Assembly: GCA_020692205.1 (NCBI GenBank)
Contig: JAIMKV010000016.1
Span: 1 to 64,000, forward strand
Source: Myxosarcina sp. GA_180221_E-2-1-MAG-40_15
GTDB lineage: Bacteria > Cyanobacteriota > Cyanobacteriia > Cyanobacteriales > Xenococcaceae
Direction of reading: 5' to 3'
Length of the DNA stretch: 64,000 nucleotides
Shown: in pieces, positions 1 to 64,000 of the stretch
Layout of the letters: each line of letters opens with the position of its first letter
How positions within the stretch are numbered: position 1 is the stretch's first letter
Program-made: the position numbers and the translations under genes
Notes under the pieces: generated by a model
Told to the model about the DNA's origin: nothing
Database searches by the model: none
What the model saw: the letters and a program-made list of their open reading frames with translations, nothing else

Positions 1-35
1 ATTGACCCGCTCAATCACCCTTGGTATTGTTACTT

Positions 36-57
36 TTGAGCGAATATTGAGCGAACA
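36..57. repeat. tandem 11-bp direct repeat
   Basis: Two adjacent copies of TTGAGCGAAYA, at 36-46 and 47-57, differ at one base. They lie just outside an inverted fragment of the neighbouring tRNA-Arg. Short tandem repeats beside tRNA genes can be recombinase-binding arms, but no integrase is visible in this window, so the role is unknown. Confidence 0.55.
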
Positions 58-64
58 TTTGAGT

Positions 65-91
65 TACGAACCAAAAGGTTAGAGTTCAAAT
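65..91 (+). repeat. inverted partial copy of the tRNA-Arg 3' half
   Basis: The 27 bases match the anticodon-loop to T-loop part of the adjacent tRNA-Arg, with one C-to-T change, one G-to-A change and one missing G. They lie on the opposite strand to the tRNA gene. No cloverleaf can form from this piece alone. It could be a scar of an integrated element, a recombination remnant, or a tRNA-derived fragment copied beside its source. Confidence 0.6.
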
Positions 92-118
92 GTAGGCATG
101 GCGACCGATAGGGAGGCA

Positions 119-192
119 TGAGCGAGAAGGGATTTGAACCCCTGACCTTTTGGTTCGTAGCCAAATGCTCTAATCCACTGAGCTACTCGCCC
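119..192 (-). tRNA. tRNA-Arg (anticodon ACG)
   Basis: Read on the minus strand this folds into a full cloverleaf. The acceptor GGGCGAG pairs with CTCGCTC, the D-arm is GCTC/GAGC, the anticodon stem TTTGG/CCAAA encloses the loop CTACGAA, and a TTCAAAT T-loop is present. The anticodon ACG, normally edited to ICG, reads CGU, CGC and CGA arginine codons. The 3' CCA is not encoded, as is common in cyanobacteria. The mature length is 74 nt. Confidence 0.95.
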
Positions 193-262
193 TGAGCTGG
201 CTGCTAAGTAATTTACTTACTCAACCCAACAGTGTTCAATAGTAGCAGAACTTAGTATAGCA

Positions 263-769
263 ATGCAAGAAAAAAATCAGTTTAACTCTTTATCACATCT
301 CAATGATCGCGGTGAAGCTCAAATGGTCGATGTTTCGGACAAATTAATGACTCGTCGCCAAGCAATAGCAATCGGTAAAATTAAAATGTCTTTAGAAACT
401 TTAGCCACTATTGAAGCGGGAAACGCACCCAAAGGAGATGTATTGGGTACGGCAAAAATTGCTGGAATTATGGCAGCAAAACAGACGGCAAATCTGATAC
501 CTTTGTGTCACCCTTTACCAATTCATCAAGTTGAAGTGGAGATTACGTCCGAACCTAGTTTACCTGGATATAAAATTCAGGCGACTGTTGTTACCAAGGC
601 TGAAACAGGAGTAGAGATGGAAGCTTTAACTGCCGTCTCGGTAACCGCCTTGACTCTTTACGATATGGCGAAGGCACTAGAAAAATCGATGCAGATTGAA
701 TCAATTTATCTTTTGAGTAAGACTGGAGGAAAATCAGGAGATTATTTAGCTGGAGGAATGAGCAGTTAA
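263..769 (+). CDS. moaC: cyclic pyranopterin monophosphate synthase MoaC
   Basis: MoaC converts the cyclic GTP derivative made by MoaA into cyclic pyranopterin monophosphate, an early cytosolic step of molybdenum cofactor synthesis. The 168 residues match the usual family length of about 160. Family motifs are clear: the LCHPLP segment at about residues 81-86, the YDMAKA segment with the conserved Asp, and KTGGKSGDY near the C-terminus. The ATG at 263 leads directly into the conserved N-terminus. No other moa or moe gene is near, so it appears to be a single-gene unit. It would supply cofactor for enzymes such as nitrate reductase. Confidence 0.95.
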
Positions 770-825
770 ACAGATACAATAAAAATAATCTTCTGTAATG
801 TATATTTGATCTTCATTAATTATCT

Positions 826-1077
826 ATGCCTCCTCGTTGGCTCCGTGAACCAGACCGTAAAACAGACCCAGAGTTTCGCCGTTTAGATGACTTGATGAAT
901 TTTGCGATTCATGTCGGTGTTTACGCTGCAACTAATTCTGGCTTATGGTTTGCCCATAATTTAAAATCGGCCCAATGGCCCTGGTTACTTTGGGTAAACG
1001 GTATTTGGTTTGGCATTTTAGCTTTACACTTTATCTATATTAAAGCGATCGCAGACTACACATCAATTAAAACCTAA
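826..1077 (+). CDS. 2TM domain-containing small membrane protein
   Basis: An 83-residue protein with two predicted membrane segments, at about residues 27-46 and 53-73. A charged N-terminus rich in Arg, Pro and Asp precedes them. The pattern resembles the bacterial 2TM domain family (PF13239), whose function is unknown. Its stop codon overlaps the ATG of the next gene by one base (TAATG), so the two are probably translated together. Both look like conserved small cyanobacterial proteins. Its role in the inner or thylakoid membrane cannot be told from the sequence. Confidence 0.75.
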   Translation: MPPRWLREPDRKTDPEFRRLDDLMNFAIHVGVYAATNSGLWFAHNLKSAQWPWLLWVNGIWFGILALHFIYIKAIADYTSIKT

Positions 1078-1376
1078 TGGCTACTACACAAGACATTGAA
1101 GCTTTAGCAGCTCAAATCGGCGAAAACATCTATATGGATGTTGCCAAATGGCATCTATATTTAAATGATGCTCATCTGCATACTGTTGTGGCAGAAAAAG
1201 TCTATCCAATCCTGGAAGATAATTCTTTAAGCGAGGACGCAGTTACCGCTATTTTACAGGATATTCCAGTAAAGTTAGGTGGTGGCAAGACTGAAGTGGC
1301 TTTAAATGAATTATTACCGATGCAGTGCAAAATGACTCTTCTGGATTTATTGGAAGAATATCAAAAAGATTTGTAA
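1077..1376 (+). CDS. DUF3181 family protein
   Basis: A 99-residue soluble acidic protein that resembles the cyanobacterial DUF3181 family, with the typical core IGENIYMDVAKWHLYL followed by NDAHLHT. It has no signal peptide, membrane segment or catalytic motif. It starts inside the stop codon of the upstream 2TM gene, which suggests translational coupling and perhaps a shared role. The function is unknown. The family assignment is from memory of its conserved core and is likely but not certain. Confidence 0.75.
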   Translation: MATTQDIEALAAQIGENIYMDVAKWHLYLNDAHLHTVVAEKVYPILEDNSLSEDAVTAILQDIPVKLGGGKTEVALNELLPMQCKMTLLDLLEEYQKDL

Positions 1377-1504
1377 AAGGTTAATAATTGCTTTGAATTT
1401 TATTTTTGGAGGTTGGGTTAGCCTTAACTTAACCCAACTAAAACTACCATATGATTCAAAGTTTACGCGCTTAACGATCAAAAAGCGATCGCCATTGTAT
1501 TTAT

Positions 1505-2368
1505 TTAATTTAAGTATTCATTTAAAAACTCAGTAGTTTTCTGCCAAGCTGCTTCGGCTGCTTCTGGTACATAGTTTTGACCAGATGGATTGGCAAAGGC
1601 GTGTCCTGCATTTTCGTAAACAATAATTTCTGCTTCTTTACCTAGCTCTTCTAAAGTAGTCTGCAACTCTTCTACTGTCTCTAAAGGAATAGAACTGTCC
1701 TCTGCGCCAAATATGCCTAAAATTGGCATTTGTAGAGTGCTTAGTTCTTCAGCGGTGGCTTTTCCTACTTCCCCTCCATAGTAGATTACGGCTGCATCTA
1801 AGTCTTGAGGAAATAATAGTGCTGTCTCTAATGACCAACTACCGCCAAAACACCAACCAATAGTGGCGACTTGAGGAGCTTTTTTGGTTTCTACTAAATA
1901 GTTGTAAGCTTTGGTAATATTTGCTTCTGCACTAAAAGGATTATCTGCCACTTGCTTAACTAATTGACTAGCTTGTTCAGGAGTATCAGCTACCTGTCCG
2001 TTATATAAATCTACCGCTAGTACCTGATAACCTTCTCCTGCCAATCTACGTGCCATTGCTTCGATGTTTTCGTTTAACCCCCACCATTCATGGATAGCCA
2101 GAATGCCAGGGAGTGGCTCTGTAGCATTTTCAGGATAGGCATAGTAACCATTAATCGCCTGTCCGTCTATAGTGACGTATGCCACTGATTCTGTAGCTAC
2201 AGGAACTTGAGGCTCTACCTGAGCGATCGCCGTTGGGTTAGGATAGTCATGACGATGTGCTGCCAATACCGTTCCTTCGGGTTTAGCCCAAGTCATTCCC
2301 ACACTTAATAGCAGCGTAACAATAAATGTAATTGTCAAAATTAGCTTACGTTGACCAATTCGATTCAT
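1505..2368 (-). CDS. dienelactone hydrolase family protein, probably exported
   Basis: An alpha/beta hydrolase of the dienelactone hydrolase family, 287 residues. Residues 1-28 look like a signal peptide (charged start, hydrophobic core, TWA). The catalytic triad is visible: Cys173 in GWCFGG, Asp224 in GAEDSS and His256 in GHAFAN. The HEWWG segment at 93-97 holds the usual Glu. The family hydrolyses lactones or esters, and the substrate here is unknown. It is the last gene of a minus-strand cluster behind an NTF2-like protein and a quinone-oxidoreductase-type enzyme. A LysR gene is divergent to the cluster, hinting at inducible handling of a small organic compound. Confidence 0.88.
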   Translation of the reverse strand: MNRIGQRKLILTITFIVTLLLSVGMTWAKPEGTVLAAHRHDYPNPTAIAQVEPQVPVATESVAYVTIDGQAINGYYAYPENATEPLPGILAIHEWWGLNENIEAMARRLAGEGYQVLAVDLYNGQVADTPEQASQLVKQVADNPFSAEANITKAYNYLVETKKAPQVATIGWCFGGSWSLETALLFPQDLDAAVIYYGGEVGKATAEELSTLQMPILGIFGAEDSSIPLETVEELQTTLEELGKEAEIIVYENAGHAFANPSGQNYVPEAAEAAWQKTTEFLNEYLN

Positions 2369-2412
2369 ATTCTTTTCTCCAGATAAACATAATCCTTTCC
2401 CTTATTAAATAA

Positions 2413-2973
2413 CTATTGTGGAGTTCGTGCAGCATCATCACGCATACTGCTGTCTGGTAGAAAAGCAGAGTTGATCGACATCTGCTGATAAATACGATGT
2501 TGTAAATACCATCTATCGTTTTGTTTAATCCAGCGATCGCATACAACACCATGACCAATAATACGAGGCAGTAATGAATCTAATTCTTCGTTGGGAGACT
2601 CGTTACGAGATTCGGCAGGAAAAAGTTGAAGTACCAGAATATAACTAACTGATTCTGCTACATCTTGACCGATTCCAGCAGTTATTGAGTTTAAGCAATG
2701 GTGTCGGATACCATCGAATCCAGCAGGAGTATTTTTGAACCACTTAATAAAACTGCTAGCACTTTTATGTTTGCCAAATAAAGGATGTTCGTTAATATAA
2801 TCTTCGGTTAATATTTTTTTCAAAGCAGCGTCATCTCGGCTATCTTCACATAAATAAACGCGGTGCAGTAATTCAGTGATTTGAACGCGATCGCTAGTCG
2901 ATAATTGTGTAGACAATGCTGAGTCTGGATCGCAGAAACCTTTTGGTAATTTTGTAACGTTATGAAATGGCAT
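2413..2973 (-). CDS. NTF2/SnoaL-like domain protein
   Basis: A 186-residue protein with the alpha+beta layout of SnoaL-like (NTF2-like) proteins. The region from about residue 28 (DRVQITELLHRVYLCEDSRD) to about 165 fits the SnoaL_4 type, found in ring-hydroxylating dioxygenase small subunits, cyclases and dehydratases. No signal peptide is seen. It lies 44 bp upstream of the dienelactone hydrolase gene and 69 bp downstream of the oxidoreductase, all on the minus strand, so co-transcription is likely. The exact reaction cannot be named. Confidence 0.75.
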   Translation of the reverse strand: MPFHNVTKLPKGFCDPDSALSTQLSTSDRVQITELLHRVYLCEDSRDDAALKKILTEDYINEHPLFGKHKSASSFIKWFKNTPAGFDGIRHHCLNSITAGIGQDVAESVSYILVLQLFPAESRNESPNEELDSLLPRIIGHGVVCDRWIKQNDRWYLQHRIYQQMSINSAFLPDSSMRDDAARTPQ

Positions 2974-3042
2974 ATTTACCTCCTAATTTTAGTTCGCCTC
3001 TTAAATACTAAGTTACTTACTGTTTCCCATAGTTCTACAACA

Positions 3043-4056
3043 CTAGGTAGTAACAACAATCTTTCCAACCTGTTGATTAGATTCCATAAAGCGATGGGCA
3101 TCGGCAATCTGTTCCAAAGGAAATTGTTTGGCAATTACTGTTTTTAAACTACCATCTCTTAATTTCTCTACAATAGAAGTTTTGGCTCGTTCAACAGCCT
3201 CTGGCTGAACTTTTAAATTGACAATGGGTAATCCAGTAAAGTCAAAAACTTTATAAGGATAAATTTGTGCGCCTTTAATTAATAAAGGAAATATTGGAAA
3301 CGTCACAGGTGTAGTATCTAGAACACCATAAATAACGATAACTCCTGTCGGTACAATCATCTCTGCATAGGTTTCTATAGTTCTACCTGCAATGGGATCA
3401 TAAATTACTTCAACTCCTGCTCCCTTTGTGATATCTAAAACCGTTTTCACTAAATCTTCTTTCTGAGTGACAATCACATGATCGGCACCGAGATCTTTTA
3501 GCTGCTGTTTTTTAGCTGAAGTGCGAGTAGTAGCAATTACGGTAGCTCCTACTGATTTAGCGAGATTTATAGCAGCAACACCTGTACTGCTACTGGCTGC
3601 GGTAATCAAAATGCGATCGCCTTGCTTAAGTTTTCCGTGTTCAAATAGGGCGAAATAGCCTGTCATGTACTGCACTCCTATAGTAGCAGCTTCTTCTGGA
3701 GCAAGATGAGTGGGATATTTTATGACGGCATGAGCAGGAACTATTGCCCAATCACCGTATACTCCATACTGTCCCTGATTAAATGCTGGGTAAGTTGCAA
3801 CACGATCTCCCACTGCGACATTTGTTACCCCTTCTCCCACTGCATCGATAACTCCCGCTGCATCATAACCAATCCGAGATGGTAGTGAAGGTGGATGAAT
3901 ATATTGGTCTTCGCGAAAATAAACTTCGGCTCGATTCAAAGCAAAAGCCTCCACTTTAATGCGTACTTCAGCAGAACCAGGTTCTTTTGGAGGAACGTCT
4001 TCAAGTCTCAGAACATCAGCATTTCCAGATTGATGAAAACGAACGATCTTAGCCAT
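3043..4056 (-). CDS. zinc-type alcohol dehydrogenase / quinone oxidoreductase family protein
   Basis: A medium-chain dehydrogenase/reductase of 337 residues. The N-terminal GroES-like fold holds the GYDAAGVI segment. The Rossmann domain carries the nucleotide-binding turn ITAASSSTGVAAI at about residue 150. The catalytic zinc Cys ligands of true alcohol dehydrogenases are not evident, which favours an NADPH-dependent quinone oxidoreductase type. A strong GGAG ribosome site precedes the ATG. It is the first gene of the cluster and is divergent from a LysR gene, so that regulator probably controls it. The substrate is unknown. Confidence 0.85.
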   Translation of the reverse strand: MAKIVRFHQSGNADVLRLEDVPPKEPGSAEVRIKVEAFALNRAEVYFREDQYIHPPSLPSRIGYDAAGVIDAVGEGVTNVAVGDRVATYPAFNQGQYGVYGDWAIVPAHAVIKYPTHLAPEEAATIGVQYMTGYFALFEHGKLKQGDRILITAASSSTGVAAINLAKSVGATVIATTRTSAKKQQLKDLGADHVIVTQKEDLVKTVLDITKGAGVEVIYDPIAGRTIETYAEMIVPTGVIVIYGVLDTTPVTFPIFPLLIKGAQIYPYKVFDFTGLPIVNLKVQPEAVERAKTSIVEKLRDGSLKTVIAKQFPLEQIADAHRFMESNQQVGKIVVTT

Positions 4057-4177
4057 AATTTGACTCCTTTCTCGTTGATTAATTGTTTTTGTTTCTAAAT
4101 ACAGAATAATCTCCAGATAAATTAAGATAAATAGGCTAAAAGTTATTTTATTATTTACTTTTTTTCACTAATACTGG

Positions 4178-5071
4178 ATGAAAAGCCTAAGCAATATCAA
4201 AACATTCATGCGCGTCGCTCAAACCAAAAGCTTTGTTGAAGCTGCCAATGCTCTCGGTCTTTCTCCTCCAGCCACTAGTAAAGCAGTAGCCAAGCTAGAG
4301 GAGGAGTTAAAAGTAAAACTGCTACATCGAACTACACGCAGTGTTAGTTTAACTCCTGAAGGAGAAAGATTTTATGAAGTTGCCCAAAGACTTTTAGAGG
4401 AAATGGACGATCTTACTCAAGAGTTAAAAGATAGCTTGAGTGAACCTCGTGGACGGCTGAAAATTAGTATGTCTGCTGCTTATGGTCGAATGTGGGGTAC
4501 AAAAATTATTGCTCAATTTCTTCAGGTGTATCCCCAAATATCTGTAGAGCTTTCCCTTGATGATAGAGATGTTGACTTAGCTGCTGAGGGTTTTGATGTG
4601 GTGATTCGGGTAGGGACTTTAGCCGATAGCGCTAATTTGATTGCTAGAAGATTATTTCTTGATCCTCTAATTACCTGTGCTACTTCTGAATATTTAGATC
4701 GCTATGGAAGACCTCAACATCCAGATGAGTTAGAGCGATACAACTGCTTAAACTTCCGAAATCGCAAAACAGGTCGTCCTATGCCTTGGATCTTTAATAT
4801 TGATGAGCAAGTTGAGCGCAGAAATTTTACGGGTACACTAACTATTGATGATGGTGAAGCAGTAGGTCAAACTGCGATGTTAGGAATAGGGATTAGTCAG
4901 ATGCCAGGTTTTATGGCGATTGATGCTCTAAAAGAAGGTATTTTAGAAGAAGTTTTAGTAGATTACAGACCGCCATGCGTTCCTTTTACCGCGCTTTACT
5001 TAGATCGGCGGTTGGTTTCACCACGTATTCAAGCTTTTATTGATTTTATGGTTGAACAAGGTAATTTTTGA
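4178..5071 (+). CDS. LysR family transcriptional regulator
   Basis: A 297-residue LysR-type regulator. Residues 1-60 form the winged helix-turn-helix (FVEAANALGLSPPATSKAVAKLE, interrupted here only for reading), followed by a linker helix. The substrate-binding effector domain runs from about residue 90 to 290. It is transcribed away from the oxidoreductase gene with a 121-bp AT-rich gap. That is the classic arrangement for a LysR protein controlling both itself and the divergent cluster. The inducer is not predictable. It most resembles the CrgA/DsdC-like subgroup with a short effector domain. Confidence 0.92.
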   Translation: MKSLSNIKTFMRVAQTKSFVEAANALGLSPPATSKAVAKLEEELKVKLLHRTTRSVSLTPEGERFYEVAQRLLEEMDDLTQELKDSLSEPRGRLKISMSAAYGRMWGTKIIAQFLQVYPQISVELSLDDRDVDLAAEGFDVVIRVGTLADSANLIARRLFLDPLITCATSEYLDRYGRPQHPDELERYNCLNFRNRKTGRPMPWIFNIDEQVERRNFTGTLTIDDGEAVGQTAMLGIGISQMPGFMAIDALKEGILEEVLVDYRPPCVPFTALYLDRRLVSPRIQAFIDFMVEQGNF

Positions 5072-5578
5072 AATACAGTGAGCTAAATAACTGACGATTT
5101 GCGGAGCATAGCCGTCCTAAAGGACATTGTACCCTTGTGGTATACCGCTGCGCGACGCGGAGCTAGTCCTTTAGGGCATATAGGCATCGCTCTCTCTAAA
5201 TTCAAACTGGTAAAAAGGCAATGTTACTTTTTACCGCCAATGATGTCAATTACCCATACAGCGATCGCCCCTTCGGGAACTTCCCTAATACTTGACACTG
5301 CCAACCCTCTAGTCTTGGTTTAGCTGTCATTGGTTCACAGCTTCCCGATTTAGACACTACAACTTCAACTGTCGGCTTGCACTTTCGTTGAGTGTAAAAT
5401 CTGCTTTCCTGTCAGTAGTTGGATTGAAGATAGGTTTTCCCATCGCTTAGTCACTCATTGTCTACTAGCTATAGTGGAGATCGCTAAAAACATTTTTCTC
5501 TATAGTAGGCAAACAATTGACTATATGGATTTTTAGTTTGGCTCTGGCTGGGTTGGAATGCTATCAGCTAGAGTTTTG
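5072..5578. other. gene-free region with palindromic repeats, possible mobile-element scar
   Basis: No convincing gene lies in these 507 bases. The first third holds palindromic repeat units, given separately. The middle third holds GGGAAGTTCCC-type inverted motifs and short broken open frames on the minus strand, which could be the decayed end of a transposon. Near 5470-5510 a CTATAG pair flanks an AT-rich loop. The region sits exactly where a devA gene would be expected downstream of devC. Confidence 0.4.
5102..5180. repeat. compound palindromic interspersed repeat
   Basis: GTCCTAAAGGAC (near 5112) is itself a near-palindrome and pairs with the later AGTCCTTTAGGGC (near 5164). Between them lies a GC-rich hairpin, GCTGCGCGACGCGGAGC. 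The GC-rich stems contrast with the AT-rich surroundings. The layout resembles interspersed palindromic repeats common in filamentous and colonial cyanobacteria. It lies downstream of both convergent flanking genes. Confidence 0.6.
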
Positions 5579-6808
5579 CTAATAAAAAATATCAGCAGGA
5601 TCGGCGGTGCGGAGTTTTCTGATGGCGATCGCGCCAGAGATGGTACACATTAATATATTGAGCATCAAAACTTGTAGGGCAATACCTAAATCCATACTGA
5701 CGGGAAACTCAATAAATTTTGCCATCAAATAATAAATTCCGTAAGAAGCTAAATAACCAGGAATAAAACCCATAATTGCCAGAATCAAAGATTCTTGCAG
5801 CACTACTAAAGATAAATCACGGTCTTTATACCCCATTGCTTTAAGAGTGGCATATTCAGGTAAGTGTTCACTTACGTCGGTATAAATTACTTGGTAGACA
5901 ATGACAATGCCGATAATAAATCCAATCGCTGCACCAAAATTTAAGATTTTACCTTCGGGCCACGTAGCGACAAAGTTTCGTTCTCCCTGAACTAATTCAT
6001 CTGGGGTTAAAACCTTGATATCTTTACTAAGATTATTTTGAATCTGGTTGATTACCGATTGTGGGTTTGCTCCAGGTTCTAAAGATAAAACACCTACAGT
6101 AATGTCTGCCAAGTTATCTATCCCTTCCATTTGCCCATAATTCCAGTCGCTCATCACCGCCACCCCCTTGTAGTCAAAAGTACTGCTCAGGCTAAATAAA
6201 CCCAGTACTGTGACGCGATGATTGTCTAAAATACTGGTAACAAAACCTTGACTCTTAACTAGTTGTGGGATGTTTCCTAGCTCAGATTTGGCTAGGCGAT
6301 CGTACAAAATTCCGCCTGGAACGGATAATAAATTTAATTGCTGGTTGATTTCGGGTAGCTTGAATACTGGTTTGGTGGGATTAAAGGCAAAAATTTGGAT
6401 GCGAGAAGATTGTGGTACAGCAGCATCATCTTCATCTTCTTGGGGAGATTCCAGCAGCTGAGGATTTACCCAGCTTCCACTATTGACATAAAGAGGTCGA
6501 GCATCAGCAACTCCCTCAATTGCATCTGCTTGATAAAGATAGATACTAGGCAAAGAACTATGTTCAAGACTTTTTGCATAAGAGGACAACAAATAAAGGT
6601 CGCCATTGAGACTTTCGGGCAAAATAGTCACCCCATCAAATAGCATCGCCCTTAAACCTAGTTGAGTAAAAATCAGGATGATCGAAAATGCTACTCCCAA
6701 GATTGCTACTAGCAGACGAATTTTTTGATGAGATAACTGTAGCCATGCTACGGGAGTTCGACGTAAATAAGAATTTATTTTCTTACAGAATAGGTAAATT
6801 GGTTTCAC
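5579..6808 (-). CDS. devC: DevC-like ABC exporter permease (FtsX-like)
   Basis: A 409-residue permease of the DevC family. One membrane segment lies at about residues 30-50, followed by a large periplasmic domain, then three segments at about 283-305, 335-360 and 370-392 (FtsX-like permease domain), ending ADPADIFY. In Anabaena DevBCA forms a type I/efflux-like exporter of envelope glycolipids, and paralogues occur in non-heterocystous species. It uses a GTG start and follows devB by 23 bp, so the two are co-transcribed. The partner ATPase DevA is not next to it, which is unusual for a devBCA operon. It may pair with an ATPase encoded elsewhere. Confidence 0.9.
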   Translation of the reverse strand: MKPIYLFCKKINSYLRRTPVAWLQLSHQKIRLLVAILGVAFSIILIFTQLGLRAMLFDGVTILPESLNGDLYLLSSYAKSLEHSSLPSIYLYQADAIEGVADARPLYVNSGSWVNPQLLESPQEDEDDAAVPQSSRIQIFAFNPTKPVFKLPEINQQLNLLSVPGGILYDRLAKSELGNIPQLVKSQGFVTSILDNHRVTVLGLFSLSSTFDYKGVAVMSDWNYGQMEGIDNLADITVGVLSLEPGANPQSVINQIQNNLSKDIKVLTPDELVQGERNFVATWPEGKILNFGAAIGFIIGIVIVYQVIYTDVSEHLPEYATLKAMGYKDRDLSLVVLQESLILAIMGFIPGYLASYGIYYLMAKFIEFPVSMDLGIALQVLMLNILMCTISGAIAIRKLRTADPADIFY

Positions 6809-6831
6809 TAGTTTTCAGTCATCGTTAGTTG

Positions 6832-8025
6832 TTAGTTGTTTTTACCGATTTCTACTCTGACCTGCATATTAGTCAGTCCTGCAACTTTTTGGCTATCTTT
6901 TGGATCGATGCGAATTTTCACTTCGACAATTCGAGAGTTTTCATCTTGAGTTGGATCTTCAGCTGATTCTAATAATTCTTTTGCGCCCACCTGTAGGCCT
7001 AAATGCTTTACTGTGCCTTTGAGCTTACCTGCAAACCCGCCATACTCGCTGCTAATGGTGGCTGGTTGTCCAATTTTTACTTTACCGATGTCGGTTTCAT
7101 AAACTTCAGCGATCGCATACATTTCATCGGTGCGACCTAATTCGACAATTCCCTCTTCGGTGTTTACCTGTTCGCCAACACGGGTATTGATTCGCAAAAT
7201 TTGACCTGCGATCGGCACTTTAACCTTAGTATCTTCTAAATCTGCCTTGACCTGTTCTACAGCGATAATGGCACGTTCTAGCTCAACCACAGCTACTTTT
7301 ACGTCTACTGGTCTGATTTCTGATAATCTAGCTAAGTTTTCTTGTTCCTGGTTTATTTCTTGCTGTAGAGTTTGACGGGTATTATTTTGCTGAGCTTTTC
7401 GCTCATTCAAAGCAGCCTGAGCCATATCTAAAGCTTCTTTGGCCTGATCAGATGCTTGTTGGGTAACTGCGCCTTGTTGCTGTAAAGTTTGATTGCGATT
7501 GTAGGTTAACTCTGCTTGTCTTAATTGGGCTTCGGCCGAGGCGATCGCCGCCTGTCTTTCAACGGTTTCGTTACGCAACTGTGATTGCAAACGAGAAATA
7601 TTCGCTTTCTGTGCTGCTAAATCTGCCTTTTTGGTATCTCCAGCGCGGACTTGTTCTAATCTTGCCTCAGCTAACTCTACTTGCTTTGTTGCTTCTTCTA
7701 AATCTCTTTGACGATTTTCTAACCCCTGAAGAATCGCAATTACCTGATTTTTCTCGACGCGATCGCCTTCTGCAACTAAGATCTGGTTAACTCGACTATC
7801 CTCGGCGTTTGCTACTGAAAGTTTAATTACCTCTCCTTTAGGTATCAGCTTGCCCAAAGCCACTACTTGCTTGGGTCGATTTATCTGGGTTGAGGTTGCT
7901 GTAATATTGTCTTGAGATTTAGCTTGAGAATCAGCACCACAGGCAGTAGTCAACATTAAAAGACTAAAAATAATCCCGTACTTGCTAGCAAAACTGAGGC
8001 AATGATTTAAACAAGAAAGAGACAT
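6832..8025 (-). CDS. devB: DevB-like membrane fusion protein (HlyD family)
   Basis: A 397-residue periplasmic adaptor of the HlyD/DevB family. The N-terminus has a hydrophobic segment ending LTTACG, a possible lipobox that would make it a lipoprotein rather than a single-span protein. A biotinyl-lipoyl-like part precedes a long coiled coil at about residues 105-235, rich in Gln, Ala and Glu. The second half of the barrel follows (VPIAGQILRINTRVGEQV). It would link the DevC permease to a TolC-like outer membrane channel. It sits between an acetyltransferase gene and devC in one operon. Confidence 0.9.
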   Translation of the reverse strand: MSLSCLNHCLSFASKYGIIFSLLMLTTACGADSQAKSQDNITATSTQINRPKQVVALGKLIPKGEVIKLSVANAEDSRVNQILVAEGDRVEKNQVIAILQGLENRQRDLEEATKQVELAEARLEQVRAGDTKKADLAAQKANISRLQSQLRNETVERQAAIASAEAQLRQAELTYNRNQTLQQQGAVTQQASDQAKEALDMAQAALNERKAQQNNTRQTLQQEINQEQENLARLSEIRPVDVKVAVVELERAIIAVEQVKADLEDTKVKVPIAGQILRINTRVGEQVNTEEGIVELGRTDEMYAIAEVYETDIGKVKIGQPATISSEYGGFAGKLKGTVKHLGLQVGAKELLESAEDPTQDENSRIVEVKIRIDPKDSQKVAGLTNMQVRVEIGKNN

Positions 8026-8036
8026 AAGAAAGCTAA

Positions 8037-8678
8037 TTAATCTTGATCTTTAACTGATAAAAGAGCATCGAGATCAGCAGCAATAATTTTTTCCAGATTG
8101 GCTGATATTTTTTTAAGATCCCAATTCCACCAGGCAATTTCTAAGAGTATTTTGATTGTTTTAGCTGAAAACCTTGGTTTAATAATTTGGGCAGGATTAC
8201 CACCAACGATGGTATAAGGAGGTACATCATTAACCACGACTGATTTCGCAGCAGCGATCGCTCCATCTCCTATTTTTACCCCTGGCATGATAATCGATTC
8301 ATAACCAATCCAAACATCGTTACCCACTATAGTGTCACCTTTGAAGGGTAATTCATCCTGTCTTGGTGTTACCCTTTCCCAACCATTACCAAAGATTTGA
8401 AAGGGATAGGTAGAAAATCCAGCTAATTTATGATTAGCACCGTTCATGATAAATTTTATTCCTCTAGCTAAAGCGCAAAACTTACCGATGATTAATTTGT
8501 CTTGGCTAAAGGGATAATGATAAAGAACATTGCGTTCAAAGTCTTCTGAATCTTCTGGATCATCATAATAAGTATAATCGCCGATAATAATTTTGGGATT
8601 AGTTACCGTGTTTTTAATAAAACAAATTTGAGGAAATTTAGGCATCGGATGTATATCTTTTGGATTCGCGCCGTACAA
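8037..8678 (-). CDS. Vat/CatB-type xenobiotic O-acetyltransferase
   Basis: A left-handed beta-helix acetyltransferase of the xenobiotic (Vat/CatB) group. It shows hexapeptide-like repeats (IVGNDVWIGYES, VKIGDGAIAAAKSVV), the catalytic-loop segment MNGANHKLAG with its His, and the PYTIVGGNPAQII end. A perfect GGAGG lies 5 bases before the TTG at 8678, giving a start of MYGANPKD that matches family N-termini. An upstream TTG at 8690 is less likely. Its stop is 11 bp before devB, so it heads the devBC operon and may modify the exported molecule, or a toxic compound. Acceptor specificity is unknown. Confidence 0.87.
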   Translation of the reverse strand: MYGANPKDIHPMPKFPQICFIKNTVTNPKIIIGDYTYYDDPEDSEDFERNVLYHYPFSQDKLIIGKFCALARGIKFIMNGANHKLAGFSTYPFQIFGNGWERVTPRQDELPFKGDTIVGNDVWIGYESIIMPGVKIGDGAIAAAKSVVVNDVPPYTIVGGNPAQIIKPRFSAKTIKILLEIAWWNWDLKKISANLEKIIAADLDALLSVKDQD

Positions 8679-8872
8679 ACTCACCTCCAATGATTCAACC
8701 CAACTAAATAAAATAGATCAGAGTTCCAGGGTAACAATTCTAATCGACCTTTGGCATGAATAAGTAGAAAATAAAGTCAGTAGATAGTAGATTAGAGATA
8801 TACTAATCAATCCATCAAGATCTTAAAATCGATACGTATTATCTATTACCTCCGCCAAGCGGTATTAGTAAG

Positions 8873-9421
8873 ATGACTTCCATAATTTATCAATGGTCGA
8901 TTGACGAATGGCATGAACTGGTTGATTCAGGGGTGTTAGAAGGAAAGCCAGTTGAATTTTTAGAAGGAAAGATCATTGAGATGAGTCCAGAAGGGATCGA
9001 GCATAGTTATACCAACGATACTGTAGCTGACTATTTACGCAAGATTTTAGCTAAAAAAGCTAAAGTTAAAGAATCGCACCCGATAACTTTAGACAATAGT
9101 GAACCAGAGCCAGATCTAGCTATAGTTAGATTGCCAGAAACAATTTATCGCAATCATCATCCTTCTGCTCAAGATATTTATTGGTTAATTGAAGTATCTA
9201 ATAAAACTCTTCAAAAAGATTTAGAAGAAAAAGTTATTACTTATGCTCGCAATGGTATTCCTGAATATTGGGTAATAGATCTCAAAAATAAAAAATTAAT
9301 TGTTCATACTGATCCTCAAAACGATAAGTACACTGTCATTCAAGAATTTACTTCTGGAAGTATCACCTCTCAAGCTTTTCCCCATATTCAAATTTCTTTG
9401 AAGAAATTATTGTTATATTAA
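8873..9421 (+). CDS. Uma2 family endonuclease (DUF820)
   Basis: A 182-residue member of the Uma2 group, which is greatly expanded in cyanobacteria. The PD-(D/E)XK nuclease core is visible: PEPDLAIV followed by YWLIEVSNKT, then a helix with K and the YARNGIPEYWVID segment typical of Uma2. N-terminal ELVDSGVLEGKPVEFLEG is also standard. The biological role is poorly known, and members are often mobile and present in many copies. It is a single gene with no partner. The nuclease residues appear intact. Confidence 0.9.
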   Translation: MTSIIYQWSIDEWHELVDSGVLEGKPVEFLEGKIIEMSPEGIEHSYTNDTVADYLRKILAKKAKVKESHPITLDNSEPEPDLAIVRLPETIYRNHHPSAQDIYWLIEVSNKTLQKDLEEKVITYARNGIPEYWVIDLKNKKLIVHTDPQNDKYTVIQEFTSGSITSQAFPHIQISLKKLLLY

Positions 9422-9443
9422 GCAGCTTCAAAACGGCTTAACT

Positions 9444-10484
9444 TTAGGGTTGATATAATTGCATTACCTGAGAAATTGCCATCCGCGATCGCACTTCTAA
9501 ATTCAAACTAGAAGTGTGTCCGAGATTAAAATGTTGAGCTGCTGCACAACCAATCATGGCTGCATTATCGGTACAAAATTTTAGCGGCGGAAAATATACT
9601 TTTAGGTTATGTTTCTCGGCTGCCTGTTGGAGATGTTTTCTTAAGCCACTGTTGGCTGCTACACCACCACCAATCGTAATAGTATCTAAATCATGATCTA
9701 AGGCGCATTTAACGCTGCGTTTAGTCAATACCTTGGCTACAGTATCCTGAAAGCTAGCTGCAACATCAGCCACGGGAATTTCTCCGGCGACGGCTAATTT
9801 TTCTACCAATCTTAAAACCGCTGTTTTCATCCCGCTAAAACTATAGTCATAGGGATGATAGCCTCCTTCTGGTAATGAGATTTTACCTTCTGGTAACTTG
9901 AAGGCTTTGGCATTACCTTGTTGCGCCAGGCGATCGATTATTGGGCCACCTGGATAGCCTAAATCTAATAACCTTGCCACTTTATCAAACGCTTCTCCTG
10001 CTGCGTCGTCTCTAGTTGAGCCAAGAAGTTTATATTCTCCATAATCCTTGACGTGAATACTACTGGTATGTCCCCCAGAAACTAGTAAGCACAGAAATGG
10101 AGGTTCTAATTTTGGTTGAGCCAAATAAGAAGCATAGATATGTCCCTCTAAATGATGCACTCCTAAAAAAGGCTTGTGATAAAGCATCGCCAAAGTTTTT
10201 GCTGCTGCCATTCCTACTAGCAAAGCTCCGACTAAGCCAGGAGTACAAGTAGCTGCGATCGCATCTATATTTTTCCATTCTAGATTAGCTGCCAACATCG
10301 CTTGACTAATACAGGGATTAATAATTTCGAGATGTTGCCGAGAAGCCAATTCTGGTACAACACCCCCGTAAGTTTTGTGCAGTTCGATTTGAGAAGAAAC
10401 AATGCTACTTAAAACTTGACGGTTCTTTACAATTGATACCGCAGTTTCGTCACAACTTGTTTCGATCGCTAAAATTGTTGCCAT
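9444..10484 (-). CDS. tsaD: tRNA N6-adenosine threonylcarbamoyltransferase TsaD
   Basis: TsaD transfers the threonylcarbamoyl group to A37 of tRNAs that read ANN codons, forming t6A. The 346 residues match the usual length. The ASKHA fold starts [11 protein letters not shown]. The metal-binding HxxxH is His111 and His115 (HHLEGH), and [11 protein letters not shown] with the later ATDNAAM-like CTDNAAM segment is typical. The gene lies next to psaF, a neighbourhood seen in other cyanobacteria. Its pathway partner TsaC is encoded at 52830-53417. Confidence 0.96.
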
Positions 10485-10686
10485 CCTTTGATAAGTTGAT
10501 TTACAAGAACAAATATGTTCGCCTAATCCGTAACTTTTTAAAGTAGAAAGAGCTTACAAGAGCATTAATCAAGGCTTGAGTAAATTACCGTCTATTTATC
10601 GAAAGTGAGGTTAGTTGGCGTGTAAGAGATATCTTTACGCCTATACACAAACACAATTATTATCTGTCACAAAAGGAAACATATTC

Positions 10687-11184
10687 ATGAGAAGGTTGTT
10701 TGCTTTAATACTAGTATTGACGCTTTGGTTTGGTTTTGCACCTACAGCAAATGCTGATGATGTAGCCAATTTGACTCCTTGCGGCGAGAACCCTGCCTAC
10801 GTCCAAAAAGCTAAAAATTTCCGCAACACTACTGACGATCCCAATTCTGGTCAAATTAGAGCCGAGCGTTATGCCGAAGCTCTTTGTGGCCCTGAAGGAT
10901 ATCCCCATTTAATCGTAGATGGTCGCTGGTCACACATGGGAGACTTTTTTATCCCTAGTGTTTTATTCTTATATATCGCTGGCTGGATTGGTTGGGCTGG
11001 TCGCTCTTACATAATTGCGGTGAGAGAGGACAAGAACACAGAAATGCAAGAAATTGTGATCGACGTTCCTTTAGCTATTAGCAAAATGTTAGCTGCTTCT
11101 ACTTGGCCTTTGCTTGCTTTTGGTGAATTTACCAGTGGCAAACTTGTAGCGGATGAATCAGAAATTACTGTTTCACCTCGCTAG
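10687..11184 (+). CDS. psaF: photosystem I reaction centre subunit III PsaF
   Basis: PsaF is the plastocyanin/cytochrome c6-docking subunit of photosystem I. The ATG at 10687 with AAAAGGA 9 bases upstream is the right start. An in-frame TTG at 10615 would only add a non-conserved tail. The 165-residue precursor has a lumen-targeting signal peptide ending ANA at residue 23, a lumenal domain with conserved Cys residues, and a membrane helix at about 93-115 ([17 protein letters not shown]). psaJ follows at 35 bp, so they form the usual psaFJ operon. Confidence 0.97.
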
Positions 11185-11219
11185 AACGTACTTTATTTAT
11201 TGTTTACATGGAGGATAAC

Positions 11220-11348
11220 ATGGAAGGCTTACAAAAATTTCTTTCCACTGCCCCAGTTTTAATTATGGCTTTGCTAACGGTTACAGCAGGTATTTTAATT
11301 GAATTTAACCGTTTTTTCCCCGATCTATTGTTCCATCCCCTTAGTTAA
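11220..11348 (+). CDS. psaJ: photosystem I subunit IX PsaJ
   Basis: A 42-residue single-helix photosystem I subunit that is easy to miss by length. It begins [14 protein letters not shown], has one membrane helix at about residues 12-30, and ends with the typical [15 protein letters not shown] pattern. A GGAGG-like ribosome site (GGAGGATAAC) lies just before the ATG. It follows psaF directly and is expected to stabilise PsaF binding. The assignment rests on length, motif and position. Confidence 0.95.
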
Positions 11349-11595
11349 AATATAATCAAATTCAACTAAGGTTTTCTTAACTTAATAGTAGGTCTATTTT
11401 CAGCGGAGGTGCTGAGAGTTTACACTGCATTGCTGCGATTAATTTGGTTGTTAGTCGCAGTTTTTTTGTAGCTATTCGCCTTAAGACTCATACTTGATTA
11501 ATTTTTCTCAGGTTGACTCAAGCTTATGGCGATCGCTAGTTCTCCAAATTAATTTGTTATAAAGGAAGAAAATATCTTCAACAATACTAATCAAC
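11349..11595. other. psaFJ downstream region
   Basis: No gene is seen here. The region holds the probable psaFJ terminator, given separately, and an AT-rich stretch with a GCGATCGC palindrome before the small open frame at 11596. Confidence 0.5.
11433..11467 (+). terminator. probable rho-independent terminator of psaFJ
   Basis: CTGCGA at 11433-11438 pairs with TCGCAG at 11455-11460, with further inner pairing (TTAA/TTAG). Seven T residues follow at 11461-11467. It lies 84 bp after the psaJ stop on the same strand. Confidence 0.8.
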
Positions 11596-11715
11596 ATGAA
11601 ATATCAAAAATGTAGACCTGAAAAGCGGATTTATCGTAACTTAGCTTTAGGACTTATCACGTTTATCATCTTCGCTACAGTCTTGCCTGTAATAACTGCT
11701 TCAGGAATATCTTAG
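11596..11715 (+). CDS. possible 39-residue single-span membrane protein
   Basis: An open frame of 39 codons with a basic N-terminus (MKYQKCRPEKRIYR) and one hydrophobic segment at about residues 16-34 (LALGLITFIIFATVLPVI). That is a plausible positive-inside small membrane protein. AAGGAAG is about 25 bases upstream, too far for a good ribosome site. I do not recognise the sequence. It could be a genuine small protein or chance. Confidence 0.35.
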   Translation: MKYQKCRPEKRIYRNLALGLITFIIFATVLPVITASGIS

Positions 11716-11785
11716 CTGTCGCAAATGATCTAGTTGTTAATCGTCAACCGCCCTAGCCAGCAAGTCTGACTAAACGGAATTTAGC

Positions 11786-12661
11786 TCAAGCGGCAAGCAA
11801 AGGCAACAATAAGGTGAAAAAATAATAGACTAAAGGAGCAGTAAAAACGTAGCTATCGGTACGATCCAAAATACCTCCATGACCAGGAATTAATTGCCCA
11901 GAGTCTTTTACGCCAGCATCGCGCTTCATCATCGATTCGGTTAAGTCTCCTAACAGGCTAGTAATGCCAATCAGCGTCCCCAGCATCACGCCACTTATTT
12001 GCCAAGCGGGGAAATCAAAATACCAAGCCCCTAATTCAGCAACTATCAAACTGCCTAGTACGCCAAAAATTGCTCCCTCCACCGTCTTTTTCGGACTAAT
12101 ATCTGATAATCTAGTTCGACCAAAGTTTTTGCCCATTGTATATGCACCAATATCTGCCGCCCAAATGCAGGCCATGACTAAAAAGGTTAGGGTTAAAGCA
12201 GTAGGAAATTGACTGGGATTGAGCCAAGAATCTGGCCAATAGCCATTTAAAGGTAAATTACTCGCATTAATACTATTGGGAAGATTGACTCTCAGCCGAA
12301 CCCAAAAAGTAGGTAAATAACCTGTATAAAATAATCCTAAGATGGAACTGGAAATATCAGCAATCGTAGCTATCTTGGGCTGAAATAATAAATAGAAGCA
12401 GATGATTGTTCCTCCCAAGCAGAACATCGCATCAGTAACGTTGGGGGCAACGGTGGCACTAAGCAACAGAACCAGAGAGACAATTAAAGTGGTTTTGCCA
12501 GCGGGTTCGACTCCCTTAGCACGAACTAATTTAAAATATTCTAGTTGAGCTAAGACAATTAAAATACCAATACCAAAAGTAAAATACCACCCGCCGAGAA
12601 TAATCATTCCCAAGGCTAAGGCGATCGCTACTACCGAGCTAATTATACGAGACAAGGGCAT
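11786..12661 (-). CDS. cdsA: phosphatidate cytidylyltransferase CdsA
   Basis: CdsA makes CDP-diacylglycerol from phosphatidate and CTP, the entry to phosphatidylglycerol synthesis, which thylakoids need. The 291 residues contain about seven or eight hydrophobic segments. The signature is present in the second half: WAADIGAYTMGKNFGR, SPKKTVEGAIFG, then GDLTESMMKRDAGVKDSG and PGHGGILDRTDS with the catalytic acidic residues. The length is normal. It appears monocistronic and converges with the psaFJ region. Confidence 0.96.
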   Translation of the reverse strand: MPLSRIISSVVAIALALGMIILGGWYFTFGIGILIVLAQLEYFKLVRAKGVEPAGKTTLIVSLVLLLSATVAPNVTDAMFCLGGTIICFYLLFQPKIATIADISSSILGLFYTGYLPTFWVRLRVNLPNSINASNLPLNGYWPDSWLNPSQFPTALTLTFLVMACIWAADIGAYTMGKNFGRTRLSDISPKKTVEGAIFGVLGSLIVAELGAWYFDFPAWQISGVMLGTLIGITSLLGDLTESMMKRDAGVKDSGQLIPGHGGILDRTDSYVFTAPLVYYFFTLLLPLLAA

Positions 12662-12711
12662 AATGCGTTGCTGCTACAAACGCTAAATTAAGTTAAAAGA
12701 TATAAGTTTAA

Positions 12712-12785
12712 GTCACAGATTACTCCGTCGTCCTGTCAAGCAGGATCGAGATAAAACGACCGAGTAATCTGTGACCATTGGTCAA
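12712..12785. repeat. palindromic repeat, copy A (intergenic)
   Basis: A near-perfect inverted repeat: GTCACAGATTACTCCGTCGT at 12712-12731 pairs with ACGACCGAGTAATCTGTGAC at 12756-12775 with one mismatch. An inner small palindrome (TCCTGTCAAGCAGGA) forms the loop, and CATTGGTCAA follows. A shorter copy with the same arms and the same TTGGTCAA tail lies inside the coding sequence at 17755-17807. It lies between cdsA and cbiT. Confidence 0.85.
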
Positions 12786-12858
12786 CCTTATGAAAGATTA
12801 ACAAATTACTGGGTTATGTCCTAGTAATTCTTGATTGCCAAATAAGTATTGTTGTAAT

Positions 12859-13449
12859 CTATAATTTTTCTCCACTAAGTATAAACATCGGATTGACTGC
12901 GGCAAAAGTCTGATGAATCCCTCTAGTTTCCAACCGATTTACTGCCGATTGTACTACTTCTATATTTCGAGCCTGAAGCTCTGACAAACCCTCAGAAATA
13001 ATATATAAATTTTCTAAGTTACTCACGGTGGCTACGATACGTCCTTCTGGCTGAAGATATTGCCAAGTTTGTTTGAGAATATCTTTGATCGGCTTGCCTC
13101 CTTCTATACAAACTAAATTTGGCTTATGCTGTATATCTTTAAGGCATTCTGGCGCGCTTCCTTGAACCACGTTAACGTTATTGACGCCAAAGCGATCGCA
13201 GTTACGTTTAATTAATTTTGCCACTTCGTCGTCTCTTTCTATGGCAATTATTTGTCCTTGGGGGCAAAGCAAGCCAATTTCTACGGGAATTGTACCTGTA
13301 CCTGCACCGATGTCCCACAAAACTGAATCTGGCTTCATGCGCAAGGAGGAAATGATTAAAATTCGTACTTCTCTCTTGCTGAGAGGAATTCCAGGCAGCC
13401 GTTCAAAAAGTTTGTCAGGAATTCCAGGAGTTTTATATGGCCAGAGCAT
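12859..13449 (-). CDS. cbiT: precorrin-6Y C15 methyltransferase subunit CbiT
   Basis: CbiT methylates C15 and decarboxylates the acetate side chain of the corrin ring during cobalamin synthesis, using S-adenosylmethionine. The 196 residues form a single class I methyltransferase domain. The SAM-binding motif is WDIGAGTGTIPVEIG at about residues 44-58, followed by acidic IAIERD. The start, GIPDKLFERLPGIPLSKREVR, is typical of the family. In some organisms CbiT is fused to CbiE as CobL, but here it is a separate gene. No other cobalamin gene is near. Confidence 0.92.
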   Translation of the reverse strand: MLWPYKTPGIPDKLFERLPGIPLSKREVRILIISSLRMKPDSVLWDIGAGTGTIPVEIGLLCPQGQIIAIERDDEVAKLIKRNCDRFGVNNVNVVQGSAPECLKDIQHKPNLVCIEGGKPIKDILKQTWQYLQPEGRIVATVSNLENLYIISEGLSELQARNIEVVQSAVNRLETRGIHQTFAAVNPMFILSGEKL

Positions 13450-13625
13450 AATTAATTGTTATTGGTTATAAGTTGTTTGTAGCGTTGCCAAATCTAGATC
13501 TCAAATGCCGAGCATCTTAATCATATATTTTAAACAGCTAATAACGATTAACTAATGACTACGAACAATACTACAGTTAATTTTGTACCTTGAATTAGCT
13601 ATGTTTGACTGGTTTATTTATTTAG

Positions 13626-15086
13626 CTAGTTAAAAATCTGTAAGGTTTGGAGAGTGGGATCGTTACACCCCGTGATCGTTCCTCCTGCTGCCAAAACTTG
13701 TTGTAAATACTCAATTGCTTCGCTAGTAATTACTTCTCCTGGCATTAATAGAGGAATACCTGGAGGATAAGGACAAATTAACTCCCCACAAAGGCGATCG
13801 CTGGCTTCTGTAATCGCTATAGTCTCAGTATTAGCAAAATAAGCTTCTCTGGGTGAAACCTTTAAGGAATGAGGCATGAGGGATGAAGAATAAGGCAGGA
13901 TTTGCGGCAAGGAAATTGTTTTAGGAGTGATTGATTGAGACAAAGTTTTACAGGCTTGAATCAGCTGGTAAATATCATCAGCAGTGTTACCCAAAGAGAT
14001 AATAAAAGTTAGATGTTGTAGTGAAGGAAGTTCGCAGGTAACTCCTAGTTGTTCGTGTAATATTTCGTCAGCCTCAAAGCCTGTTAGCCCCAATTTTGAT
14101 AGGTTGAGGGTTAGTCTCGTGATGTCGCAGTGTTGGCAGCCTGGCTGTATTTTTGGTGTAAATATAGATAAGTTAGGAATCTCAGCAATTTTATTCTTGG
14201 CTTCGTCGCTCAAAGCAATTACTTGACTCATTAATTTTTTGCCTTGAGTTGCCATCTGTTGTCTGGCAGCATCTAAGGAAGCCAGAAGGAGATAACTAGG
14301 GCTGGTAGATTCAACTAACTGTAAAGCTTTACTAATTCGCTGACGACAAACTCTTGTTCCTTGAAGATGTAACATTGATGCCTGAGTCATGGCGCTTAAG
14401 GTTTTATGAGTCGACTGTACTGTCAAATCCGCTCCCAAGCTCATTGCCGCAGGAGGTAAATCATGATGAAAAGCAAAGTGTGCGCCGTGAGCTTCATCTA
14501 CCAATAGGGGAATGTTATATCCGTGAGTAATTTCGGCGATCGCTTTTAAATCGCTACATACTCCCTGATAAGTAGGATGCAACATCATTACGGCTTTGGT
14601 ATCGGGATGTTCGCTTAACGATTGTTCTACAGCCTGTGGCGTTACGTTATAGGCTAATCCTGCTTGAGCATCATATTCTGGGTTGAGATAAATTGGTATT
14701 GCCCCAGATAAAATCAAACCAGCGATCGCAGATTGATGAATATTCCTGGGTAAAATTATTTTGTCTCCCGTGCCACAGGTAGCTAAAATTGCTGCCGTTA
14801 CGCCACAGGTTGAACCATTAACCAGAAACCAAGTTTTTTCAGCCCCAAAAGTCATTGCAGCTAGTTGTTGCGCTTCTTCTATGACTCCTTGTGGCGTAAA
14901 CAAATTATCTAATTCGGGTAATTCTGGCAGATCGGCTACAAATACTGCATTGCCAATCAGATCTTTAATAATCTGGTTGACTCCTCTTCCCTGCTTATGC
15001 CCAGGGGCATAAAATGCCGCATGAGATTTCTGAGCAGATTTTTTTAAAGCTGCTAATAAAGGTGTTTTGATCCAGTTATCGCTCAT
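13626..15086 (-). CDS. Orn/Lys/Arg decarboxylase family PLP enzyme
   Basis: A 486-residue fold-type I pyridoxal-phosphate enzyme related to the basic amino acid decarboxylases. The N-terminal PLLAALKKSAQKSHAAFYAPGHKQGRG pattern is typical. The conserved VDEAHGAHFAFH holds the Asp and His around the cofactor, and the PLP lysine is in QSTHKTLSAMTQAS. The C-terminal third is the decarboxylase C-domain. The product would be cadaverine, putrescine or agmatine, and substrate choice cannot be read from the sequence. It is shorter than the 700-residue enterobacterial enzymes because it lacks their N-terminal wing domain, as is usual in cyanobacteria and Bacillus. Confidence 0.9.
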   Translation of the reverse strand: MSDNWIKTPLLAALKKSAQKSHAAFYAPGHKQGRGVNQIIKDLIGNAVFVADLPELPELDNLFTPQGVIEEAQQLAAMTFGAEKTWFLVNGSTCGVTAAILATCGTGDKIILPRNIHQSAIAGLILSGAIPIYLNPEYDAQAGLAYNVTPQAVEQSLSEHPDTKAVMMLHPTYQGVCSDLKAIAEITHGYNIPLLVDEAHGAHFAFHHDLPPAAMSLGADLTVQSTHKTLSAMTQASMLHLQGTRVCRQRISKALQLVESTSPSYLLLASLDAARQQMATQGKKLMSQVIALSDEAKNKIAEIPNLSIFTPKIQPGCQHCDITRLTLNLSKLGLTGFEADEILHEQLGVTCELPSLQHLTFIISLGNTADDIYQLIQACKTLSQSITPKTISLPQILPYSSSLMPHSLKVSPREAYFANTETIAITEASDRLCGELICPYPPGIPLLMPGEVITSEAIEYLQQVLAAGGTITGCNDPTLQTLQIFN

Positions 15087-15506
15087 TTGGTATTTAGTAT
15101 TTATTTCTCAAAATAAATATATGACGCTGCATAGTTTCATGATGCACATTTCTAAATTATTTCACTATTAAATCTAGACAGTTGGCTAAGAAATATAAGT
15201 TTCACTAAGTAACCAATTGACTTTATCGACAATAAATCGATACTAAATAGTTAACTATGTTGATCACAATTTGTTTAGATACATCTAATTTGAGCTTTGA
15301 AATTAGCTATTTAAAATCATGGTTTTTTGCCTAATAACTTTGATATTTAATATCAGCTTTATACAAACTGTTGATTTAATAAAGATTAAGTAAAACCTAA
15401 ATCTTGTTATCGCTTTATCAGTAATTATTCTGATATGGTTTGAAAGTCATAAATAAATAACTTAAAAGTATTTGTATTTTATTTACTTAATAACTACTAT
15501 AAAATC
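15087..15506. other. AT-rich intergenic region
   Basis: A 420-bp AT-rich gap between the divergent decarboxylase and response-regulator genes. It must hold both promoters. I see no clear repeat, hairpin or open frame. Confidence 0.5.
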
Positions 15507-16228
15507 ATGGATCACAGTAAAAAAAAATTCTAATCGTAGATGATGACCAAACATTGTGTCATTTAATTGATCGGTTTCTTACTTATAATAATTATCTAAC
15601 TGAAGTCGCTTCTAATTGCACTATAGCTAGGCAAAAGTTGAAAAGCTTTCAGCCAAATCTAGTAATTTTAGATATCAATTTGCCTGATGACACAGGATTG
15701 AATCTTTGTGAAGAGGTCTGCGAAACTAACGCTATGGTTGTTATGCTAAGCTCTATGTCGGAAAACAGCTATATTTTAGAAGCATTCTCCAAAGGAGCAG
15801 ACGACTACATTACCAAACCATTTGATTTACAAATTCTTCAGGCAAGAATTGAAGCTTTGATGAGAAGAGGAAGTAATAATATTACTTCTACTATCAGGAA
15901 AAAATCTATTTTTTTAGATAATCTAATTATTGATTTTTATCGTCGTGAAGTTGTTTTAAATAATCGTCTTGTTCTTCTAACGGCATTAGAATTTGATCTA
16001 CTATATTTTTTAGCTAATAATCCTAATCGTGTCTGGGATCGAGCAGAATTAATCGCGGCAATTTGGCATAACAATAATTATGAAGGAGACGATCGCAAAG
16101 TAGATATTCACATTGGTCGTATTCGTAAAAAAATTGGAGATGTTAACGGAGAATTTATTAAAACAGTTTGGGGTAGGGGCTATATGTTTGAGTTATCTCG
16201 TTCTAATGCAGTAAAATTGGCAGACTGA
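15507..16228 (+). CDS. OmpR-type response regulator with a frameshift at an A9 run
   Basis: A winged-helix response regulator: receiver domain about 1-120 with phospho-acceptor Asp in VILDINLP and the switch Lys in ITKPF, then a Trans_reg_C domain ending in VWGRGYMFE. The normal start would be ATG at 15507 (MDHSKKK) followed by ILIVDDDQTL. However, the run of nine A at 15519-15527 puts the two parts out of frame, and ten A would restore it. In the downstream frame TAA lies at 15518, and the first usual start is a TTG at 15554, which would delete strand beta-1 and the acidic pocket. So the gene is mutated, mis-sequenced, or expressed by slippage. It lies 24 bp before ychF, with no kinase beside it. 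Confidence 0.75.
15519..15527 (+). other. A9 homopolymer at the regulator frameshift
   Basis: Nine consecutive A residues join the start segment (ATG at 15507) to the receiver coding frame in the wrong phase by one base. Poly-A tracts of this length are known sites of RNA polymerase slippage and of sequencing indels. Confidence 0.85.
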
Positions 16229-16252
16229 ACCTAAAACTCATTTTAAGTCGTC

Positions 16253-17344
16253 ATGTTAAGAGCAGGAATTGTCGGATTACCTAATGTTGGTAAATCTACT
16301 ATGTTTAATGCCTTGGTTGCCAATGCTAAGGCAGATGCAGCCAATTTTCCTTTTTGCACCATTGAACCCAATGTCGGGGTAGTATCAGTTCCAGACGATC
16401 GCCTGGAAGTGCTTTCTAAATTATCTAGTTCTCAAAAGCTAGTCCCCACCAGAATCGAATTTGTCGATATTGCAGGATTAGTCAAGGGTGCAAGTCAAGG
16501 GGAAGGATTAGGCAATCAGTTTCTTGCCAATATCCGCGAGGTTGATGCCATTGTCCATATGGTACGTTGTTTTGATGATGACGATATTATTCATGTTGCT
16601 GGTTCTGTTGATCCAGTAAGAGATATTGAAATAATTAATTTAGAGCTAATTTTGGCAGATTTGGCTCAGGTAGAAAAACGGATCACTAGGTTGCGTAAAC
16701 AGGCAAAAAATGATCAAAATGCTCAAGCAGAAGTGGAACTACTAGAAAGGATTAGTCTGGTGTTAAACGATGGTAAATCTGTCCGCAGTATGGATTTATC
16801 TGAAGATGAGCTACTAGTAATTAAACAGTTGGGCTTATTAACTAACAAGCCGATAATTTATGCAACTAATGTTGCTGAAGATGACTTAGCAAGTGGCAAT
16901 AAATGGGTAGAAGAAGTTCGCCAGTTTACCCGTGATGAAGCTGCCAAAGTAGTTATCGTCTCGGCTCAAGTAGAGTCAGAATTGATTGAGCTTTCACCAG
17001 AGGAAACTAGCGATTTTCTCGAAGCTTTAGGGGTGGAAGAAGGTGGTTTAAAATCTTTGATTCGCGCTACTTATGACCTATTAGGATTGCGTACCTACCT
17101 AACGACAGGAGAACAAGAAACCCGCGCCTGGACGATTGTTGCCGGAACTAAAGCACCTCAAGCAGCCGCCGTAATTCATACTGATTTTGAGAAAAAATTT
17201 ATTAAGGCTGAAACTATCAGCTATCAAGATTTAATTACAACAGGTTCTAAAAATGCAGCCCGAGAAAAAGGTTTGCTGCGATTAGAGGGTAAAGATTATG
17301 TGGTTCAAGAGGGTGATGTAATTGAATTTCGGATCGGCGGTTAA
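16253..17344 (+). CDS. ychF: redox-regulated ATPase YchF (Obg-like)
   Basis: A universally conserved Obg-family P-loop NTPase that prefers ATP. It associates with ribosomes and is linked to the oxidative stress response. The 363 residues match the family. The P-loop GLPNVGKST is at about residues 8-16, DIAGLVKGASQGEGLGNQF forms switch II, and the NKxD-type motif is ATNVAED. A coiled-coil insert at about 130-170 and a C-terminal TGS domain (VIHTDFEKKFIKAETISYQD) complete it. It follows the response regulator by 24 bp. Confidence 0.96.
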   Translation: MLRAGIVGLPNVGKSTMFNALVANAKADAANFPFCTIEPNVGVVSVPDDRLEVLSKLSSSQKLVPTRIEFVDIAGLVKGASQGEGLGNQFLANIREVDAIVHMVRCFDDDDIIHVAGSVDPVRDIEIINLELILADLAQVEKRITRLRKQAKNDQNAQAEVELLERISLVLNDGKSVRSMDLSEDELLVIKQLGLLTNKPIIYATNVAEDDLASGNKWVEEVRQFTRDEAAKVVIVSAQVESELIELSPEETSDFLEALGVEEGGLKSLIRATYDLLGLRTYLTTGEQETRAWTIVAGTKAPQAAAVIHTDFEKKFIKAETISYQDLITTGSKNAAREKGLLRLEGKDYVVQEGDVIEFRIGG

Positions 17345-17457
17345 GCTTAATTAAGATCTGCTTTCTCCAGATCTGATTTAGCTAGCTCAGGGGCAAAATT
17401 GAAGCAAAAAAAACTAAAATATTTTTATCTAGAATAGATTAATAATTAACTTAAACT

Positions 17458-17492
17458 ATAGCGATCGCCATATTCAACGCCATCGCTATTTT
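17458..17492 (+). terminator. possible terminator after ychF
   Basis: ATAGCGAT at 17458-17465 and ATCGCTAT at 17482-17489 form a perfect 8-bp stem, followed by a short T run. It is weak because only four T follow, and it overlaps a GCGATCGC palindrome. Confidence 0.4.
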
Positions 17493-17564
17493 CCAATTAA
17501 ATTATCAACCTCAAAGTCTGCTTGAACTTGATAGAGTGTATTTAATCGCGCCGAGATTCAATAC

Positions 17565-20141
17565 ATGAATTTACCCGATCTAGTCTCCTTCCTGCAACAA
17601 AAAACTTGTCTGGGCAATCTATCAGCCGAAGTTTTAATGGCGATCGCTGCTAATTTGACCGAACAAACTATTGCGGCTAATGAAATTGTCATTACTGAAA
17701 ATACTGAGCCTCAGGGATTATATATTGTTCGAGCTGGAAAGTTAGCCAGCAATAGTCACAGATTACTCCGCCGTAAAACGACGGAGCCTGCTGTGACCGT
17801 TGGTCAATCAGAATCGAATCAAAGTAGTTTGCTCTCGGGAACAGTACTAAATTTATATGCTCTATTACTCAATCAGCCAACGCAATATCAGGTCAAGACT
17901 ATTGACGAAGCCGAAGTTTGGTGGCTCAATAGTTTAGAGTTTAAACAACTAATTCAAAAATATCCTGAAATCAGCCAGACTTTTTCCCAACAGTTGGCTA
18001 CAGAAGTCAAAGAATTATCCCAACAACTATTATTTGAACAAGAACGTCAGGTAATTTTAAGACCTTATTTGGTTAGCAAAGCTAAGCGAGGGGTTATCGG
18101 GAAAAGCCGTTATGCTACCAGATTGCGATCGCAGATTAAACAGGCTTCAGAAAGTAGAGCCTCGATCTTACTTTTTGGTGAACCAGGATTAGAAAAGGAT
18201 AACCTGGCTGCACTGATTCATTTTGGTTCAGCTGATCGTCGGCAGCCGATCATTCAGGTTGATTGCTCGAAACTACAGATTAGCGGTGCAGAGTTATTTG
18301 GTCGCAGTGGTGGAAAACCAGGATTAATTGCCAGTCTGCAATTAGGCACTTTAGTTTTGAATAATGTTCATCTGTTGCCAGCGGAATTAATACCGGCGAT
18401 CGCCAATTTAGTTGCCACAAGTCAATACACTCCTGTAATCCGCCCTGGAGGGGAAACTACCGAATCTCAAACTTCTCAAGCCAGAATTATTTTAATTTCA
18501 GAACAGACAATACCTGCGATTAATTCTGTGGTTGACCAGATCATTAAAGTCCCTCCCTTAAGAGTTCGTAAAGTCGATCTAGATGAACAGATTAACTATT
18601 ATTTAAATCTAATTGGACGAAACAAATTTTTGGGCAAACCCAAAATTACTCCCGAAGCCATCAGAAACCTTCAAACTTATGACTTTCCTAATAATCTACG
18701 GGAGTTAGAGAGCATCATTGAAAGAGCTTTAACTCAACTCCAGGGCTGTGATGATATTACCGAAGAAGTAGTGTGGCAATCCCAAAGCAAAAAGAAACAG
18801 TATCGTCTAAATCTGCTCAATAAATATCCCCAGCTGCGCTATTTTCTGCGGAGTGATTGGTTTCCTGACAGGATTAACTATGGCTTTACCCTGAGCTTTT
18901 TTGCCTTCATTGTTTTAGTTCTGTTTATCGCTCCTCAAAACCGCCAGGAAAACTTTGCACTTAATTTATTTTGGGCGTGGTGGTGGCCATTAATCTTAAT
19001 TGGATTTCCTTTCGTTGGCAGACTGTGGTGCGCGGTATGTCCTTTTATGATCTATGGCGAAATTACCCAAAAGCTGTCCTTAATTTTGTTTCCCAGACAA
19101 CTAAAAAAATGGCCTAGACAGCATGCCGAACAATGGGGAGGCTGGTTTATGTTCGGTTTATTTGCTCTGATCTTGCTTTGGGAAGAACTGTGGAATCTGG
19201 AAAATACCGCTTATCTTTCCGCTTGCTTGCTTTTACTGATTACCGCTGGGGCAATGATTTTTTCAGCCATTTTTGAACGTCGCTTCTGGTGTCGCTATCT
19301 CTGTCCAATTGGGGGCATGAATGGTTTATTTGCCAAACTTTCGATGACGGAATTACGTGCGCAACAGGGAACTTGTTCGGCAGAATGTACGACCTATCAA
19401 TGTTACAAAGGCGGTGCTGCTAAAGGGGAAGGACAAGAAACTAACGGCTGTCCTTTATATTCCCATCCCGCACAGCTTACTGACAATCGAGATTGTGTTT
19501 TGTGCATGACCTGTCTCAAAGCTTGTCCCCATCGCTCAGTTGAGTTTAATTTACGTCCCCCTGGAATTGAACTATGGACTACCCATACTCCCCATAGTTA
19601 TGAAGTGGCGTTATTATTTTTGTTGTTGAATGTGGTCTTTTTGCATCGGTTACCTGAAATATCAACTTGGTTGAATCTAGATCTGCATTTGGAGCAATTT
19701 AATCACCATGCTTTAGTATCTATTGTGGTTTTAAGTACGCCATTTATCGTACCGTTAGTAGCTCAAGCCCTAAATATATTGCTCGGTAAACTAAATCGTC
19801 AATATAAACCTCGTAGATTTATTGAATTAGCTTATGGCTATTTGCCTTTAGTGTTGGCAGGTAATTTGGCACACTATCTGCGTCTTGGTTTAGCAGAAGG
19901 TGGCAAGATCTTACCCGTGACGATGGCAACCTTTGGCTTAAAAGGTTCAAGTTTTCCTGTACTCCTAGCTCATCCTGCGGTAATTTCTTTCTTACAAGGA
20001 ACTTCCCTGACTACGGGCGTGTTGTTGTCTATCCTCTTGACTCAAAAGATCGCCCGACAGCAGTTTAAGTACTTGCTTCCTCAGCATTTGGCGATCGCGC
20101 TTTTGGCTGGCGGAATGTGGCAGGTAATTGTCGGGTTTTAG
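17565..20141 (+). CDS. cyclic-nucleotide-binding / degenerate AAA+ / membrane polyferredoxin fusion protein
   Basis: An 858-residue mosaic. Residues 1-150 are a CRP-type cyclic-nucleotide-binding fold with no clear phosphate-binding Arg. Residues 170-400 resemble the sigma-54-activator AAA+ domain, but the Walker A region reads GEPGLEKDNL, the GAFTGA loop is missing and the Walker B acids are replaced (LVLNNVHLLP). Membrane segments flank two NapH/NosR-like Cys clusters, CAVCP (489-493) and CRYLCP (576-581). A later CVLCMTCLKACP (644-655) is a [4Fe-4S] site. More membrane helices follow. Cyanobacteria lack sigma-54, so the AAA+ part cannot be a normal activator, and membrane electron transfer is the likely core job. 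Residues about 63-82 come from an inserted palindromic repeat. It converges with ureC at 11 bp. Confidence 0.85.
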   Translation: MNLPDLVSFLQQKTCLGNLSAEVLMAIAANLTEQTIAANEIVITENTEPQGLYIVRAGKLASNSHRLLRRKTTEPAVTVGQSESNQSSLLSGTVLNLYALLLNQPTQYQVKTIDEAEVWWLNSLEFKQLIQKYPEISQTFSQQLATEVKELSQQLLFEQERQVILRPYLVSKAKRGVIGKSRYATRLRSQIKQASESRASILLFGEPGLEKDNLAALIHFGSADRRQPIIQVDCSKLQISGAELFGRSGGKPGLIASLQLGTLVLNNVHLLPAELIPAIANLVATSQYTPVIRPGGETTESQTSQARIILISEQTIPAINSVVDQIIKVPPLRVRKVDLDEQINYYLNLIGRNKFLGKPKITPEAIRNLQTYDFPNNLRELESIIERALTQLQGCDDITEEVVWQSQSKKKQYRLNLLNKYPQLRYFLRSDWFPDRINYGFTLSFFAFIVLVLFIAPQNRQENFALNLFWAWWWPLILIGFPFVGRLWCAVCPFMIYGEITQKLSLILFPRQLKKWPRQHAEQWGGWFMFGLFALILLWEELWNLENTAYLSACLLLLITAGAMIFSAIFERRFWCRYLCPIGGMNGLFAKLSMTELRAQQGTCSAECTTYQCYKGGAAKGEGQETNGCPLYSHPAQLTDNRDCVLCMTCLKACPHRSVEFNLRPPGIELWTTHTPHSYEVALLFLLLNVVFLHRLPEISTWLNLDLHLEQFNHHALVSIVVLSTPFIVPLVAQALNILLGKLNRQYKPRRFIELAYGYLPLVLAGNLAHYLRLGLAEGGKILPVTMATFGLKGSSFPVLLAHPAVISFLQGTSLTTGVLLSILLTQKIARQQFKYLLPQHLAIALLAGGMWQVIVGF
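17755..17807 (+). repeat. palindromic repeat, copy B (inside coding sequence)
   Basis: The same arms as intergenic copy A: GTCACAGATTACTCCG at the left, ACGACGGAGC...CTGTGAC at the right, then the shared TTGGTCAA tail. About 22 central bases of copy A are missing. It is read in frame as residues 63-82 of the 858-residue fusion protein (NSHRLLRRKTTEPAVTVGQS), in a loop of the cyclic-nucleotide-binding domain. Confidence 0.85.
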
Positions 20142-20152
20142 TCAAGCAAAAT

Positions 20153-21865
20153 CTAAAACAAAAAATATCGTTGTGTCATTGGTAAAACTGTAGCGGGTTC
20201 ACATGTTAACAATTCGCCATCGGCTCGCACTTCATAGGTTTCGGGATTGACTTCGATATTAGGTAAAGCAGCGTTGAGCTTCATGTCTGACTTACTCAAA
20301 TTACGAGTATTGCTAACGGCGATCGCCCTTTTAAGTAAGCCAATTTGTTCGGGGATACCTGCCTCGATCGCAGCTTGGGACATGAAGGAAAGGGAAGTAG
20401 CCGTCCTTGCATCGCCATAACTACCAAACATCGGACGCATATAAACAGGCTGGGGAGTAGGAATACTAGCATTAGGATCGCCCATTTGCGCATAGGCAAT
20501 CATACCGCCTTTAATTACAACCTCTGGCTTGACCCCAAACATGGCGGGTTTCCAGATACAGATATCAGCCAACTTGCCCCCTTCAATTGAACCAACATAA
20601 TTGGCTATGCCGTGAGCGATCGCGGGATTGATGGTATATTTGGCGATATATCGTTTGGCGCGGAAGTTATCAGCTTTTGACTCAGTCGGAGCAGCAAGTC
20701 CACCCCGTTGCAGCTTCATTTTGTGTGCCGTCTGCCAGGTGCGAATTATGGTTTCTCCGACTCTTCCCATTGCTTGAGAATCAGAGGAAATCATGCTAAA
20801 TGCCCCTAAATCGTGGAGAATATCTTCTGCTGCAATAGTTTCTTGGCGGATACGAGACTCAGCAAAGGCTACATCTTCGGGAATGCTTTTATCAAGGTGA
20901 TGACACACCATCAGCATATCTAAATGTTCTTCTAAAGTATTGACGGTAAAAGGACGGGTAGGATTAGTCGAAGAAGGTAAAACATTACTCTGACCGCAAA
21001 CTTTAATAATATCAGGAGCGTGTCCACCGCCAGCTCCTTCCGTGTGGTAAGTATGAATGACGCGATCTTTAAACGCAGCGATCGTATTTTCGACAAAACC
21101 CGCCTCATTGAGAGTATCGGTATGGATTGCTACCTGAACATCATAGCGATCGGCAACACTCAAACAAGTATCAATCGCCTTGGGGGTTGTTCCCCAATCT
21201 TCGTGCAGCTTTAGCCCCATTGCACCTGCCTGTAGCTGTTCCACTAGCCCTTCGGGTTTGGCACTGTTACCTTTACCCAAAAAGCCCAAATTCATCGGAA
21301 AAGCGTCCGCAGCCTGAAGCATCCGCCAGATATTCCACGCTCCAGGAGTACAGGTGGTCGCGTTTGTACCTGTAGCAGGGCCAGTACCACCGCCGATCAT
21401 TGTCGTAATCCCAGAGGCGATCGCTGTTTCGATCTGTTGGGGACAAATAAAGTGAATATGGCTATCAATACCACCAGCAGTAACTATATGCCCTTCCCCA
21501 GCCATAACTTCGGTTGCCGCTCCAATGATGATATCTACATCATCTTGAATCTGAGGATTGCCTGCCTTACCTATTTGAGCAATTTTACCGTCTTTAATGC
21601 CAATATCAGCTTTAACAACTCCCCACCAATCAAGAATTAAAGCGTTAGTAATCACCATGTCTACCGCCCCATCGGCCCGGGAAATCGGTGATTGCCCCAT
21701 ACCGTCGCGGATTACCTTACCACCACCAAATTTAACCTCGTCGCCGTAGGTAGTGTAATCTTGTTCCACTTCGATGAACAATTCTGTGTCCGCTAACCTA
21801 ACGCGATCGCCCACAGTAGGACCATAAGTATCTGCATACGTCCGCCGATCCATGTGATAGCTCAT
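20153..21865 (-). CDS. ureC: urease alpha subunit UreC
   Basis: The catalytic nickel subunit of urease, which splits urea into ammonia and carbamate. The 570 residues are full length. It shows the HIHFICPQQ nickel-site segment, the carbamylated lysine in GLKLHEDWG, the substrate-loop [22 protein letters not shown] and the GRVGE segment. ureA, ureB and accessory genes are absent from this window, and dispersed urease genes are common in cyanobacteria. The 3' end converges with the polyferredoxin fusion gene. The ATG at 21865 gives the standard [17 protein letters not shown] start. Confidence 0.97.
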
Positions 21866-22014
21866 ATATTTAGCCGTTAATTCCTGTTTGGTTTTGTCTA
21901 AATAGAATTAGAATTAGTCTTTAGATTAAAGGCATCAACCGCGTCTCACATTAGAACACAGAATATATTAACAATTTGAGCGTGGCTAACTTAAGGTATC
22001 AAGCTATCAGTAAA

Positions 22015-22848
22015 CTAATGTAGTAGTTCTAGGCTATCTTTTGTATTACAGCGCGTATAGGCATTCCAGGTAGTTAGATCTGGTGCAGGAAAGCTCAGAA
22101 TAGCCGAACGAGCCTGTTCGCTCAAACCCCTAACCAGACTAAAGTCTGCCCCGGCGATGTTTTGTAGATTTTCTAAAATTGCTCCTGTTAAATCAGCACC
22201 TCGAAAATCTACTCCCTTAAGTTCAGTATTCCCCAGGCGAGCGTTACGGAGGCTTGCTCGTGTCATGATCGCTTTTTGTAGATTTGCGCTGCTAAAAGAA
22301 ACATTATCTAAAATTGCCCCTGTTAGATCTGCTCCACTCAGGTAAGCACCGATCATTTTCGCTCCAGTCAAATTTACGCCTCGCAGATTGGCAGTATTCA
22401 GGTAAGCACCATTAAGATTGGCACCTGGGCCGACTGCGCCCGAACTTTGATAGTTAAAACCTTCGGGGAATAGAGTTTCATGGTCGTAAATAGTGACTTT
22501 AAACTGAGTGTCCTGAAGCTTAGCATTGTTCAAGTTAGCTTGACGCAAATCAGCACGACTTAAATATGCTCCCGTTAAATCTGCTCCTGTTAAATTTGCC
22601 CCAGTCAAATTTGCTCCTCTTAAGTCAGTGTGGCGGAGATTTGCCTTGGTTAGATTTGCCCCAACTAAATCGGCATTGGTTAAGATACTCCGAGAAAAAT
22701 TAACCTGCTCCAAATTGGCTTGGTTAAGCGCGATCGCATATAGATCTTGATTACTATAGTCGGCGTGGGCTAAATTGTTTCCTGACTGGAGTTTGGCAAT
22801 AATATTTGCCGCTAGAGGAGATTTATTACTTGAGGCGGTGGTAGGCAT
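22015..22848 (-). CDS. pentapeptide repeat-containing protein
   Basis: A 277-residue protein made largely of A(N/D)LXX pentapeptide repeats, in two blocks at about residues 30-120 and 145-235. These repeats fold as a right-handed quadrilateral beta-helix. The segment between the blocks (YDHETLFPEGFNYQSSGAV) is typical of cyanobacterial members. No signal peptide or membrane segment is evident, so it is probably cytosolic. Function is unknown for most of the family. It stands alone, 149 bp upstream of ureC on the same strand. Confidence 0.92.
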   Translation of the reverse strand: MPTTASSNKSPLAANIIAKLQSGNNLAHADYSNQDLYAIALNQANLEQVNFSRSILTNADLVGANLTKANLRHTDLRGANLTGANLTGADLTGAYLSRADLRQANLNNAKLQDTQFKVTIYDHETLFPEGFNYQSSGAVGPGANLNGAYLNTANLRGVNLTGAKMIGAYLSGADLTGAILDNVSFSSANLQKAIMTRASLRNARLGNTELKGVDFRGADLTGAILENLQNIAGADFSLVRGLSEQARSAILSFPAPDLTTWNAYTRCNTKDSLELLH

Positions 22849-22974
22849 AATTTTAGAGATGAATAATTAAAAATCAATCCCGAATAATCATTTTTAACCA
22901 ATGAGAAAAAAGGTCAAGCTAACTTAACCTTGGCACTTCTTTAAAATGTATTATTTTAGATTTGGTTTACTTAT

Positions 22975-23355
22975 TTAAGTTTTGAGTTGGTTTCTAATTT
23001 CTTCGACTCGCTTGCGGTTCACTCCCAAATCAGATTTGCCAAGTCGAGAAGCAGAGCGTACCTGAACTACATTGGCATCAGCATCTAAGTAAAACTCCAC
23101 ATCGTCCACATAGCCCATCAGCTTGCTTTTAAATTCTGCATAGAGATATTTATCTGTCTCTTCAACAATAGTAGTTCGCTCCATTCCTTCTACTACTTGC
23201 TTAATTTCAGCAATAGATCTCATTGGTAACGGTTCGATTTTAGATTGAGCGTCATCGCTTTGACTATTGACACAGTTAGGAGTCCCAGGACAAGCGGCCA
23301 ACTTTCCATCTTGGACACCTAAATTATTAGGTTGTTCTCCCCTAAAATTAAACAT
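22975..23355 (-). CDS. DUF1499 domain-containing protein
   Basis: A 126-residue protein of the DUF1499 family. The N-terminal LAACPGTPNCVNSQSDD segment with two Cys and the ending DLGVNRKRVEEIRNQL are characteristic. The rest, with LYAEFKSKLMGYVDDVEFYLD, forms the conserved core. Members occur in cyanobacteria and plastids, and the function is not established. No signal peptide is evident. It is upstream of the pentapeptide gene by 126 bp on the same strand. Confidence 0.9.
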   Translation of the reverse strand: MFNFRGEQPNNLGVQDGKLAACPGTPNCVNSQSDDAQSKIEPLPMRSIAEIKQVVEGMERTTIVEETDKYLYAEFKSKLMGYVDDVEFYLDADANVVQVRSASRLGKSDLGVNRKRVEEIRNQLKT

Positions 23356-23430
23356 GGTTATTTTTTTCTAAAACTCGGTTTCGATCCAAACAAAATTATC
23401 TCACACTAAACCTTGTTGGAATAATTCTTT

Positions 23431-23471
23431 GACTTCTGACTTCTGACTTCTGACTTCTGACTTCTGACTTC
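23431..23471. repeat. heptanucleotide tandem repeat (GACTTCT, about 5.9 copies)
   Basis: Five perfect copies of GACTTCT plus a sixth lacking one base run from 23431 to 23471. They fill the gap just before the ctpA stop codon on the minus strand. Heptameric short tandem repeats (STRR) of this kind are known in cyanobacterial genomes, where they vary in copy number. Confidence 0.95.
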
Positions 23472-23473
23472 AT

Positions 23474-24712
23474 TTACACTGCTTTGGCTAAAACGCTTTC
23501 TTTAGCAGTCAAAAGCTTCAACGCCTCTTGATATTGTTGATCGGCTTCGGTAGCAATTTGCGCATAGGTGATCGGCTTTTGGGATACGATATCGTCTGGC
23601 TCGATTCCCAGCTTGTTGATATCTGTATGATTAGGAGTTTCATATTTAGCTACTGTTACGGCTAAACCAGCACCGTCGGGCAATTCAAACAAAGATTGAA
23701 TCAATCCCTTGCCAAAGGTTTTTTCTCCCACTAATAAAGCTCTTTCGTTGTCTTGTAACGCTCCTGCCAAAATTTCGCTAGCACTAGCTGTTCCTTGGTT
23801 GACCAAAACAACTAATGGATCTTTCGTCAATATTTCACTATTGGAATCAAAGCTGCCCAAAGCTCCCTGACGATTTACTGTATAGACAATCGTGCCGTCA
23901 TCAAGCCACATTCTCGCAATTTCAACCCCAGACTGCAACAAACCCCCGGGATTATTGCGTAAATCAAGAATATAAGCTTCTGCTCCCTGGTTCTCTAAAT
24001 CGCTAACTCCGTGAGCAATCTCTTTGGCTGCATTAGCACTAAACTGATTGAGTCGCACATAACCGACTTTCTTATCAGTATTGGTATCCAAAGCGGTATA
24101 AACAGGATTGAGCGAAATGCGATCGCGAACTATCTCAACGGTACGAGGTTGGGCGGCTTTGTCCTGCCCAGGCTGTATCCTCAGCGAAACTTTTGTGCCG
24201 ATAGAGCCACGCATTTTGGCTGCTGCTTCATCTAAGGTAATAGTTTTAGTCTCGACCCCATCGATTTCGAGAATACTGTCTTTAGGTTCAATTCCCGCTG
24301 CTTCGGCGGGAGAGCCAGCCAAGGGCGAAATAACTTCAATCAGCTTGGTTTCGGGATTAACGTTGATCTGTAGTCCCACCCCAAAAAGTTCTCCTGAAGT
24401 ATTAACCTGTAAACTATGATACTGTTCAGGTCTAAGTAATCTTGTAAAAGGATCGTCTAGGGTTGCTAGCATTTCTTCAATGGCAGCATAAGTCTCTTCG
24501 CGATCGCGCAACGGTTTTTTAACAAACTTCTCTCTGAGCTTCCACCAATTTTGATGGTTGAAGGTTTCATCCAAATAAGATTGGTTGACAATTCGCCATG
24601 ATTGTAACAAGAGCTTTTGTTCTTCAGTAAAAGCTTGAGCATCAGGCGTGTACCAGCAAGAAGCAAACCAAAAAAATACCAGCAGGGCAATTGAACAAAC
24701 TTTCTTGACCAT
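23474..24712 (-). CDS. ctpA: carboxyl-terminal processing protease CtpA
   Basis: A lumenal or periplasmic S41 serine protease. CtpA removes the C-terminal extension of the D1 protein so that the manganese cluster can assemble; paralogues CtpB and CtpC exist. The 412 residues start with a signal peptide ending DAQA (about 27). The PDZ domain spans about 108-190. The catalytic set is Ser310, Asp321 and Lys335 (TASASE to FGKG), matching the spacing in the Tsp protease. It is divergent from petBD, a neighbourhood known for ctpA in other cyanobacteria, which supports the CtpA type. Confidence 0.92.
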   Translation of the reverse strand: MVKKVCSIALLVFFWFASCWYTPDAQAFTEEQKLLLQSWRIVNQSYLDETFNHQNWWKLREKFVKKPLRDREETYAAIEEMLATLDDPFTRLLRPEQYHSLQVNTSGELFGVGLQINVNPETKLIEVISPLAGSPAEAAGIEPKDSILEIDGVETKTITLDEAAAKMRGSIGTKVSLRIQPGQDKAAQPRTVEIVRDRISLNPVYTALDTNTDKKVGYVRLNQFSANAAKEIAHGVSDLENQGAEAYILDLRNNPGGLLQSGVEIARMWLDDGTIVYTVNRQGALGSFDSNSEILTKDPLVVLVNQGTASASEILAGALQDNERALLVGEKTFGKGLIQSLFELPDGAGLAVTVAKYETPNHTDINKLGIEPDDIVSQKPITYAQIATEADQQYQEALKLLTAKESVLAKAV

Positions 24713-25177
24713 GAGAAAAATAAAGAGGGCGATTTTTATAATTATTTTAATTTAGCGATTCTTAATTAATTGTTACGCAAAAACAGCAATTATTTTATTC
24801 AACTAGAAAGCTCTGTACCCAGATTTTTTGTTGATATACAGCAATCCCAATCTAAATATGACGTATAATAATAGACTAGATAAAGACATCGTAGCTTAAA
24901 GCTATGTTACATTTTTTAAATAGGGCAAAGCTAGAATCTTTATGATTTGGTTACCTATGCACTCAAACTTCAAATATACATCAAGCGTACTATGTGTCTG
25001 ATTACAGGTAAACTTTAATCCAGTACGCAGATCTACCTAAAATTTTTATAGTACTCCTATATGCAGCATTACTTATTTCAAGTCGAGAAGCTCTGAAATT
25101 TTAATCTGCTGTGGAGCTAAAAGGTTGCTTGGTAGAGTTATCCATAACTATTTTTTGTTAGCTAATTTATAAGCTTC
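24713..25177. promoter_or_regulatory. divergent ctpA / petB promoter region
   Basis: A 465-bp AT-rich gap between divergent genes, so it must hold both promoters and the petB leader. A perfect inverted repeat, TAGCTT-A-AAGCTA, lies at 24892-24904 and could be a regulator site or a leader hairpin. No open frame or RNA gene is seen. Confidence 0.45.
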
Positions 25178-25846
25178 ATGTTTTCTAAACAAGTAACTGA
25201 TTCTAAAACTTTTCAATGGTTTGATGAGCGTCTAGAAATTCAAGCAATTTCTGATGACATCACCAGCAAGTATGTACCACCTCACGTAAACATTTTTTAT
25301 TGCTTAGGCGGTATTACTTTGGTTTGCTTCCTAATTCAGTTCGCCACTGGATTTTGCATGACTTTTTATTACAAGCCTAGTGTAACTGAAGCCTTTGCTT
25401 CCGTTGAGTACATCATGAACGAAGTCAGCTTTGGTTGGTTAATCCGTTCCATTCATCGCTGGTCAGCAAGCATGATGGTTTTGATGATGATTCTCCACAC
25501 TTTCCGCGTTTACCTTACTGGTGGATTTAAAAAACCCCGTGAGTTGACCTGGATTACTGGAGTAATCATGGCGGTAATCACAGTCAGCTTTGGTGTAACT
25601 GGTTATTCTTTACCTTGGGATCAAATTGGCTATTGGGCGGTAAAAATTGTATCTGGTGTTCCAGCAGCAATTCCTGTAGTTGGCGATCAGCTAGTTGAGC
25701 TACTTAGAGGTAGTGCTAGTGTTGGTCAAGCTACTTTGACTCGTTTTTATAGCTTGCATACTTTTGTTTTACCTTGGTTGATTGCCGTCTTTATGTTGCT
25801 GCACTTTTTAATGATTCGCAAACAAGGTATTTCTGGTCCTTTGTAA
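25178..25846 (+). CDS. petB: cytochrome b6 PetB
   Basis: The core haem subunit of the cytochrome b6f complex in the thylakoid membrane, carrying electrons from plastoquinol. The 222 residues give four membrane helices. The b-haem ligands are His93, His107, His194 and His209, and Cys42 (YCLGG) is the covalent haem c-n site. The N-terminus is longer by about seven residues than the 215-residue form, as in many cyanobacteria. petD follows after 260 bp, in the usual order. Confidence 0.98.
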
Positions 25847-25861
25847 ATACTGTAAAAAACC

Positions 25862-25894
25862 CTATCAGGGGTATCAAGCAAACGCTCCTGATAG
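25862..25894 (+). other. petB-petD intercistronic hairpin
   Basis: CTATCAGG at 25862-25869 pairs with CCTGATAG at 25887-25894, 15 bases after the petB stop. No T run follows, so it is more likely an RNA-stabilising or processing hairpin within the petBD transcript than a terminator. Confidence 0.5.
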
Positions 25895-26106
25895 ATTTTG
25901 CGCCAAATAGTAGCTAAAGTGTATGTAAGGTATATCAGTTTATTTATTTTTTCGATATCAGCAGGCACTGATAGTAGGTTATAATACCTCGATTTATCTA
26001 TAAAATAAAATGCCATATACCATATTAATACAGCTTAGACAGCATAAATAGCAATTGTTCTGTTAATTGAGTACCCTGATTCTAAGTAAATTTAGGAGAG
26101 AAAATT

Positions 26107-26589
26107 ATGTCCACTTTAAAAAAGCCAGATCTAAGCGATCCTGCTTTACGCGCTAAGTTAGCTCAAGGTATGGGTCACAATTACTATGGTGAACCTGCCT
26201 GGCCTAATGATTTGCTGTACATTTTTCCCGTAGTTATTTTAGGAACTATTGGTTTAGTTGTAAGTTTAGCTGTACTCGATCCTGCGGTCGTAGGCGAACC
26301 TGCTAACCCTTTTGCTACTCCTCTAGAAATTCTGCCTGAATGGTATTTATATCCTGTATTCCAAATACTAAGGGTTGTTCCCAGCAAACTGTTGGGAATT
26401 GCAGCTCAAACGGCGGTACCCCTGGGTCTGATCTTGATTCCTTTCATTGAAAATGTTAACAAGTTTCAAAATCCTTTTCGTCGTCCTGTAGCTACCACAG
26501 TATTCGTATTTGGTACTTTAGTAACTATCTGGTTGGGAATTGGTGCAACTTTCCCCATTGACGAATCTTTAACACTAGGCTTGTTCTAG
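26107..26589 (+). CDS. petD: cytochrome b6f subunit IV PetD
   Basis: Subunit IV of the cytochrome b6f complex, homologous to the C-terminal half of mitochondrial cytochrome b. The 160 residues have three membrane helices. The conserved PEWY loop of the Qo site is seen in [15 protein letters not shown], and the N-terminal start KKPDLSDP and [14 protein letters not shown] are typical. TTAGGAGAG sits just before the ATG. It follows petB and ends before a long-stem terminator. Confidence 0.98.
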
Positions 26590-26622
26590 ATTTTAGAGAA
26601 AGCGCTATTTTTTAGCTGTTGC

Positions 26623-26692
26623 AAGAGACGTAGTAGTTCGGTACTTGGCTTTGGCTTGAGTTCAAGCTAGGTTGAGTTCATCTACGTCTCTT
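26623..26692 (+). terminator. probable petBD terminator
   Basis: AAGAGACGTAG at 26623-26633 pairs perfectly with CTACGTCTCTT at 26682-26692. Inside the loop GCTTGA/TCAAGC forms a second stem. TTAGTTTT follows. It lies 33 bp after the petD stop. Confidence 0.7.
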
Positions 26693-26819
26693 TAGTTTTG
26701 TAAATTAGTGTAACTGTCACAGATTGCGATAATCTTAAAATTATTGATATGATAATCATAGAAAGCATGGCAAATAGCCAAACGGCTTTCTGGCTGCACG
26801 GATATTAAGCAGCATAGAA

Positions 26820-26841
26820 GTGGGAACAGCCCGCTTTTTTT
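26820..26841 (+). terminator. attenuator-like hairpin upstream of rimP
   Basis: GTGGG at 26820-26824 pairs with CCCGC at 26830-26834 (one G-T pair), followed by seven T at 26835-26841. It ends 80 bp before the rimP start. Position, short stem and T run suggest intrinsic termination or attenuation in the leader of the rimP-nusA-infB cluster, which NusA itself could influence. Confidence 0.5.
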
Positions 26842-26921
26842 GTTGTCTAAATTGAACTGACAATAATCCCAACTTACTTCTGGTTTGGTTGGCGCACTAC
26901 AACCGTAACTTTTTGCTCAAC

Positions 26922-27380
26922 ATGACCCATCCCGCTGTCCCCCGAATCATCGAATTAGCATCGCCTCTAGCTGAAGAACTTAAGCTAGAGTTAGTCGATG
27001 CAGTGTTTCAAACCAATAAAACACCACCAATTCTGAGAATAGACATCAGAAATCCTCATGGGGACACTAGCTTGGAAAATTGCGAACAAATGAGTCGTGT
27101 TCTGGAAGAAAAGCTAGATCTAACAGAAATTATCCCTGGGACTTATGTCTTAGAAATTTCTAGTCCTGGTATTTCCCGTACCCTGACTACAGATCGAGAA
27201 TTTATTACCTTCAAAGGATTTGCTGTAATGATTGAGACTTTTGCTCCTTATAAAAATAAACAACAGTGGCAAGGGCGACTGCAACATCGTGACGAAACGG
27301 CAATTCATATCAACAACAAAGGTAAAGCGATCGCCATCCCGCGAGAATTAATCGCCAAAGTACAGCTTGACGATGGATAA
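26922..27380 (+). CDS. rimP: ribosome maturation factor RimP
   Basis: RimP helps mature the 30S ribosomal subunit. From ATG 26922 the protein is 152 residues (MTHPAVPRIIELASPLAEEL), the normal size and start for cyanobacterial RimP. An in-frame TTG at 26889 would add a non-conserved tail. The YVLEISSPGISR segment is the family signature, and the C-terminal SH3-like domain follows. It opens the widely conserved rimP-nusA-ylxR-infB cluster and is 87 bp before nusA. Confidence 0.95.
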   Translation: MTHPAVPRIIELASPLAEELKLELVDAVFQTNKTPPILRIDIRNPHGDTSLENCEQMSRVLEEKLDLTEIIPGTYVLEISSPGISRTLTTDREFITFKGFAVMIETFAPYKNKQQWQGRLQHRDETAIHINNKGKAIAIPRELIAKVQLDDG

Positions 27381-27467
27381 GCAAGCTCAGAGCCAAAATC
27401 TTAGCGATTAACGTTCATCAATAATTAGCGATTCAAATATTAATTTTACTATTTAGGAGTACGACAC

Positions 27468-28817
27468 ATGACTCTAGTCAGTTTGCCTGGTCTGAAGGCA
27501 ACTATCGACGAAATCAGCCAGAGATATAACTTACCTGGTAGCTCTGTAGAAGAAGCACTAAGAGAAGCACTAATCAAAGGTTACGAAAAGTTTCGCCGTT
27601 CTAAAAACCGTAACGAAGAATTTAGCGAGGAATATTTTGAAAACTTTAATGTTCAACTGGATACAGAAGAAGAAGGTTTTCAAATTCTTACTACCAAAGT
27701 GATCGTTGATATCAACAAAGACCAAATTGAAGACCGAGATCACCAGATTGCTCTAAGCGAAGTGCAAGAGCAAGTTGACGACTCCGAAATTCGCGTAGGA
27801 GACTCGGTATTAGTGGACGTTACTCCCGAACAAAAAGATTTTGGACGAATGGCAGCAATCCAAACCAAACAAGTGCTGTTACAAAAGCTACGGGATCAAC
27901 AAAGAAAACTAATCCAAGCCGAGTTCCAAGATTTAGAAGGGACGGTTTTACAGGCAAGAGTAGTTCGTTTTGAGCGTCAATCAGCGATTGTGGCAGTTAC
28001 CAGTGGGTTAGGACAGCCAGAAGTAGAGGCAGAATTACCTAAGCGTGAACAACTACCTAACGACACTTATCGCTCTAACACCACTTTCAAAGTCTATTTG
28101 AAAAAAGTTAGAGACACTCCTCATCGTGGTCCCCAGCTAATGGTTTCCCGAGCCACAGCAGGATTAGTCGTAGAACTGTTTAGTAACGAAGTTCCTGAAA
28201 TAGAAGAAGAAATTGTCCGTATCGTCGCCGTTGCTAGGGAAGCTCATCCTCCCTCTCGCCATGTAGGGGTACGCACTAAAATAGCCGTCGATACTTTAGA
28301 AAGAGATGTCGATCCCGTCGGAGCATGCATTGGTGCCAGAGGCTCAAGAATCCAGGCCGTGGTAAATGAATTGCGAGGCGAAAAAATCGACGTAATTCGA
28401 TGGTCGCCTGATCCGGCAACTTATATCTCTAATTCTCTTAGTCCTGCCAGAGTTGACCAAGTAATTTTAGCCAACACAGAAGAAAAACAATCTTTGGTTT
28501 TGGTTGCTGAAGATCAGTTGAGCTTAGCAATTGGTAAAGAAGGGCAAAACGTTCGTTTGGCTGCTCGTCTTACGGGATGGAAAATTGATATTAAAAACAT
28601 TGATAAATATGATGAAGCAGCAGAAATGGCAAAATGGGCAGCTCAAGCAGAAGCAGCCCCAGCAGAAACAACAGAATTAGCCGAGTTGGAAGAAACGATT
28701 GATGAGGTAGAAACTGAAGCAGCAGCAGAAATAGAATTAACAGAAGCTCAGGAAGAAGCAGAACAGATTGCTCAAGCAGAAACTATAAAAGAAGCAGAAC
28801 CAAAACCAGAATCTTAG
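27468..28817 (+). CDS. nusA: transcription termination/antitermination protein NusA
   Basis: NusA binds RNA polymerase and modulates pausing, termination and antitermination. The 449 residues show the N-terminal polymerase-binding domain (about 1-130), an S1 domain (about 135-200) and two KH domains (GACIGARGSRIQAVVNELRGE and AIGKEGQNVRLAARLTGW, each within the KH region). The C-terminus after about residue 385 is a long acidic Glu/Ala-rich tail, not the repeat domain of E. coli NusA. A GGAG ribosome site precedes the ATG. It lies between rimP and ylxR. Confidence 0.97.
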   Translation: MTLVSLPGLKATIDEISQRYNLPGSSVEEALREALIKGYEKFRRSKNRNEEFSEEYFENFNVQLDTEEEGFQILTTKVIVDINKDQIEDRDHQIALSEVQEQVDDSEIRVGDSVLVDVTPEQKDFGRMAAIQTKQVLLQKLRDQQRKLIQAEFQDLEGTVLQARVVRFERQSAIVAVTSGLGQPEVEAELPKREQLPNDTYRSNTTFKVYLKKVRDTPHRGPQLMVSRATAGLVVELFSNEVPEIEEEIVRIVAVAREAHPPSRHVGVRTKIAVDTLERDVDPVGACIGARGSRIQAVVNELRGEKIDVIRWSPDPATYISNSLSPARVDQVILANTEEKQSLVLVAEDQLSLAIGKEGQNVRLAARLTGWKIDIKNIDKYDEAAEMAKWAAQAEAAPAETTELAELEETIDEVETEAAAEIELTEAQEEAEQIAQAETIKEAEPKPES

Positions 28818-28979
28818 CAATCAAACCAAGCACGATCATAACGAAGGCTGCGCTAAAAAAACCGTTTTTTGTGCCTTAGCAGGGGGACTGTTATCTGTAT
28901 TACATGTTGAGCTTTTCTCATCGCAATCTATGGCATCTCTTTGATTGAAACTAAGCAAAACCTTAGAAAGATAAAAAGT

Positions 28980-29228
28980 TTGAACCAAATAAATTATCGT
29001 CGTTGCGTCAGCTGTCGCCGAGCCGCACCCAAAAAATCATTCTGGCGCGTTGTGCGTTTAGCATCAAGTCACAAAATTCAGCTAGATCAAGGAATGGGAC
29101 GTTCTGCATATCTTTGCCCCAATCTTAAATGTTTGACTCAAGCTAGAATTAAAAACCGTTTGAGAGGTTCTCTAAAAACGAAGGTTTCTGATGATATTTA
29201 TCAAAGTTTACAAGAACGTTTAAGCTGA
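28980..29228 (+). CDS. ylxR: YlxR family RNA-binding protein (DUF448)
   Basis: A small basic protein of the YlxR family, found between nusA and infB across bacteria. The signature YRRCVSCRR opens the conserved part, with GRSAYLCPNLKCL following. From the TTG at 28980 it has 82 residues and begins next to the conserved part as in relatives. An earlier TTG at 28941 is possible and would add 13 residues. Neither has a strong ribosome site. The fold is thought to bind RNA; the precise role is uncertain. Confidence 0.85.
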   Translation: MNQINYRRCVSCRRAAPKKSFWRVVRLASSHKIQLDQGMGRSAYLCPNLKCLTQARIKNRLRGSLKTKVSDDIYQSLQERLS

Positions 29229-29505
29229 TAGTGTTAAGGTTCAATGACAAAAATCAAATTATTGGATTAAGAATTTAAGATTATACAAACAATCTGTGAT
29301 TTTTCTTTAAAATAAAACTATGGTAAATCAACATCGGTAGCAATTTAAGACTTGCTCGTATTGTTCTACTGTAAAATCTAGATTTTAATATCTGAATATC
29401 TGATAGAGTCACAGCAGTTTTACCAGTAACTAAAAAAACATGAAAGACTACATGGACAAACAAATGGTCAAATAAATACAAACAGTCAACTGAGGGGCAT
29501 AGTGG

Positions 29506-32430
29506 ATGAACAACGGCAAAGTTAGGATATACGAACTATCAAAAGAGTTAAATTTGGACAACAAAGATATCAAAGAAATTTGCGAACAACTAAACATCGC
29601 AGTCAAAAGTCATAGTAGTACAATTACCGCAGATCAAGCAGAAAGAGTTAGAGCCGTGGCGATGAAATCCCCTCGCACTGAGAAAACAAATAATAGCCAG
29701 AAAAACGAATCCAAAGCCCCAAAAGTAGCAGGGAAGCGCAAACAGCAGATTTTGGCTGTTCATCATCGAACTGACAATTTAGATTCTATATCTCAAGCAG
29801 TTAAGCCTAATGACAAGGAGACATCTCCTAGATTGGTTTCCCCACCTTCTAGACCAAAATCACCAACTTCAGCAAGAGCAGATGGAGAATCTTTAACCTC
29901 AGAAAAATTGCCTCAAGTTAATCAAGCGGCAGATAATAATGGGGTAGTAGCAAAAGCAACAGCAGATAAAACTTCAGAATCTTCAGCTAAACCTAGCTTG
30001 ACTCAACCCCCTAGACTGACTAGCCCACCTTCCAGGCCTCAAGCTAAAAAATCAGGAACCAAAAATTCAATTCAGCCTCCAAGCAAGCCAAAAATACGCC
30101 CTGTAGAGCAACCGCAAAGCTTAACAGAAGAGACAGAGAAGAAGAAAGTGGTTATCGCTCCTCTTCCCAAACTTAATCAAAGACCTCAAAAAGCCCAAGC
30201 AGTTGCTGCCAAGGTTGCTCCGCCCGAAGAAATAGATGAAAGCGATACCGAAAATCTTGACGGCGAAGACATTACAACTGACGATCTCGATGTCAAAAAA
30301 GTTACTCGACTCAAACGCCCTGCACCTCCTCGTAAAGTAAAAGAGTGGGAAAACGAAGAAGAGGATGAAGGAAAGCAAGCCAAGTCTGGAAAAGGAAAAG
30401 TAGGTAAAAAACGTCGTGCGCCCAAACCCTTATTAGACGATGAGGATTTTGATGATGCTGATGCTAATGCAGTTGAGGAAAATAAAGCGTTTAGCTTATC
30501 TACCGCCCGTCCAGCAAAGCCAAAATCTTTGCAACAACAGCAACCAGCAGCTAGTGTTAACAAAAAGCCTCGTAAGCCATCCTTTAAAACGGAAAAAACT
30601 CAAAAAACCGAGCGTCAACCTAAAGGGAAGGCTGTTCCTACCCTGGCTGAATCAATTACTTTATCAGATAATCTGACCGTTAGAGATTTGGCAAACAGGC
30701 TCAATACTCCTGAAACAGATATCATCAGAAATCTTTTCTTTAGAGGTATTCCTGTAAACATTACACAAACCCTAGATTTAGAAACAGCTCGTTCAGTAGC
30801 AGAAGAGCTTGGGGTGATCGTTGAAACTCCTGAAGAAAAATCAGCGGCGACTAAAGATACGGAAATGTTGGATGCTGATGATCTAGAAAATCTTCAGCTT
30901 CGACCACCTGTAGTGACTATTATGGGTCATGTGGATCACGGTAAAACTACCTTACTAGATTCAATTCGCAAAAGTACCGTGGCTTCAGGAGAAGCTGGAG
31001 GTATTACTCAGCATATTGGTGCTTATCATGTAGATGTCGAACACAATGGTAGTAATCAGCAGATTGTCTTTCTTGATACCCCTGGTCACGAGGCTTTTAC
31101 TGCCATGCGCGCTAGAGGAACTAGAGTAACAGATATCGCTATTTTGGTAGTAGCTGCTGATGATGGGGTTCAGCCTCAAACTAGAGAAGCTATTAGCCAT
31201 GCCAAAGCAGCGGGAGTACCGTTAATTGTCGCAATTAATAAGGTAGATAAACCAGAATCTAATCCCGATCGCATTAAACAGGAGCTAACTGAGCAAGGAC
31301 TGGTAGCTGAAGACTGGGGTGGTGATACTACTATGGTGGAAGTGAGCGCCCTCAAAGGTGATAATCTCGATGAACTATTAGAAATGATTCTTTTGGTAGC
31401 CGAGGTTGAAGAACTTTCTGCTAATCCAGACCGTCCCGCAAAAGGAACGGTGATCGAAGCTAACCTTGATCGCAATCGTGGTCCTGTAGCTACCTTACTG
31501 GTTCAAAACGGTACATTAAGAGTTGGCGATAGCATCGTAGCTGGTTCTGTCTTAGGTAGAGTAAAAGCTATGGTAGATGATACTGGAGCTAAGGTAGAAG
31601 CTGCGACTCCATCTTTTGCGGTTGAGATTCTTGGACTTAACGACGTTCCTGAAGCAGGAGATGAATTTGATGTTTATGAGGATGAAAAAGAAGCTAGAGC
31701 GATCGCTGATCGGCGTTCAATCCAGCAAAGAGATACTCGATTACTACAGTCTTTGTCTTCTCGTCGAATTAGTTTAAGCACCATTTCGGCACAGGCTCAA
31801 GAAGGTGAATTAAAAGAGCTGAATCTAATAATCAAAGCAGACGTTCAAGGGTCTGTCGAGGCTATTCTCGGTTCTCTGCAACAACTGCCACAAAACGAGG
31901 TTCAGATTCGTACTCTCTTGGCATCTCCTGGAGAAGTAACTGAAACTGATGTGGACTTAGCAGCAGCTAGTGGCGCAGTAATTATTGGATTTAACACCAC
32001 TTTGGCATCAGGTTCACGACAGGCAGCAGATCGCGAAGGAGTAGACATTCGTCAATACAATATCATCTACAAACTATTAGATGAAATTCAAGGGGCAATG
32101 GAAGGTCTGCTTGATCCAGAAGAAGTTGAAGAAAGTTTGGGTCAGGTTGAAGTTCGCGCGGTCTTCCCAGTGGGACGTGGCGCTGTTGCCGGCTGTTATG
32201 TCTTGTCTGGCAAAATAGTTCGCAACTGTAAAATCCGCGTTCGTCGTGGCAATAAAGTCGTTCACGAAGGCGATTTAAACTCGCTCAAACGGATGAAAGA
32301 CGATGTCAAAGAAGTCAATACGGGGTTTGAATGCGGTATTGGTGCTACTAAATTTTCTGATTGGCAAGAGGGCGATATTATTGAGGCGTATGAATTAGTC
32401 TTCAAGCGTCGTACCTTAGCAACCAACTAG
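29506..32430 (+). CDS. infB: translation initiation factor IF-2
   Basis: IF-2 is the GTPase that brings initiator tRNA to the ribosome. The 974 residues begin with an IF2_N domain ([21 protein letters not shown]). A long Pro/Lys/Glu-rich linker runs to about 370, then a second IF2_N domain (about 385-440). The GTPase domain carries [17 protein letters not shown] and NKVDKP, and is followed by the beta-barrel, IF-2 and C-terminal domains. Linker length varies widely in cyanobacteria. It closes the rimP-nusA-ylxR cluster after a 277-bp AT-rich gap with no other gene. Confidence 0.97.
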
Positions 32431-32521
32431 AATAATTCAGTATCTGGTAATTTATGGGGCAGTGTCAGTCGGAATTGAAGTTGCTGACACTGTTCGATGT
32501 CAAATTGTCAAGCTTAATATA

Positions 32522-33127
32522 ATGCGTTCTGAACCTTTTTTATGGATTCATTTGATGGGGATAGTCCTGTTCCCCGCCTTGATTGGAGTAGCTTTAATCG
32601 CTTTAGCTGTGGGAAATAGTTTTGCTTATTTCATTGAGCTACCTTTGATGACAGCGATCGCCATTCTGCCAATACTATTAATGCAGCTAAGTCGCCCGTT
32701 TGATATTTTTAGCATTTTAATTTTCTCGCTTAAACCTGAATGCTTAAGCGATGAGCAGAGAAAAATATTAGCCTTATTCAAGACCTGGCGACAAAAATTG
32801 GCTGGCGCGATCGCAGCAGCAATCATGCTCGTGTTGTTATGGCTGCTATATAGTTTGTCTCCCTTAGCGATAGGTCTAGTTAACTTTTTACCCCAGTGGC
32901 GTATTTTCGGTCTGGCGATCGCTGCTGTCAGCTTTTTAGCTAGTAATCTTTTTCTCCAAGTGCCTCTTAGCGCTTTATTAGTTTTACTCACCAAAGAAGC
33001 AAATTTTGCTCAAGTAGAGCCATATCCTCGAGAAAAAATCGAAGAGAATTTTACTATACCTGGAATTAAGGTCAGCAAAATACTTTGGTTTTTGAAATCA
33101 TCATCTGAAGCTAAAGAAATAAGCTGA
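32522..33127 (+). CDS. low-complexity-tail membrane protein downstream of infB
   Basis: From ATG 32522 this is a 201-residue membrane protein (MRSEPFLWIHLMG). An upstream GTG at 32462 would add 20 unlikely residues. It has four or five hydrophobic segments at about 10-35, 40-55, 95-120, 128-150 and 155-175. The RSEPFLWIHL start matches a cyanobacterial family found right after infB and annotated as low-complexity-tail membrane protein. The tail here is short. The function is unknown, and position suggests co-transcription with infB. Confidence 0.75.
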   Translation: MRSEPFLWIHLMGIVLFPALIGVALIALAVGNSFAYFIELPLMTAIAILPILLMQLSRPFDIFSILIFSLKPECLSDEQRKILALFKTWRQKLAGAIAAAIMLVLLWLLYSLSPLAIGLVNFLPQWRIFGLAIAAVSFLASNLFLQVPLSALLVLLTKEANFAQVEPYPREKIEENFTIPGIKVSKILWFLKSSSEAKEIS

Positions 33128-33222
33128 ATTACCTTGGTTTTTCCAATTGTGTAAAAGCAACTACATACTGTTATTTCAGTTAAGCTAGACTGATAAATAT
33201 AGAGTAATCAAACATCATATAT

Positions 33223-33417
33223 ATGGCAAATTCAATTATCGCTTCTCAAAACGGGAAAGAGCAAGACCAAGCAATTTGGTTCAGTCTTAGACAGGCGATC
33301 GCTAAAAGCTCTGGTTTTCAAAGTTGGCAACAAGAAAGAAATATTAGTAGCGACGTAGATCTTGACCAACAGGTGCGACGCTATCTCAAAGAAACTTTAG
33401 AAACTCTTGCATACTAA
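33223..33417 (+). CDS. conserved-looking 64-residue hypothetical protein
   Basis: A short soluble protein with many Gln, Glu and Ser residues and a C-terminal helix (LDQQVRRYLKETLETLAY) that resembles small cyanobacterial conserved proteins. It has no membrane segment or known domain. It is a well-formed open frame with ATATATG at the start and AT-rich leader. I do not recognise a named family, and it may be real on composition alone. Confidence 0.6.
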   Translation: MANSIIASQNGKEQDQAIWFSLRQAIAKSSGFQSWQQERNISSDVDLDQQVRRYLKETLETLAY

Positions 33418-33455
33418 AAAACAGACAGCCAACATTAAAATTCATTCAACTTTCC

Positions 33456-33485
33456 GTAGGGGCGTAACACTTAATGCGCCTCTAC
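33456..33485. repeat. GTAGGGGCG-type palindromic repeat
   Basis: GTAGGGGCG at 33456-33464 pairs with CGCCTCTAC at 33477-33485 (one G-T pair), with an AT-rich loop. This resembles the GTAGGGGCGAATGG...CCCCTAC family often seen between cyanobacterial genes. A second, decayed member is at 49139-49158. Confidence 0.55.
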
Positions 33486-33631
33486 TATAATGTTTAGCTA
33501 CTGCTTCAGATTAGACAGACTTTAATTGAGACAAATAGTATTTAATATTTAATCTGTGTTGATACAGGGATGCCTAGTTCAATCATTGCTCAAATCGTAG
33601 CAACTTTATATCTAAAAGTTAATTCATATTA

Positions 33632-34192
33632 TTAGACATTGTTGAAAGCTGAAGGATAGCTTATTTTCCCTCGATAATTTTTACTATTCTGGGCTAAAAA
33701 TTTGACCATAAAAGTGTCATTGGGTACATCAAAAGGAGACTTAATACCATAATTTACCGCTAACTCAAATCCAAATCGAGGATAAAATTTGGGATGCCCT
33801 AAAACAATTATCATTGGTGCTTCTAGTTTTTCAGCTATTTCTAAACCAGTTTTAACCAATAAGCTGCCTATTCCTTGCTTCTGATATTCTGGCAGCACCG
33901 CCACTGGTGCTAACGCTAATACTTTAGTAATTTCTTCGGCAATTAAATCTATGTAGCTAAACATAATATGACCGATTACTTTGTTGTCTAATACCGCGAC
34001 TAAAGATAGTTCGCGAATATAGCGATCGCTCTGTCTGATTTTCTCGATTAGTTTGGCTTCATTCTTTTGGGCAAATGCCAAGTTATTAATCAGAACTATT
34101 TTTGCATAATCTTTTAATTCTTCTGGACGGATTGTTAAATTATTGATGGTTTTATGATCGCGATCGCCTTTTATTTCTGGTTCTTTTCTCAT
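33632..34192 (-). CDS. GNAT family N-acetyltransferase
   Basis: A 186-residue acetyl-CoA-dependent acetyltransferase. The GNAT motif A is seen in VAVLPEYQKQGIGSLLVKTGLE, with Q/R-x-x-G-x-G/A for acetyl-CoA binding, and the C-terminal IVLGHPKFYPRFGFE is typical of the YhbS/TmcA-like predicted subgroup. The substrate is unknown. It is a single gene, divergent from the multicopper oxidase gene 108 bp away. Confidence 0.88.
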   Translation of the reverse strand: MRKEPEIKGDRDHKTINNLTIRPEELKDYAKIVLINNLAFAQKNEAKLIEKIRQSDRYIRELSLVAVLDNKVIGHIMFSYIDLIAEEITKVLALAPVAVLPEYQKQGIGSLLVKTGLEIAEKLEAPMIIVLGHPKFYPRFGFELAVNYGIKSPFDVPNDTFMVKFLAQNSKNYRGKISYPSAFNNV

Positions 34193-34299
34193 CTATCTAA
34201 CCTAATTTAATTCTGCTTTAAAATCAATGTAGTAAGGTAACTTTCCCTAAAGAATATCAATCTTATTGAACTAAGCCGAGTTGTTCAACCAAAACAAAT

Positions 34300-35763
34300 A
34301 TGACCAAATTTAATCGTCGTCAGTTTATGGTTTTAGGTGCTGCTGGTACGGGAGCAGCTTTGGTAAGCAGTAGTTGGTTGCGATCAGATATTTTTAGTCA
34401 GCCTGCACCACAGTCAGCCGTTAATTCGGTTCTTTTGTACCAAAGTAGTGATGGGTTATTAGAACTAAACTTAGAAGCCAGCGAAAGTTTAGTAAATTTA
34501 GCGAACAAACAGGCATATCTATTGACTTATAACGGACAAATTCCCGCACCCCGTTTAGAGGCAAAGCCTGGGGATCTAGTTCGCATTCACTTTGCTAATA
34601 ATTTAGAGCAACCAACTAATATTCACTATCACGGGTTACACATTCCAATTGCAGGAAATGCCGATAACGTTTTTCTTCATATCAATCCAGGAGAAAAAAT
34701 AACCTACGAATTTCAACTTCTCCCCGATCATCCATCGGGAACATTTTGGTATCATCCCCACCTACACGGCTTAGTAGCAGAACAGCTATTTGGGGGATTA
34801 GCAGGTTTATTTATCGTGCGGGGTAAAATAGATGAAATTCCCGAAATTCAAACAGCCCAAGAAGAATTTTTGGTACTGCAAGATTTTTCCCCAGACGAAA
34901 GGGGAAAACGTGCAACTTCAGCGCATATGTCTCTGATGATGGGACGAGAAGGTAATATAATCACCGTAAATGGGCAAATAAATCCTAATATTTTCTTGCC
35001 TGCTAACGGAATGTTGCGCTTGCGAATTCTTAATGCTTCTCCTTCGCGTTTTTATCGATTAGCTTTAGAAAATCATTTGTTTTATCAAATTGCTATTGAT
35101 GGTCATAGCTTGAGCGAACCAATAGAAGTAAATGAATTACTACTGACACCAGGACAACGAGCTGATGTTTTAGTCAAAGGGGATCGAGAACTAGGGCAAT
35201 ATCGCTTACTCAATTTGCCCTATGACCGAGGTAGTATGGGTATTATGGGGGGTGGCATGATGAGGGACAGAAATAGAAATAACCAAGATCAACCTATAGT
35301 TTTAGCAACGGTCAACTATAAATCTGCTGTAGAATTTTTAGCTTTACCAACTAGGCTTGCTTCTATCTCTGCATTACCAGAATCCCAAACAGTAAGGAGT
35401 TTTGAACTTAATCATGGTATGAATCCTACTGTGGGAATGGCTTTTCTAATCAATGGCGAACCTTATAATGGCGCTCGCCTTGACACCGAAGTCAAACTAA
35501 ATACAGTGGAAGATTGGCAAATAGCTAATACGGGAGTGATGGATCATCCCTTTCACATTCACGGCAATGCCTTCCAAGTTATCAGTCGCAACGGTACATC
35601 AGAATCATTACTTACCTGGCGAGATACGATCCTAGTCAAAAGGGGTGAAACCGTTCGCATTCGCATTCCCTTCCGCGATTTTGAAGGGTTAACTGTCTAT
35701 CATTGTCATGTCCTCGACCACGAAGATTTGGGCATGATGGGTAATTTAATGATTAAAGCTTAG
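34300..35763 (+). CDS. multicopper oxidase with Tat signal
   Basis: A 487-residue multicopper oxidase of the CueO/bilirubin-oxidase type. The N-terminal NRRQFMVLGAAGTGAALV is a twin-arginine signal, so the folded enzyme is exported. All four copper motifs are present: HYHGLH, WYHPHLHG, HPFHIHG and HCHVLDHEDLGMM, the last giving the type 1 site with a Met axial ligand. A short Met-rich insert (SMGIMGGGMM) recalls cuprous oxidases involved in copper tolerance. Substrate may be Cu(I), Fe(II) or phenolics. Confidence 0.94.
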   Translation: MTKFNRRQFMVLGAAGTGAALVSSSWLRSDIFSQPAPQSAVNSVLLYQSSDGLLELNLEASESLVNLANKQAYLLTYNGQIPAPRLEAKPGDLVRIHFANNLEQPTNIHYHGLHIPIAGNADNVFLHINPGEKITYEFQLLPDHPSGTFWYHPHLHGLVAEQLFGGLAGLFIVRGKIDEIPEIQTAQEEFLVLQDFSPDERGKRATSAHMSLMMGREGNIITVNGQINPNIFLPANGMLRLRILNASPSRFYRLALENHLFYQIAIDGHSLSEPIEVNELLLTPGQRADVLVKGDRELGQYRLLNLPYDRGSMGIMGGGMMRDRNRNNQDQPIVLATVNYKSAVEFLALPTRLASISALPESQTVRSFELNHGMNPTVGMAFLINGEPYNGARLDTEVKLNTVEDWQIANTGVMDHPFHIHGNAFQVISRNGTSESLLTWRDTILVKRGETVRIRIPFRDFEGLTVYHCHVLDHEDLGMMGNLMIKA

Positions 35764-35941
35764 TAATTATTAAGAATATACTCAATTTGAAGGCAGTTTT
35801 ATTCAATAAATCATGTCACCAACCAAACTGACATAAAATTATGCTCTACCAAAGATAAATAATACCAAACACAAGACATAGACTGCTGCATATTTGATTG
35901 ACAAACAGTCTGGGATTACTTCTTTCTTCAGCAAAGCATTA

Positions 35942-36907
35942 TTAGCCTGGTTCTTCTTCGTATTCAGGAGCTTTTTGCTTCTCAGGAATATTTACTGGAG
36001 GAGGATTATACGGCTCTGGTTTGATATCGTCATCCCAGACATCTTCTGTGGTTACTTCTTCATATTCATACTCTTTCACTGGAGAAGCTTCATATACCTG
36101 TGCTTCGTAGACTTCTGGTTCAGCGTCTTCCCAATTGTTTTCTTCGTAGTCTTCCTCATAAGGAACTGCTTCTGCCTGTTGTCTCATCGGAGGCGGTACG
36201 ACACGAGCTTCTTGCCATTCATCTTCATCCCAGCGTTCTTCTAATACAGGCTCTCTTGTATCAACTGGCGTAGAAATTGGTGGACGAACAGGGATTCCTG
36301 TTGGCAGCTGATTTTCCGCTTTAATCGTTTGAGGATAATATTCTTCGCGATCGCTTTCCCAAGGTGGACGACCAATACCAAGACGTTCCAAAAGTCCGAC
36401 AGAGATTTGCTGGATACGTTCTTCCGAGCCTTCAAAAACAATTAGACGATTTGGACCACTACTCACTACTTCTTCAATAGATAATTCATAGGTACTAATA
36501 AACTGTTCAGGAATTTGCGGTATCCCCAAAGAAGCAATGACGATCGAGTTAACTGCACCATTTTCAGCATCGAATTGAAAGTCCCTAACCTTGCCTAAAG
36601 GTTCTCCAGCTTCGGTAATCACCTCGCAATTGATCAGCTTGCTATATATTTCGATATCGATATCCTCAATAGCGTTCTCATCGTCAACTAAAATTACGTC
36701 TCCAGTTTGACGAATGCTATCAAGATACATATATTTGGGTATGCCCGACACGGACAGTAAGTTATCTCGTAGTCCCAAAGCTACCACTTCTCTGCGGTCT
36801 ATATCTACCAGAACCTCTTTTACCACTCCTAATCTCTTCCCGCTATTGCGCGCAATCACTTGAGTGTTAATAAATTCAGAGCGTAGATGTATATTTTCAA
36901 TTGTCAT
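35942..36907 (-). CDS. PRC-barrel domain protein with acidic tail
   Basis: A 321-residue protein with two tandem PRC-barrel domains at about residues 1-80 and 83-165 (TQVIARNSGKRLGVVKEVLVD and CEVITEAGEPLGKVRDFQFD). The last 130 residues are a Pro/Glu/Tyr/Val-rich, probably disordered, strongly acidic tail. PRC barrels occur in photosynthetic reaction centres and RimM, and this cyanobacterial version has no proven role. No membrane segment is seen. It is a single gene, convergent with the multicopper oxidase. Confidence 0.88.
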   Translation of the reverse strand: MTIENIHLRSEFINTQVIARNSGKRLGVVKEVLVDIDRREVVALGLRDNLLSVSGIPKYMYLDSIRQTGDVILVDDENAIEDIDIEIYSKLINCEVITEAGEPLGKVRDFQFDAENGAVNSIVIASLGIPQIPEQFISTYELSIEEVVSSGPNRLIVFEGSEERIQQISVGLLERLGIGRPPWESDREEYYPQTIKAENQLPTGIPVRPPISTPVDTREPVLEERWDEDEWQEARVVPPPMRQQAEAVPYEEDYEENNWEDAEPEVYEAQVYEASPVKEYEYEEVTTEDVWDDDIKPEPYNPPPVNIPEKQKAPEYEEEPG

Positions 36908-37276
36908 TTTGCTGTTTGGTTAATGTAAGCTACTGCTTGCACTTGCTGCTTATAGAGTATTTTTTTTAAAATCTAGAATAATTAAGCTGTTGTTTCAAAA
37001 TGATGCCATAAAAGCTACCAAGGTTGTTATTTTACTAATTATCGGAATTAATATTCCCTAGCTCTATATAAGATCATTCTAGCTAATCCCGCAACAATTG
37101 CCCTATTGGAGCATGAATACTATCTTTTGGCAAGAAGGTAAATTGAGTCACGCCAAAGTTGAACCCCGCTCCGCCCTAAACGGAGGGAGCGGGGTTCAAC
37201 TTGGTCAATGTTATTTCAGAGGCATAAATGGGTACTTTAAAATTGTTGCTGCCTGAATAAGTACCCCTGAGAGTGC
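36908..37276. other. intergenic region with strong hairpin
   Basis: A 369-bp gap between the divergent PRC-barrel and PatA-like genes. It contains the GC-rich palindrome at 37156-37202. The rest is AT-rich and no open frame is evident. Confidence 0.5.
37156..37202. repeat. GC-rich palindromic repeat (related to copies A/B?)
   Basis: AAGTTGAACCCCGCT at 37156-37170 and AGCGGGGTTCAACTT at 37188-37202 are perfect inverted arms. The loop holds a second palindrome, CTCCG / CGGAG, around CCCTAAA. The right edge runs into TTGGTCAA, as in the repeats at 12712 and 17755. The loop sequence is like that of copy B (CCG...AAACGGAGG). It may belong to the same family with different outer arms. Confidence 0.6.
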
Positions 37277-38551
37277 ATGAATCATCTCACCCCTGTCGAT
37301 GCAGAGCCAGAGAAACCAATCTTTACAGATACATTAGACAATGTACTAAACAAACTAGCTCATTTTCAACAGAATAGTTGTTTACGGGTTACCTACAATT
37401 CCATTATCTTTTTCATTCATATCAATGAGGGACAATTAGTTTACGCCACCAACTCTCTGGCTCCTTTCGAGAGATTAGAACGTCATTTACGTCGCCTTAG
37501 CAATCAAAGTCCTAAACTCGAAAATCAGATTATCAAGCAGCCACGCCAGCGGTTTAAGAATGATTTACAGTCTTATACTCAACTACCTTCTGATTATCAG
37601 GGAATTATTTGGCTATTGGATCAAGGTTATTTAGATTCTTTAGAGGCTGTAACTTTAATTAGAAGAATTACTAGAGAAGTATTTGAATCTTTTTTATGTT
37701 TATCCGATTCTTGTCAATACAAGTTTGTCCCCAAATTAGAGCCGATTCAAGAACTTTGTCGTTTTGATTTGAGATCATACATTGAACAGTGTCAAAAAAG
37801 ATTAGCAGCCTGGCAAGCCTTTTCTGATCAGATTAGTTCTCCTTATCAGCGTCCCTATCTTGTTAGCGTGAAAGCCAAAGTCATTGGCGGCTTGACAGCA
37901 AAACAAAATGAAACTATCTGTCAGTTGCTTAAGGGATTAAATTTTCGTCAGATTGCTGCTGTAATAGATCGCGACGAGCTAGTGGTAGCTAAAATTTTGT
38001 ATCCTTCAATGATAGACAATACCATAGTGATCCGAGATCCTAAGTCTCCTTTTGATCGGCTGCCTCAATTACCGAAAAAAAAAGTTTTAAATTTAACTAC
38101 TAGAACCTCAGAACCCGACTGGCGCAGAGAAGATAGCGGTTTCAACCTCAATTCTCATAGTAAGCAAACCATTCAGGCGCTGGAAACCAAATGGAAAATT
38201 GCTTATGTTGACGATGATCAATCTGCTCACCGCAATTTTACTGAATATCTTCAGCAAAATTTGTTCTCTACTCGATCACTTTTGGATGCGATGAATGCTT
38301 TTACCGAGTTAATTGAGTTTGAACCAAATCTTATTTTGCTCAATGTAAATATGCCCAATCTCAGCGGTTATGAGTTGTGTGCTTTGCTCAGAAATTACCG
38401 TAATTTTCAAACAGCTCCCATAATAATGGTGGGCGAAGCACGAGAATTAATTAATTTGAATCAGTTAAAGCGAGCAGGAGCAACAGACAGCTTGAGCAAA
38501 CCCTTCAGTCACCAAGAATTGCTCAATATGATTTGGAAACATCTGCAATAA
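37277..38551 (+). CDS. PatA-like response regulator with altered receiver
   Basis: A 424-residue regulator with the N-terminal PATAN-type domain (about 1-280) and a C-terminal receiver domain (about 305-424). The receiver keeps the acidic pocket (IAYVDDDQ) and the switch Lys (SLSKPF), but the phospho-acceptor position is Asn356 in LLNVNMPNLSG instead of LLDVNMP. PatA-like proteins act in phototaxis or heterocyst patterning in other cyanobacteria. This one may signal without Asp phosphorylation. The start follows AT-rich DNA at a reasonable ATG. Confidence 0.88.
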   Translation: MNHLTPVDAEPEKPIFTDTLDNVLNKLAHFQQNSCLRVTYNSIIFFIHINEGQLVYATNSLAPFERLERHLRRLSNQSPKLENQIIKQPRQRFKNDLQSYTQLPSDYQGIIWLLDQGYLDSLEAVTLIRRITREVFESFLCLSDSCQYKFVPKLEPIQELCRFDLRSYIEQCQKRLAAWQAFSDQISSPYQRPYLVSVKAKVIGGLTAKQNETICQLLKGLNFRQIAAVIDRDELVVAKILYPSMIDNTIVIRDPKSPFDRLPQLPKKKVLNLTTRTSEPDWRREDSGFNLNSHSKQTIQALETKWKIAYVDDDQSAHRNFTEYLQQNLFSTRSLLDAMNAFTELIEFEPNLILLNVNMPNLSGYELCALLRNYRNFQTAPIIMVGEARELINLNQLKRAGATDSLSKPFSHQELLNMIWKHLQ

Positions 38552-38557
38552 GTGCCA

Positions 38558-39487
38558 TTAGTCTAATAATACTTGCCGTTTCAGTAGCTGTTGAAAACTG
38601 TCTCGGTTTGGCAAAGATGATTGTGCGCCATTTTTGGTCACAGCCAAAGCACCTCCTACCGTCGCCCACTGTACCGCCTCTTTAATCGATTTGCCTGATG
38701 CTAAAGCAACCGCCAAAGCACCATTAAAAGCATCCCCCGCAGCAACCGTATCTACTACGGGTACGGCAATGGGTTTAATCCAAAAATTTTCGGCTTCATT
38801 ACTATAGATTGAGCCTTGGCTTCCCAAAGTAATGATGACGTTTTTAACTCCCATCTGATGCAAAACAGACGCTGCTTGTCTAGCAGTAGTGACACCATCG
38901 ACAGTAAAGCCTACTAGCTGACTGGCTTCAATCTCGTTTGGTGTAATGATATCTATTAAGCTGTATAGCTCTTCGGGCAAATTTGAGTTAACTGGAGCAG
39001 GATCGAGGATTAATAAGCAATCATGAGCTTTAGCCTCTCTGGCTGCGTTTAGAACCGTAGCAATTGGAATACCCAATTCTAGCATCGCGATTTTAGCTTT
39101 AGGAAGTAAAATCTTAAATTGTTCTATTTCTGGTTCTCTGACTAAATTATTTGCTCCTCCCGCACAAGAAATTGTATTGGCACCTTGACGATCAACTACA
39201 ATCGAGGCAATACCTGAATAAGTATGTGGATTGACAATGATTCCGTTGGTATTTACCCCCGCCGTTTGTAAACCTTCAACTAGAGTTTTGCCAAAGCTAT
39301 CATCACCAACTTGACCAACCAAACTCACGGTTGTACCCAGTTTGGCGATCGCCACCGCTTGGTTGGCAGCCTTTCCTCCAGCAGCAGAAAAGAAGCGATC
39401 GCCAATTACCGTCTCTCCCTTTGCTGGTAAATGAGGAACTTCTATCACCAAATCTAAATTAATACTGCCTAAGACAACTACGGTCAT
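38558..39487 (-). CDS. rbsK: ribokinase RbsK
   Basis: A PfkB-family sugar kinase, 309 residues, that phosphorylates ribose to ribose 5-phosphate. Signatures are seen: the N-terminal GSINLDLVIEVPHLPAKGET, the first PfkB motif GGKAANQAVAIAKLG and the C-terminal DTVAAGDAFNGALAVAL with catalytic Asp in the GAGD-like AAGD. The family includes other nucleoside/sugar kinases, so substrate is likely but not certain. It converges with the PatA-like gene at 6 bp. Confidence 0.9.
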   Translation of the reverse strand: MTVVVLGSINLDLVIEVPHLPAKGETVIGDRFFSAAGGKAANQAVAIAKLGTTVSLVGQVGDDSFGKTLVEGLQTAGVNTNGIIVNPHTYSGIASIVVDRQGANTISCAGGANNLVREPEIEQFKILLPKAKIAMLELGIPIATVLNAAREAKAHDCLLILDPAPVNSNLPEELYSLIDIITPNEIEASQLVGFTVDGVTTARQAASVLHQMGVKNVIITLGSQGSIYSNEAENFWIKPIAVPVVDTVAAGDAFNGALAVALASGKSIKEAVQWATVGGALAVTKNGAQSSLPNRDSFQQLLKRQVLLD

Positions 39488-39584
39488 TATGCTTTATATC
39501 TGATCTGAATCTCGGATGTTTATTGATTATAAGTCTTACCTGACTAAATCAAGAGAGTTAGGTTATAAGTTAGCACCGATCAAG

Positions 39585-39614
39585 AATGACGAGTTAGTTT
39601 TTTGGCTCGTCATT
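39585..39614. other. perfect hairpin between purB and rbsK
   Basis: AATGACGAG at 39585-39593 pairs with CTCGTCATT at 39606-39614 around a T-rich loop. It lies downstream of purB on the minus strand. No T run follows the stem on either strand, so it may be an RNA 3' hairpin rather than a classic terminator. Confidence 0.5.
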
Positions 39615-39696
39615 CACCATTGTTGTTGACCACATTCGGCGACTATTAGATTATAGTTGAGCGATCGCCATAAACCCTTCTGGTTTTACAAGATCA

Positions 39697-40992
39697 TTAA
39701 ATACCTAGGCGTTGATAAATTTCATCCAAATTTTTCAAGTGATGATTCGGATCGAAACAAGCATCAATTTCTGCGGCAGACAAAGTGTTAGTTACTGTCT
39801 CATCTTGAGAAATTAATTGGCGGAAGTCACCATCAATTTTGTTCCATGCCTGATGAGCGCATTCTTGCACTACTAGATAAGCTGCTTCACGATTCATGCC
39901 TTTTTCAACTAGAGTAAGTAAGACTCGTTGACTAAAGATTACTCCACCATAAATATTCATATTGCGCTTCATGTTTTCAGGATATACCAGCAGGTTTTTC
40001 ACCAAGCTAGTCATTTCTTTGAGCATAAAGTGAGTCAGAATACAGCTATCTGGCAGAATAACTCGTTCTACAGAACTATGAGAAATATCTCGCTCATGCC
40101 ATAATGCCACGTTTTCTAAAGCAGCTACTGCATTACCACGGACAATTCGCGCCATCCCGGTTAATCTTTCCGAACGAATCGGATTGCGTTTATGAGGCAT
40201 CGCCGAAGAACCTTTTTGCTTTTTCGAGAAAAATTCTTCTACTTCTAGGACATCAGTACGCTGTAAATTACGAATCTCCACAGCAAAACGCTCAATAGAA
40301 GCAGTCAGTAAAGCTAGCTGTTGAACATAATCGGCATGGCGATCGCGAGAAATAACTTGAGTTGAGGCGCAATCTGGTTCTAAACCAAGCTTTTGGCAAG
40401 CGATCGCTTCTATTCTAGGATCGACATTAGCATAAGTACCTACCGCCCCAGAAATCTTACCTACGGCAATTTCTTTACGCAATCTTACCAGGCGATCGCG
40501 GTTACGCAACACCTCAGCCAACCAACCAGCCAGCTTAAAGCCAAAAGTGATCGGTTCGGCATGAATTCCGTGCGATCGACCTACCATTACCGTATAGCGG
40601 TGTTGTTGTGCTTGATAACGAATTGCTTGAATAAGTTCTTCGAGACGTTCGAGAATTAAATTCAGGCTAACCACCATTTGTAAAGCAATTCCAGTATCTA
40701 AAACATCGGAACTAGTCAATCCTAAATGAATATATCTTCCTGCATCGCCGACATATTCATTGACGTTGGTTAAAAAAGCAATCACATCATGGCGCACTTC
40801 AGCTTCAATTTCCAAGACACGTTGTGGATCGAAGTTAGCCTTGGCTTTAATCTCATCAACAGCTTCCTGAGGAGTATAACCTAGTTCTGCTTGTGCCTCG
40901 CAGACTGCTATTTCAACCTGTAGCCAAGTTTTGAGTTTATAGTTATCAGTCCAAATTTCGCCCATTTCGGGCAGGGTATAGCGTTCAATCAC
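39697..40992 (-). CDS. purB: adenylosuccinate lyase PurB
   Basis: PurB cleaves SAICAR and adenylosuccinate in purine synthesis. From the GTG at 40992 it is 431 residues (MIERYTLPEMGEIW), the standard size. An upstream TTG at 41013 is possible but would add seven non-conserved residues. The family signature GSSAMPHKRNPI holds the catalytic Ser loop, and the catalytic His lies in VGRSHGIHAEP. It is a single housekeeping gene beside tRNA-Thr. Confidence 0.96.
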   Translation of the reverse strand: MIERYTLPEMGEIWTDNYKLKTWLQVEIAVCEAQAELGYTPQEAVDEIKAKANFDPQRVLEIEAEVRHDVIAFLTNVNEYVGDAGRYIHLGLTSSDVLDTGIALQMVVSLNLILERLEELIQAIRYQAQQHRYTVMVGRSHGIHAEPITFGFKLAGWLAEVLRNRDRLVRLRKEIAVGKISGAVGTYANVDPRIEAIACQKLGLEPDCASTQVISRDRHADYVQQLALLTASIERFAVEIRNLQRTDVLEVEEFFSKKQKGSSAMPHKRNPIRSERLTGMARIVRGNAVAALENVALWHERDISHSSVERVILPDSCILTHFMLKEMTSLVKNLLVYPENMKRNMNIYGGVIFSQRVLLTLVEKGMNREAAYLVVQECAHQAWNKIDGDFRQLISQDETVTNTLSAAEIDACFDPNHHLKNLDEIYQRLGI

Positions 40993-41062
40993 AGTCTGTT
41001 CAGCCGAATACAACTGTCAATTGTACAACTATGTACGTAAAAGTGGGTTAATCTATTTCTGA

Positions 41063-41135
41063 AGCTGGCAACAGGACTTGAACCTGCGACCGGCTGATTA
41101 CAAATCAGCTGCTCTACCAACTGAGCTACGCCAGC
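41063..41135 (-). tRNA. tRNA-Thr (anticodon TGT)
   Basis: The minus strand folds as a cloverleaf with acceptor GCTGGCG/TGCCAGC, anticodon stem GCTGA/TCAGC, loop TTTGTAA and T-loop TTCAAGT. The anticodon TGT reads ACA (and wobble ACG) threonine codons. The length is 73 nt and CCA is not encoded. It lies between purB and the Rre1-like gene. Confidence 0.95.
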
Positions 41136-41213
41136 ACTAGAAATACATAATAACAGACTATTTAAGATCTGAGCAAACTTTTTTGCAGACAAAACTCAAG
41201 ACAAACATAACCT

Positions 41214-41861
41214 CTATGCCATACTGCTTTCAATTGCCCAGCGTGCCAATTCAGTACGATTATTCAAGCTGGTTTTATTAAGCATATTAGAGACATGACT
41301 CTCAATGGTTCGTTGACTAACGTTCAATTGTTTGGCGATTTCACGATTTGCCATTCCCTTGGCTACTAATTGAACTACCTTTAATTCGGTAGGAGTCAAC
41401 TCCACATTGTGAGGAACATGAATGGTTGGTGCGCCATCTAAACCTTTGGGACGACCTTGTTCCCAACGTTTGATTTGTTTAAGAGAAGACTCAACCTGGG
41501 CAACCAATTCTTCTGGTTCAAAAGGTTTGGACATATATACATCAGCACCTTCGTTTAGACCTTTAACTTTGTCTTGGCTTTGACCCTTGGCAGAAAGAAA
41601 TAGCACTGGAATGCGATTAGTCGTTGGTTCTTGGCGAATATGTTTAACTAGAGAATATCCATCCATTTCTGGCATCATTACATCACAAATAATCATGTCA
41701 GGAACGTTGTGATCTAGAACCTCTAAAGCTTCTCTGCCATTTTCTGCGGTATCTACGTTATATCCTCTAAATTCTAGATAGTCTTTAACTAGCAAAATCA
41801 AATTAGGATCGTCATCTATGAGCAGCAGTTTTTTATTATCTCTCTGAGAATTGTCTTTCAT
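41214..41861 (-). CDS. rre1: Rre1/Ycf29-like NarL-type response regulator
   Basis: A 215-residue regulator with a receiver domain (acidic LLIDDDPN, phospho-Asp in ICDVMMPEMDG, Lys in MSKPFEPEE) and a LuxR-type helix-turn-helix (LTPTELKVVQLVAKGMANREIAKQL, divided only for reading). The sequence closely follows Rre1 (Ycf29 of plastid genomes), a stress and redox regulator paired with the kinase Hik2 in cyanobacteria. The kinase is not nearby. The assignment relies on memory of Rre1 sequences. Confidence 0.85.
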   Translation of the reverse strand: MKDNSQRDNKKLLLIDDDPNLILLVKDYLEFRGYNVDTAENGREALEVLDHNVPDMIICDVMMPEMDGYSLVKHIRQEPTTNRIPVLFLSAKGQSQDKVKGLNEGADVYMSKPFEPEELVAQVESSLKQIKRWEQGRPKGLDGAPTIHVPHNVELTPTELKVVQLVAKGMANREIAKQLNVSQRTIESHVSNMLNKTSLNNRTELARWAIESSMA

Positions 41862-42266
41862 AGGTATTAATGTTTAGTCTTTAGCGTAGGCGCGGATTTA
41901 TGCCGCTTTAGTCATGTATCCCTATTTATAATTTAAGTCTGGGAGGGGATACTTAATTGATAAATTTAAGAATATGTTAATTCAACTAGACATCGACAAC
42001 TTATTGTTGGCTGATATAACTGTAAAATTACACAATACCTAATTTAACCTTGATCTTGTTTTTCGACACCCTTTTACTAGCAAATAGTTTGAAACACAAT
42101 TTGAGTCTTAAATGTAGTTATCCTTAATCTCAGTATTATGATGAATAATCTTTAAATTGAATATTTTTGATTGCTCAGTGATTATCTTGATTTTTTTAGG
42201 TACAAATTTTTTAGTGAATTATCTTCAATAATTTCGCTTTGCTTTAGATAGATTATTTTTTAAATC
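41862..42266. other. AT-rich intergenic region
   Basis: A 405-bp gap between the divergent Rre1-like and nitroreductase genes. It must hold both promoters. I see no repeat, strong hairpin or convincing small open frame. Confidence 0.45.
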
Positions 42267-42851
42267 ATGGTCATTTTTACAGAACAAGTAAATGAATTAA
42301 TCAGATGCCGCCGCTCTACTAAGCCAAGTTTATTTAACGGCAATAAAATTAATGACAAGATCATTTGGACAATTCTGGAAAATTCTAATTGGGCTCCCAA
42401 TCATGGTTTGACCCAACCTTGGCGATATAAAGTTTTTAGTAGTGCTGGATTAAATAAATTAGCCGAGTTTCAGGCAGATTTATATCAAAAAACTACCCCT
42501 GATGAAAAATTTAAGCCAGAAAAATATGAGCGGATGAAAAGTAATATACTTAAATCTTCTCATGTAATTGCTATTTGTATGGAACGGCAAAAATCTGGCA
42601 AAATTTTGGAAATAGAAGAAATAGAAGCTGTGGCCTGTAGCGTGCAAAATATGGCACTAACTGCTGCTGCTTACCAAATTTGCAGTTTCTGGGGTTCGGG
42701 TGGAGTAACTTATACTCAGGAGTTAAAAGAGTTTCTTGGTTTGGGAGAAAAAGACAAATGTCTTGGATATTTATACTTGGGATATAGTGATAGTCCAGCT
42801 ACTAAAAGCCATCGCGATCCGATTCAAGACAAGGTGGAATGGATTTCGTAA
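42267..42851 (+). CDS. nitroreductase family protein
   Basis: A 194-residue FMN-dependent nitroreductase-fold protein. The N-terminal RCRRSTKP segment and ILENSNWAPNHGLTQPWRY match the FMN-binding part of the family, and the C-terminal half includes GLGEKDKCLGYLYLGY. It is close in size to the YdjA-type small nitroreductases. The physiological substrate is unknown. It appears monocistronic and converges with ligA. Confidence 0.9.
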   Translation: MVIFTEQVNELIRCRRSTKPSLFNGNKINDKIIWTILENSNWAPNHGLTQPWRYKVFSSAGLNKLAEFQADLYQKTTPDEKFKPEKYERMKSNILKSSHVIAICMERQKSGKILEIEEIEAVACSVQNMALTAAAYQICSFWGSGGVTYTQELKEFLGLGEKDKCLGYLYLGYSDSPATKSHRDPIQDKVEWIS

Positions 42852-42931
42852 GTTTTGTTGGATCAAGAGATAATTTTGGGCAGAATAATGTCGCCAGTGA
42901 ACGCAATCAGCAAGAATTTAAACCTCAATGA

Positions 42932-45265
<2,334 letters not shown>

Positions 45266-46369
45266 CTACTTTACTTGCTCTGCTTTTTTTCCATCTGCTC
45301 TTTTTTCCATTATGGCTATGGTGATTAAAGCAATTATTGTTGCGGGTATAACAACTACAAGCATGATGGTGACAAAAAGAGGCAAGATGGCATGATCTAG
45401 GGAATTCAAGATTAGGTATGCGGTGTAAGCTACATAGTAGAACAGGAACAGAACACCTTCCCAGCGGTCGATTCTTTTTCCAGAGTAGAAAATAGGCAGA
45501 CAGGCAAATGCAACGGCGATCGCTACTGGCGTATCAAAACTAATCACGGTTGGACTGACATTAATGCCGTTGGGTGCGACTATTCCTGATATACCTAACA
45601 CCGCTAAGATATTAAAAATGTTGCTACCTAAAACATTTCCGACGGCAATATCTGTCTCTCCTCGAAGACTAGCGATTACCGAAGTAAACAATTCTGGTAG
45701 AGATGTACCTATAGCGACGATAGTTAAACCGACTATTAGTTTACTTACCTGAAAATATTCGGCAATTGTGATCGCCGATGCTACCAGCCAGCGAGAACCT
45801 AAGACTAGTAAGACTAAACCCCCAATAATATATGTCGTATTCTTAATCCATACTATCGGCGTAACTGGATCGGAGAAACTGTACTCCTGCGCAAACTCGT
45901 CTTGTTCGGCATTTTGTTTACTGCTTTGATAAATCAAAGAGAGAGTATATAGTACTCCACCAGTAAATAGGATAATGCTGTCTACCCTGCTGAGTTGACC
46001 ATCTAAGGCAAACATCAACAACAGCAATGAAACGCCAATCATAATTGGTACTTCAGAGCGAATCATTTGTTTGGTAACAGCTAGAGGAGCGATCAACGCT
46101 GATATACCCAAGATCAGTAAAACATTACAAATATTACTCCCGACTACGTTGCCGATCGCAATATCAGCTCCCTGTGCCGATAACGCTGACATAACGCTGA
46201 CAGACATTTCGGGCGCACTAGTGCCGTAAGCTACTACAGTTAAGCCAATAATTAAAGGAGGTATCCTGAGCATTGCTGCCATCCTAGACGCACCCTTAAC
46301 CAGAAACTCTGCCCCGATCACTAGCAATACTAATCCTGCTACCAGAGTTAAAAATGTTATCGGATTCAT
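45266..46369 (-). CDS. calcium/sodium antiporter (YrbG/CaCA family)
   Basis: A 367-residue cation exchanger with ten or eleven membrane segments. The two alpha-repeats of the CaCA family are clear: VVAYGTSAPEMSVSV with GNVVGSNICNVL in the first half, and IVAIGTSLPELFTSV with GNVLGSNIFNIL in the second. They supply the ion-binding acidic and polar residues. It would exchange Ca2+ for Na+ or K+ across the plasma membrane. It is a single gene ahead of a 209-bp gap to the TPR gene. Confidence 0.92.
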   Translation of the reverse strand: MNPITFLTLVAGLVLLVIGAEFLVKGASRMAAMLRIPPLIIGLTVVAYGTSAPEMSVSVMSALSAQGADIAIGNVVGSNICNVLLILGISALIAPLAVTKQMIRSEVPIMIGVSLLLLMFALDGQLSRVDSIILFTGGVLYTLSLIYQSSKQNAEQDEFAQEYSFSDPVTPIVWIKNTTYIIGGLVLLVLGSRWLVASAITIAEYFQVSKLIVGLTIVAIGTSLPELFTSVIASLRGETDIAVGNVLGSNIFNILAVLGISGIVAPNGINVSPTVISFDTPVAIAVAFACLPIFYSGKRIDRWEGVLFLFYYVAYTAYLILNSLDHAILPLFVTIMLVVVIPATIIALITIAIMEKRADGKKAEQVK

Positions 46370-46578
46370 AAAAGAGGAAGTATAAGTTTATTCAATTATC
46401 GATCAGATTAATTTAATTTCGATAAAAGACCGCAATTCGCTCACAACTTTTAACTATTGAGTATGAAGATTTGAGGCTGTTTTGTAGGCTCTGGAAATCA
46501 ATAAATACGCTAGATGTTGCTGCAAATTTCCAGATTAGATTCAAAATTTAAACCCATAAAGACTGAATTGATCGCAAA

Positions 46579-47541
46579 TCATTCAGAGGAATTAACTAAA
46601 CTATTCTCATTTGGCTTACTCGATTGAATTTCGGTGATTGTTTCTTTAGTTAAACGATTTTCTCTTTCTAAGGTTTCGAGGACAAAATCTGGGAGCTGTG
46701 CTGATTTTGCCAGAGCTAGTTCAAAATTTTCTAATGCTTCTGTTAGAATCTCAGGATTATTTTCTTGGTTGCCAATTTTTCTTAAAATCTGTCCTTTGAG
46801 GTAATAGTGTTCTGGATTTTCAGGAGCAATTTGAAGAGCTTTGTCGGCGTATTGTAAGGCTTTGTTATATTGTTTTAAATCACGGTAAGCAACAGCCAAA
46901 CCGCGTTCGACTAAATAATTGGGTGCAGCATAACCTTCAAAGCGAGCGATCGCCTGTTGGGGTTTAGAAAAAGGTAAATTTACTGCTAACAATAAATCCA
47001 TATAGCCTTTAATTAGATTTAATTCAGGATCTTTAGGGTCACTAGCTTCCGCCCGATCTAAATATTTGAATACCAGCTGAAGTTTATTAATTGCATCTAA
47101 TGCCCCTTGTTTTTGATAAACGTAAGCTCCATCCAAAAAATGTCCTACTGCTAAATAAAGATTACCTCTAACTGGATCGGTTTTAGTTAATAATTGAGCC
47201 GAGGCTAAAGTTTTTTCAGCATGTTTCTTAATGCTTTCCCAATCTTTTTTGGTATAGGCTAAAGAAGCAAGCATCGCATGAGCAAGAGGTTCTTCAGGCT
47301 CTTCAGATTCAGCTAATTCTAGTTCTTTACTAACAGTTTGATAATCTCCTTCCAAGAAAATAGTTTTAAAAGCTTTTTCCGTATGTTTGCCAATATCGCG
47401 AGCATTCTCTTGGCGAAAAGGATCTTTGCCCCAGGCAGAATGATTACCAAAACCAATAATTATAGTAATAGCCAATGAAGCGATAGATGCCAGTCGAAAT
47501 GAATGGCTTATTGAGCTACCAAATTTTATTTTGCGATTCAT
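46579..47541 (-). CDS. Sll0314/Alr1548-type TPR protein, probably exported
   Basis: A 320-residue protein with a signal peptide (hydrophobic core about 18-30, then SAWGKDPF) and several tetratricopeptide repeats, clearest at about 205-250 (AVAYRDLKQYNKALQYADKAL and the following repeat). The start of the mature part, FRQENARDIGKHTEKAFKTIF, is like a cyanobacterial TPR family named after Sll0314 and Alr1548. It is probably periplasmic or lumenal. The function is unknown. Confidence 0.78.
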   Translation of the reverse strand: MNRKIKFGSSISHSFRLASIASLAITIIIGFGNHSAWGKDPFRQENARDIGKHTEKAFKTIFLEGDYQTVSKELELAESEEPEEPLAHAMLASLAYTKKDWESIKKHAEKTLASAQLLTKTDPVRGNLYLAVGHFLDGAYVYQKQGALDAINKLQLVFKYLDRAEASDPKDPELNLIKGYMDLLLAVNLPFSKPQQAIARFEGYAAPNYLVERGLAVAYRDLKQYNKALQYADKALQIAPENPEHYYLKGQILRKIGNQENNPEILTEALENFELALAKSAQLPDFVLETLERENRLTKETITEIQSSKPNENSLVNSSE

Positions 47542-47710
47542 TATACCTAATTATGTTAATCAGCAAGATGGACAAATATAGACGTAAACATTAGATATTT
47601 AGTTCCTAAAAGGACTAGAGATATTATTGTCAAATACAGCTGATCATCAACTTAGCTTTACTTAATTTAAGCGCGTATAATCAAATCATAAAGCTCTGAA
47701 TTATTGAACA

Positions 47711-48358
47711 ATGCTGCGTCTGCAAAATTTAACTTATCATCCTGCTGCTACTCCTCAACCAATTCTAAACAATATTAACCTAGAGCTACCAGCACAAAAG
47801 CTAGGATTGATTATGGGTGTTAGTGGTTCAGGAAAAACCACAATTTTAGAAATTTTGGCAGGATTAGCCGAACCAACCAAAGGAAAAGTTTACTGGCGCA
47901 CCAAAGAACTGACTGACATTGAATTGCAGCAGCTTGCGGGATTAGTGTTTCAGTTTCCCGAACGACATTTTTGTGGTGGTAGCGTACTAGAGGAATTGCG
48001 TTTGGGTCATCCCGAATTAGATATCAAAAGAGTCAGAGATGCTTTAAGCGAGGTAGGATTAGAGCATCTATCCTTGAAAATACCTCCTCACGCCCTGAGT
48101 GGAGGACAGCAGCGTCGTTTAGCCTTAGCGGTGCAGCTAATTCGTCAGCCTAATGTGTTGATGCTAGATGAGCCGACAGCAGGATTAGACTGGTCAATGC
48201 GAATTCAGTTAGCCAAACTGCTAGCAAAATTAAAGCAACATTGGACGCTACTAGTAGTAACTCACGATCCTGGGGAATTGGTTGAAATAGCCGACCGATG
48301 TTGGACAATTGATCGAGGAATTTTACAACCGATTGAGCCAAGCGCTTTGAGCCGATAA
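47711..48358 (+). CDS. CbiO-like ABC transporter ATP-binding protein
   Basis: A 215-residue ATPase with Walker A GVSGSGKTT (about 37-45), Q-loop, signature HALSGGQQRR, Walker B VLMLDEPTAGLD and the switch His in VTHDP. The short length and the FQFPERHFCG segment, with the fast-track GLVFQFPE loop, point to the ECF/CbiO subgroup, like the plant plastid ABCI-type homologues. The membrane partners are not adjacent, so it must work with subunits encoded elsewhere. rsmG follows by 12 bp. Confidence 0.85.
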   Translation: MLRLQNLTYHPAATPQPILNNINLELPAQKLGLIMGVSGSGKTTILEILAGLAEPTKGKVYWRTKELTDIELQQLAGLVFQFPERHFCGGSVLEELRLGHPELDIKRVRDALSEVGLEHLSLKIPPHALSGGQQRRLALAVQLIRQPNVLMLDEPTAGLDWSMRIQLAKLLAKLKQHWTLLVVTHDPGELVEIADRCWTIDRGILQPIEPSALSR

Positions 48359-48370
48359 TTCTAAAAGCCT

Positions 48371-49114
48371 ATGAGTCAGATTGAAATTAATACGCTGCCC
48401 CAAATGAATCAGGTTTGGTCGCAAACTCTTGACTGGCAACCCAGCGATACTCAAGAGCAGTTGTTTCAACAGGTTTATCAAGAGGTCTTAGCGGGAAATC
48501 GTCAACAGAACTTAACCCGTATTACCTCAAGTGAAGACTTTTGGGAAAAGCATTTGTGGGATTCATTGTCAGGAATAGTTGGTTTACCAGCGGAAATTTT
48601 AAATCAGCAATTGCAGGTGATAGATGTTGGTACGGGGGCAGGTTTTCCTGGCATTCCTTTGGCGATCGCTTTTCCCCACTGGCAGATAACTTTACTCGAT
48701 TCGACTCGTAAGAAAATCACGTTTGTCAATGACTTGATTGCCAAACTACAGCTCAATAACGCGACGGGAATAGTTGCTAGGGCAGAAGCTTTAGGTAGAG
48801 TGCCAGGCGATCGCGCTAGCTATGATTTAGCTTTGGTTAGAGCAGTAAGCAAAGCTTCTGTCTGTGCCGAATACAGCTTACCCTTTATCAAAACAGGTGG
48901 ATTTGCCATTCTTTATCGGGGACAGTGGAATGATCAAGAAACCCTAAATCTAGAATCGGCGGTGGCTCAATTAGGTAGCAAGATTGAATTGATCCATCCT
49001 TGGTCAACTCCTCTGACTCAAGGGATACGGCACTGTATTTATTTACGTAAAGATTCTGCTACCCCTAAACAATTTCCTCGCGCCGTGGGTGTTCCAGATA
49101 AGCAACCGCTTTAA
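48371..49114 (+). CDS. rsmG: 16S rRNA guanine-527 N7-methyltransferase RsmG
   Basis: RsmG (GidB) methylates G527 of 16S rRNA with S-adenosylmethionine. The 247 residues contain the SAM-binding motif VIDVGTGAGFPGIPLAI (about 94-110), preceded by ENLTRITSS-like NLTRITSSEDFWEKHLWDS. The VRAVSKASVCAEY segment is also typical. The start ATG lies 12 bp after the ABC ATPase stop, so both are probably co-transcribed. Confidence 0.94.
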   Translation: MSQIEINTLPQMNQVWSQTLDWQPSDTQEQLFQQVYQEVLAGNRQQNLTRITSSEDFWEKHLWDSLSGIVGLPAEILNQQLQVIDVGTGAGFPGIPLAIAFPHWQITLLDSTRKKITFVNDLIAKLQLNNATGIVARAEALGRVPGDRASYDLALVRAVSKASVCAEYSLPFIKTGGFAILYRGQWNDQETLNLESAVAQLGSKIELIHPWSTPLTQGIRHCIYLRKDSATPKQFPRAVGVPDKQPL

Positions 49115-49138
49115 TCATTTAAGATTTACCATTGATTA

Positions 49139-49158
49139 GTAGGGGCGAATGGTCATTC
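49139..49158. repeat. decayed GTAGGGGCGAATGG repeat at a candidate start codon
   Basis: GTAGGGGCG with the palindrome GAATGGTCATTC resembles the start of a repeat common in cyanobacterial intergenic DNA. The ATG at 49149 and the apparent GGGG ribosome site in front of it lie inside this repeat. Confidence 0.5.
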
Positions 49159-49196
49159 ATCCTTTCACAGATGAGCAATTTAAAACAATATTTAAG

Positions 49197-50726
49197 ATGA
49201 GCCGAGAAGAAGTAGATGTAGTCGTAATTGGCAGTGGTGTCGGTGGTTTGTGTTGCGCTGCGCTACTAGGAAAATACGGCGATCGGGTAAAGGTATGCGA
49301 AAGTCATTCGCTTCCTGGAGGTGCTGCCCATAGTTTTGAACGGAATGGCTATAAGTTTGATTCAGGGCCTTCTTTGTATTCGGGTTTATCTTCTAGCCCG
49401 ACTAACAATCCTTTACGTCAGGTACTAGACGTAATTGAAGAAGACTTAGAATGGGCAAACTACGATGCTTGGGGTTGTCGGATACCCGAAGGAGATTTTG
49501 ATGCCTACGTAGGGGCAGATCATTTTTGTGAGGTGTTAAGGAAATTTCGGGGAGAAGATGCCGTAATTCAATGGCGTAAACTTCAGGCAGAAATGAAGCC
49601 GTTAGCTGATGCGGTTAATGCTTTACCTCCATTGGCGATGCGCTTCGATTTGGGTGCGGCTTTTAGCTTGGGTCAATATTTACCAAGTACTCTTTGGCAT
49701 TTGCCCAATATTCTGCGGCTGACAGAACCATTTAGCAAAATTATGGACGAGGTGGTTACCGACCCCTTTATTCGTAACTGGCTGGATTTACTCTGTTTTC
49801 TGCTGTCTGGTTTGCCTGCTAGTGGCACTGTTGGAGCAGAAATGGCTTTCATGTTTGCCGAATGGTACAAACCTAATGTTCAGTTAGATTATCCAATCGG
49901 GGGTAGCGGAGCAATTGTTGATGCCTTGGTGCGGGGACTAACCAAACGGGGTGGCGAAATTATTTATAATGCTCATGTTGAGCAGGTGTTAGTAGAAAAC
50001 AAGCGCGCTGTCGGGGTACGTTTACGCGACGGTAAAGAGATTAGAGCAAATAAGGCAGTAGTTTCTAATGCCTCGATCTGGGATACTTTAGCTTTAATTC
50101 CTGAAGGAGCGTTACCAAAAAACTTTGTCAGAGAAAAAGCTAACACCCCAGAATGTGACAGCTTTATGCACTTACACTTGGGAATAGATGCCACAGGACT
50201 AGAAGATTTGCAGTGCCATTACATCGTAGTCAACGACTGGGACAAGGGTGTAACCGCACCTCAAAACGTAGTTGTGATCTCCATACCTTCGCTATTAGAT
50301 CCGAGTCTGGCTCCTGCTGGAAAACACGCGATTCACGTATATACTCCTGGCAATGAACCTTATCAACTTTGGGCAGGAATGGAGCGTCATAGCGAAGTCT
50401 ATCAGCAACAGAAGCAGCAACGGGCAGAAGTAATGTGGCAGGGATTAGAACGAGTAATTCCGCATATTCGCGATCGCACTGAACTAACTCTTATTGGTAC
50501 TCCCTTAACCCACAAACGTTATCTCCGCCGTCATCATGGCTCTTATGGTCCTGCCCATCAAGCGGGTCAAGCCCTCTTTCCTGGATCGAATACTCCTTTG
50601 CCAGGTTTGTTGTGCTGTGGTGATTCTACTTTTCCTGGAATTGGGATTCCTGCAGTAGCCGCTAGCGGTGCGATCGCAGCTAATACTATTACACCACTAC
50701 CAAAGCATTTAGAAATTTTAAAATAG
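49197..50726 (+). CDS. FAD-dependent CrtISO/phytoene-desaturase-like oxidoreductase
   Basis: A flavoprotein of 509 residues from ATG 49197 (MSREEVDVVVIGSGVGGLCCAALL), with an N-terminal dinucleotide-binding GxGxxG and the C-terminal FAD segment LLCCGDSTFPGIGIPAVAASG. The family includes carotenoid isomerase, phytoene desaturases and retinol saturases, so carotenoid chemistry is likely, but it is not the standard CrtH sequence. An upstream ATG at 49149 would add 16 residues, but it lies inside a decayed palindromic repeat and gives no conserved residues. It follows rsmG by 82 bp. Confidence 0.87.
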   Translation: MSREEVDVVVIGSGVGGLCCAALLGKYGDRVKVCESHSLPGGAAHSFERNGYKFDSGPSLYSGLSSSPTNNPLRQVLDVIEEDLEWANYDAWGCRIPEGDFDAYVGADHFCEVLRKFRGEDAVIQWRKLQAEMKPLADAVNALPPLAMRFDLGAAFSLGQYLPSTLWHLPNILRLTEPFSKIMDEVVTDPFIRNWLDLLCFLLSGLPASGTVGAEMAFMFAEWYKPNVQLDYPIGGSGAIVDALVRGLTKRGGEIIYNAHVEQVLVENKRAVGVRLRDGKEIRANKAVVSNASIWDTLALIPEGALPKNFVREKANTPECDSFMHLHLGIDATGLEDLQCHYIVVNDWDKGVTAPQNVVVISIPSLLDPSLAPAGKHAIHVYTPGNEPYQLWAGMERHSEVYQQQKQQRAEVMWQGLERVIPHIRDRTELTLIGTPLTHKRYLRRHHGSYGPAHQAGQALFPGSNTPLPGLLCCGDSTFPGIGIPAVAASGAIAANTITPLPKHLEILK

Positions 50727-50890
50727 AGTTTCATTCATTCTATGGTTGAGAAATTTTAATTACAGAGGTAGTATGTTAGAAGTGTTAACTACTGGTTGTT
50801 AGAGCGCGATCGCTTGGTAATATTAGTTGCAGGTTATCCTAACGTAATGTTTTGTTTCGTTACTTAGTAATTAATAATTAATAGTCAAAA

Positions 50891-51250
50891 ATGGATTCAA
50901 TTCAAGTTAGTGGTATTCGCGCTTACGGATATGTGGGCTATTTACCTGAAGAGCGAGTACTAGGACAATGGTTTGAAGTAGATCTAACTTTATGGGTCGA
51001 TTTAACCCCTGCGGGAAAAAGTGACAACATAGAAGACACTTTAGACTATCGAGAAGCGATCGCCATTGTTAAAGAACAAATTACCACCGCTAAGTTTGAT
51101 TTGGTGGAAAAGCTAGTTAGTGCGATCGCAGAGCAGATCTTGAGTTTAGCAAAGGTTAGCCAGGTTCGGGTCAAGCTGTCTAAACCCGCAGCGCCAATTC
51201 CTGATTTTAGTGGACGAATTACTCTGGATATAACGAGAAGTTTAGTTTAA
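50891..51250 (+). CDS. folB: dihydroneopterin aldolase FolB
   Basis: FolB cleaves dihydroneopterin to hydroxymethyl-dihydropterin and glycolaldehyde in folate synthesis. The 119 residues match the family length of about 120. Conserved parts are present: GIRAYGYVGYLPEER, the DTLDYREAI segment and FDLVEKLVSAIAEQIL with the active-site Glu-Lys region. It is a single gene 164 bp after the oxidoreductase. Confidence 0.95.
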   Translation: MDSIQVSGIRAYGYVGYLPEERVLGQWFEVDLTLWVDLTPAGKSDNIEDTLDYREAIAIVKEQITTAKFDLVEKLVSAIAEQILSLAKVSQVRVKLSKPAAPIPDFSGRITLDITRSLV

Positions 51251-51518
51251 ATCTACAGAAAGAAGTCAGTTTGACAATTCGTAGGAATACTTAATAGTTT
51301 GCTGTTTAAAAATAGATTTTAGGCATTTCCGACCAAGGGGAATCTAACTCAATTGGGCAAATTAATATTAGGCGGCAAATGAAATCATCGGGCGGTCAAC
51401 GTTTTGAGGAAGCCTCAAAACTAAGCCCGTTTAATTAGGCGATTGGATTAGGTCGGGTTTAGCGACGATCCCTCTACTTAAAAGTCATTTTAAATTATCA
51501 ATAAAGGACTCTTGGTCG
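51251..51518. other. folB downstream region
   Basis: This stretch has no gene. It holds the perfect hairpin at 51401-51421 and CGGGCGG/GCCCG-like motifs around 51390-51430, which could form a larger stem. Confidence 0.45.
51401..51421. other. perfect 9-bp stem with 3-base loop
   Basis: GTTTTGAGG, AAG loop, CCTCAAAAC. No T run follows on the plus strand. It may act as an RNA 3' end or as a regulator site; neither neighbour demands it. Confidence 0.6.
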
Positions 51519-51863
51519 ATGAATAGAAAAATAAAATTAACCACCAATTTGATTTGGCAATATTTTAATCAGCAGATAGGTCACCAGTACTCTGTTTGGA
51601 ACGTAAAGCACTTTTGGTACTTGTATCAAATTACTTTGTTTAAAAAATGTTGGGACCGAGAATGTTCTCATGAGAGCAATCCGCAATATTAATTTAATCC
51701 TAAATTAGGCGCATTGGCTCAAGCAAAACTTGAGTTTGAGATCATTTATTTAAAACAATTAGAAAAATGGATTGTCAATAAAGTGACAAAAAATTATTGG
51801 CAATCTTTTTGGTTGTTTTGGCATACTCAAAAACACAGATTAACTAAATCTCTTACAGGTTAA
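51519..51863 (+). pseudogene. possible small gene interrupted by an in-frame stop
   Basis: ATG 51519 opens a 57-codon Trp- and Tyr-rich frame (MNRKIKLTTNLIWQYF and on) with AAAGGA about 10 bases upstream. It stops at TAA 51690-51692. The same frame continues without a stop for another 56 codons (FNPKLGALAQAKLEF and on) to TAA at 51863, just over the end of the convergent kinase gene. The two parts together would be about 114 residues. I do not recognise it. It may be a broken gene or two chance open frames. Confidence 0.35.
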
Positions 51864-52628
51864 TATAATTCGAGTTCGTGGCTGCTGTTTATTTAAATAG
51901 TCAAGGTCTAATAATTCTAAAGTACCACCCATTGTTTCCAATAGGGTTTGAGATAGTAATAGCTTCATGTTGGCCGACAAACTAATCTCTTGTAGAAATT
52001 CACGAACTTCAGCTAAATCATTAGCATTAAAATTAGGCTCGGTAGGAGTCGATTCTTGCCACAAAGCAGCAGAACATTCCAAATCAATTTCAATCCTAAC
52101 TTTGTCCACCGTAACTTCAGTAGTTGATAGTTTAATTGTTCCTCTCATCATTAAAGCAATTCCACTGTCAATTAGGTTGAAAATTAACTGAATTAAACGA
52201 GAGCGATCGGCAAAAACATCAACTCCAGAATCAGGATGAATAATCTCTAATTTTAAATTGCGATTGGCAGCCTGAAGATGAGTCAGACGGTCAATTTCAG
52301 TAAATATTTCTGCCAGCTGAAGTGATTCTAAATGTAGACTATTGCTGCCATATTCGGTTTTAGAAACAGCGACAATCTCATCAATCAACTTCATTAACTT
52401 TAAAGCAGAATGATAAGCCTGAGCAATAAATTCTTTCTGTTCTTCAGGGCTTTCACACAAATCGGACAAAATCAACTGATGCAACCCAATCATACTGCTA
52501 AGAGGAGATCGCAGTTCATGAGAAGTTCTAGCTAAAAAACCTGCCTTGAATTGGCTCATTTGCGCCGCCATTTGATAAGCAAGCTGCGCCTGTTTCAGTT
52601 CTTCTTTTAGCTCATCAATTTCATTCAT
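51840..52628 (-). CDS. soluble histidine kinase-like protein with degenerate ATPase
   Basis: A 262-residue protein with a coiled coil, a HisKA domain (His37 in TSHELRSPLSS) and a HATPase-like domain (about 130-260). The ATP-binding part is poor: the N-box is LIFNLIDSGIALM with Ser155 in the place of the catalytic Asn, and the G1 box DxGxG is missing (IEIDLECSAAL). The G2-like LSQTLLETMGGTLEL is kept. No sensor or membrane domain is seen. It may be a phosphotransfer or binding scaffold rather than an active kinase. It is divergent from no known partner. Confidence 0.82.
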   Translation of the reverse strand: MNEIDELKEELKQAQLAYQMAAQMSQFKAGFLARTSHELRSPLSSMIGLHQLILSDLCESPEEQKEFIAQAYHSALKLMKLIDEIVAVSKTEYGSNSLHLESLQLAEIFTEIDRLTHLQAANRNLKLEIIHPDSGVDVFADRSRLIQLIFNLIDSGIALMMRGTIKLSTTEVTVDKVRIEIDLECSAALWQESTPTEPNFNANDLAEVREFLQEISLSANMKLLLSQTLLETMGGTLELLDLDYLNKQQPRTRIILTCKRFS

Positions 52629-52829
52629 AATTCAAAGAGATAGATTCCAAAGTAAAGTTAGTTATATGGAACATTGCTAACTACTGCAATTTTTTGTGCT
52701 AGCTGCTACCCCATCAATTTAGTTTTAGACTACTAGTTTTATTGTAACGATTGATGCCAGACTTCAGTAACCTTAAACTAATATGAGTAGCATTTTATAA
52801 GGTTATTTAACCAGTTGGGCTGTGCAAAA

Positions 52830-53417
52830 TTAAATACTTACACTTCCTTGACGCAAAATTTGCCATTCTTGATTTTGCCAACAAACTACTGTGGAAGGAA
52901 GTCCGCTAACCAAAGAACCGCTTGATAGCGAATCGAGGGAATCGAGTACCAAAATATTTGGAAAAGCTTGATCAATTGCTGTCATCGTCATCAAGGTATC
53001 TTGTCCTGAGATGTTAGCACTGCTGGTAGCTAAAACACCAGTTTGCTGCAATATGTTAAGCGCGATGGGATGATTGGGGATTCTGATGCCCACAGTGTTG
53101 GACTGGATCGGATTAATTGCAGCAGGAACTTTGGTAGAGGCGGGTAGAACTAAAGTCAGCGCACCAGGTAGATATTGACTGATTAAAGATTGCCAAACTT
53201 CCAGTTCAGCAGGAGTGTAAACTACGTAGGGCAGTAAATCTTCAATTAATGCTCCTAATAAAATCAATGGCTTGCTATGGGGACGCTGTTTTAGCTGATA
53301 GATCTGCTCGGCTAACTCTGGTTTTACGGCTAATGCTGGTACAGTATCAGTCGGAAAGCTAACTACTTTGCCAGCGATCGCTCCTGTAATTAGATCTGCT
53401 TGAGAAACTTGTACCAT
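52830..53417 (-). CDS. tsaC: L-threonylcarbamoyladenylate synthase (TsaC/Sua5/YrdC)
   Basis: It makes threonylcarbamoyl-AMP from threonine, bicarbonate and ATP, the first step of tRNA t6A synthesis. The 195 residues carry the YrdC fold with the SFPTDTVPALAV start, the KQRPHSKPL active-site segment and the TSSANISGQ segment. There is no Sua5 C-terminal domain. The TsaD partner lies at 9444-10484. prmC is 34 bp upstream on the same strand, so they may share a transcript. Confidence 0.93.
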   Translation of the reverse strand: MVQVSQADLITGAIAGKVVSFPTDTVPALAVKPELAEQIYQLKQRPHSKPLILLGALIEDLLPYVVYTPAELEVWQSLISQYLPGALTLVLPASTKVPAAINPIQSNTVGIRIPNHPIALNILQQTGVLATSSANISGQDTLMTMTAIDQAFPNILVLDSLDSLSSGSLVSGLPSTVVCWQNQEWQILRQGSVSI

Positions 53418-53451
53418 AAAGTTGATTGGTTACTTCGATATGCTTGTATAG

Positions 53452-54336
53452 TTAACGGCGGTAAGCCAAAATAAAGCGTTCAATGCCATTAAGGTCAGAG
53501 TATGACTTTACATCATCATATTCTTCCTGATATTTTAATAGTTCAATTACTGTACTTGCTTGACCAGCCATCAATTCTACCAGCCAAATTCCGCCTGAAA
53601 CTAAATATTGAGGAGCAGTTTTAATTAAATAACGGAGATCGTCTAAACCGTCATGACCACCATCAAGGGCGAGGTGAGGCTCATGGTAGACTACTTCTGG
53701 CTGTAAATGATTGATTTGTGCCGAGGGAATATAAGGCGGATTAGCAACCATTCCTGTTACTTTACCTTGGAGAAACTCCAAAGGATTCCACCAGCTTCCC
53801 TGATAAAAGCGAATATTAGACTCTAGTTTTAAATTGACCGCATTTTCATAAGCAATTTTTAAGGCATCACCGCTCAAATCTACTGCGTGGATCGTCGCTT
53901 GAGGAAAAATATCTGCCAAACCCAAAGCGATCGCACCGCTACCAGTGCCTAAATCGACCCAATGTTGTTCGCTCTCAGAAATTAGATTATTTGCTTGAGC
54001 CAGATCGATCATTAATTCTGTTTCGGGACGAGGAATTAAAACGGCTGGAGTAACTTTTAATTGAAATCGCCTCCAAAAAACAGTTTCGACCAAGTATTGA
54101 ACTGGTACACGTTCATGTTGACGCTGTTGCCAAAGCATTTTTAGCTCTGACAGGGTTTTTTGGCTCTCAATCTGCGGTTGATTTTGAAATGTACCCAAGC
54201 GTAAAGATAGGCGATCTAAGCTAGTTACGGTCTGAAGTAACCAATCAACTTCATCTAGATCTATCTCATTAGCGATCGCCGCTTTTTTGGTCTGTTGATA
54301 CCAACAATATAGTTCTTCACCAGAAATGTCAGACAA
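53452..54336 (-). CDS. prmC: release-factor glutamine methyltransferase PrmC
   Basis: PrmC methylates the Gln of the GGQ motif in release factors RF1 and RF2. The 294 residues have an N-terminal helical domain and a SAM-binding domain with WVDLGTGSGAIALGLA. The substrate-binding NPPY motif is in MVANPPYIPSAQ. The start is a TTG at 54336, seven bases after the Tic22 gene stop, with no strong ribosome site. The TTG start gives a family-like N-terminus (MSDISGEELYCWYQQ). Confidence 0.93.
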   Translation of the reverse strand: MSDISGEELYCWYQQTKKAAIANEIDLDEVDWLLQTVTSLDRLSLRLGTFQNQPQIESQKTLSELKMLWQQRQHERVPVQYLVETVFWRRFQLKVTPAVLIPRPETELMIDLAQANNLISESEQHWVDLGTGSGAIALGLADIFPQATIHAVDLSGDALKIAYENAVNLKLESNIRFYQGSWWNPLEFLQGKVTGMVANPPYIPSAQINHLQPEVVYHEPHLALDGGHDGLDDLRYLIKTAPQYLVSGGIWLVELMAGQASTVIELLKYQEEYDDVKSYSDLNGIERFILAYRR

Positions 54337-54342
54337 TTTTAA

Positions 54343-55143
54343 TTAATTCTGAGGAGCTGCTGGTGTTGGAGCTGCTTCTGGTGTTGTCTCAATTGTTCCT
54401 TGTCCTTCTGCCGGAGGTGCAGCTACATTTTGCAAGAATTCAATTGATTCAGTTGATGGTACTAAAACAATTTTCTCAAGTATTTCATCTGAACCTGTTG
54501 CCAGGGTTTCAATTACACCTTCAAGGGGATGAACTTCAATATTTACATTAGCGGCAACTTCGGGTTCCTGTTCTTTAAACCTTGCTACCATTGCTTCCAA
54601 TTGTTTTTTGTCAAAGAAAAAAGGAATAACTTGCTCAGAATCTCTTTCAAAGGTGAGATAGCCTTTACCTTCGCCACCGCGAGCCACAAATAATGGTACT
54701 CCACCTTGGTATGGTTGCTGATTAGCTTCGCCAATAGTTTTGGCTGAGTTTACGGCTTCTTCTTCGGGAACATAAGCAAAATTCAGCGCGTTTTCTTGGC
54801 TTTGGGCAGATTCAGATAGTTTGTAAACCTCTGCCAATGAGACTGGTACAACCTTAACTTTTTGTGCCAGTTCGGGATTTTCAGTTTTTAACTGATTGAC
54901 AAATTGGTTAGCATCATTCTGAGAAATAAAAACCCCTGCAACTTTGGCCTGATCTTTTCCTGAGGCAACTAGAGGCGCACCTTGCTCGTCGGCGATTGTA
55001 AACACTGGAACAGGGTCAAGTTTTTCTAAAACTTCTTCTTGAGGCAAGGCGATCGCAATTAGATTTTCGACTATTCCCCAGCTCAAGAAAGTTACACCTG
55101 CAACTCCTAAAGTAATGCTCCAACGGATTAATGGTTTAATCAT
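54343..55143 (-). CDS. tic22: Tic22-family protein
   Basis: Homologue of the plastid import component Tic22. In cyanobacteria it is a periplasmic or thylakoid-lumen protein linked to outer membrane biogenesis. From ATG 55143 it has 266 residues. An N-terminal hydrophobic segment (about 5-28) acts as a signal or anchor, and the mature part has two repeats built on QNDANQFVNQLKTENPELAQKVKV and FDKKQLEAMVARFKEQEPEV-like strands. The start at 55143 follows an AGG-containing site; an ATG at 55158 would add five residues. prmC follows. Confidence 0.87.
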   Translation of the reverse strand: MIKPLIRWSITLGVAGVTFLSWGIVENLIAIALPQEEVLEKLDPVPVFTIADEQGAPLVASGKDQAKVAGVFISQNDANQFVNQLKTENPELAQKVKVVPVSLAEVYKLSESAQSQENALNFAYVPEEEAVNSAKTIGEANQQPYQGGVPLFVARGGEGKGYLTFERDSEQVIPFFFDKKQLEAMVARFKEQEPEVAANVNIEVHPLEGVIETLATGSDEILEKIVLVPSTESIEFLQNVAAPPAEGQGTIETTPEAAPTPAAPQN

Positions 55144-55158
55144 GGCTTTGTGCCTCAT

Positions 55159-55926
55159 TATAATGTTTGCTGTTAATTTAATTGTGTCTAAAACCTGTAA
55201 ATTACTTGATAACTAGTTAAATTATTTGATTGATTGGCTCATTTATTTAAACTTACAATACTCATCTTAACTATTTAAAGCTTTGAGCATTAGACTAATT
55301 ATTATTACTCATTATCCTGCCTGTTGTACGAAGCTAATTTTGTTACGCAAATCTAATCATATACTATCTCAAATTGAATTATTAGATATTCGATAATAGA
55401 CAATTTTCGATCTGGATAAAAATTAGACAATCAAGACTTCGATCACCATTTTTCAAGTAAATTACCACAAATGTAATTCTATCAGCAAATTCTCGTCTGA
55501 AATAGCAAAAACGTTTGGGAAGTATCTGCTGCCTAATCATTTAAATTGGAGATTTAGAAGAATTTTATTACCTATTAAAGTATGTTTGAATTCTAATTAA
55601 TACATAATGAAAATTGCTCATAAAAGATCATCACCACCGATGGCTTTTGATAGTTCTATAAACTATATAAATGTAGTTTTTTTTTAGTATACATAATGGA
55701 TTTAGCTAAACTCAAGCAGACCAAGAATATAAATTCAAGATATTAACTTCAATATCTTTGGTTGTTGAATTATATGGCAAGTAAATAACACTGGGAATGT
55801 AAAAAAAATTAGATTTTTTCCGCAAACTGCCCCAATGCGCTGAGAAACTACAGCTAGCATTAGTTAAATCAAGCGAGCCTCAAGCTGGTTCTTTTTTAAT
55901 GCTTAAAAAGCTAAGTAGGTAAATTA
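55159..55926. other. long gene-free AT-rich region
   Basis: These 768 bases hold no open frame worth reporting, no tRNA and no strong repeat. A T-rich run near 55680 and many short AT stretches are present. It could carry a small RNA or promoters for the flanking minus-strand genes, but I see nothing decisive. Confidence 0.5.
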
Positions 55927-56000
55927 TCGGGATGACAGGATTTGAACCTGCGACATCCTGCTCCCAAAGCAGGCGCGCTACCAAGCTGCGCTACATCCCG
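55927..56000 (-). tRNA. tRNA-Pro (anticodon TGG)
   Basis: The minus strand folds as a cloverleaf: acceptor CGGGATG/CATCCCG, anticodon stem CCTGC/GCAGG with loop TTTGGGA, and T-loop TTCAAAT. The anticodon TGG reads CCA and wobble CCG proline codons. The length is 74 nt and CCA is not encoded. Confidence 0.95.
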
Positions 56001-56091
56001 TTGTATTTTTCGCACTTAGCTAGAATAGCACAATTTGACTTAATAATGATTTAAAAAAGTCGATAGAGATTAAGTTGGTTAAATATCTAGC

Positions 56092-57693
56092 TCAAAAATC
56101 GAAGTTAGGCATTAGCTGTAAGATTCCCATCCCTAAATCTGTGCCATTGATTGATTTGACTTCAAACAAAGCTAACATATCTTTCACTTTAGGATTGCCT
56201 CGGTTAACTCCTGTTGCTCCCATCGCAATAATCAACCCACAGTACCCTTGAGTCTTCTTACAGCGTTGATGCCATTTCTCTAATGCCTTAGCTTGCTGCA
56301 CCACGTCCTGAGAATATTCGGCAAATACATATAGTTCATCATCTTCTGTTTGTAGCATGCCTAAATCATACACCTCGCCACTAAAAGGATCATGACCAGG
56401 ATTAAAGCAAACGGCTTTTAAACCTCCCGCATTTTTAATTCTGGAAATTAAATGATTAGCTTTGGGTCGAGTGGTTTGAATAAAGATAGTCGGCAGTTCG
56501 CTAGCTTTGGAGGAAACCTTAGCAGATTGACAGTAGGTTTTTGGCTGGTGTTTTAATTGCTTGACTAATTCTCTGGGTATACTGACTAGGCTAACCAAAG
56601 ACCCGTCAGGAATTAAATCCTCTTGAATCGGGATATCGACTTCTTGAGTCATCGTCTCGTGGCGATCGCTTTGCCCCATGCTCAACAGCTCTGTTGCCAG
56701 TTGTGGCAAAGTGGAAATCTTGGTAGAGATGATTTGTTTATCTTCGGTGCTAGCAGGAAGAGTAATTCGATAAGACTTAGATATTGCCTCAATTGGATCT
56801 TGGGTTAAGGCTGAACGATTGCGACTACAAAAACGGAATAAAGATTCCAAAGTCGCATAAACAATCTTAGTCTCGGCTTCGTCTAGGAAATGGCGCATTC
56901 CTTCAAAAGGATGCAGACTGCCAAAGAAAGGTTCAATCGATACCTCGTCTAATAGCTCTTCTGGAGCTTCTTCATAATTAAGAAACCAGCAATCCTGTGC
57001 CAAAAAGGCTTTTTCCAACTCGGCTGCTGATTTATTTTCTCCTAATGCTGCGGTTCTAAACTGCTGGAGAGAATCCAATGAGCGATATAGCAACACGCCG
57101 TATTCGGCGGACATCATGCCCATAATACAGATATATACCCGCTCAATCTCACAGTTTTTTAATTCAACTTGCAGGATATCGCTATCTGCCAGTAATTCCC
57201 AAGGTGCATTATCCCAAATTTTCTCAGCAACATTCTTAATTGCCGCTTCGTAGAGAGCGGGAAGAGGATTAGGCTGCTCGTCATCAATAGCTGCAAAACC
57301 TTCAAAAAGACGATCAATTAAAGGAAGTTGAGGCGAATATTCAATATTAATCTCTAAACCTTGTAATACTCCCCGCAGAAAAAACTGAATTTCGCGATCG
57401 CGCACCACAATCTTTTGAGGGCGGTTAGGCTGAGCTGGGTGATGGGGAGATTCAATAGCGCGTAACAAAGTCCGCACCACTGCTTCTATACCCATATTTT
57501 CAGCAACTACATCCATTGCTCTGACTGCACCTTCTGAGCCATCGACCCAAATAATACATTCTTCATCGGCATTGTTAACACCATCTAAATGTGATGCCAT
57601 ACCTCCCAATGGACGACGATCACCTTCCCAAACAACGGTCGCCAGGGGGATTTTTTGCAGTCTACTTCTGGTTGTGGGCGGGAGAGTCGTCAT
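56092..57693 (-). CDS. conserved cyanobacterial protein, possibly DUF6930
   Basis: A 533-residue cytosolic protein with no signal, membrane segment or known catalytic motif. The N-terminal VVWEGDRRPLGGMASHLDG segment, the VWVDGSEG-like IIWVDGSEGAVRAMD and the VRDREIQFFLRGVL part recall cyanobacterial proteins annotated with DUF6930, which is an uncertain recollection. It starts 21 bp after cimA and is probably co-transcribed with it. No function can be stated. Confidence 0.7.
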   Translation of the reverse strand: MTTLPPTTRSRLQKIPLATVVWEGDRRPLGGMASHLDGVNNADEECIIWVDGSEGAVRAMDVVAENMGIEAVVRTLLRAIESPHHPAQPNRPQKIVVRDREIQFFLRGVLQGLEINIEYSPQLPLIDRLFEGFAAIDDEQPNPLPALYEAAIKNVAEKIWDNAPWELLADSDILQVELKNCEIERVYICIMGMMSAEYGVLLYRSLDSLQQFRTAALGENKSAAELEKAFLAQDCWFLNYEEAPEELLDEVSIEPFFGSLHPFEGMRHFLDEAETKIVYATLESLFRFCSRNRSALTQDPIEAISKSYRITLPASTEDKQIISTKISTLPQLATELLSMGQSDRHETMTQEVDIPIQEDLIPDGSLVSLVSIPRELVKQLKHQPKTYCQSAKVSSKASELPTIFIQTTRPKANHLISRIKNAGGLKAVCFNPGHDPFSGEVYDLGMLQTEDDELYVFAEYSQDVVQQAKALEKWHQRCKKTQGYCGLIIAMGATGVNRGNPKVKDMLALFEVKSINGTDLGMGILQLMPNFDF

Positions 57694-57714
57694 AAATATT
57701 TGTAATTGTGTCCT

Positions 57715-59355
57715 TTAATTAACAATACCTGCTTTATTTCGCTGGGGTGCCTGCAATAATAAACCATATTCCATACCTTCAACTACTGCTTGATAAGAAG
57801 CATCTAAGATATTGGCAGATACTCCAATCGTTGTCCAACGTTTAACTCCATTACTTGATTCTACTAAGACACGAGTCTTCGCTGCTGTTCCTGCACCACC
57901 ATCGAGAATACGAACTTTGTAGTCTGCTAGATAACAGTCAGCAATTTGGGGATAAAATCTGACTAATGCCTTGCGTAAAGCACGATCTAAAGCTGCTACA
58001 GGACCATTACCTTCTGCTACCTCCAGCAGATTTTCACCATCAACTTCTACCTTAATTGTAGCTAAAGCTTTGCTCGCGGAATTATCTATCTCCTGATGAA
58101 TATTGCAGTGAACCTGAAAACCTTTGAGTAGAAAGAACTGTTTTCCCGGTTTGAGTATTGAGCGCATTAGTAGTTCAAAACTGGCTTCTGCTGCTTCAAA
58201 TTGATACCCTTCATTTTCTAATGTTTTCAGCTTATCTAAGATTTGGCGACAGGTTATGTCTTGTTTACTTAGGTTAATGCCAAACTTGGCGGCATAATGT
58301 AAAACGTTGCTTAAGCCTGATTGATCTGAGATGACGATTCTTCTTTGATTGCCAATTAATTCAGGTTGGATATGTTCGTAGGTCGAAGGATTTTTGGCAA
58401 CTGCGTCAACATGAACTCCCGCTTTATGAGCAAATGCAGAACGCCCGACAAAAGGGGCATGATCATCGGGAGCTAAGTTAACTATTTCGCTAATTATACG
58501 GCTAGCGGGACTTAATTGAGCTAGCTGCTGTTGCCCTAAACATGAATAGCCTAGCTTTAACTGTAAATTAGGAATTAGGGTACAAAGATTAGCATTACCG
58601 CATCTTTCTCCGTAGCCGTTAATTGTTCCCTGAATCATCGTAGCTCCAGACATCACCGCTGCGATCGCATTAGCTACGGCCGTTCCGCCGTCATTGTGGG
58701 TATGTATCCCTAACTTGCCATTTAATTCTGGTATGGCATCAATTATTTCTGTGACTATCTGAGCTACTTCGTGGGGCAATGTACCACCGTTTGTGTCGCA
58801 CAAAGCTAACCATTCGGCCCCTGCTGCCCAAGCTGTTTTCAGGGTTAAGAGAGCATATTCCCGATTGCGTTTATAGCCATCAAACCAATGTTCGGCATCA
58901 TAAATTACTCTTCTACCTTCCTGTCGCAAATATTCAATTGTGTCGCGAATCATTGCCAGATTTTCTTCTAAACTAGTCTTCAAGGTTTCTGTAACGTGGA
59001 GATCCCAGGATTTACCAAAAATTGTGACCCAATGAGTGCCTGCTGCCAAAATCGCCTGAAGCATTTTATCTTCCGCAACAGCTAAGTGAGGACGGCGAGT
59101 GGAGCAAAACGCAACTATCTCGGCATTTTGTAACGGTTCTTCCTTTAATTTCCAAAAAAACTGGACATCCTTGGGGTTGGCTCCTGGCCATCCTCCTTCA
59201 ATGAAAGACACTCCTAGTTGATCAAGTTGACGAGCTATTTTGAGCTTATCATCTAAAGATAGGGAAATTCCTGCTCCTTGAGAACCATCTCTTAGAGTAG
59301 TATCGTAAATCTGAATTACTGATTTTCGATTGATGAAGTCAAATTTTGCGACCAT
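57715..59355 (-). CDS. cimA: (R)-citramalate synthase CimA
   Basis: CimA condenses acetyl-CoA and pyruvate to citramalate, the first step of the threonine-independent isoleucine route used by many cyanobacteria. From ATG 59355 the protein has 546 residues; an upstream TTG at 59367 would add four. The HMG-CoA-lyase-like barrel has DTTLRDGSQGAG with the catalytic Arg-Asp, and the metal-binding GIHTHNDGGTAVAN. The C-terminal 150 residues form the LeuA allosteric domain. The gene with unknown function follows at 21 bp. Confidence 0.93.
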   Translation of the reverse strand: MVAKFDFINRKSVIQIYDTTLRDGSQGAGISLSLDDKLKIARQLDQLGVSFIEGGWPGANPKDVQFFWKLKEEPLQNAEIVAFCSTRRPHLAVAEDKMLQAILAAGTHWVTIFGKSWDLHVTETLKTSLEENLAMIRDTIEYLRQEGRRVIYDAEHWFDGYKRNREYALLTLKTAWAAGAEWLALCDTNGGTLPHEVAQIVTEIIDAIPELNGKLGIHTHNDGGTAVANAIAAVMSGATMIQGTINGYGERCGNANLCTLIPNLQLKLGYSCLGQQQLAQLSPASRIISEIVNLAPDDHAPFVGRSAFAHKAGVHVDAVAKNPSTYEHIQPELIGNQRRIVISDQSGLSNVLHYAAKFGINLSKQDITCRQILDKLKTLENEGYQFEAAEASFELLMRSILKPGKQFFLLKGFQVHCNIHQEIDNSASKALATIKVEVDGENLLEVAEGNGPVAALDRALRKALVRFYPQIADCYLADYKVRILDGGAGTAAKTRVLVESSNGVKRWTTIGVSANILDASYQAVVEGMEYGLLLQAPQRNKAGIVN

Positions 59356-59650
59356 TAGAGTTGACAAATGTTAAGTTATTTAAAGATAAAGATTATTTTT
59401 GCCCAGAGTAGAAATTCATTATGCCTACAGTAGCTAGTAGCTGTACCAGGAAGAACTTTTACCTGTGGGTCTGGTGCAAATTTACGCAGATTTTTATTGA
59501 AACACAAAATCAAGCTCCATAGCGGTAAATCAACAATTATCAACTGTAGAGGCTTCGGTAGTTTTGGAGAGTCTGCTGCTCCTAACTGGAAAGACCAGAA
59601 AATTTAGTTAACTAATGACTAATAGCTAATAATCAGCAACAGTATTAAAA

Positions 59651-60187
59651 ATGAATATTTTTAAAATTTCTCCGCTTATCCGCATCACTCTTTTATGTCT
59701 TTATATTGCTTTGACGGTGCCGTTACCTTTTTTAGCTGACTTTACTGACGCGCCATTGCCAGCTTGGCTATTGTGGCTTGGAATTACCTTAGGTGCGATC
59801 GCCGTATATGCAGTCCTAAGTGAAAGAGTAATTGTAGATGAAGATCAAATCCAGGTTACCTATCCGACTTGGGTTCCCTCTTTTTTCCGTCAGGGTTGGT
59901 CTTTGCCCTGGAAGGAAATTGACAATCTCAAAATGCGTACTACAGGACAAGGCGGAATGGTTTATTACTTTACTTCCCCCACCGCAGAAAAAGCCTACTT
60001 ACTGCCGATGCGGGTTGCGGGTTTTAATCGCCTGGTTAATTTAGTCACTGAAAAAACAGGCATTGATACTGTTGATGTTCGTCCTTTAGCTCAACCCTGG
60101 ATGTATTTAATTTTATTTATTTTGACGATGTTTTTGTGGCTGATCGATGGCTGGACAATCTGGACAGCGACTCACCTAGCTGGTTAA
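59651..60187 (+). CDS. membrane protein with a PH-like central domain
   Basis: A 178-residue protein with membrane segments at about 10-28, 36-56 and 150-170. The central part, SERVIVDEDQIQVTYP to VTEKTGID, has the strand pattern of bacterial PH-like domains. It looks like a conserved cyanobacterial membrane protein, but I do not recognise a named family. The gene stands alone between divergent cimA and a second membrane protein gene. Confidence 0.7.
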   Translation: MNIFKISPLIRITLLCLYIALTVPLPFLADFTDAPLPAWLLWLGITLGAIAVYAVLSERVIVDEDQIQVTYPTWVPSFFRQGWSLPWKEIDNLKMRTTGQGGMVYYFTSPTAEKAYLLPMRVAGFNRLVNLVTEKTGIDTVDVRPLAQPWMYLILFILTMFLWLIDGWTIWTATHLAG

Positions 60188-60512
60188 TATTTGACCGCAA
60201 AATTGAGGTCAAGAAAAATTCAGCTTGGGGGTGAATCTCCAAATAATTAATAGCCCAAACCTTGATACCTGCTAATTTCTCCAGTTTGAATTGCTTTGAT
60301 TTTGCTATCACTGAAAATCTGTTAAAGAGTCTCGAAACCTTACTTGGTGATCAATAAAAATGTTTAGATGACATATTCATAATTCAGCCTAAGGTAAACC
60401 GTAATAATTATGTGAGTTTTCCTCCGCTATTTATGTACAGATACATATATAATTATGAATAAAAATACAACTAAAGTCGTACAACTTAATTTATTTACAG
60501 CGATAAAATTGA
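60188..60512. other. intergenic region with a hairpin near the upstream stop
   Basis: TTGACC at 60191-60196 pairs with GGTCAA at 60207-60212, directly after the upstream stop codon, and an A-rich run follows. It could be a weak terminator on either strand. The rest is AT-rich with no gene. Confidence 0.4.
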
Positions 60513-61211
60513 ATGCCCTTGTTTAACTCTGCTGAGCCAATCATTCGTCGCAAGCAGCATGCTCTAGATTTTCAGGATCGCCAAGGACTTTTGTTGCTAA
60601 AGCTGCAAATTAGCAACAAAACCTTATTCAATAATATTTACACCAGAATTGACCAGGTTTTTGTAGTTTGGAGCTTAATTACAGCGATTATTTTTTTTAC
60701 CGCCCAGTTTGCACCGATTGACTGGATTACCCAAGCTGCTTTTTGGTCAATATTGACGGGCATTGGCACAATAGGAATGACCTTTTTAACTCATTTCTGG
60801 GTAAAAGTAGAACGGTTGCGTTGGGTGCTATACGCCTGGATAGTTTTGATGCTGGGTGGTGTAGCCATCACTGATCTAGCTATCTACTATCGATCAGGAA
60901 CAATTTTGATGCATCTATGTCATCTGTGGCTATGGTTAAGTGCAATGGGCTATTTCTGTACGGGGTGGGGATTGCGATCGCGTGCTTTTATGATCTCAGG
61001 GTTAGTTCATCTTATAGGCATAGTAGTTTTGCCTGTTTTTATTGGCTGGCAATTTTTAGCTACAGGTTTAGTGATGAGTGCCAACCTACTGATGTTTGCG
61101 GAAACTCAATGGGATATGCGCCTACCGATTGATAATTACAGCCTATTAACTGAAGAGCAACAAGAATTTAATCGCAAACAATATCTAATTCGCCAAAGTG
61201 AATCTGTGTAG
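60513..61211 (+). CDS. multi-span membrane protein of unknown function
   Basis: A 232-residue protein with about six hydrophobic segments (near 48-70, 75-97, 105-127, 131-152, 158-178 and 180-200) between charged N- and C-terminal tails. The N-terminal tail IIRRKQHALDFQDRQG is basic and may be cytosolic. No catalytic motif is seen. It looks conserved in cyanobacteria, but I do not know a family name. It does not overlap its neighbours. Confidence 0.65.
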   Translation: MPLFNSAEPIIRRKQHALDFQDRQGLLLLKLQISNKTLFNNIYTRIDQVFVVWSLITAIIFFTAQFAPIDWITQAAFWSILTGIGTIGMTFLTHFWVKVERLRWVLYAWIVLMLGGVAITDLAIYYRSGTILMHLCHLWLWLSAMGYFCTGWGLRSRAFMISGLVHLIGIVVLPVFIGWQFLATGLVMSANLLMFAETQWDMRLPIDNYSLLTEEQQEFNRKQYLIRQSESV

Positions 61212-61264
61212 GCAAATCGCGATCGCACCCCTAGAGGTTCTACGTATCTTAAGCGAAAATAAGT

Positions 61265-62761
61265 CTATCGAGGAAAGACAGCGCGATAGGCTTCTACCCC
61301 TTCATATCCATAGCGGTTGTAACCGTTAGTTTGAATCAATTCTTCTAAATAACGCATTCTCTCTTCTGAAGCAGGGTGACTGGACAACAAAGAAGCACCA
61401 CCACCAGAAAGCTGTTTCAGTTTTGCCATTACGTTATACAAACCATCCGCTGAATATCCAGCAGCATCTAGTACTCTTAAACCCAAAATATCCGATTGCT
61501 TTTCTTTGTTACGGCTAAACTTTTGATTTAAAAGCAAACCTCCTACATTTGAGGCTGCTCCTGCTCCTCGTCCGATCATACTGGTGATTAAATTTGAAGC
61601 AGTGCCAGTCAATGCCGACTCACCAATTTGTTGATAGCTGTGGGACAAAACCGAGTGAGCTATTTCGTGAGCCAACACTCCAGCTAATTCTGCCTCAGAA
61701 TCCATCAATTCCAACATTCCTGTATGGAAAAATATTTTACCTCCAGGCAAAGCAAAAGCATTGGGAGTAGGATCGTTAACAATATTAAATTCGTATTCAA
61801 ATTCATTCCGTCCCATCAATTTAGCCAATTTCTGACCAATATCATTGAGATATTTTAGCTGTCTTTGATCGGAAACCATTTGTGACTGAGCTTTAATACT
61901 TTGAGCAAAAGATTGTCCTGCGCTTTTCTCTCCCGCTAATAGCATCTGACCAATTTCTAAAGCACCTAGTTCATTTCCTGTAGCAATTTGACCAATACTG
62001 CCGAGTATTCCTGAAGTAGTAATTTTAGAATTAAGCTTTTTCTTATATTGTTCAAAATATTGGTTAGCTGCCTGTTCGTAGGCTTGGTGTTTCGGATTAT
62101 TAGGGTAGCTATAGGCAAATTCCCGCGCGGCGATTGACGCTTCTAGAGGTTTACCGTAGAGTAACAATAGGTCAATCTTAGTATCCAAAATATCTTCTCT
62201 GACTGGATACATTTCCGCAGCTCTTTCAATAGTTGCCAGAGCTAATTTTTCCTCACCATAAAGATCATAAGTATCAGCTAGCAGGATGTGACCAGGAATA
62301 AATCCAGGATCCTCTTTGACTAAGCTTTGTAATGGCTCAAAAATACTGCTAGTAATTTCTGATTCTAATTCAGGATCTGCTTTAATTGCTTCAGTAGCCG
62401 TCTGCCAATATTGCTGACCTTTAGCGTCTAGTTTGGCTAAGTCATCTACTGCCGCAGGAATAGTTGCATTAGGAGCGAATGCTGGTTTTACCTGCTGTTG
62501 AATTTGTTTAGCTTGGCTTAGATCGCCTCTTTGATAGAAATAATCTGCCTCCGCTAATTTTTCATAATAATTATTACTAAAATCAAGCTGCTTAAATGCT
62601 TGGGCGATAGTAAAGTTAGAAATCTTATCTGTTGCTGGTATGTTAGGTTTAATAAAACTTAGGTTTTTAGCAGAAACTAGATTATTTGGATTAATAGCTA
62701 GGTAAAATCCGAGAATTATGGCTAATAGTTTGTTTCTATGTGACCTTTTACAAAAAAACAT
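61265..62761 (-). CDS. M48 family metalloprotease with TPR-like repeats (BepA-like)
   Basis: A 498-residue protein with an N-terminal signal or anchor (about 12-30), TPR-like helices at about 70-240, and a zinc metalloprotease domain. The HEIAH zinc motif is at 365-369 and the third ligand region is NKEKQSDILGLRVLD. BepA-like enzymes act in the periplasm on outer membrane proteins, and the role here is likely similar. Order differs from E. coli BepA, where TPRs follow the protease. No operon partner is adjacent. Confidence 0.9.
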   Translation of the reverse strand: MFFCKRSHRNKLLAIILGFYLAINPNNLVSAKNLSFIKPNIPATDKISNFTIAQAFKQLDFSNNYYEKLAEADYFYQRGDLSQAKQIQQQVKPAFAPNATIPAAVDDLAKLDAKGQQYWQTATEAIKADPELESEITSSIFEPLQSLVKEDPGFIPGHILLADTYDLYGEEKLALATIERAAEMYPVREDILDTKIDLLLLYGKPLEASIAAREFAYSYPNNPKHQAYEQAANQYFEQYKKKLNSKITTSGILGSIGQIATGNELGALEIGQMLLAGEKSAGQSFAQSIKAQSQMVSDQRQLKYLNDIGQKLAKLMGRNEFEYEFNIVNDPTPNAFALPGGKIFFHTGMLELMDSEAELAGVLAHEIAHSVLSHSYQQIGESALTGTASNLITSMIGRGAGAASNVGGLLLNQKFSRNKEKQSDILGLRVLDAAGYSADGLYNVMAKLKQLSGGGASLLSSHPASEERMRYLEELIQTNGYNRYGYEGVEAYRAVFPR

Positions 62762-63201
62762 TCTGGTACTCCAGGAAAATATTTAAGAAAAATATGAGCT
62801 AAATAATTACAACTAGATTAAAAATCTGGCTAAGATTGGCTATTTTTTATATGAGTTATCGTGATAATTTATTTTAGCTTTTACTATCGAATATGCCAGA
62901 GCAAATTAAGAGCAATTTTCTGCTCAATAGCCTTGTTTTTAGCTGGATAATAGTTTTGCCAGCTTAATACGCAGGTAAGCCATACCGAAGGCTTATTACG
63001 CTGAATATTCACATCATTTTGGCTAAATAAATTAACAACTCGTTAGCTACTTACTTAAATAAACGACGTTTGACTCCAGGCGAAAGTGCCACAATAAGCA
63101 AATTCAATAGGGCTAAATATTTGGTTGAATTAATTTTGATTAACCTTGCTCAAGCCAAAGCTGAAAGCCCTTCAAGATTTGAATTACTTTAAATAGTAAG
63201 A
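62762..63201. other. AT-rich intergenic region
   Basis: A 440-bp gap between the M48 protease and mutS2 genes, both on the minus strand. It contains a small hairpin (TAAGCC/GGCTTA near 62976-62995) and no convincing open frame. Confidence 0.45.
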
Positions 63202-64000
63202 CTATTTAAGATGCACAACGGTAACTCCAGCACCACCTTCTTTTTGGGGGGCAAGTTCAAACTTATCTACCTGGGAATGACGCTTGAGAAATTCATGAAC
63301 TCCTTGACGTAAACGCCCTGTTCCTTTGCCATGAATGATCCACAAGACTCCTGATTCAATGGCTTTGGCGATCGCATTATTAATTTCTATTTCTGCATTG
63401 TCCACCCGTTGCCCACGAATATCCAAGGTATTTTGAGAAGTTTGCACCATCACCGCTGGCTTTTTGGGAGGATTTTGTGCCAAAGGTTTCTGGCTATTTT
63501 TAACTTTCGACTTTAGTTCGGCTTTCTGTCCATCCAAAGATTCAATTTCTGCTAAACCGACGCTCATTTTCATAATGCCAAAGCGCACTGTCAATTGTTC
63601 TTCCGCCGCATCAACACTTAATACCTCTCCTGTTTGATTAAGCCGAGGAATCCTGATTTTTTCTCCCACCTGGGGTTTATAGCTGGGTTTAGTTGACTTT
63701 GAAGTTTGAGTTTTAGCTAACTCCTTAGCAGTAAGATCATTTAAGGCTTCTGTTGCCTGTTGGGTTTTTTGCATGGTTTGCTCACCTTGCTGTAAGCGGC
63801 GAATAACTTTTGCCACTTCTTGTTTCGCTTGCGCGATCGCATCTTGTACCGCTTGTTCTTGATAGACTCTCAGTGCCTGTTCTCTTTCTTGTAACGAAGC
63901 AGCTTTGGCTGATACTTCTGAATAAAAACGCTCTGTTTGTTCTAGTAGCTTACCCGCTGCTTTGGCTTTTTCTTCTTGTTCCCTTCTTTGTTCTTCCAAG
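63202..64000 (-). CDS. mutS2: endonuclease MutS2, C-terminal part (cut by window edge)
   Basis: The 3' 266 or so codons of mutS2; the 5' part lies beyond the window. A helical coiled-coil stretch (about the first 95 residues shown) leads to a KOW-like segment (KIRIPRLNQTGEVLSVDAAEE), then the Smr nuclease domain with LDIRGQRV and HGKGTGRLRQGVHEFL. MutS2 suppresses recombination and rescues collided ribosomes in other bacteria. The stop at 63202 is normal. There is no sign of truncation within the window. Confidence 0.93.
   Translation of the reverse strand, partial: LEEQRREQEEKAKAAGKLLEQTERFYSEVSAKAASLQEREQALRVYQEQAVQDAIAQAKQEVAKVIRRLQQGEQTMQKTQQATEALNDLTAKELAKTQTSKSTKPSYKPQVGEKIRIPRLNQTGEVLSVDAAEEQLTVRFGIMKMSVGLAEIESLDGQKAELKSKVKNSQKPLAQNPPKKPAVMVQTSQNTLDIRGQRVDNAEIEINNAIAKAIESGVLWIIHGKGTGRLRQGVHEFLKRHSQVDKFELAPQKEGGAGVTVVHLK

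Follow-up and report, generated by a model that had tools for sequence, protein, structure and literature searches.

The components that link the quinone pool to cytoplasmic iron-sulphur carriers are still debated in cyanobacteria. The closest described membrane systems are the NapH/MauN and NosR/NirI/RdhC proteins and CcoG, which belongs to the same broad polyferredoxin membrane family; on the ATPase side, they are the enhancer-binding proteins (EBPs) NtrC, PspF and NtrX, together with the EBP-like, c-di-GMP-binding VpsR, a DNA-binding regulator that acts without sigma-54. The membrane segment of NapH has been proposed to oxidise quinol, and the NosR/NirI relatives were first taken as regulators, with the NosR type later re-assigned to electron transfer (PMC5928378). 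CcoG is a cupric reductase (PMC8456105). We analysed a window of 64,000 nucleotides (the whole stretch of DNA under study) from Myxosarcina sp. GA_180221_E-2-1-MAG-40_15, in which a single gene joins modules of both kinds.

The gene is a forward-strand open reading frame (ORF) with an ATG start that encodes 858 amino acids, and its exact bounds were confirmed (Table 1). From the N-terminus, the protein consists of a cyclic-nucleotide-binding (CNB)-like domain, a sigma-54-activator-type AAA+ domain, its lid, a NapH-like four-helix module, a ferredoxin domain and five more helices. Pfam searches recovered cNMP_binding at residues 34–133 (30.7 bits, cut-off 27.5), Sigma54_activat at residues 178–315 (45 bits, cut-off 20), AAA_lid_14 at residues 333–394 and Fer4_5 in two stretches. 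The NCBIfam match to NapH/MauN (TIGR02163) spans residues 483–662, and its 49 bits fall far under the 213-bit cut-off. An AlphaFold model built with 44 homologues has moderate confidence in the head and the membrane part and poor confidence in the ferredoxin part, with a pTM of 0.47 and an unreliable relative orientation of its domains.

Table 1. Features of the fused gene, in window coordinates (aa, residues of the encoded protein)
Feature	Position	Strand	Basis
Whole ORF: CNB-like, pseudo-EBP AAA+ and NapH-like Fe-S membrane protein	17565..20141	+	Pfam/NCBIfam; family in 104/386 genomes
CNB-like domain, aa 1-150	17565..18014	+	PF00027, 30.7 bits; alignment with CRP; phosphate-binding Glu and Arg absent
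Sigma-54-activator-type AAA+ domain without GAFTGA loop, aa 173-320	18081..18524	+	PF00158, 45 bits; fold matches
Altered Walker A, GEPGLEKDN, aa 205-213	18177..18203	+	Alignment
Altered Walker B, LVLNN, aa 263-267	18351..18365	+	Alignment; in clade A, N266 in 122/125 and N267 in 124/125
AAA+ lid with conserved FPNNLRELE sensor-II region, aa 333-394	18561..18746	+	PF25601, 37 bits
Four-helix NapH-like membrane module, aa 432-570	18858..19274	+	TIGR02163, 49 bits (below cut-off); helix prediction; charge topology
CAVCP motif, predicted cytoplasmic end of helix 2, aa 489-493	19029..19043	+	C489 and C492 invariant, 146/146
CRYLCP motif after helix 4, aa 576-581	19290..19307	+	C576 and C580 invariant, 146/146
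Ferredoxin-like domain, aa 601-672; invariant C604, C608, C613, C629, C644, C647, C650 and C654	19365..19580	+	Alignment
C-terminal membrane module, about five helices, aa 673-858	19581..20138	+	Helices; charge topology; common to Deinococcus/haloarchaeal stand-alone proteins

Our preferred reading, to which we give about an even chance, is that the gene encodes a cytoplasm-facing membrane protein for electron transfer of the quinone/ferredoxin type, one of the polyferredoxins related to NapH, CcoG and NosR, whose head has a regulatory or oligomerising role and does not hydrolyse ATP. Electrons would be exchanged between the quinone pool of the membrane and a soluble partner in the cytoplasm, and their path would run through the cysteines of the CxxCP/CxxxCP motifs and two ferredoxin-type [4Fe-4S] clusters. 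The CNB-like and EBP-type AAA+ head would neither hydrolyse ATP nor activate sigma-54; it would persist as a conserved scaffold for oligomerisation or regulation, setting when or with whom the membrane half reacts. We favour a quinone-linked electron-transfer function because of the quinol proposal for NapH and the re-assignment of NosR-type proteins (PMC5928378). The preliminary description of this gene had likewise suggested redox gating and electron carriage, which we regard as plausible.

The gene belongs to a family found in 104 of 386 genomes of the cyanobacterial phylum, and a scan of public genomes gave 371 related stretches. Literature searches for this domain architecture found no paper describing the family; slr0593 of Synechocystis, a "cAMP binding membrane protein", is our guess at a candidate member. 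The homologues form three groups: clade A, which contains the window protein (125 sequences), a picocyanobacterial clade, and the sister clade B (38% identity). The tree was rooted on Deinococcus and haloarchaeal proteins, whose branches are very long, and its root is uncertain; consequently, it does not fix the order of the Walker A and Walker B losses described below. Within clade A, mean identity to the window protein is highest in the ferredoxin domain (91%), followed by helices 1–4 (82%), the AAA core (61%) and the last helices (60%), and is lowest in the CNB-like domain (41%). Pairwise NG86 estimates of dN/dS, some with saturated dS, were about 0.02–0.15 across domains in most comparisons, as expected under purifying selection in every domain. 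The number of genomes, the low dN/dS and the 12 cysteines that are invariant in all 146 aligned homologues together argue that the architecture did not arise by chance. This is a widespread, conserved cyanobacterial family and not a decaying copy. A relic without function might be read from the loss of several motifs and from the few copies elsewhere that are split or stopped (G255, G340, G205 and G076), but the range of dN/dS, the invariant cysteines and a Walker B fixed as Asn-Asn without drift make that reading scarcely credible. In other genomes, three homologues are broken into two ORFs (L139, L140 and L145) and one has an internal stop (G076:C67:127332-129881), which suggests occasional decay or assembly error there.

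The cysteines of the membrane half are the candidate electron path. The eight within the ferredoxin domain appear suited to two [4Fe-4S] clusters, which the domain probably binds, judging from its sequence. About nine helices are predicted, and the loop charges place every cysteine motif, as well as the ferredoxin domain, on the cytoplasmic side, the orientation that we take as probable. The histidines of the C-terminal helices vary among the 146 homologues, so no haem is assignable. Taken alone, the membrane half matched no solved structure at E <= 0.001 in a fold search; the models have low confidence in their ferredoxin part. As far as sequence can tell, the likeness to NapH/MauN lies in a four-helix module that has two motifs of the CxxCP/CxxxCP type, after which come two cluster motifs of the ferredoxin type. 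The window protein differs from NapH/MauN in its score (49 versus 213 bits), in its extra C-terminal five-helix module and its CNB and AAA head, and in having no nap genes alongside. NosR, NirI and RdhC have in common with it a membrane module with paired cysteine motifs, and share a history of annotation as regulators, but no FMN-binding domain was detected in the window protein by Pfam. The preliminary description had proposed a fusion to NapH/NosR-like iron-sulphur segments; the NapH part is borne out by the TIGR02163-like match and by the paired cysteine and ferredoxin motifs, and the NosR part is to be replaced by NapH-like.

The membrane and ferredoxin half also occurs by itself. Stand-alone proteins, named "4Fe-4S binding protein", are found in Deinococcus ficus (WP_027463891, about 30% identity) and in haloarchaea; identity over this whole half is about 24-30%. 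These proteins have neither a CNB domain nor an AAA head, and in the haloarchaeal proteins the first ferredoxin motif is incomplete. Because the module stands alone in Deinococcus and haloarchaea, it looks like the older core, to which the head was later added, though the uncertain root of the tree limits this reading. With the Deinococcus protein as a query against the phylum, nearly all strong matches in photosynthetic cyanobacteria lay inside AAA-fused ORFs; non-photosynthetic relatives gave weak matches about 430 aa long. A rare stand-alone homologue of 473 aa, without the AAA head, was seen in a cyanobacterium of the same order (L184, 7652-9073).

The stand-alone relatives in Deinococcus and haloarchaea have no denitrification genes or other telling neighbours. 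Just upstream of the Deinococcus ficus gene, its end overlapping by 4 bases, lies a His-rich ORF whose product looks exported (L162, 7042-7968). A product of this kind could bind metal, and metal reduction, the activity of CcoG (PMC8456105), is a possible activity of the window protein, whose cysteine motifs and clusters would then serve a CcoG-like reductase of, for example, cupric ions. We consider such an activity improbable, since the His-rich ORF matches no Pfam family, no copper genes were recognised beside either clade and, unlike CcoG, the window protein has no recognised copper or cbb3 gene context.

Both in sequence and in fold, the AAA+ core and lid of the head resemble those of the EBPs NtrC, PspF and NtrX. 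In a Foldseek search, the head of the full model matched the structures of NtrX, NtrC, FlrC and VpsR with E-values of ~1e-9 to 1e-11, about 1e-10 for NtrX and FlrC, and VpsR is the best sequence match among solved structures. The features that distinguish a working EBP are missing: compared with these proteins, the window protein has no GAFTGA, has lost the Walker B acids, has no DNA-binding domain, and belongs to a phylum sample without sigma-54. Alignment (with PspF and CRP comparison sequences entered by hand) agrees with the motifs quoted in the preliminary description, namely GEPGLEKDN, LVLNN and the missing GAFTGA insertion relative to PspF; Gly210 is replaced by Glu in Walker A, and the Walker B acids by Asn-Asn at 266–267. 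The claim that all three motifs are altered thus holds for the window protein and fails for the family as a whole. Walker A in clade A is mostly GEPGLEKDN, with GEPGLGKD kept in 16 members, and clade B retains an intact GxGKT, whereas its Walker B is mostly DN. In the picocyanobacterial clade, Walker A is similar to that of clade A, and Walker B mostly has D, never E. Across the alignment of 146 homologues, the catalytic Walker B Glu is absent in every clade and GAFTGA in all three, and the loss of these two elements, not the loss of Walker A, is the family-wide constant. Degradation of this copy only, which would have told against the re-use of an old ATPase, is largely contradicted by the Asn-Asn common to clade A; it is correct in part, in that clade B keeps an intact P-loop and the 16 clade A members its glycine, yet all with the Glu lost. 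Lid columns N377, E380 and L381 are conserved in all clades, and the head is present in 108 of 110 matched places, missing only from two fragments.

Profile searches found no Sigma54_DBD in the window's genome and no Sigma54_CBD above the model cut-off in any of the 386 cyanobacterial genomes, and the absence of sigma-54 from cyanobacteria is also stated in PMC12282138. The earlier assertion that this lineage lacks sigma-54 is therefore upheld, and the rpoN gene that would have told against the re-use of an old ATPase was not found. Overall, the EBP fold and lid are present, and GAFTGA, the hydrolysis residues and a host sigma-54 are absent. The head has probably ceased to hydrolyse ATP, given its motifs. 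The proposal that an old ATPase was re-used as a scaffold fits a non-canonical AAA+ head that is fused to a NapH-type segment and conserved as a family in hosts without sigma-54. The aligned segment of VpsR also lacks GAFTGA and has an altered Walker B (LLLND), and VpsR acts without sigma-54, as would a regulator of transcription of the VpsR/TyrR type tethered to the membrane. Such a regulator is nevertheless very unlikely here, because the AAA lid of the window protein runs straight into membrane helices, with the Fe-S half in the place of DNA binding, and no Fis/HTH domain was detected. Both the transcription activator and the relic are disfavoured.

Gating by a cyclic nucleotide is unsupported, because the pocket residues are lost and 27 of 110 homologues have no CNB domain at all. 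In the alignment with CRP, the window protein has Leu and Thr in place of the phosphate-binding Glu and Arg, and both residues are missing in the two CNB-bearing clades. The domain is present in 81 of the 110 matched places, and the picocyanobacterial clade is without it.

Gene neighbourhoods differ between the clades. Clade A loci have no conserved neighbours, and none that names a substrate. In clade B, cysK lies directly downstream on the same strand at 9 of 16 loci, each from a different family or record, and the surroundings of these and other clade B loci include SQR-like, rhodanese, persulphide-dioxygenase-like hydrolase and HdrB-like genes and petC; a psbA nearby scores just under its cut-off. 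These islands point to a sulphide or low-oxygen physiology for clade B, a setting that could by analogy extend to clade A. Papers on sulphidic cyanobacteria, searched by term, do not mention the gene. Such islands would also suit a redox sensor, in which the Fe-S membrane half would read the redox state of quinones or thiols and a partner protein would receive the signal through the head. Its head is composed wholly of regulatory-type domains and is almost never lost, and the NosR/NirI relatives were themselves first thought to be regulators (PMC5928378). However, there is no recognisable output domain, the membrane core occurs without the head in other phyla, and the same literature moved NosR from regulator to electron transfer (PMC5928378); we judge the sensor possible, though unlikely.

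Returning to electron transfer, the reading is carried by the 12 invariant cysteines, the NapH-like match, the conservation gradient, the stand-alone module of Deinococcus and haloarchaea, the near-obligate AAA fusion, the sulphide islands of clade B and the cytoplasmic charge pattern, and weighed down by the sub-cut-off NapH score, the lack of telling clade A neighbours, the low-confidence ferredoxin model, the lack of a structure match for the membrane half and the variable histidines. A sharper version, in which a cyanobacteria-specific, head-gated membrane quinone:ferredoxin oxidoreductase uses its pseudo-AAA ring to control flow between the plastoquinone pool and soluble ferredoxin or sulphur-metabolism partners, is doubtful. 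If electron transfer is correct, about a quarter of the sampled genomes in the phylum hold a membrane redox protein, as yet uncharacterised, by which the quinone pool may be linked to iron-sulphur carriers of the cytoplasm, and the family would clearly illustrate how a transcription-factor ATPase became the control element of an electron-transfer protein. Graded intermediates are available for study, with the P-loop intact in clade B and the catalytic Walker B Glu lost everywhere, and the link of clade B to sulphide genes provides a testable physiological setting.

Several smaller observations concern individual loci. In the window, a response regulator and a YchF-type GTPase lie upstream (15554-17344) and a urease alpha subunit lies downstream on the other strand (20153-21865); none looks functionally linked. 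The cysK-adjacent clade B homologues are L166 (9863-13500), L167 (9866-13557), L168, L170, L171, L172, L177, L178 and L145, and two of these loci are on plasmids, in Pseudanabaena galeata and Aulosira laxa. Second clade A copies occur in two genomes that already have one (L143 in G054 and L144 in G066), so the gene duplicates at times.
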